From: a virus
Length of the DNA stretch: 24,775 nucleotides
Strand: one strand, 5' to 3'
Virus record (IMG/VR): IMGVR_UViG_3300005589_000099
Location: 1-24,775 of that record
Shown: positions 1 through 24,775 of the stretch, piece after piece
How the letters are laid out: the number at the start of each line of letters is the position of its first letter
How positions within the stretch are numbered: the stretch's first letter is position 1
Program-made: the position numbers and the translations under genes
The notes under the pieces: generated by a model
The model's input: only the letters and a program-made list of their open reading frames with translations
Database searches by the model: none
What the model was told of the DNA's origin: nothing

Positions 1-650
1 TTTTCAAAGCTTTGTGTTGTTCTTTCCTCAAGGACTTTTGATAAATCCTCAAAATCTTCCAGGCTATCTCTTAATGCGCCTTCAGTAAGCGTCTGCTCCA
101 GTTCAAGCTGTGCGGTTTTTATTCTGAAAAGCGCATCGGCAACGCTAGGTGCCGTTGTGGCCAGCCGCTGTAACCTTTCGTTATATGCCAGGGTGCCATT
201 TGATGAGATATCGAAAGCGTCTTTTAACTGGAGGGCATTTTCTTCGAGCTCTTTAATGTCTGCGCCGGTATCAGATGCTTTCAGGCCTGCACCAACAAGT
301 GCGGAGCCTATGGCTATGATCGCGCCGGCTACCACACCACCAGGGCCAAATATTGAGGCGATTTGAGAGCCCTGCTGACCGAGGATAACAAACCCATCAG
401 CGCCTGATTGAGCCTGTATAGCAACGTCCTGCAACTGATAACCCAGGCCGCCAGCTATATTACGCATGCGGCTCATTGAGTCGTTTGCAGCATTTCCGCT
501 TTTGGGTATTTCCTTGATCGTTCGTGTTAGTCCATCAGTAGCCCGCTCAGCATTCGCGCCAGCTTGAGTTAAGCGCTCAAGCTCCTCCTTTGTTGCACTG
601 ATACCAATGTTTTCAACCTTAATTTGCAGGTTTGCGTTTTGTTGTGTCAT
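1..650 (-). CDS. Tail length tape measure protein, N-terminal part (cut by window edge)
   Basis: The frame is open from an ATG at 650 to the window edge and gives the first 216 residues of a longer protein. Residues about 69-97 contain the block GYQLQDVAIQAQSGADGF followed by a GQQGSQI motif, which is typical of the N-terminal region of lambda-like tape measure proteins. A glycine/alanine-rich hydrophobic stretch follows at about 102-122. In siphophages this protein fills the tail tube, sets tail length and is ejected with the DNA. Its ATG overlaps the TGA of the frameshifted chaperone frame as ATGA (647-650), which is the usual order of chaperone then tape measure. The family call is firm. 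Full length and C-terminal domains, such as lytic domains, cannot be judged here. Confidence 0.9.
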   Translation of the reverse strand, partial: MTQQNANLQIKVENIGISATKEELERLTQAGANAERATDGLTRTIKEIPKSGNAANDSMSRMRNIAGGLGYQLQDVAIQAQSGADGFVILGQQGSQIASIFGPGGVVAGAIIAIGSALVGAGLKASDTGADIKELEENALQLKDAFDISSNGTLAYNERLQRLATTAPSVADALFRIKTAQLELEQTLTEGALRDSLEDFEDLSKVLEERTTQSFE

Positions 651-843
651 CCACAGTTACTCACAATGATAATTAGCTCGACCTCCCACGAGAGAAGATC
701 GATTCGCATTAAGCTGGACCAGCTGGATAGTTCGGTATAGGTGATAGGTGAGCCCTTATAGAGTGTTTTGAAGATCTCCCAGAGATAGAGGAGTTCTCGA
801 GGGCATTCGGGCTCTTCGGTTATTTTTCTGCCAAGGGTTTTTT
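647..843 (-). CDS. Downstream (T-like) part of a frameshifted tail assembly chaperone
   Basis: The gap between the chaperone stop at 820 and the tape measure start at 650 is fully open in the -1 frame and ends with a TGA at 647-649. That frame has no plausible start codon near its beginning: no ATG until far in and no Shine-Dalgarno. The 58 residues beginning ITEEPECPRELLYLWEIF include a CP-x-ELLYLW block and a WEVEL block, features I associate with the second half of phage tail assembly chaperones. The likeliest expression route is a -1 ribosomal frameshift from the upstream frame at one of two A-runs: six A at 838-843 (codons TCG AAA AAA CCC) or five A at 823-827, right before the TAA. The fusion would be about 220 residues, analogous to lambda gpG-T. 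No frameshifting has been measured, so the slip site is inference. Confidence 0.75.
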
Positions 844-1308
844 CGATTTGCCTGGTGTGCGCTTCGTTCGAGAAGCTGGAGCCTTCGACCGGCTTTGACT
901 GCTTGACTTGGAACTGGGCAAACTTGAGGAACTCACCGGCTTTTTTTTAATGAATAGGCCTCTTTGGCTAGCAATACGGTCGATCATGTCAGCAATTTGA
1001 GGGGCATTTTTAAGCCAGTTGATCAAGTTCTCCTGATTGAACTCATCAACAAAAGACCATCCGGCAACCAGGCTGGCAACCAGTTCAGTTTGGCTATGCT
1101 CAAGCTTATGTTCTCGCTCTTCATCGCTTAACTGGGAAAGGTTCATCAGCTCACGTTGTTGCTTGATATTGGCACGTCTGAATTCATCGCTATCAATGCC
1201 GCGAATAATCAGGTAATGCTCTGTTTTTTTCCCATCAGGCAAAGACAAGGGCAACTTAATGCCCTCGTTTGCAACTTCTCGGGTGTGGAAATCGGTTAAA
1301 CCAGTCAT
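820..1308 (-). CDS. Tail assembly chaperone (gpG-like)
   Basis: A 162-residue protein between the tail tube and tape measure genes, the position held in siphophages by the chaperone that coats the tape measure protein during tail assembly. The first 120 residues look like a mixed alpha/beta fold with helical regions (IKQQRELMNLS, ENLINWLKNAP). Residues about 123-162 are a low-complexity Ser/Lys/Arg/Pro tail containing the A-runs where a -1 shift would join the T-like frame downstream. The start at 1308 lies just after the TAA of the tail tube gene, with a GGTGG sequence before it. Assignment rests on position, size and the overlapping -1 frame rather than a strong sequence motif. Confidence 0.75.
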   Translation of the reverse strand: MTGLTDFHTREVANEGIKLPLSLPDGKKTEHYLIIRGIDSDEFRRANIKQQRELMNLSQLSDEEREHKLEHSQTELVASLVAGWSFVDEFNQENLINWLKNAPQIADMIDRIASQRGLFIKKKPVSSSSLPSSKSSSQSRSKAPASRTKRTPGKSKKPLAEK

Positions 1309-1310
1309 GT

Positions 1311-2228
1311 TTACACCACCGTTCTGGTTATTTTGATGTTCGTACCTTCCGTATCATCACGAACAGCCTGGAATGGAAGAGGGAGGGTGATTGGGCCTTC
1401 ACCGCTGACATTCAGAACACCTCCGGTGTACTTTATTTTGGGCAGCAGGAATTCATATGAATTTCCGGCGTCATCAGCCAGAGTAAATTTCAACGAGGAG
1501 TAGGCTTCATCGACAAACTTTTCCAGCAGTGCTGCATTTTCAAAATAAGCAGTGATTTGGCCGGTCAGGTTTGATCTTCCAATAGAATGCTGGAGAGTGG
1601 TTTTTGATCCAACCACCGGTTTGGCGGCCAGATTGTTCTGAAGAGCGAGGGTTATTTCAGTGACAATACCGATACTTTGACCGCCTTCTTCAATCGTACC
1701 TGTAAAGGAGTCAATCACGTCCGTAGTTGTCGAGGCCGAATAGCTGGCACCTGTTATCAAGGCATCGCCAAGGGACATATCTTTTCCCATGAAAGAGAAT
1801 GCACCGGTTACCTTGCCTTCTGTTGGTACCGAAAGATTTAGTGCGTTGATCTCACACCCTGTGAATCTATGCCAGGGTTTGTCTGCTGGCGCGATGTCGC
1901 TGAAATAACGTTCGATTGTGTAGGATCGGCGGAGAACGCCAGCTTTTAAAACATTGGCCGCCCAGGTACCGCCCAGAACTGATTCCAGGAAGTCGTCAAA
2001 CGTAGTAGCAGAAAACTCAAATCCAATGTCACCAGACACTGATCGGGCCCCATGCTTAAAGCTGGCTATCTGTCGATCCTGTCTGAGCTCTTCCGATTGA
2101 CTCGAGTTCTTTGATAAGCCGAGATTACAGCTTGTGCTCCTGACGTTTTGGAAGGCGGGGGTAGCCGGTGTGGTACCGAAAACGGATTCGCGAATAAACG
2201 CTACACCATGTCTGCTGCCGTCACTCAT
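1311..2228 (-). CDS. Major tail tube protein
   Basis: A 305-residue protein with the N-terminal pattern of phage tube proteins, where a short polar start is followed by a phrase like ESVFGTTPATPAFQNVR. The body is rich in alternating beta segments and short glycine turns, as in the tail tube fold, and the segment ITAYFENAALLEKFVDEA is also typical. It would polymerise as stacked hexameric rings around the tape measure protein to form the DNA conduit. It lies directly between the tail terminator-like gene and the tail chaperone, which is the canonical place. Its length is on the long side, which could reflect an added domain in the second half. I see no separate Ig-like domain with certainty. 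Confidence 0.85.
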   Translation of the reverse strand: MSDGSRHGVAFIRESVFGTTPATPAFQNVRSTSCNLGLSKNSSQSEELRQDRQIASFKHGARSVSGDIGFEFSATTFDDFLESVLGGTWAANVLKAGVLRRSYTIERYFSDIAPADKPWHRFTGCEINALNLSVPTEGKVTGAFSFMGKDMSLGDALITGASYSASTTTDVIDSFTGTIEEGGQSIGIVTEITLALQNNLAAKPVVGSKTTLQHSIGRSNLTGQITAYFENAALLEKFVDEAYSSLKFTLADDAGNSYEFLLPKIKYTGGVLNVSGEGPITLPLPFQAVRDDTEGTNIKITRTVV

Positions 2229-2240
2229 AAATTTATGCTC

Positions 2241-2651
2241 CTATCGAGGGGTTTGTGCTCTGTATTGAATGGTAAGAATTGCTTGATAGAATCCATTCAC
2301 TATCTGTCCGGATCCATCCAGCCCACATGAAATGATGCTGACAGTCTGTCCCTGGTATGTGTGCCGGCTGCCTGCCTTGAATAAATTGCTGACCTCATCA
2401 GCCTTCTGCAGCACCGCGCCCGAGCCTTCATGCAGTGGATAATTCAGGTTTATTTGAACGATGCCTGTATGCTCGTTTAACCCTTCATCACCGAGGGTAA
2501 CCACAGATGGTCTATTTGGGATCAAGAAAAACTCAAACCAGGGCGTATCGGCTCGCGGGTCATGGTCATTCGAGTTTTCATAATTTCCGGACAAGCCAAC
2601 CCCTCCGCTAAAGGTTTGAACCAATGCGGATCGAATCTTGTGTATGCTCAT
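2241..2651 (-). CDS. Tail terminator-like protein (DUF4128 type)
   Basis: A 136-residue protein with features I recall from the DUF4128 family: the segment DTPWFEFFLIPNRPSVVTLG, then HTGIVQINLNYP, a central KADEVSNLFKAG helix, and GFYQAILTIQYRA at the end. Proteins of this type cap the tail tube and form the interface joining tail to head. The gene sits between an HK97 gp10-like gene and the tail tube gene, as expected for a tail terminator. Its start codon follows immediately on the stop of the gp10-like gene (2652), so the two are probably translationally coupled. Fold assignment is from pattern memory, but the context agrees well. Confidence 0.8.
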   Translation of the reverse strand: MSIHKIRSALVQTFSGGVGLSGNYENSNDHDPRADTPWFEFFLIPNRPSVVTLGDEGLNEHTGIVQINLNYPLHEGSGAVLQKADEVSNLFKAGSRHTYQGQTVSIISCGLDGSGQIVNGFYQAILTIQYRAQTPR

Positions 2652-3044
2652 TTATTTATTGCTCTGGGTTTCTCTGAGAATCTGCTGAATTCTGGCCATG
2701 TTCTTTCTGACCATGCCCTGAGGGGCCTGTCCTGAATGCCCGAACTCAAGCCGCTGGGCATAGGGGAGATTGTTTGTCAGGTAAACGCTACCGTCCGGGC
2801 TGGAAGCCAAAACGACATCCAGCACGTCATTTTTGGCAGAGGAACCTGACTTATCCTGTCGGTCGATTTCGTGGGTCAGAGGTGCGTTTTCTGAACACTG
2901 CCAGTTCCCCCTGGCCCGACCGGTTTTGACAGGTGTGTCCTGTATTACTGAGTTGAATAGTTTAATGGTGATGGCTTTGCGGTCCTCGTCGGTCTCCTGG
3001 AGAACCAAGGTAGACGCTTTTTTGAGTTCATCAGCAAAACTCAT
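2652..3044 (-). CDS. HK97 gp10-like tail completion/head-tail joining protein
   Basis: A 130-residue protein with the conserved layout of the HK97 gp10 family: a helical N-terminus, then TPVKTGRARGNWQCS near residues 38-52, and YLTNNLPYAQRLEFGHSGQAPQGMVRKN in the second half, where the family has the 'N..pYA..lE.G...........v' signature. These proteins act at the head-tail junction in siphophages. The start overlaps the end of the upstream connector gene by 4 bases (ATGA-type, 3041-3044), so the pair is translationally coupled. No unusual features are visible. Confidence 0.85.
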   Translation of the reverse strand: MSFADELKKASTLVLQETDEDRKAITIKLFNSVIQDTPVKTGRARGNWQCSENAPLTHEIDRQDKSGSSAKNDVLDVVLASSPDGSVYLTNNLPYAQRLEFGHSGQAPQGMVRKNMARIQQILRETQSNK

Positions 3045-3385
3045 TTAACAAACTTCACCATGTAGTAAACAGGAGTGCCGTTTTTTGATTCGGTTTCAAT
3101 ACCATCGATGACCATCACATCAGACCCGACAGTTGCCTTGTCTCCGTTTTCATAAGTGATACTGGCATCCATCATATAAACCTTGTCGGTACCGGTGACC
3201 GCGCTGAAATACTTTCCGATCGAAATCTTGTCCGATATCGGCACACCATAGGGGTAAAAGGTTTGTGTGGTTTCGCTTGCTCTGGCACCTGTGACAGGAT
3301 CAACCGCACCGCCTGTTTTACGGGTAATCGTGATCTTTTCACCATGTGCGTTAATCAATGCCAGGGCGGTATCCTGAATGCTCAT
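3041..3385 (-). CDS. Head closure/head-tail connector protein
   Basis: A 114-residue beta-rich protein with an N-terminal helix (SIQDTALALINAHG) and ITITRKTGG, a phrase similar to phage stopper proteins that sit below the portal-adaptor complex and close the filled head. The C-terminal half (TVGSDVMVIDGIETES, then VYYMVKFVK) fits a small beta-barrel. It lies between a gp6-like adaptor and the gp10-like gene, exactly where the head closure protein is encoded in HK97-type phages. The gene overlaps both neighbours by 4 bases. The specific role is inferred from order. Confidence 0.65.
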   Translation of the reverse strand: MSIQDTALALINAHGEKITITRKTGGAVDPVTGARASETTQTFYPYGVPISDKISIGKYFSAVTGTDKVYMMDASITYENGDKATVGSDVMVIDGIETESKNGTPVYYMVKFVK

Positions 3386-3900
3386 CCTCTCACCATCGTT
3401 AAGCCGTTGCGCTTATAAAGCGGGGAGAGTAGAGCAGCAGGTTTCGCCAATGCCTCAACAAATGCCTGTTTAGGTACATCGGCTGAATAAGTGACCTCGA
3501 TGGCGCCTACTTTTTCCTTCAGCACCGGGCCTCGTTGGTCTGGGTTTCTGTTTGGCATGAGCTCACTGTCCATTGCTTCAATAGCAAGTGCCAGCTGAGC
3601 ATATTCAACCAGCCGAGGTATTTCATTATTCGGCAAGCGTGAATTGCGCTGCTCAACGTCCCAAACCTCCGAGCGTGGCCACTGTAAAGGCTGTGATGCG
3701 GACGTCTTCTCACCTTTGAATCGGTCTCGCTGAGCCTCTAAATAATCCATGGCTTTAATCAACAGGGACTCACACTCAGCGTCAGTTTTACCATTCAAAT
3801 CAATGCCGCGAATATCGGCATACAGCCGCAAATCATCAACTGATTGATATGAGTTTGCCAGCGGGTTATCTCCGGCACCTGTTTCGATAATTAAAGCCAT
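3382..3900 (-). CDS. Head-tail adaptor (gp6-like; family often labelled DnaT-like)
   Basis: A 172-residue protein with the pattern of the adaptor family: an N-terminal MALIIETGAGDNPLANSYQS, helices around LRLYADIRGI and ESLLIKAMDYLEAQRDRFKGEK, the LQWPRSEVW segment at about residues 72-80, and a long helix LVEYAQLALAIEAM. In databases this family is often named 'DnaT-like ssDNA-binding protein', but in this setting, between capsid and tail genes, it is best read as the ring that attaches to the portal. It follows the small 70-aa gene by 10 bases and overlaps the head closure gene by 4. Confidence 0.75.
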   Translation of the reverse strand: MALIIETGAGDNPLANSYQSVDDLRLYADIRGIDLNGKTDAECESLLIKAMDYLEAQRDRFKGEKTSASQPLQWPRSEVWDVEQRNSRLPNNEIPRLVEYAQLALAIEAMDSELMPNRNPDQRGPVLKEKVGAIEVTYSADVPKQAFVEALAKPAALLSPLYKRNGLTMVRG

Positions 3901-3910
3901 GGTGTTTACC

Positions 3911-4123
3911 TTAAGAATTCAAATCTTTAACTGTTTCGATAGCTGTTTTCTTATCGAAAGTTTGATCCAATACTTTACCGTCTGCTAGCGTGATCTGCCA
4001 CTTGCCGCCGCCGATATGTTTGGCTTTGGCCTTTGGGGTGGCTTCGTCTGCTTGCTTTTTGGCTTCGGCTTCTGCCTTAGCTGCCTGCTCACGCCGCATT
4101 CTGTTAAATGCTGCTAATCCCAT
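3911..4123 (-). CDS. Small capsid-adjacent protein of unknown function
   Basis: A 70-residue protein directly downstream of the capsid gene. Residues about 8-36 form a highly charged Ala/Glu/Lys helix, probably a coiled coil. The rest (HIGGGKWQITLADGKVLDQTF, then KKTAIETVKDLNS) looks like a small folded domain. A GAGGG Shine-Dalgarno lies about 9 bases before the ATG, so it is translated in its own right. Lambda FI occupies a comparable position and also has a charged helix, so a role in packaging or capsid assembly is possible. I see no specific motif to support that. Confidence 0.6.
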   Translation of the reverse strand: MGLAAFNRMRREQAAKAEAEAKKQADEATPKAKAKHIGGGKWQITLADGKVLDQTFDKKTAIETVKDLNS

Positions 4124-4164
4124 TTCGTTGCCCTCAACAAAATGGCCGTCCCTGGCCGTATTAT

Positions 4165-5166
4165 TTAACCGTTGGTGATGATCTGAGCCAGGCGTACATT
4201 ACCGCGCTGATATACACGAGACCAGTTTGCCGCATTCTGAAGCTCTGCATTCGTTGGGCTGGAGCCAGCAACAGATGCATTAGTGAACTTCACACCACGA
4301 GGGTGCATGATGAAGTGCGAGCGGTTGATCAGGATATCTTCACCGGCCAATGAGTCACGATCAGTTTCAGTTGGAACCGGAGCGGCACCCTGACCCATAC
4401 CAAGAGCACCAGTACCAAAAAGGTAGGTGGTGTACTTCGCTGCGGCATCACCACCGGCACCACCGGCAGCTGCCGTGTAGGGTAGGCCGCGGTCTACGAT
4501 TAGGGGAAGGCCGCGGTAGGTTTCGATTTCCAGATCACCCTGGCTTTCCTTCTCGAAAGAGGTTTTATCCAATTTCTTCAGGTTGTAATAAACGTCAGGG
4601 TGGAAACCGACACCAGATACCGCGCCAATGACATCACCAAACGTTTTCTGGCCATCGATGAAGACATCCGCGCTGAACTTGGTATCAGTGGTTACATCGG
4701 CATTGGTTGCGCCAGATGCATCTGCAGTCATGTCGCCGGAGTTGTTGGCAACGTTATCCGCAAATACACCCTTGAGAGCAGCCAGACCAACAGCCTGATA
4801 TCGACGTGCCCAGTACATTGCGACCAGTTCAGCAATCGCCGCCATCGGATCAGCTCCAGACAATGCTTTAGCCAAATCGTTTACTGACCAGGCTTTACCG
4901 CGCATCAGGAGCGCTGCAACGTCTTTATCTGCTTGAATCTTGCCTGGAGTCAATGCCGCCGAATCAGACAATACTTCGTCATCACCGGTCAGGTCATTCC
5001 AGAAAGGCATATTGATCAATTTACCGCCTGCCAATGCCAGGGCATCGAGTTCGGGCGAGTTTGAGAGAATGCCGCCCATTAGAAACTTTGCAATTTCAGT
5101 GGTGCGCTGAATTACATAAGGGTTGAATACATCAGGAACGATGACATCAGAGATTTTAGTAGACAT
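4165..5166 (-). CDS. Major capsid protein (HK97 fold, gp13-like family)
   Basis: A 333-residue protein with the typical start of the gp13-like coat family: an ISDVIVPDVFNPYVIQRT segment, then the E-loop-like region GGKLINMPFWNDLTGDDEVL and ALTPGKIQADKDVA. Further on come AWSVNDLAKALSGADPMAAIAELVA and the helix/strand pattern expected of the P and A domains. It follows the scaffold gene by 12 bases and has an AGGA Shine-Dalgarno at suitable spacing (AGGAAAATACTATG). It would build the icosahedral head, with the upstream coiled-coil protein as scaffold. No maturation protease is seen in the head region. Confidence 0.9.
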   Translation of the reverse strand: MSTKISDVIVPDVFNPYVIQRTTEIAKFLMGGILSNSPELDALALAGGKLINMPFWNDLTGDDEVLSDSAALTPGKIQADKDVAALLMRGKAWSVNDLAKALSGADPMAAIAELVAMYWARRYQAVGLAALKGVFADNVANNSGDMTADASGATNADVTTDTKFSADVFIDGQKTFGDVIGAVSGVGFHPDVYYNLKKLDKTSFEKESQGDLEIETYRGLPLIVDRGLPYTAAAGGAGGDAAAKYTTYLFGTGALGMGQGAAPVPTETDRDSLAGEDILINRSHFIMHPRGVKFTNASVAGSSPTNAELQNAANWSRVYQRGNVRLAQIITNG

Positions 5167-5178
5167 AGTATTTTCCTA

Positions 5179-5883
5179 TTAGCCAAGAGCTTCTTTTTTG
5201 AGCCTGTCCGCTAATTCTGGGTCTTTCTTCAGAATGCGGCCTTGCTCAGTTAAGTTAAAATCTTTGCCCTTTTTCCAAGGGTTAGATGTTGCGGCCCCGC
5301 CGCCATTACCTGCACCATGAGCCCCGCCCCCGGATGCCTTAGACGCAATTACCAAAGCCCCAAACTTTGGATTGGTCTTGAATTCTTCTTTGAGTTGATC
5401 GACTGTTGAAATAGTCAGGTTGCCTTTCTCGTCGGTGACCTTTAAGTCATCACCTTCAAGGCGCAACCGTCGTTCAATGAATGTGGATAGAATCTCCTGA
5501 TTTGGCCCCTCGGCCAGATCCGCGGCAATCAATGAAGCCTGCCGGGCAATTTCTTTTTTGGCTGAGGTTTCAGCGAGTTCCTTTTTCTCGTTTTCCAATG
5601 CAGCAATCTTTTCCTGGAAAGATTTCGCCAGCGCTTCATAGTCGCCTTTTTCCCGGGCTGCATCCTCTTCAGCCTGCCGGCGCTTTTCCGCTTCAGCCTT
5701 TGCTGCATCGGCTGCCTGCTTTTTCTCGCTCAGCAACTGATCCAGCTTGTTCTTTAACCCGGTAACATCTTCACCTTGAGGCATACCCTCAATTTGCAGA
5801 TAAAAGGCACCATCCTTTTCCTGATACATTGCCTTTTGCTCATCGGTTAAACCGTCCAGATTTTCTAACTTGTATTTCAACAT
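5179..5883 (-). CDS. Capsid scaffolding protein
   Basis: The open frame reaches 5889 with GTG, but a GGGAG Shine-Dalgarno lies about 9 bases before the ATG at 5883 and only 3 before the GTG, so I choose 5883 (234 residues). The N-terminus (LKYKLENLDGLTDEQKAMYQ) has the 'L..LDGL....k.LY.ekdG.f.L.ieG' pattern common in phage scaffold proteins. Residues about 40-115 are a long Lys/Glu/Ala coiled coil. A glycine-rich linker (GGGAHGAGNGGGAA) follows near residue 187. A short basic C-terminal segment closes the protein, as scaffolds often do to contact the coat protein. It sits right before the capsid gene, behind two intrinsic terminators. Confidence 0.85.
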   Translation of the reverse strand: MLKYKLENLDGLTDEQKAMYQEKDGAFYLQIEGMPQGEDVTGLKNKLDQLLSEKKQAADAAKAEAEKRRQAEEDAAREKGDYEALAKSFQEKIAALENEKKELAETSAKKEIARQASLIAADLAEGPNQEILSTFIERRLRLEGDDLKVTDEKGNLTISTVDQLKEEFKTNPKFGALVIASKASGGGAHGAGNGGGAATSNPWKKGKDFNLTEQGRILKKDPELADRLKKEALG

Positions 5884-5936
5884 TTTCACAAACTCCCAGA
5901 GTGTTGTGTTGACCGGCCCTGCCGATCGCCCATAAA

Positions 5937-5962
5937 AAAACTCAGCGCAAAGGCTGAGTTCC
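5937..5962 (-). terminator. Intrinsic terminator upstream of the scaffold gene (distal of two)
   Basis: On the minus strand AACTCAGC-CTTTGC-GCTGAGTT forms a perfect 8-bp stem (5939-5946 with 5953-5960) followed directly by a run of T. It would end transcripts coming from portal and MuF before the scaffold and capsid genes, unless polymerase has been modified by the Q-like antiterminator. Confidence 0.8.
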
Positions 5963-5969
5963 AGAAACG

Positions 5970-5994
5970 AAAAAGGCCGCTCTAGGCGACCTTT
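5970..5994 (-). terminator. Intrinsic terminator upstream of the scaffold gene (proximal of two)
   Basis: On the minus strand AAAGGTCGC-CTAGA-GCGGCCTTT pairs over 9 bp with one G-U wobble (5986-5994 with 5972-5980) and is followed by five T. It lies 16 bases after the 71-aa gene and 10 bases before the second terminator, making a tandem terminator between the portal/MuF unit and the capsid unit. Confidence 0.75.
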
Positions 5995-6010
5995 AAGAAT
6001 TTGATTTTAT

Positions 6011-6226
6011 TTACTGAGGATTGGCTGAATCCATCTTACGCTGGAAGCGTTCACGCTCTTCAGGTGTCATGTTTCCGCCTTTGGCTTCGACTTCCTTTAC
6101 TTTCTCCAAGAACTCATCGCCTTCTTTCAGCCGGCGCTTTACATCTTCCACCCACAGCTTATGAGGCCGGCCCATTCGTTTGGCCAGCTCTTCCTGTTTC
6201 TCTATGGGAAGATCGAGTACGTTCAT
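6011..6226 (-). CDS. Small charged protein of unknown function downstream of MuF
   Basis: A 71-residue, strongly charged and probably all-helical protein (EKQEELAKRMGRPHKLWVEDVKRR at the start, TPEERERFQRKMD near the end). Its ATG overlaps the TGA of the MuF gene (ATGA), so it is translationally coupled to it and is the last gene before the tandem terminators. I do not recognise a family. Two readings are possible: an ordinary small head-cluster protein, or an immunity/chaperone partner for the toxin domain at the MuF C-terminus, since immunity genes typically follow polymorphic toxins. Nothing in the sequence decides between these. Confidence 0.6.
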   Translation of the reverse strand: MNVLDLPIEKQEELAKRMGRPHKLWVEDVKRRLKEGDEFLEKVKEVEAKGGNMTPEERERFQRKMDSANPQ

Positions 6227-7890
6227 ATTTCAGTCAGCCTGAAGGTTAAAATTCCATCAGAATCAATATAGCGCGATTCGACGAAGAAGTCAGTAGGGGA
6301 GGTATGCACAACCTCTCTCTCTTGTTCATTGAATACGCTGTTCCATCCAACTTTCTTACCGGTTCGGCCATGAATAACTATCCGGTGATTCCCGCTGAAT
6401 ACTTCCTGATCATAACTGCTGCTGGTAAAGGCGGGATAGGTGACCACATTACCGACTTCATGCTGTTCAAGAATTTTGGCCGGCAGAGAAGTCCGGCGAT
6501 ATGAAATGCCTTCATAAGATGGCATCTTGCTTAACGCAGAACGGAGTACTTCAGCAGAATCATCAACCGCTTGAGGGTTTTGAACGGAAAGCCCCCACTG
6601 CCTATTATTGAGTTCTTCATAGCCGGTTGCAGTGTAAGCACGAACAGCCACACCTTCAGCCTGGGTCATCCCATATTCACCCATGAGATTCTTTATTCTC
6701 GGATTCTCAAGGGATCCTGCAAACTTCCGGTACCGCTCTTCACCCAACCAGTTTGTGAGTGATGCCTGCTGCTTTGATGGCGCAATCTTTACATTCTCAG
6801 CCTGTTTGGTTTTGGGTGCTGCAGTATAGGCTTTCGAGAAGGCTTTCGGTTCCTTTTTCCGCATTTCTGCCAAAGTCAGAGGCTTAAAGTTTTTGTCCAG
6901 CTGCAACTGCTTGAACTTTTCAGCAGTGAGGCCGCCATTGCGAAGAAGGTTCCCCCGGGCAGGCCCCAATACATCATCTTGAAACTCTGCATCCTGCAGC
7001 TTCATCCATTCGTAATACCCAAGCTTTGCGTCAACAGGGCCATTCTTACTTGCCCTGGTAGCATCCTTGTCTAGGTAGTTGTATTTGTCCGGAAGCTTGG
7101 CCATCGTGGTAGAACGGCAGTTTATGTGTATCGGTGGCACCGGGCCTTTACCGATATCATAAACTTCCTGATCCAATGACCGGCAAATGGTGCTTGTTCT
7201 GCCATCCAGCGTTGAAAGCCAGGTGTATTGCTTGATGCCGTTCTTTATCCATGTCTGCATCCGAGCGGTAGAAGCCGAGTGCTGAACGGCAGTCCTTACA
7301 ATGGCTTTTGCATGACGATCGACAACGGCCAGTGCGCCATCGGTATACCGGTTTGCCTTGGTACCGCGAATATTCCGCAATATCTCAAAGTTGGTCTGCC
7401 CCTCAAAGAAACCCTGACGAATAATGCCGGAAAGCATTTTTACATCAGAGGCCATCCAATCCTTGATGAACGGCTTCAGAAGCTTTCCGCCATCTGCACC
7501 CCGTACGGAGAGAGGATTATTAAAAACCGCTGACCTGACTTGTTCCGGAGAAGGAATAACCGATTCGAAAAGCTCTGATGCAATGGCGTTTGCCAGGTTC
7601 TCAGCCTCAAACTCTGATTCGTACTGTGCAATATCAACCAGGTGGCCGGCTAGCTCATCATAGTACTCATCCATGATTCCGATCAGGGTGTTTTCAACGC
7701 TCTTGAGCAGTTTCTCAAGCCGGGATCGGCTGAAATCGGTCAGATCATCAGCCGTTAAACGCTCGCGTAAATCCAGATCGATGCGCTTCAAGAACGCCGT
7801 GAACTGGTTTGCCTGGTTAGATTTTAAGCCTTCCAGATAAATCTGGTTCTTAACAGTTGAGTTAAGCAGCTTCGCGGCCGTCATCGTCAT
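6223..7890 (-). CDS. MuF-type minor capsid protein with C-terminal ADP-ribosyltransferase domain
   Basis: A 555-residue two-part protein. The N-terminal half holds the Phage Mu gpF domain, with TYTWLSTLDGRTS-type sequence at about 222-233, C236 and the HINCR motif at 255-259. MuF proteins sit on the portal and can be ejected with the DNA. Residues about 405-555 match the R-S-E class of ADP-ribosyltransferases: the Arg motif SYRRTS (R465/R466), the STS-type strand TYPAFTSSSYD (484-494) and the bi-glutamate motif NEQEREV (E524-R-E526). All three catalytic motifs look intact, so it could modify a host protein upon injection or lysis. The linker at about 300-380 is rich in Lys/Ala. It overlaps the portal gene by 29 bases and is followed by a coupled 71-aa gene. 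The target is unknown. Confidence 0.85.
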   Translation of the reverse strand: MTMTAAKLLNSTVKNQIYLEGLKSNQANQFTAFLKRIDLDLRERLTADDLTDFSRSRLEKLLKSVENTLIGIMDEYYDELAGHLVDIAQYESEFEAENLANAIASELFESVIPSPEQVRSAVFNNPLSVRGADGGKLLKPFIKDWMASDVKMLSGIIRQGFFEGQTNFEILRNIRGTKANRYTDGALAVVDRHAKAIVRTAVQHSASTARMQTWIKNGIKQYTWLSTLDGRTSTICRSLDQEVYDIGKGPVPPIHINCRSTTMAKLPDKYNYLDKDATRASKNGPVDAKLGYYEWMKLQDAEFQDDVLGPARGNLLRNGGLTAEKFKQLQLDKNFKPLTLAEMRKKEPKAFSKAYTAAPKTKQAENVKIAPSKQQASLTNWLGEERYRKFAGSLENPRIKNLMGEYGMTQAEGVAVRAYTATGYEELNNRQWGLSVQNPQAVDDSAEVLRSALSKMPSYEGISYRRTSLPAKILEQHEVGNVVTYPAFTSSSYDQEVFSGNHRIVIHGRTGKKVGWNSVFNEQEREVVHTSPTDFFVESRYIDSDGILTFRLTEI

Positions 7891-9301
7891 CCAATCCTAA
7901 ACCGCTGTCGTTGTTATCAAGCTCTTCCTCGATCTGGTCATCGGTCTTTTCAGAATCAATCACGCCGACTTTCTTCAGGTATTTCCAAATATCCTGCTGA
8001 GTGACCAGCTTGCCGGTCTGCCATGCCGCGACCAGTGCTGTTAACACCTGAGGTTCCAGATTGTAATCTACGAATTCCGTATTGATAGAGAACTCAACAG
8101 CTTCACTGGTGTTCATGAACCGGGCAACCCATTCAAGGCACTGCCAGTAAGCCTCTGTAACGTTGGTGACCACAAGCGATAAAACAGAATGCTCTGATGC
8201 ATTTTCACTGTTTGCCTGGGTCGCTGTTTTTACTGCCAGGCCTTTTTCAAGTAACCGGGCACCAAGTGACTTCATCTGCTCTTCTTTGTGCTTCATGGCT
8301 TCAAAGGAGATCATGTTCGGCTCAGCCTGGGCATAACCAAATATCGAGCCTTTAGGCAGTAGGATAGGCACACGCGAGCCAATAACAATGCCATTCTTTT
8401 CCAACCAATCCCGCCACTCATCGTCCAGTTCAGTGATATAAGGCTGTACCTGGCCAACAAAGAAGGCGCTGTCTTCATAATCGGCTGAGTTTCTGTAGTG
8501 GGCAATGTTCAGGTTAGCCAAGTCGAGCAGGGGAGCTTTATCAATGGCTGAATCGTTGTTTTCAGCACCCACAAAGGTAAACGGAATTTCATTCCATGGC
8601 TTTCCGGATCCATCCAGGGGCTGATACATATCAAAGATATACCAATCACCTGAATCGTTCTGGCGCCACACCTCGACCACATAAATACCCTGGAACAATC
8701 TTAGCACTCGGTACTGATCGATTTGATCAAGCCCAAAACCATCCTCTGTGACTTCCTCAGAGACTTCCTTGATAACCACCAGTGACAGCATGATTCGACT
8801 GCCTTTATTCGTGGTTTGCCAGTTCACCACGCTATCAGCCCGAATAGATTTGATTGTGGCGTTAAATTCGCCAGATGCTCTCTGGTTTACGGTGGTGGCA
8901 CCCTGGGTTACCGGGTAATCAACATACAAAGCATGGCGGCCTTTCTTTAGTACTTCCGCAATCGTGTCCTTGGCCTGTTGTGCGATCGAAATGCCTTGGC
9001 CATCAACATTTGATTGCACATATTCAAGCGAAGCTGGAACCTTTAAAACAGGATCCTTCTTAAATACTGCACCCACCAAGCCTTCCAGCGTTCGCCCTGT
9101 CGCATTATAAAAAACAGCTCTATCGAGATATCGCTGGTAACGAATTTCAGCCTCTCGGGATCTGTCATCACCGTTTAACAGCGGCAGATACTTATCCTTT
9201 TTGCCTTTTACTTTCCGCTGGCCTTCGCATACATCAGAGACAAGCTCCCAGTCTGCAAGTGCTTGACCAAAGTCGCTACGCTGAAAGGTTACATCACTCA
9301 T
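7862..9301 (-). CDS. Portal protein (DUF4055 type)
   Basis: A 479-residue protein with characteristic DUF4055 segments: DVCEGQRKVKGKKDKYLPLLNGDDR near the N-terminus, LEGLVGAVFKKDP at about 72-84, and HALYVDYP and DLANLNIAHYRNSADYEDSAFFVG further on. The C-terminus is an acidic tail (DDQIEEELDNNDSG, then LDDDDGREAA). It would form the dodecameric ring at one head vertex, through which TerL pumps DNA. It overlaps the 967-aa gene upstream by 4 bases and MuF downstream by 29 bases, the usual portal-MuF coupling. Confidence 0.88.
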   Translation of the reverse strand: MSDVTFQRSDFGQALADWELVSDVCEGQRKVKGKKDKYLPLLNGDDRSREAEIRYQRYLDRAVFYNATGRTLEGLVGAVFKKDPVLKVPASLEYVQSNVDGQGISIAQQAKDTIAEVLKKGRHALYVDYPVTQGATTVNQRASGEFNATIKSIRADSVVNWQTTNKGSRIMLSLVVIKEVSEEVTEDGFGLDQIDQYRVLRLFQGIYVVEVWRQNDSGDWYIFDMYQPLDGSGKPWNEIPFTFVGAENNDSAIDKAPLLDLANLNIAHYRNSADYEDSAFFVGQVQPYITELDDEWRDWLEKNGIVIGSRVPILLPKGSIFGYAQAEPNMISFEAMKHKEEQMKSLGARLLEKGLAVKTATQANSENASEHSVLSLVVTNVTEAYWQCLEWVARFMNTSEAVEFSINTEFVDYNLEPQVLTALVAAWQTGKLVTQQDIWKYLKKVGVIDSEKTDDQIEEELDNNDSGLGLDDDDGREAA

Positions 9302-12201
9302 AGTTCAATTTTCTCTATGCGAAGTTTTGATGCCAGGGAAGGGTGCCATAGGACATGTGGGGCAGTGATTCCATTGCGATAAGCCAGCAATGTGGTTTCG
9401 ATCGTGCCTTTGCCTGTCAGATAGCCTCCGATATCAAGAACGATCTCGCCATTCCCATTTGACCAATCAAGGCCGTCATCTGTATCCGAATCAATACTTG
9501 TGGTAGCGTCAAGCTTAAGAACGAGCCGGCTAAATACTGACAGATCAACAGGAGTCTGGTTCACTTGGAGCGTTACACTGAAACGGTTATTTGATTGAGT
9601 GAACATTTTGATTGAGGTTGAAGGTTCACCCACCACGTCCAAAGATAAATTCTCAGGCGTTAGAACCTGAGTCATTGGTGTAATGACAGCTTGAGCATTC
9701 ACCGTCACGGTCCGAGTGACCGTGGTTTCATTGCCTGCTGCATCCGCAACGTAATAACTCAGAATGTAAGTGCCGGGAACGGCCGGATTTACTGATCCTG
9801 TTACTTGAACCTGGCTGGTTAAATCTCCGTCCGCATTATCAGATGCAGAATATCCCGGCTCTGACCAAGTACCGCCCTCTGTTAATGTCTGGTTACCACC
9901 GATAAGCGTGATTACGGGATCGACTGTATCCGCCAGTGTTGTGCTGGTTGCTGTCGCCTGTACGCCGCCGATTGAAAGGCTAGCCTGTCTCTGTGTTAGG
10001 TGTGTATCAGCGTTTGCAAACGTGACACGCACAAGATAGTTTAACCTGACGTTACCAGGAGCTGAGGTTTCTGGCCCATAAGGCTGCCCGACTCCGGTTG
10101 AAACTGCATAAGTCGCGCCAACAGAAGTCAAATCCTCAATTGAAACAGGAATATCAACGCCAGCATCAACACCGTTAACAGTAACGGGCGCGAAAACTGC
10201 TGGGCCAGATAATGCCTGACCGGTCAAAGACGCAATAGTAAAAGGGTTTGGAGTTGTATCAACAGCGTCAGTCGTTGTGTAAACGACCGTTGTAATATCA
10301 CCCTGGCGACCGTTATTGACTGCAACAAGATCGAGCGTGTATTCAGTTAGAGCCTCTTGGCCTGTTATGTTTAGGGGAGATGTTGCGGCCAGCCATGAGC
10401 CGCCATCAATTCGATACTGAAAACCAGTTAAATCAGATCCGGGATAGCTGAAATTGACAACAGCACCTTCACGACCTGGGACGAGGGAATCAATCGTGAC
10501 AGTACCGCTAGGCCTTGCAGCAACGGTATATGTGACAGGCTCTGCCCACTCTCCGTTGTAAACCGTGTAATCAAATGAACCACCAGCTGCATCAACGATC
10601 ACGACACCGGTTGCCGGGTCGATCACCCAATTCCCGGTGATGTTGAAAAAGTGCCCGAAGTGGCCGACTTGAATGGCCGGTGTTGCGGCATAAATACTGT
10701 TCGCTGGAATGCTGGTTATTTCTGCGAATTCGGTTCCCGTTGGCGGCTCAATGCCATCCAGCGAAGCGTCATCTGAGTTTGTGCCATCTGTCAGTGGAAT
10801 ATTAATAGGGGTGTTGAAATTGATTGTTGGATAGGTTTGCCCAGTTAAAACAAATGTAATCGGGTTAGGAATCAGTACCCGGCTCGTGCCCGGTGCATTA
10901 CTCACAACTGTATAGTCACCCGCGGTCAAATCATCCAGCGCATTTGAATGCGTTATATCAATCTCATCACCTGGCTGAGGCGTTAGGTCGCTAACCGAAT
11001 TAACTATCAAAACAGGTGCTGTGATCTCGACCGTAAATGTATCTTGCGGGTATGTACCACCGTTACCATCGCTTGCCGTTACTGCAACGTTATACGTGCC
11101 CTGGGCGAGCGTACCATCTAAAGTAAATACACCGGTAGCGCTGTTAAATGTAACGCCTGCGTTAGCTGCGAAATTATTATCATCACTAAATGTCAGCGTG
11201 TCGCCAGGGTTCGCGTCACTGAAGTTTTCGCCAACATCAATGGTTCCTGACCATCCATAGGCTTCTGAATAGTCTGGCTCTGGTGTGCCTAAAACAGGGT
11301 CTACATTTGGGGCGGAGGCAGCTTGATCCACACCTATGTTGCTACCTGCAGACCCAGAACCTATAAGACTTGATGACGTCTTTAATGCAAAATTGTTAGC
11401 CGCCAGATCAACAAACTCATCATCCCAATTTGTGACTGTTACAGGGTCTGTGCCTGCACCAGACTCAGTGGCGCAGTTGGTCAATATTGGGGCTTGTTTA
11501 GTGTATGTTGTGACACCGCCGATTGCCGTATCCGCATAGCTTATTGAAGACGTTGTATTTACAGTAGTTAGTTGAGTTAGAATTTCCTGTATGACGGATT
11601 GGGTCGTTGTATAAGTACCACCAGAATTATAATTAGCTAGTAAGTCCTCTGTCAGACTACCAATTACCAATGTATTTGATCTTGTGAACGCTCCACTTGT
11701 GGCATCTGTACTGCCAATGACTAGACTTCTTCGGAATGTGGTTGTATTACCTATCCGTGAATCAATACAGTGATCTTGCTCAATACTTTTAAACAATGCA
11801 CCAGACGAGCAATAGAGTGCCGCAGAGGCATAATTGCCAGAAAAAATCCTCTGTAGATTGGACAGGCGAATATTAACTCCGCTAACATCGAAAGGATAAT
11901 TGATGCCATGAGCCTGCCACTTATATTTTGATGAATCCCACTGAACAGGGTTGTCAGGTAAGTCTCCTATAATAAGCAGTTCACCATCGCCTCCCCACCC
12001 ATCAGCAGAAAACACAAGAGCAGATGTCGCTAAGTCAGTAGTAGCTCCTCTACAATAAACTAAATGTCTATCCCCTGCAGCTATTGCCGTTCCTTCTGCT
12101 GCTGACCAAGCAGCCATTGATGAGTAAGCGTTAATCCAGCTTGATCCATCGCCTAAGCCGCCAGAAACGTCACTGTCTATATATCGAACAATGTCAGCCA
12201 T
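9298..12201 (-). CDS. Large multi-domain Ig/cadherin-like virion protein (putative head fibre or adhesin)
   Basis: A 967-residue beta-rich protein. Residues 1-290 look like a right-handed beta-helix (pectin-lyase-like) domain, with repeated short strands and many Ser/Thr/Asn turns. Residues about 300-397 resemble a cadherin-like or putative-Ig (He_PIG) domain (SDANPGDTLTFSDD, FNSATGVFTLDGTLAQGTY). Two or three further Ig-like segments follow. Residues about 758-836 match the DUF5011/HYR-like bacterial Ig pattern (DPVITLIGGNQTLTEGGTW, VPGTYILSYYVADAAGN). The last 110 residues form a distinct C-terminal domain. No signal peptide is seen. It lies between the lysis genes and the portal rather than with tail genes, which suggests a head-attached fibre or decoration binding host or surface glycans, though a tail fibre is not excluded. 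The start overlaps the upstream stop as TAATG, with a GGAGG ribosome site. Confidence 0.7.
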   Translation of the reverse strand: MADIVRYIDSDVSGGLGDGSSWINAYSSMAAWSAAEGTAIAAGDRHLVYCRGATTDLATSALVFSADGWGGDGELLIIGDLPDNPVQWDSSKYKWQAHGINYPFDVSGVNIRLSNLQRIFSGNYASAALYCSSGALFKSIEQDHCIDSRIGNTTTFRRSLVIGSTDATSGAFTRSNTLVIGSLTEDLLANYNSGGTYTTTQSVIQEILTQLTTVNTTSSISYADTAIGGVTTYTKQAPILTNCATESGAGTDPVTVTNWDDEFVDLAANNFALKTSSSLIGSGSAGSNIGVDQAASAPNVDPVLGTPEPDYSEAYGWSGTIDVGENFSDANPGDTLTFSDDNNFAANAGVTFNSATGVFTLDGTLAQGTYNVAVTASDGNGGTYPQDTFTVEITAPVLIVNSVSDLTPQPGDEIDITHSNALDDLTAGDYTVVSNAPGTSRVLIPNPITFVLTGQTYPTINFNTPINIPLTDGTNSDDASLDGIEPPTGTEFAEITSIPANSIYAATPAIQVGHFGHFFNITGNWVIDPATGVVIVDAAGGSFDYTVYNGEWAEPVTYTVAARPSGTVTIDSLVPGREGAVVNFSYPGSDLTGFQYRIDGGSWLAATSPLNITGQEALTEYTLDLVAVNNGRQGDITTVVYTTTDAVDTTPNPFTIASLTGQALSGPAVFAPVTVNGVDAGVDIPVSIEDLTSVGATYAVSTGVGQPYGPETSAPGNVRLNYLVRVTFANADTHLTQRQASLSIGGVQATATSTTLADTVDPVITLIGGNQTLTEGGTWSEPGYSASDNADGDLTSQVQVTGSVNPAVPGTYILSYYVADAAGNETTVTRTVTVNAQAVITPMTQVLTPENLSLDVVGEPSTSIKMFTQSNNRFSVTLQVNQTPVDLSVFSRLVLKLDATTSIDSDTDDGLDWSNGNGEIVLDIGGYLTGKGTIETTLLAYRNGITAPHVLWHPSLASKLRIEKIEL

Positions 12202-13490
12202 TATTGGACACCTCCGATGACAGGATAACCATTAGTAGTAACTGGGATTCTTATCTCTCTAAATCTTGTTGGGCTATCTTGATGCTTTATTGCTATGTAA
12301 ACATAGTCTCTACCCGTCACATCAATTACGCCCCTGTACTCGATACCGTTGTAACCATTTGGCTCTAAATCGATATAAGGCAAAATGCCAGTACCATTAG
12401 GTGCAGGTGTGCCGTGTTGATTAAATCCCCCATTTTCATGAAAGGATGAGTAGGCATACTTAACATCGAAAGATTTTGTTGACGTATTTTTGTTTCTCTT
12501 CCAGCCAACAACAATTTCGCCTGTTTCATCATTGTATATGCCATGCAGGGAATAGATTTGCTCTATATCCTCGTCATTAGGATCGGTGTAGGCTTCAAAT
12601 CCATCAAAGTATGTAGTCCCACTCATTCCGCCACTGACCATTTCCTTAACATAGAACCAAGTCAGCATGTCAAAGTAGTTCATGCCAGGATCTGTGTCTG
12701 TCAGCGGATAATAGATGGTATCAAGCTCCAAGCTGCCTGAATTGCCTCTTTGATGGTTAGGGTGAGAGTCAACAATAACTTGATGCCACATGCTACCTTC
12801 ACGCTTCAAATTGTAGTAATGGTAGAAATGTAGATTGTCTGATTCGTTGTTCGTTACAGGCTCCGCAGCATCCCTCAAGTATGTGCCAAATTGAATATTT
12901 GCAGCGGCAACAGGGGATGATTGTGATACTCCAGCAGGAAACTTTACCCAGAACCTTATTCGGTTAATGGTATCGGTCTGCCAATTCGAAATAACATCCC
13001 TTAAATACCGCCAATGATTCACTGCACCCTCATTACGATTGTTATAATAAACAAGCTGAAATGAACTAGCAGATTCCCCTCCTGACTCTGAAATACCCTT
13101 GTATGAATAATCACCAAAAAGAGATAGTTCATTGGTGATGTCGCCAGAACCTGGCCTTGTATTACTTTGGTAGTCCAAGGTATCCCATTGCCAAAGATTT
13201 AAAGGCGGGGTTGCATCCGGCCTTACAAGTGGATTGCCATTCTCAAAATCATCGATAATAAGCGAATAGTCAAACTGTGCTGGCGGCACATACTCATACC
13301 CAGGCAAACACCCATCTAGCCCCCACAAACCATTCGCACACTGGGTATTCGGCATACGCGTATCTTGCTGCAGCACGATCGGCGCTGGCTCCGCAAATTC
13401 GGCCAGGAAAATGCCGAACAAAATGCAAATAATTGAAAGCCCGGTTAATACAGTGCATTTGATACTGCCTGGTTGGTTTTTGCTATTCAT
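12201..13490 (-). CDS. Membrane-anchored or exported beta-rich protein, unknown function
   Basis: A 429-residue protein with a positively charged N-terminus and a hydrophobic segment at about 12-31 (signal anchor or uncleaved signal peptide). A short Cys pair at C51/C61 follows. The remainder is beta-rich and aromatic-rich, with IDDFENGN at about 79-86 and TTYFDGFEAY at about 292-301, phrases often seen in jelly-roll carbohydrate-binding or polysaccharide-lyase-like domains. I cannot name catalytic residues. It is encoded after the two holin-like genes (overlapping one by 4 bases) and before the large Ig-domain protein. It could be a periplasmic/surface factor made during lysis, or a virion protein working with the 967-aa neighbour. 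It does not look like a spanin. Confidence 0.55.
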   Translation of the reverse strand: MNSKNQPGSIKCTVLTGLSIICILFGIFLAEFAEPAPIVLQQDTRMPNTQCANGLWGLDGCLPGYEYVPPAQFDYSLIIDDFENGNPLVRPDATPPLNLWQWDTLDYQSNTRPGSGDITNELSLFGDYSYKGISESGGESASSFQLVYYNNRNEGAVNHWRYLRDVISNWQTDTINRIRFWVKFPAGVSQSSPVAAANIQFGTYLRDAAEPVTNNESDNLHFYHYYNLKREGSMWHQVIVDSHPNHQRGNSGSLELDTIYYPLTDTDPGMNYFDMLTWFYVKEMVSGGMSGTTYFDGFEAYTDPNDEDIEQIYSLHGIYNDETGEIVVGWKRNKNTSTKSFDVKYAYSSFHENGGFNQHGTPAPNGTGILPYIDLEPNGYNGIEYRGVIDVTGRDYVYIAIKHQDSPTRFREIRIPVTTNGYPVIGGVQ

Positions 13491-13690
13491 TTGCCTTCAC
13501 TCTTTTGCTGTGACTTTAAAATCTGATTTCGATCCCACGAAAGATAGAGACCACCTACTACAGAAATGATCATGAACATGCAGGTGATGCCTGCCGCATT
13601 GTTGCCAAGGAAATCTAGGATTGCTGTTATGAATCCAAGAACAATTCCGACAACGTTAGCTATCGGCCCAGCGTTGCCGTGCTCATTCAT
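13487..13690 (-). CDS. Small holin-like membrane protein
   Basis: A 67-residue protein with two hydrophobic segments, about 10-28 (IANVVGIVLGFITAILDFL) and 33-51, and a charged Lys/Gln/Glu C-terminal tail. This is the size and topology of a class II holin or a holin partner. It directly follows, and overlaps by 4 bases, the gene for a 3-TM-type holin-like protein, so the two may act as holin and antiholin or accessory. No more specific family is recognised. Confidence 0.6.
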   Translation of the reverse strand: MNEHGNAGPIANVVGIVLGFITAILDFLGNNAAGITCMFMIISVVGGLYLSWDRNQILKSQQKSEGK

Positions 13691-14136
13691 TTTGAATTCC
13701 TTATCGAGTCGGTCTGCGTGCCTCTGGTTTTATCAAATGAGCGCATACCGCCGAGACCGAGAAGCCCTGTTAAAATCGGAGCCATGTAGCCCAGATCAAG
13801 AGGGGGCGGGGGTGTTCCACCAATGCCATTAAAAGCCCAAAGCCAAACAAGAAGAGGGTGAATAACGCCGGTAAAGCACAGGGATGCACAGCACACCCAG
13901 ATAACGGCAGGGCGAGCACCGGCTACAAAAAGGCTCTTGTGTTGAGCTTGAATCTTATTTGTCTCTATCTGGCCAAGCATCAACTGCACTTCTGCATTCA
14001 GTTCAGCAAGCTTGCCGTCTTGAGCCATCTGAGTGAGTTTTAATCGTTGTTCTGCTTGCTGAGCGGGATCAGGGAACAAACGAGTAATTAAACTCTCCCC
14101 TATGCTCAAAACCGCCGAAATAGGATCAAGTGCCAT
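13687..14136 (-). CDS. Holin, 3TM type (GTA_holin_3TM-like)
   Basis: A 149-residue protein with the usual organisation of the family often annotated '3TM-type holin'. An N-terminal helix (DPISAVLSIGESLITRLFPDP) leads to a Gln/Ala/Glu-rich coiled region. The signature GARPAVIWVC follows at about 73-82, leading into the first membrane segment. A proline-rich loop (GGTPPPPLD, 106-114) precedes a second membrane segment with glycine motifs and the MRSFDKTRG tail. The family is thought to permeabilise the inner membrane late in infection. It lies directly after the terminase gene and before the smaller holin-like gene, apart from the endolysin gene, so the lysis functions are split by the terminase genes. 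Confidence 0.8.
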   Translation of the reverse strand: MALDPISAVLSIGESLITRLFPDPAQQAEQRLKLTQMAQDGKLAELNAEVQLMLGQIETNKIQAQHKSLFVAGARPAVIWVCCASLCFTGVIHPLLVWLWAFNGIGGTPPPPLDLGYMAPILTGLLGLGGMRSFDKTRGTQTDSIRNSK

Positions 14137-14137
14137 A

Positions 14138-15697
14138 TCAATTCACCGTCTTCATGTTTATGCCTTTGGCCTTGCGTTTGGCTGCAAGGATCCTGTAGCG
14201 CGTTGCATCCCAGTCGTGGTCTTCTGCGTCAGTGTCCACGTCATCAGGGTTTTTTGTGTCTCTTGGGAGTTTTGGCACTCTTTCAAGCCAGCCTCGGCAA
14301 TGCTCGAAAACGTAAAATCCTGGATCTTCCGGCATTCCGGATTCTTTCTTTTTGCCTTCTACAACGGCATTGAGCATGTCGCAGAAGAGGGAAGCGCCGT
14401 TCATTCTTGAACCTGGCTTTTTGTTTGACTCTTTCCATCGACAACCGACCTTCGCCATCTTGTCCGCAATTGAAAGCTCGTCATCACCGGTGTTCGTAAT
14501 GCTGTTATCTGCCGGACCAGCTTTAACTTCGTGGCAAATGTTTTTAACCAGGTGAAGCTGTCCCTGTTTCAAGCATTCAGGTGGTTCGATGTTTTCAGCC
14601 TTGCCGGTCAGCTGCTTATCGATCCAAACGACCCCGCGCCCGACTTCTGAAGAAGGCATATTCAGGCCTTTGTTCAGCTCATCCTTTGGACAGCCGTACC
14701 ATTCAGAAATCAGAAAGAGGGATCCTGCAGGGAAGGAAACTTTTTTGCCGTTTATCTCAACCGCTGAGCCGTTGGATTCAGCCCACCAAAGATTGGCAAA
14801 AGGCTTTGATTCACCCCAGTCGTGCGACCGATCAACACGCCAATCGTGCGGAATGTTAAACGGCTTAATAACATGAACCCGCTCATCCCAGAGATGGTCA
14901 AACCGGCCGCCGCTGGTCACGTCCCAGGATCCCTCAACCCAAGCTTTGCGCTTGTTCGGATCCTTAATGTTCATCAGGTTGGCAACATAACCTGGGTCTA
15001 AATACGGGTTTTCCTTAAACGATCCGTGGATTGCCACGCGCTTTAGGGTGATCTGTTCCTCTTGTTTGGTTTGAGGATTAAATACCTTCTGGGTGTGTCT
15101 TTGGATCGTTCCCCTGGGTGCTGGACTTATAAAACGCTTCTTTACCCAGGCATGGCCAATGCCGAACGGGTTGGTTGTGCTGAAAGTCTCAAGGGGAATA
15201 GGGGGTAAAAAAGAGCCATTGTTCAACGGATGATCTTGCGGCCTGAAACTCGATCTCCGACAACTGAACATTGCCTCATAAAGCCCGTCATCTTTTTGCT
15301 TTGTCAGCTCGTTAAAGCCAATAAACGGGAATTCCTGACCATGGAAGCCCCAGTAATCGTCTTCACTTTTGCCGTACCGGAACAAGAGCTCTTCACCGGT
15401 TGGCCATTTCCACTTAAGGTCTGAGGCTGAACTTAAAAACGTGGCTCCATCTTTAAACGCATTATAAAAACGCTTGGACTGAACGATTAAATCCGCAAGA
15501 TCCTTGTATTCCAGGTCAAAGATAATGCCGCGCCAGAAAGATCCATAACCGACCCCGACATTGCGCCTGAATCTGGCAAGCTGGGCAGCTGTCTTTCCCG
15601 GGCCTCTGGTACCTTCATAAAGTATTTCGTCACAGGGGCAGCTTAAGGCTAAGCTTTGTGATCCTGGTAACGGTCGCCAAACAACATTTAACGTCAT
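14138..15697 (-). CDS. Terminase large subunit (packaging ATPase/nuclease)
   Basis: A 519-residue TerL. The N-terminal ATPase domain has a Walker A motif GTRGPGKT at 29-36 and a Walker B region FPFIGFNE ending at E130. The C-terminal RNase H-like nuclease domain shows an acidic residue in RSHDWGES (D291) and another in AGPADNSI (D395), spaced as in TerL nucleases. A long connector containing GSFKENPYLDPGYVANLM lies between. The enzyme cuts concatemeric DNA and drives it into the head through the portal. The start overlaps the small subunit gene by 4 bases. No truncation is visible. Confidence 0.95.
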   Translation of the reverse strand: MTLNVVWRPLPGSQSLALSCPCDEILYEGTRGPGKTAAQLARFRRNVGVGYGSFWRGIIFDLEYKDLADLIVQSKRFYNAFKDGATFLSSASDLKWKWPTGEELLFRYGKSEDDYWGFHGQEFPFIGFNELTKQKDDGLYEAMFSCRRSSFRPQDHPLNNGSFLPPIPLETFSTTNPFGIGHAWVKKRFISPAPRGTIQRHTQKVFNPQTKQEEQITLKRVAIHGSFKENPYLDPGYVANLMNIKDPNKRKAWVEGSWDVTSGGRFDHLWDERVHVIKPFNIPHDWRVDRSHDWGESKPFANLWWAESNGSAVEINGKKVSFPAGSLFLISEWYGCPKDELNKGLNMPSSEVGRGVVWIDKQLTGKAENIEPPECLKQGQLHLVKNICHEVKAGPADNSITNTGDDELSIADKMAKVGCRWKESNKKPGSRMNGASLFCDMLNAVVEGKKKESGMPEDPGFYVFEHCRGWLERVPKLPRDTKNPDDVDTDAEDHDWDATRYRILAAKRKAKGINMKTVN

Positions 15698-16167
15698 TCA
15701 CCGAGCATTTCACTATGCTGTTCCTGGGCTTGCTTTTCCCACTCGTCGATATTTGTGCAGCCTGGAACGACCATGACATTGTTGACGTGGCCAGAATGGT
15801 TGAGGTCCACTTTCTCACGATAAGTCGGATCCAGTTTCTTCATTCTGAACATCAGCAAAGCATCAGAGTACTTCATGATCTTATGCGTCTGATCGCCAAC
15901 CTCAATGATCTTGTCAACCACTCCGTCAACGGCTCTCCGGTCGCACTCAGCCTCAAGGGTTGCCAGTTGAACCTGAGTGCCGATTTCATCCGCTTCAGCC
16001 CATCTCTTAGCAAATTCATCATCGTGCTTTCTCCATGTGTAAATGGATGCAACGGAGTAACCGGCCTTCTTTGCAGACTTAACCGGGCCAAGGCCATCCA
16101 GCAGGGCATCGATGAACTTCTGATCTCGTGCCTCTGATCTGTGGACAACCTTTTTTCGCGTAGTCAT
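15694..16167 (-). CDS. Terminase small subunit
   Basis: A 157-residue protein with a helix-turn-helix at about 28-56 (PVKSAKKAGYSVASIYTWRK, then DDEFAKRW), the usual N-terminal DNA-binding arrangement of TerS. A long helical oligomerisation region follows, then a loop segment with KKLDPTYREKVD, a phrase common in this family. It recognises the packaging site and regulates TerL. Its ATG overlaps the stop of the endolysin gene as TAATG, and its end overlaps TerL by 4 bases. The strand and order (TerS then TerL) are normal. Confidence 0.88.
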   Translation of the reverse strand: MTTRKKVVHRSEARDQKFIDALLDGLGPVKSAKKAGYSVASIYTWRKHDDEFAKRWAEADEIGTQVQLATLEAECDRRAVDGVVDKIIEVGDQTHKIMKYSDALLMFRMKKLDPTYREKVDLNHSGHVNNVMVVPGCTNIDEWEKQAQEQHSEMLGE

Positions 16168-16541
16168 TAGCCACCAAACCAGGTCAAGTTTGAATTCTTG
16201 CTTCGGTCATCATCGACATGGATAAAGGTTTCATAGACACCGATACGGTTAAAACCTGCCTTAATCAAACCGTATAAAACTTTGAAGCGTGTGCGAGAGT
16301 CGTCAGCTCTAATATCAACGGCTAGGCCGTGCATGTGTGAGCTGGTTGGAGAGCCTTTTGAATCTCTGTTGTGTTTTTCACATCGAATCGCTGAATTGAT
16401 TTTGAAAGGTGTATCTGCAAGCAAACGGGCGAAATCCAGTTTCTCGATAAAGTCAGGATTCATCTGAGCAAAACCTTTGCCGCAGTTGTATTTGCAGCAG
16501 CACTGAAACTCATGAGGTCTGAAATGTTTCATGTCAATCAC
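16167..16541 (-). CDS. Endolysin-type peptidase M15 (VanY/D-Ala-D-Ala carboxypeptidase-like)
   Basis: A 124-residue zinc peptidase. The metal site is visible: H69 and D76 in SSHMHGLAVDIRA (the SxHxxGxAxD-type motif), and H108 in FIHVDDD. The N-terminal segment has HFRPHEFQCCCKYNCG, a cysteine-rich start also common in phage M15_3 proteins. It would cleave peptidoglycan cross-bridges to lyse the cell. There is no signal peptide, so export depends on a holin (13687-14136 or 13487-13690). It is the first gene after the late promoter and terminator, and an AAGGTGA Shine-Dalgarno precedes the ATG. A virion or maturation role is less likely. Confidence 0.88.
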   Translation of the reverse strand: MIDMKHFRPHEFQCCCKYNCGKGFAQMNPDFIEKLDFARLLADTPFKINSAIRCEKHNRDSKGSPTSSHMHGLAVDIRADDSRTRFKVLYGLIKAGFNRIGVYETFIHVDDDRSKNSNLTWFGG

Positions 16542-16555
16542 CTTTCACCAGGCAT

Positions 16556-16590
16556 AAAAAAACCCCGACCTCGTGAGAGATCAGGGTTTT
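16556..16590 (-). terminator. Intrinsic terminator in the late leader (tR'-like)
   Basis: On the minus strand AAACCCTGATCTC-TCAC-GAGGTCGGGGTTT makes a 13-bp stem with two G-U wobbles and is followed by seven T (16556-16562). It lies after the late promoter and just before the endolysin start at 16541. This is the layout in lambda where Q antitermination is needed to pass tR' and express late genes. Confidence 0.9.
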
Positions 16591-16606
16591 CCTACTTCAT
16601 TCAGGG

Positions 16607-16633
16607 AAGTTGCAGAGTCAAAAACCGCAACTT
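16607..16633 (-). other. Leader hairpin near the late transcript start
   Basis: AAGTTGC (16627-16633) pairs perfectly with GCAACTT (16607-16613) on the minus strand across a 13-base loop containing GACTC. It begins within a few bases of the expected start of the late transcript and could help the early pause where antiterminator is loaded, or protect the 5' end. The function is inference. Confidence 0.5.
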
Positions 16634-16642
16634 GCATGAAAA

Positions 16643-16672
16643 ATACTAATTTGAGTCGACTCTTTGTGTCAA
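16643..16672 (-). promoter_or_regulatory. Late promoter (pR'-like) with palindrome between -35 and -10
   Basis: The minus strand has a perfect -35 TTGACA (16667-16672), an 18-bp spacer and -10 TAGTAT (16643-16648), giving a start near 16636. The spacer holds the perfect 10-bp palindrome GAGTCGACTC (16653-16662). In lambda the Q-binding element sits in the same place, between -35 and -10 of pR', so this palindrome is a candidate site for the Q-like protein encoded just upstream. A second TTGACA with TACAAT at 15-bp spacing lies 30 bases upstream, overlapping the stop of the DUF551 gene. Confidence 0.75.
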
Positions 16673-16699
16673 GCGAATTGTATTTTTAGCTGGATTTTG

Positions 16700-16924
16700 T
16701 CAAGTTTCTTCATTCTGCCTGGTTGAATGCTTAGGCTTCCAGCCCGGTGGCGTTAATATGCGCATCCAATGAGTAACTTCATGCATGCCTGTAAATTTTC
16801 CGTTTGTTTGAAGCCTGCATAGCTTTAACGGCTTATCAGACCAGTCTAAAACTGCGTCAGGCCTGAAACATAAAACATCTTCACCGATAGGCGGTAAACT
16901 ATCATCAACACTTACCCAACTCAT
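16700..16924 (-). CDS. DUF551 protein
   Basis: A 74-residue protein beginning SWVSVDDSLPPIGEDVLCF and carrying THWMRILTPPGWKP near the end, matching the DUF551 layout (W-x-SV-x-D-x-LP at the start and HWM-x-L-x-x-PP at the end). This family is common in temperate phages of Enterobacteriaceae and relatives and has no known biochemical function. It is the last gene of the early operon, 41 bases after the antiterminator gene, and its stop codon overlaps a TTGACA hexamer upstream of the late promoter. Confidence 0.85.
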   Translation of the reverse strand: MSWVSVDDSLPPIGEDVLCFRPDAVLDWSDKPLKLCRLQTNGKFTGMHEVTHWMRILTPPGWKPKHSTRQNEET

Positions 16925-16965
16925 AAACCCTCCAGTTTTTTAGGTTCTCAGTAACTCGTGGCGAT

Positions 16966-17391
16966 TTAACAAGCCCGCTCCAATCTCAATTTCATAATGA
17001 TTCTCTGAGCCTCATTCAGCTTAAAGTAATCATTTAGCTTGCAGTCGATCCAAGCCTCAGCACATCGTAAGGTTTCAATAGCCTTGGCTCTTTTGAGGCC
17101 GCCTGCGTATTGGCCTGACCTTTCCAGGGTTCTGCGTCTGACATAGAATTCCTCGATCATTAGCTTGTGCTCGATGCTCCGCTCCCCGAGCTCATTGATC
17201 GAGTCATGAATAAACCCGGCAACATCATCGTCAATTTTCGGCAGGGAAACGCTCCGGCCTTGCATAGCAGCAAACTGGGTTTTCTTGGGGTAGCCAAGCT
17301 TTAAATTTGGCGGCTGATTCGCCCACAAACCGAACTGCTCAAGCATCCAGATTGTGCCGTTATCCTTCCAAAGCTCTTTCATCGTTTGCAT
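16966..17391 (-). CDS. Antitermination protein Q-like
   Basis: A 141-residue protein resembling the Phage_antitermQ family. The N-terminus (LEQFGLWANQPPNLKLGYPKKT) follows the 'W..WvR......lGYPs' pattern. The centre has ADDVA-like segments (KIDDDVAGFIHDSINELG), and helices follow near HKLMIEEFYVRRRTLE. The C-terminus contains TLRCAEAWIDCKLNDYF, similar to the family's terminal helix. It should bind near the late promoter and let RNA polymerase read through the terminator at 16556-16590 into the late genes. The position, with only the DUF551 gene between it and that promoter, supports this. The ATG at 17391 has an AAGGGG ribosome site six bases upstream. Confidence 0.75.
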   Translation of the reverse strand: MQTMKELWKDNGTIWMLEQFGLWANQPPNLKLGYPKKTQFAAMQGRSVSLPKIDDDVAGFIHDSINELGERSIEHKLMIEEFYVRRRTLERSGQYAGGLKRAKAIETLRCAEAWIDCKLNDYFKLNEAQRIIMKLRLERAC

Positions 17392-17456
17392 GCTAACCCC
17401 TTAATTTACTGCCGATGTTTTTTATAGGTTCTCGTTTTTTCAGAGTTGTATGATTT

Positions 17457-17729
17457 TTAGACGTATCCCATTTCGTTCAGGAAGATGGTTTTAGCTACTT
17501 CGCAAAGGCTGACACACTGACTCATTTTCATGCCTGCCTGGATAAAACTGACGGCATACTGGTCTTGGTTTTCCCCTTCATCGAGTGCAAGAATCAGGAT
17601 CTTCTTGCCATTTTTGAAAGCGCCTTGCGTGCCTATTGCCTCAAGAGCATCATTGAGGGCCTGTTCTGGGGCTTGAAGGGTGCCGTTATTGGACGCCTTC
17701 GCCATGTTGATAATTTTTTTATCTGTCAT
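17457..17729 (-). CDS. Small early-operon protein, unknown
   Basis: A 90-residue protein with a polar N-terminus (residues 1-30), then a compact segment GKKILILALDEGENQDQYAVSFIQAGM and a C-terminal helix SLCEVAKTIFLNEMGY. I do not recognise a family. A GAGGG ribosome site lies about 10 bases before the ATG. It lies between the RusA gene and the Q-like gene, where ninR-type accessory genes are found in lambdoid phages. The short hydrophobic strand KILILAL does not look like a membrane segment. The function is unknown. Confidence 0.55.
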   Translation of the reverse strand: MTDKKIINMAKASNNGTLQAPEQALNDALEAIGTQGAFKNGKKILILALDEGENQDQYAVSFIQAGMKMSQCVSLCEVAKTIFLNEMGYV

Positions 17730-17846
17730 TTTCGAATTACCCTCTAATTTGCTCTGTGAGCCGTTTTTGTTGTTTTCCTGCTACGGGTGCCAGCACCAAT
17801 GCCAGAAAATCGCGTCTACCACTGTAATTTTTACGATTTACCCTAT

Positions 17847-18344
17847 TCAGGCGGCCAGTCTTTGCTGCTTTTGCTCGATTAACTGGATTTTCTTGGTTAT
17901 CTGGCTCGGGCTTAGGGCTAGCTCGGTGACATCGATCAAAACGCCGGGCGTGTTGCTGTAAAGTTTCATCACGTGCACTTCGCACACCTGGGAATCATCC
18001 ACCCAAACAATTTTGTTTAATCCGTCCTTGATCGCCTTAACCACGTTGTCAGCATCTGGCTTTGCCGTGTGGGCGATGTGGTTTACCTGTGCGGCATCCT
18101 TTTTCCAATTTGGCCAGCTGTCAGGGATCCCGAAGAACAAGACCAGGTCCAGCTTGATCGGTGCGCTGGTAGGTTCGCGCATAATCATTTGCTGTTTTGC
18201 CAATTCGGCAATCATGGTTTCGTACTGGACCGTTTTCTTTGGCGTATAGCTTTGGACAAACGACTTTCCGGATTTTGTTTTGATGTTTCTATGCCTTGCT
18301 CGGGCCTTGGCCACTGGTTCACCAGGTGCGAAAAAATGAATCAT
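17847..18344 (-). CDS. rusA: Holliday junction resolvase RusA
   Basis: A 165-residue protein with the RusA signature. The N-terminus FFAPGEPVAKARARHRN is followed by the catalytic region KPDADNVVKAIKDGLNKI, containing D97, D99 and D107, and then WVDDSQV with D116/D117. In E. coli RusA the catalytic aspartates lie in matching segments. It is a homodimeric nuclease that cuts four-way junctions during phage recombination and before packaging. The start overlaps the winged-helix gene as ATGA. The C-terminal Gln/Lys-rich tail after residue 148 is somewhat longer than the core enzyme. Confidence 0.9.
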   Translation of the reverse strand: MIHFFAPGEPVAKARARHRNIKTKSGKSFVQSYTPKKTVQYETMIAELAKQQMIMREPTSAPIKLDLVLFFGIPDSWPNWKKDAAQVNHIAHTAKPDADNVVKAIKDGLNKIVWVDDSQVCEVHVMKLYSNTPGVLIDVTELALSPSQITKKIQLIEQKQQRLAA

Positions 18345-18571
18345 GCTGCAACCCTCATCGGTAGGTCTTTGATCTGGATCCCGTGCGCGGCTCCTCGTTC
18401 GATTTTCAGCAGTCCTTTCGCGTCCAGCTGATTTACCCTGGCTTGCGCTGCATTCGGCAGAATGTCGAACTCATGAGCAATTTCAGCGCGAGTAGGGGCG
18501 CGGCCACGGATCCGGATGAAGTGTTTTATAAACTCATAGGTTTCAAACTGGGTTCGAGTAACTTCGATCAT
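18341..18571 (-). CDS. LexA-type winged-helix DNA-binding protein
   Basis: A 76-residue protein equivalent to the DNA-binding domain of LexA without its protease part. TRTQFETYEFIKHFIRIRGR begins the first helix, followed by APTRAEIAHEFDILPNAAQARVNQL, the recognition-helix region, and a wing with KGLLKIERGAAHGIQI. It ends DLPMRVAA. It overlaps both neighbours by 4 bases (P-like gene and rusA), so it is translated as part of the replication operon. The target is unknown; it may adjust phage or host SOS transcription. Confidence 0.75.
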   Translation of the reverse strand: MIEVTRTQFETYEFIKHFIRIRGRAPTRAEIAHEFDILPNAAQARVNQLDAKGLLKIERGAAHGIQIKDLPMRVAA

Positions 18572-19272
18572 GCGATTTTCTTTCCTCCCAATCCCTTCAA
18601 CAGCTCACTCATAGTTTGATTTCCAATTGCTTTCAGGTTTCCACGCTTGCGCCTCGCATGAACAACCCCGCTTGGGTTTGGCCTTGGCTGATACTCAATC
18701 TCGTAATGATTTGGCAGACTGAATTTCTCACCCCGAGCAATTCGTTGCACAGCGTCATCGTAGATCGGTTTAAACGCTTTCCTGGCTTCGGCCTCGGACA
18801 GCTTTCTGAGATTGAAAGCGTGGTCTGAAAACAAAACCCGAAAGGCCACCGGCAGCCGCCCCCAGGCTGAAAAGATCACAGCCTTGTACGCCTCCTCAAA
18901 GCTCGGTAGACCAAGATCTGAACTGGTTGCCCGGCAATGGTTTCTGAAGACATTCAGGCTCATGTACGTGCTTCCGGATGCCTTGAACTTGTTGAAACCG
19001 TTCACAAGCTGTTCCTCGCTGAAGTCTTTCAGTTCATGCAGCCAGTAGTTGAACGTGTCGCCCTCTGGTGGCCCGTACTGGTTTCTGAATGCAGATCCAA
19101 GCTCAGCCGTTAGCAATGCCCAAAGCCTGGTCATCGCGTTCCTGTGCTTCAGCTTCTCGGATTTGCTCGTCGAGTCGCCTGATTCGTTCAGCATCTTCGG
19201 TGAGTGCTCGCTCGATGGTTGAAAGTTTTCTGCCTGAGCCTTGCTGATGATTTTGCTGATATCTTGGGTCAT
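18568..19272 (-). CDS. Replication protein P-like (helicase loader)
   Basis: A 234-residue protein resembling lambda P-type loaders. Residues from about 44 (MTRLWALLTAELGSAFRNQYG) follow the family's 'lW..l...yG..w...yG' pattern, with NYWLHELKDFSEEQLVNGFNKF next and a helical, basic C-terminus (HARRKRGNLKAIGNQTMSELLKGLGG). It should deliver host DnaB to the initiator at the origin. The ATG at 19272 has an AGGA site seven bases upstream, so the long 170-base overlap with the O-like gene appears real. The first 43 residues, encoded inside that overlap, are Ser/Glu/Lys-rich and probably disordered. Confidence 0.75.
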   Translation of the reverse strand: MTQDISKIISKAQAENFQPSSEHSPKMLNESGDSTSKSEKLKHRNAMTRLWALLTAELGSAFRNQYGPPEGDTFNYWLHELKDFSEEQLVNGFNKFKASGSTYMSLNVFRNHCRATSSDLGLPSFEEAYKAVIFSAWGRLPVAFRVLFSDHAFNLRKLSEAEARKAFKPIYDDAVQRIARGEKFSLPNHYEIEYQPRPNPSGVVHARRKRGNLKAIGNQTMSELLKGLGGKKIA

Positions 19273-19999
19273 GTGAGTTTCCTTCGCTGAATTCAGGGGA
19301 GGGTTGCCAATTTCTGCCGATTCGTTTCCAGGATGCGATTACCTGGGTCATGAACTTGGAGTCGTAGTTCGTGAAGTTTTCCTTGAGTCCCGATCGATAG
19401 GTTTTGAATTCGCTCAGTTGCTCAGAAACAAATTCAACCGGTATTCGGTAACGGGAAATTTCCTTCAGCACAATTTCACTCGGTTGCCAGCTCCAGACAG
19501 GGTGGTTTTCATCGACGGTTTGCCGGTGCGGATCCTCTTGCTGGAAATCCGGGTCAGCTGAATTTTCCTCGTGCGCGGTAGTAGTAGATATTTCCTTTCC
19601 TTTCCCTGTTCCCTGTTCCTTTCCGCCAGTGAGCTTTCCATGATTACTCACTGAATTATCAGTGATTGGCTTCAATGCCTTTATTTTGCTAGGGTTTGGG
19701 CGATTTACTTTCTGGTGAACGTTGAAGTTTCGAATATGCCCATATTGCTTGCCATCAGTGCCTGAAAACAGCGTCAAATATCGTGCATTTTCTAAGCGTT
19801 TGAGCATTCCATGAATGTTCAGTGAGTTATCACTGAAAGGAAAAACCGCGGCTTTTACCAGTGCTTCATGGGCTTTGAAATAGCCTTCATCATCTGAATG
19901 ATTCAGTAAGCCGATGGCTAGCAACTTTGTGTCACTATCCAGCAAGGCAATGTCTTCATCTGTCCAGAAGTCGGGCTTGATCGTTCTTATTCGGGCCAT
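19103..19999 (-). CDS. Replication initiator (O-like, with DnaT-like C-terminal domain)
   Basis: A 298-residue protein. Residues 1-105 form a winged-helix initiator domain opening with ARIRTIKPDFWTDEDIALL, a start very common in phage O-type proteins, and containing HSDDEGYFKAHEALVKAAVF. A glutamine/glycine/threonine-rich linker follows (KEQGTGKGKEIS at about 128-139). Residues about 167-235 (VWSWQPSEIVLKEISRYRIP, EQLSEFKTYRSG, ASWKRIGRNW) resemble the DnaT C-terminal domain that binds ssDNA and helps helicase loading. The rest is a charged helical tail. It contains inverted-repeat clusters that may be the replication origin. Its last 170 bases overlap the P-like gene. Confidence 0.8.
   Translation of the reverse strand: MARIRTIKPDFWTDEDIALLDSDTKLLAIGLLNHSDDEGYFKAHEALVKAAVFPFSDNSLNIHGMLKRLENARYLTLFSGTDGKQYGHIRNFNVHQKVNRPNPSKIKALKPITDNSVSNHGKLTGGKEQGTGKGKEISTTTAHEENSADPDFQQEDPHRQTVDENHPVWSWQPSEIVLKEISRYRIPVEFVSEQLSEFKTYRSGLKENFTNYDSKFMTQVIASWKRIGRNWQPSPEFSEGNSHDPRYQQNHQQGSGRKLSTIERALTEDAERIRRLDEQIREAEAQERDDQALGIANG
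19625..19665. repeat. Iteron-like repeat cluster 1 inside the O-like gene (candidate origin)
   Basis: TCACTGA (19648-19654), ATTA, then TCAGTGA (19659-19665) form a 7-4-7 inverted repeat, with another CCAGTGAG half-site at 19626-19633. A related copy occurs 171 bases away. In lambda the origin lies inside the O gene and consists of repeated O-binding sites, so these are candidate initiator-binding sites. Confidence 0.55.
19819..19836. repeat. Iteron-like repeat cluster 2 inside the O-like gene
   Basis: TCAGTGA (19819-19825), GTTA, TCACTGA (19830-19836) is the same 7-4-7 inverted repeat as in cluster 1. A 39-base segment around each copy matches at about 31 positions by eye, and both copies encode DNS-x-x-x-HG, so the similarity goes beyond the 18-bp core. 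Candidate initiator-binding site. Confidence 0.55.
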
Positions 20000-20001
20000 A
20001 A

Positions 20002-20589
20002 TTACGCCGCCTCTGAGCGTCTACTCAGCATTTTTTTGATGACTTCATAAGCGTATTGAAAGGATGCTATTGATTCAGAAACTTCCTTTAGGTGGCTTTC
20101 AAGTTCTGCCCTGGATGTTGCGTGAGGGAGCTCAGCGACAGCGACCTGGCCTTCTGAGCATTCTTTGATCACGTTGATCAACAAGGTGGGAAAGTGGATA
20201 TCTTCAGCACAATCCGAGGATTTGCAGGACTTGGTTATGTGCGAACCAGTAACAGACCACACAGAATTCAAATACCCGATCCGGATACTTTCTGGCATTG
20301 CGGCGACAATGGCCTGCTCTATATGCCAAAGGCTGTCATGGCTTGTGTAAATTCCATCATCAGATTCTCCCAGCCAGCGGAAAAGCTTTTGGGCATTTAC
20401 TCGGGCGTCATGGTAATGGTCGCCGCTGTTGGCGAATGATATTCCCATGTCGGAGAGGGTTTTTTTAAAGCCCAGTTGGTTTATTTTCTCGACAATCTCA
20501 ACAGCGATAACCTGTCTGGAGACCCTGGGAATCTCAAGCCATTGCTTGATTGATGAACGGAGTAAATTAATCCGTGATTGCTGTTTCAT
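20002..20589 (-). CDS. YdaT-like regulator (CII position)
   Basis: A 195-residue protein whose middle shows the features I associate with the YdaT family of Rac-type prophages: DARVNAQKLFRWLGESDDG at about 61-79, then HIEQAIVAAMPESIRIGYL. The N-terminus (INLLRSSIKQWLEIPR) also fits. It is encoded straight after the Cro/YdaS-like gene, the place of cII in lambdoid phages. YdaT proteins were first labelled toxins but also act as DNA-binding regulators. The C-terminal region (about 140-195), with a helix ESHLKEVSESIASFQYAYEV, may mediate oligomerisation. I infer a CII-like role in the lysis-lysogeny choice, and family membership is moderately sure. Confidence 0.6.
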   Translation of the reverse strand: MKQQSRINLLRSSIKQWLEIPRVSRQVIAVEIVEKINQLGFKKTLSDMGISFANSGDHYHDARVNAQKLFRWLGESDDGIYTSHDSLWHIEQAIVAAMPESIRIGYLNSVWSVTGSHITKSCKSSDCAEDIHFPTLLINVIKECSEGQVAVAELPHATSRAELESHLKEVSESIASFQYAYEVIKKMLSRRSEAA

Positions 20590-20620
20590 GATTTCTGGCT
20601 CCAGTTTTTATATGGTTGTC

Positions 20621-20878
20621 TCAAGCGGCTTTGTTTGCTTCTTCTGGGCAGCTGCCGAAAAAGTCTGGTCGAAGCTCGTATCGAGTCACGGCACTATTGG
20701 TGAGCTTTTCGATAGGCATGCAATGCTTTGGCGGAATAGGCCGCCGTTTACATACCCAAGAGCTGATTTGCGCCTGATATTTGAGACCTAAGGCCAAGGC
20801 AAGATTTTCTTGGCCATCAAGTAGATCGATCGCTTTTTTAAGCGCTTCGACTTGCTTGTCTGTGATGTTGTTTGTCAT
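20621..20878 (-). CDS. Cro/YdaS-like repressor
   Basis: An open frame extends to 20944, but an ideal AGGAGG ribosome site lies six bases before the ATG at 20878, so the real protein is 85 residues. The upstream extension would cross the promoter and operator region. The sequence (KQVEALKKAIDLLDGQENLALAL, YQAQISSWVCKRRPIPPKHC, PIEKLTN) matches the YdaS/Cro-type helix-turn-helix, with the recognition helix near AQISSWV and the conserved RPIPPKHC that follows. It should act as the lytic-side repressor, binding the three palindromes between it and the divergent repressor gene. It is the first gene of the early operon. Confidence 0.85.
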   Translation of the reverse strand: MTNNITDKQVEALKKAIDLLDGQENLALALGLKYQAQISSWVCKRRPIPPKHCMPIEKLTNSAVTRYELRPDFFGSCPEEANKAA

Positions 20879-20900
20879 GGGTAACCTCCTGCGTTCCAAA

Positions 20901-20929
20901 ATAATACCAATGGTATTAATTAAGAGCAA
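20901..20929 (-). promoter_or_regulatory. Early promoter for the cro/replication operon (pR-like)
   Basis: On the minus strand TTGCTC (20924-20929), a 17-bp spacer and TATTAT (20901-20906) precede the Cro-like ATG at 20878. The first operator palindrome (20903-20917) overlaps the -10 and the spacer, so a bound repressor would block the promoter. Confidence 0.7.
20903..20917. promoter_or_regulatory. Operator O1
   Basis: AATACC-AAT-GGTATT has perfect 6-bp arms around a 3-bp centre and lies in the early promoter. It is the best copy of three related sites. Confidence 0.8.
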
Positions 20930-20947
20930 GAGCGACCCAAACAAAAT

Positions 20948-20962
20948 AATACTGATGGTATT
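20948..20962. promoter_or_regulatory. Operator O2
   Basis: AATACT-GAT-GGTATT matches O1 at 13 of 15 positions, with one arm position unpaired. Its centre is 45 bp from that of O1, roughly two steps of the O2-O3 spacing. Confidence 0.75.
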
Positions 20963-20971
20963 TGTTCAGAA

Positions 20972-20986
20972 ACTACCAATGCTAAT
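20972..20986. promoter_or_regulatory. Operator O3 (weaker)
   Basis: ACTACCAATGCTAAT matches O1 at 12 of 15 positions. It is the most degenerate copy, 24 bp from O2, on the side of the plus-strand repressor gene where the maintenance promoter must lie. A possible plus-strand -35 TTGTTC (20962-20967) falls between O2 and O3, but its -10 is unclear. Confidence 0.6.
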
Positions 20987-21006
20987 AAAATTGCAAAATA
21001 TATTTT

Positions 21007-21020
21007 ATGGTGCGCACCAT
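21007..21020. promoter_or_regulatory. Perfect 14-bp palindrome before the repressor gene
   Basis: ATGGTGCGCACCAT is its own reverse complement and lies 19 bases before the repressor ATG, close to or inside the start of the repressor transcript. It differs from the O1-O3 sequence, so it may bind another regulator or fold as an RNA hairpin that affects translation, since the repressor's Shine-Dalgarno is poor. Confidence 0.55.
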
Positions 21021-21039
21021 GTCCTTATGGGTATAAAGC

Positions 21040-21465
21040 ATGTCAACGAGCAGACGCGAACTGACCCAAGAAGAAAGAGCTTGGCAAAAGAACTTAAGAG
21101 ATATCTGGGAAAGAAAGAAAGACGAGCTCGGCCTCACTCAGGAGAAGCTTGCCGCCAAAATTGGCTGGAAAACGCAAGCGGCAGTGACCAGTTATTTAAA
21201 TGGCCGCATTCCGCTCAATACAGATGCGAAACGAAAATTTGCCAAAGCGTTGAATGTGCATGTCTCCGAAATTGACCCTGATTTGCAGGAACTGATAGAT
21301 AACTCTCCGAAGACGGCAAAAGACTATATCGATACATACCGGGAGTCATTGATGAAGCTGCCACCTTCAGAGCTTCTCAAATTGTCAGGTGGTATTGAAA
21401 CTTACATTCTTGAGGCAGTTAAAGAGCAAGAAGCACGGAATAAAGCGGATAAAGAAAAAAAATAA
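21040..21465 (+). CDS. CI-position HTH repressor lacking a protease domain
   Basis: A 141-residue protein with an XRE/lambda-type helix-turn-helix at about 31-58 (LGLTQEKLAAKIGWKTQAAV, then SYLNGRIPLN). A helical C-terminus ends in a Lys/Glu-rich tail (about 100-141). The gene is divergent from the Cro-like gene across three operators, the place of cI. Unlike lambda CI or LexA it is too short for an S24 autoproteolysis domain, and no Ala-Gly cleavage site or Ser/Lys dyad is seen. RecA-triggered self-cleavage is therefore not expected, and induction must work differently, perhaps by an antirepressor. No good ribosome site is visible (only ATGGG at about -14). Likely the lysogeny repressor. Confidence 0.75.
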   Translation: MSTSRRELTQEERAWQKNLRDIWERKKDELGLTQEKLAAKIGWKTQAAVTSYLNGRIPLNTDAKRKFAKALNVHVSEIDPDLQELIDNSPKTAKDYIDTYRESLMKLPPSELLKLSGGIETYILEAVKEQEARNKADKEKK

Positions 21466-21495
21466 TTACCATCTCTGTTTTAAAAGGAATTACCC

Positions 21496-22008
21496 ATGAA
21501 AAATTTGATTCTATTCCTGTTGCTCCTGTGTCCGTTTTCTCTGATGGCCGGCGAAATAGACGATGTTTTCGGCTCCGGGATCTTCGGCACCGTCTGGGGC
21601 CAGACACCAAATGAAATTCTCAAAGTGTATCCTTCCGGAAAAAAACAAGAGTCCTATGGCGCATATCGAATAACTGTCAAAGATGGTCGCGAAATTCTTA
21701 GCCTGGACCGTCCGAAAGATGGCGAATTAGTGTTTGTTTTCGATACCCAGGACAGACTTTTCAGTGTCGGCGTTACTTTTGGCAGTGAAGACGATTATGC
21801 AAAGCTGATGCAGAAACTCGATACGCTTTTTGGTGGGCGCGATAACCTTGAAAACGATATCGGCGCAACCGGGCTAATTTGGAAAGACGATAAAACAAAG
21901 CTCAAATTGCTATACGTTCCCGGCATGTTCTCCGGTGAAACAATGCTATCAATCGAACACCTATCCCTCCCGAAAAACAATAAATCTAAGGAAGAGCTTG
22001 GGTTTTGA
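21496..22008 (+). CDS. Small exported protein (putative lysogenic conversion factor)
   Basis: A 170-residue protein with a clear Sec signal peptide: a positively charged start, a leucine-rich core, and a likely cut after LMAG or LMA (about residue 18-19). The mature part is a mixed alpha/beta domain (IFGTVWGQTPNEILKVYPSG, then ELVFVFDTQDRLFSVGVTFG). It may be a small periplasmic protein. I do not recognise a family. An AAGGA ribosome site stands about eight bases before the ATG, and the gene follows the repressor by 30 bases on the same strand with no terminator between. It is probably transcribed with the repressor in lysogens, and could alter the host envelope. Confidence 0.65.
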   Translation: MKNLILFLLLLCPFSLMAGEIDDVFGSGIFGTVWGQTPNEILKVYPSGKKQESYGAYRITVKDGREILSLDRPKDGELVFVFDTQDRLFSVGVTFGSEDDYAKLMQKLDTLFGGRDNLENDIGATGLIWKDDKTKLKLLYVPGMFSGETMLSIEHLSLPKNNKSKEELGF

Positions 22009-22062
22009 TAGGAAAAGAACAACAAATGTTTATTTTTGCAAATTCGTCCGCATTAACTAGAA

Positions 22063-22080
22063 TATAACTTGCGTGTTATA
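22063..22080. promoter_or_regulatory. Inverted repeat before the TA-like operon (candidate operator)
   Basis: TATAAC-TTGCGT-GTTATA has perfect 6-bp arms and ends one base before the toxin ATG at 22081. Palindromes at this place are common antitoxin-binding operators for autoregulation in type II toxin-antitoxin operons. No standard -35/-10 pair is clear; a TATAAC within the repeat could serve as a -10. Confidence 0.55.
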
Positions 22081-22515
22081 ATGATTGAAATTAGACTCCA
22101 CGACCACGCTAAAGATGACATTAAAAGGCTATTTGCCGATAAGGAGTCTAAGTGGATTGCAGGTTATGCCAGCTTTTTGGTGAAAGAGCTCAGGACTAAC
22201 AAGGATCTTCAGGATCAATTATTGGTTCATGATTCGTTAGTTGAATTGTCAGAAAATGGCGTTGCCTCAATCAGTATACAGAAGTGGATTTCGCAATTTA
22301 ACGGAAGGCCAGGTCGTGATTTATGGCGAATTAAGCCGAGAAATAATGCTGGTAATCAAATGCCATTTAGAATGATTTTTGCTTACAGGATGCCATATGG
22401 TGGTTTTGATGCAGAAATATGGGTTTTGGCAGTTTTGAAAAGAAGTGAATTTAATTATGAGGATGAAAATCCTTACACTAAAAGGATTGTGAGTGATTAT
22501 GAACAGCTTGATTGA
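22081..22515 (+). CDS. RelE/HigB-like toxin of a putative TA pair
   Basis: The frame opens with TTG at 22069, but the ATG at 22081 is the better start (144 residues); neither has a good ribosome site. The C-terminal half has the fold pattern of RelE/HigB (Gp49-type) toxins: GRDLWRIKPRNNAG, then MPFRMIFAYRM, EIWVLAVLKRSEF, and basic residues Arg/Lys in each block. It is followed, with a 23-base overlap, by an XRE antitoxin-like gene, the toxin-first order of higBA. Such toxins are ribosome-dependent mRNA nucleases. It is larger than usual (about 90-120), because of an N-terminal helical region of about 60 residues. The family call is moderately sure; toxic activity is inferred. Confidence 0.6.
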   Translation: MIEIRLHDHAKDDIKRLFADKESKWIAGYASFLVKELRTNKDLQDQLLVHDSLVELSENGVASISIQKWISQFNGRPGRDLWRIKPRNNAGNQMPFRMIFAYRMPYGGFDAEIWVLAVLKRSEFNYEDENPYTKRIVSDYEQLD

Positions 22516-22909
22516 AACAAATCGTTTTTACAGGCCAGATAATTCAGGTAGTCAGACCACAAGCAATGCCAAGCTTTTTAAGTTTCCAGCTATTCAATAT
22601 CAAGATGATATAGATAGTTTTTTTGCTCAATTTGAGGATGATCCGGATTTTCAAGCGGGTGCAAAGGCAGCTGGCAATGATATTGCGAATGCTCTATATG
22701 GAGAGGATAGCGCCAGCTTGAGTGCTTTAAGATTAAGAGCTGGTTTAACTCAGACTGAATTGGCTAGTTTGATAGGTATTCATCAGCCTGCGCTTGCAAG
22801 ACTTGAGTCAAAAGAGCCGGGAGACCCTAAACTAAGTACTTTGAAGAAGCTCTCTGAAGCGCTTGGAAAGCCTTTAGATGTTGTTGCTAACTGCTTTGAC
22901 ATGGATTGA
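22493..22909 (+). CDS. XRE-family antitoxin (HigA-like)
   Basis: A 138-residue protein. The GTG at 22493 has an AAAGGA ribosome site six bases upstream, so it is a better start than the ATG at 22499. An N-terminal region (about 1-65), rich in Asp/Ser, may neutralise the toxin. Residues about 77-130 are a helix-turn-helix: ALRLRAGLTQTELASLIGIH, then QPALARLESKEPGDPKLSTL, with the KLSEALGKPLDVV end typical of XRE antitoxins. It overlaps the toxin end, so the two are translationally coupled. It presumably binds the TATAAC-N6-GTTATA repeat upstream. Confidence 0.75.
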   Translation: MIMNSLIETNRFYRPDNSGSQTTSNAKLFKFPAIQYQDDIDSFFAQFEDDPDFQAGAKAAGNDIANALYGEDSASLSALRLRAGLTQTELASLIGIHQPALARLESKEPGDPKLSTLKKLSEALGKPLDVVANCFDMD

Positions 22910-22911
22910 TT

Positions 22912-23319
22912 ATGAAACACAATATCCGTTTTCATGGGATTTTTTGCGACGATATAAGGCAAGAAATAGGAAACAAGGTTACGCTTGTCGGGTGTTATGG
23001 TGATGAGCTTTATGTTCCAGATTTTCCGGCTCATATTCATAAGCTGTGCGTTCATTTTATTCTAACGTCAATTGATGAGCGTTCTGACCAAGATCTTGAT
23101 GTGTCTGTTATGACGTTCATAAATTCAGATAAAGGCCCTCAGGTACGTTTTAAAATAAAGTCTGGTACGGATATGAATGGCGGGTTTGAGATTCATAACT
23201 TAAACGTTAAAGAAGAAAATACGATAGTGCTCAAGGCTGTTATTGATGGCAAAGAGTATTTCGGAGGAAGGGTTATTATAAAAAAACCACCAAAGGACCC
23301 CCAAGAAGACACAAACTAA
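22912..23319 (+). CDS. Uncharacterised third gene of the TA-like operon
   Basis: A 135-residue protein; the TGA of the antitoxin and this ATG (22912) are two bases apart, with GGA eight bases ahead. The sequence is IRFHGIFCDDIRQEIGNKVTL, VGCYGDELYVPDFPAHIHKL, then beta strands (VHFILTSID, VSVMTFINSD) and GGRVIIKKPPKD at the end. From memory this resembles a DUF6941-like group of small beta proteins; no function is known to me. It is tightly linked to the TA-like pair and precedes a terminator, so the three genes form one unit. It is either a component of the TA system or an unrelated cargo gene. Confidence 0.6.
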   Translation: MKHNIRFHGIFCDDIRQEIGNKVTLVGCYGDELYVPDFPAHIHKLCVHFILTSIDERSDQDLDVSVMTFINSDKGPQVRFKIKSGTDMNGGFEIHNLNVKEENTIVLKAVIDGKEYFGGRVIIKKPPKDPQEDTN

Positions 23320-23340
23320 CCCGCCCCGAGCGGGTTTTTT
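23318..23340 (+). terminator. Intrinsic terminator after the TA-like operon
   Basis: AACCCGC-CCCGA-GCGGGTT is a perfect 7-bp stem-loop followed by a run of T. It begins at the stop codon of the third gene, ends the plus-strand operon and isolates it from the 245-aa/PIN unit. Confidence 0.92.
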
Positions 23341-23407
23341 AATGCCATCAATCTTTTGCGACTAATTATGTCGCTTCGATCTGTAATCTTTATTTGCGCC
23401 AAATATG

Positions 23408-23436
23408 TTAAGCCGTTACGTGCTTAAGCTTATAAT
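23408..23436 (+). promoter_or_regulatory. Promoter and inverted repeat for the 245-aa/PIN unit
   Basis: A perfect -10 TATAAT (23431-23436) stands 17 bases after TTAAGC (23408-23413), a weak -35. TTAAGC-N8-GCTTAA (23408-23413 and 23422-23427) is an inverted repeat spanning -35 and spacer, so a bound protein would cover the promoter. It is a candidate for autoregulation by the 245-aa protein, as is usual in toxin-antitoxin units. Confidence 0.6.
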
Positions 23437-23475
23437 TGAACTATCATTTAACTAAATACAAATGAAGATTAGATC

Positions 23476-24213
23476 ATGGACACCAAAAAAGACTGCTTTT
23501 CCCTAAGAATACGGGAGTTTACAAAAACAGGCATATCTATGAGCACGCTGGCTGAGTATATGAAAGACTTTGCCAACCTGCTTGGTGAAACTGAACACGT
23601 CCATTTTAAAAGTCTTACCAGTGGTTCTGCAGTACTGAATGCTGTTACAGACAACAAGCAACAAGATGAAAAAATCAGATTAAAGCTTGTTTCTGTTACT
23701 CGGGGAAATGCCTGCGATAACGACATGAAGGCATATCATGCTCTCAATAGTCGGCTCAGAAAAGATAACGCTACCGCTGAATTAAAATTTGGTAAAAGTA
23801 AGCTGATCAATTTCCCTGGCAAGAAAGAGCCAATTTATCCGGATATTGGCCCAATACTGGAAAGCACAGAACTTGAAGGCGAACTTATTCGCGTTGGCGG
23901 AAAAGATGAGTCTATTCATATGTTACTACTGGATAATAATGGAATTCAGCAAAAGCTAAGCACCAAGGATAAACAGTTAGCTATTGATATGGCTAAGCAC
24001 TTATTCACAAAAATCACGGTCAAAGGCCAGGGTTCCTGGACTCGAACGGAAGAAAAAGGCTGGGTACTAAATGATTTAAAAATATCTGAATTTGCTCCGG
24101 TTGAAGAAACAAGTTTTGCTGAACTAGTTATGAAACTCCAATCTATTGAAGGTACCGGATGGTCTGATATGGATGATCCAATCACGGAAGCTCTCAAAAT
24201 TAGAGGGAATTAA
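23476..24213 (+). CDS. Uncharacterised partner of a PIN-domain protein
   Basis: A 245-residue protein of no family I can name. The N-terminal part (SLRIREFTKTGISMSTLAEYMKDFANLL) is followed by HVHFKSLTSGSAVLNAV. The middle has EGELIRVGGKDESIHMLLLDNNG and the C-terminal part KHLFTKITVKGQGSWTRTEEKGW, which look like small beta barrels or sheets. It ends DDPITEALKIRGN. No helix-turn-helix or membrane segment is obvious. The gene ends one base before the TTG start of the PIN gene and shares its ribosome-site region, so the two are co-expressed. I infer that it partners (perhaps antagonises) the nuclease. The ribosome site (GAAGAT) is weak. Confidence 0.65.
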   Translation: MDTKKDCFSLRIREFTKTGISMSTLAEYMKDFANLLGETEHVHFKSLTSGSAVLNAVTDNKQQDEKIRLKLVSVTRGNACDNDMKAYHALNSRLRKDNATAELKFGKSKLINFPGKKEPIYPDIGPILESTELEGELIRVGGKDESIHMLLLDNNGIQQKLSTKDKQLAIDMAKHLFTKITVKGQGSWTRTEEKGWVLNDLKISEFAPVEETSFAELVMKLQSIEGTGWSDMDDPITEALKIRGN

Positions 24214-24214
24214 T

Positions 24215-24751
24215 TTGAAAGTTATTATTGATACAAGTGTTCTTTCAATACTGTTTAACCAGAATGCCAAACCACCAATAGATAAAGAAACTAAAAAGCC
24301 ACTGGAGCATTTTAAGGAGCGGGTGAACAATTTAATTCAAACACTGAGCAAGGAAAAAGCCCAGGTAATAATACCCTCACCCGTACTGACTGAGATATTG
24401 ATCCCGGCAACTGTAGGCCAGAGAGAAACAATTGAAACGCTTTCAAAGTCACCTTTCAAAATCACCGGATTTGACCATAGAGCATCGATTGAGTGCTCGA
24501 TTATGCTAAGGAGATTCTTTTCAGAATCTAAAAACAGAAAGGAGATGACAAGTAACTTTAACAAGCAGAAGGTTAAATTCGATTATCAAATTTTTTCTAT
24601 CGGTCTTGTAGAGCAAGTTGAAGCGATATATTCCGATGACAAAGATATAAGAAAACTTGGAAAAAAATTTAATATTCCAGTTATTGGATCCAATGACCTT
24701 GAGGTAAGCCTCTCTGAGAAACAAATAAAAATGGAATTTCCACCAAATTAA
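24215..24751 (+). CDS. PIN-domain ribonuclease
   Basis: The start is TTG at 24215, with AGAGGG seven bases before it; the open frame begins earlier but inside the previous gene. The 178-residue protein has the four acidic positions of PIN domains: D6 in VIIDTSVL, E60 in VLTEILIP, D123 in KFDYQIFSIG and D141/D142 in YSDDKDI. The fold of the second half (QVEAIYSDDKDIRKLGKKF, then IPVIGSND) also fits. PIN proteins are metal-dependent single-strand ribonucleases, and many are VapC-type toxins. It is longer than a typical VapC (about 130), with an insertion at about 65-115. Because it directly follows an unknown 245-aa protein, it may be the effector of a new two-gene unit. Confidence 0.82.
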   Translation: MKVIIDTSVLSILFNQNAKPPIDKETKKPLEHFKERVNNLIQTLSKEKAQVIIPSPVLTEILIPATVGQRETIETLSKSPFKITGFDHRASIECSIMLRRFFSESKNRKEMTSNFNKQKVKFDYQIFSIGLVEQVEAIYSDDKDIRKLGKKFNIPVIGSNDLEVSLSEKQIKMEFPPN

Positions 24752-24775
24752 AAAATGCTCCATCAGAAACCCGTC

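Follow-up and report, generated by a model that had tools for sequence, protein, structure and literature searches.

Two adjacent genes near the right end of a 24775-base IMG/VR virus fragment (this whole stretch is called the window here) raise the question of whether they form a single functional system and, if so, what that system does. The original prediction, made from the letters of the DNA, saw in them a self-contained unit of a 245-aa protein and a PIN nuclease, with the layout of a toxin-antitoxin or phage-defence module. The unit consists of the following features:

23318..23336, both strands: bidirectional intrinsic terminator, AACCCGCCCCGAGCGGGTT and then TTTT, G+C-rich and strong, which parts the unit from the DUF6941 gene.
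23408..23436, plus strand: putative weak promoter (TTAAGC, 17 nt, TATAAT) with an inverted repeat, from reading the sequence.
23476..24213, plus strand: partner gene, 245 aa, ATG start; member of phrog_19868; alpha/beta domain at about residues 1-113, OB fold at about 127-211, helical tail.
24215..24751, plus strand: gene of the predicted PIN-domain nuclease, 178 aa, TTG start; member of phrog_21691; D6, E60, E93, D123 and D142 conserved.

Both open reading frames have the positions and lengths first read for them, and the gap of 1 base is also right, the TTG of the PIN gene lying one base past the stop codon of the partner gene. The terminator said to precede the pair is the bidirectional one listed above. 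Regarding the promoter with its overlapping inverted repeat, the elements themselves are present: TATAAT at 23431-23436 is a perfect -10 box, and the repeat TTAAGC-N8-GCTTAA has arms of 6 bp each at 23408-23413 and 23422-23427. The promoter is nevertheless weak, because its -35 element (TTAAGC, 23408-23413, 17-nt spacer) agrees with the consensus at 3 of 6 positions and the promoter scanner did not list 23408..23436. With arms of 6 bp, the repeat at 23408-23427 is not clearly beyond chance and is by itself no strong evidence.

The placement of the unit at the accessory end of a prophage is backed by the gene content, since HTH regulators, one of them CI-like, and a HigB/HigA-like pair lie just to its left. 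Neither an integrase nor an attachment site was found in the window, and therefore the term prophage end rests on gene content; the 24775 bases contain no tRNA gene. The overlapping genes at 22069-22909 encode a 148-aa protein, which lacks a Pfam match and by eye resembles toxins of the HigB/Gp49 type, and an XRE-type HTH protein of 138 aa; they have the look of a common toxin-antitoxin pair of the HigBA type. Between them and the terminator, at 22906-23319, a 137-aa DUF6941 protein is encoded. At 6223-7890 on the minus strand there is a 555-aa head-morphogenesis-like protein, whose C-terminal motifs YRR, TSSS and EQERE suggest, by eye only, an ADP-ribosyltransferase.

What kinds of protein does the pair encode? 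Neither window protein received a name from Pfam, NCBIfam or PADLOC. The window PIN protein itself had no Pfam match, but 25 of the 38 members of its family matched the Pfam PIN domain (PF01850), and its placement in the PIN superfamily is thus sound. Its AlphaFold (AF2) model, with a pLDDT of 90, matches VapC structures with an E value of 4e-5 and TMt of 0.6-0.7. Among 81 distinct homologues D6, D123 and D142 are invariant and E60 is found in 80; E93, K121 and Q125 are conserved too. The catalytic acidic residues are thus kept, as had been proposed, and the protein is also larger than a VapC (178 aa against about 132 aa in a typical one). As modelled, the protein encoded at 24215-24751 has the PIN fold together with the acidic active-site set of a nuclease. 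A direct tblastn search of phages with it gave no match, although the adjacent gene of phage Ostro is a homologue at the profile level. In two loci (L125 and L126) we observed a PIN branch without part of the stretch from strand 1 to the next helix, which keeps the first active-site acid and is accompanied by a diverged partner.

The partner had been described as having no recognisable antitoxin DNA-binding domain. This is borne out by the absence of Pfam, NCBIfam and PADLOC matches, and in the partner and its relatives we found no RHH, AbrB or Phd domain and a single stray HTH match below threshold. The protein is less opaque than the original prediction held, however, because its model contains an OB fold. 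The AlphaFold model has a pLDDT of 89 and a pTM of 0.66, and the latter makes the arrangement of the domains less certain. Residues 127-211 gave VIA-align Z scores of about 9-10, with 70-85 residues aligned with Rim1, PriB and SSB, and Foldseek E values of about 1e-3; in the model they form an SSB/PriB-like OB fold. The N-terminal alpha/beta domain was not assigned to a known fold, the Foldseek and VIA-align lists being filled by matches of the OB domain. Most of the conserved residues belong to the N-terminal domain (L25, Y28, G37, H43, S51, D97) or to the OB domain (G135, G142, G184, W188, W196). The partner model also resembles longer viral proteins of 370-381 aa (BFVD A0A8S5QA00, E 6e-9; Q6NE06 of Leptospira phage LE1, E 1e-6), hinting that the alpha/beta-OB architecture may be wider than the PIN-linked partner family. 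DUF6575, a candidate taken from a viral structure match, was discarded, as it was rare and its matches, in long frames of two genomes, covered no more than about 70 residues.

Whether the two genes belong together was addressed by a linkage search seeded with the Pseudomonas phages Ostro and Pacha_bin_1 and with seven plasmid records. A single window protein as query found nothing in viral contigs and an alignment of 7 sequences was too diverse, but one of 3 sequences worked. Scans of bacterial and viral collections yielded 50 more loci carrying the partner, nearly all with a PIN frame directly downstream, and the bias of this partner-seeded scan is reduced by independent draws of genomes. In a draw of 398 Pseudomonadota genomes, both profiles, that of PIN and that of the partner, matched the same 9 (one of them the centre genome) and the genes were adjacent in all 9. 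In 395 further genomes, of the family of G001, the partner lay directly upstream of PIN at 7 of 7 PIN loci, and the same holds for 46 of 46 viral loci detected with the PIN profile. The PIN family was present in 18 of the 20 carrier genomes, as a single copy adjoining the partner, the exceptions being G007, which has a degraded second copy (L049), and G006 and G018, where contig breaks explain the matches. The rarity of adjacency elsewhere that would have counted against the unit was therefore not seen: the linkage is practically complete whichever gene the search starts from. One viral contig (IMGVR_UViG_2791355159_000004) carries two different copies of the pair about 12 kb apart (L133 and L136), perhaps in tandem prophages.

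The spacing between the genes is mostly -10 to 0 bases in 98 intact pairs, 81 of which are distinct. TTG is the start codon of PIN in 40 of the distinct pairs, 32 of these having no ATG or GTG alternative nearby, whereas this start occurs in 1 of the 81 partners. The protein distances of the two families are correlated over the distinct pairs (r=0.89, against a permutation maximum of 0.10), and both genes are under purifying selection, with dN/dS at about 0.02-0.16. These two measures indicate that the genes travel together and that both proteins are maintained. The unit is real and conserved, and very probably constitutes one functional system of mobile elements.

The broken copies bear on what the partner does to the nuclease. 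When the partner was intact, PIN was broken or missing in 5 of 48 evaluable loci (L003, L027, L029, L031, L032), whereas of the 52 loci in which PIN was intact none had a broken partner (Fisher p about 0.02, computed by hand); these counts are small and come partly from MAGs, and sequencing errors may contribute. The Ostro locus (L001) was left out of the broken cases because the profile call was false and its PIN is intact. PIN without its partner is seemingly not tolerated, which would be expected of a toxin held in check, and the asymmetry makes us lean towards a partner that restrains PIN. In Sinorhizobium K101 and C101 (L003) the PIN match is split in two, and in M103 it is continuous; the frameshift in the megaplasmids of the first two, with an intact gene in the related third, is possibly a natural and recent loss of PIN.

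A restrained toxin could simply be half of a type II-like addiction pair, which stabilises prophages and plasmids and has no anti-phage role. The order of the genes, partner first, and their translational coupling would suit such a pair, as would the VapC-like fold of the PIN model, the occurrence on plasmids and the fact that PIN was never found alone. An antitoxin of this kind is nevertheless difficult to recognise in a protein that has an OB fold instead of a DNA-binding domain and is bigger than the toxin, and neighbours with roles in restriction-modification, Lamassu or superinfection immunity suggest defence. We consider plain addiction quite unlikely.

The opposite possibility is that PIN is inactive alone and that the OB protein is no antitoxin but a required sensor or targeting subunit. 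This would resemble DS-5 of E. coli, a system from DefensePredictor that consists of a PIN ribonuclease and a second protein, and the pair may even belong to the same family. Defence by DS-5 depends on the second gene as well as on the catalytic residues of its PIN protein, and deletion of that gene is not toxic (PMC13092281); this absence of toxicity argues against plain toxin restraint in that system. The OB fold, as modelled, would suit a subunit that senses nucleic acids. The asymmetric decay, however, would be unexpected were PIN harmless alone, and we judge a DS-5-like working of the pair unlikely.

Regarding its occurrence, the pair is found in Pseudomonadota and Acidobacteriota, where temperate phages, plasmids and defence islands carry it, and it is sparse, being present in about 2% of the genomes in the Pseudomonadota draw of 398. 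In Pseudomonas phage Ostro it comes immediately after the CI repressor, within the block leading to the integrase, and at four loci (L127, L131, L133, L134) homologues of the CI-like or HTH genes of Ostro or the window lie upstream. In E. coli it was found in 32 of 5426 complete genomes, always in the chromosome, and the inspected copies lie in P22-like prophages beside the antirepressor gene (ant), two Arc-family (Arc/Mnt-type) genes and the tailspike gene; this occurrence also speaks for the likeness to DS-5. An E. coli pair of the WP_000749484 / WP_001263856 type lies at 9004-10262 of L152. Of the DNA queries tried against E. coli genomes, L138 alone has matches; the window, the Proteus pair and L127 have none. 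By our own positional comparison with P22, the immI-type region is where the E. coli prophage copies lie. The P22 gene for superinfection exclusion, sieA, forms a cluster with orf59a and mnt (PMC10883804).

Type IIG restriction enzymes of the MmeI/Eco57I type adjoin the pair at four loci (L009, L011, L013, L019), a Lamassu LmuB-like gene is near it at L044 and terminases at L041 and L053, and many copies have ordinary neighbours. The 141 neighbour genes matched 159 PADLOC families, against 40 for 136 control genes from carrier genomes, in a rough comparison that counts families and not independent systems and includes many ATPase cross-matches. The original prediction had suggested searching genomes for linkage of the two families and for their location in prophages or defence islands, and the pair is indeed located in prophages and next to defence genes. 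From this context and from the anatomy of the pair we infer a role in defence or as toxin-antitoxin. The closeness of the pair to CI and to the immunity region, seen in several prophages, would also agree with a phage RNA-processing pair, in which a PIN endoribonuclease and an RNA-binding OB cofactor take part in gene regulation or in the control of lysogeny. Such a function seems very improbable to us, given that the pair is also found on plasmids and beside defence genes and is as sparse as described.

The explanation that we prefer, and to which we give slightly better than even chances, is a mobile immunity module of two genes, in which the OB protein restrains the PIN RNase, licenses it, or both. 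Both proteins would be made in the lysogen or in the host of the plasmid, where the OB-fold partner would bind the PIN protein and keep it silent. The OB or the alpha/beta domain of the partner may then respond to a factor made or changed by an infecting phage, candidate triggers being single-stranded nucleic acid and a phage replication or SSB-like protein. The trigger would free or activate the PIN enzyme, which would cut an essential RNA (tRNA, rRNA or mRNA) and halt the infection at the expense of the cell. A small amount of co-translated nuclease, held by the partner, would fit the partner-first order, the overlapping frames and the frequent TTG start of PIN. A bolder and more specific version is that the pair represents a new immune class, apart from both VapBC and DS-5. 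Here the OB protein would sense single-stranded nucleic acid of the incoming phage, or one of its replication intermediates, and would release the bound PIN RNase; we put this forward tentatively, as a possible but rather doubtful reading.

Two phage protein families of unknown function thus become one well-defined and nearly obligate system that extends over two phyla, and the E. coli prophage copies near the immI region make it testable at once in laboratory strains. If the immunity module works as proposed, a PIN RNase under the control of a partner that has a nucleic-acid-binding fold would join the known modes by which prophages protect their hosts, and the OB-fold partner would be a candidate sensor.

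How does the pair compare with known systems? PHROGs v4 contains the partner in phrog_19868, its only match, and the PIN protein in phrog_21691, both with no function given. The PADLOC candidate PDC-S70 resembles the C-terminal part of PIN, but this weak match (E 4e-4) covers 34 residues only. A literature search on the PHROG names, the protein accessions and PIN plus OB defence returned nothing specific. The pair is consequently undescribed, as originally suggested, in the libraries searched (Pfam, NCBIfam, PADLOC, PHROGs), but DS-5 has the same outline (PMC13092281) and may be the same family. DS-5 is the nearest tested analogue, with which the pair shares the composition of two genes, one a PIN ribonuclease (predicted here), and the occurrence in E. 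coli. The difference, compared by description only, lies in the second protein, described in DS-5 with DUF5830 and an AcrIF4-like domain (PMC13092281) and here made of an alpha/beta domain and an OB fold. By hmmscan, DUF5830 was found neither in 45 members of the partner family at E 0.1 nor in 9 more at E 10, although the method of the DS-5 study was perhaps more sensitive, and AcrIF4 chains among the PDB sequences were not matched by the full or the N-terminal partner profile, in a comparison of profiles and not of folds. These sequence searches make identity with DS-5 less likely. VapBC shares with the pair the PIN fold with the VapC acidic set, the partner gene in first place and the tight coupling. 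Its antitoxin, however, is a small RHH, AbrB, HTH or Phd protein and not a 245-aa OB-fold partner, and the PIN proteins described here have 160-190 aa and are not recognised as VapC by NCBIfam. The absent DNA-binding antitoxin domain speaks against VapBC, as does the VapC equivalog NF047959, on which the window PIN scores 11.8 bits against a cut-off of 80. We therefore file the pair with the PIN-based two-gene systems, apart from VapBC.
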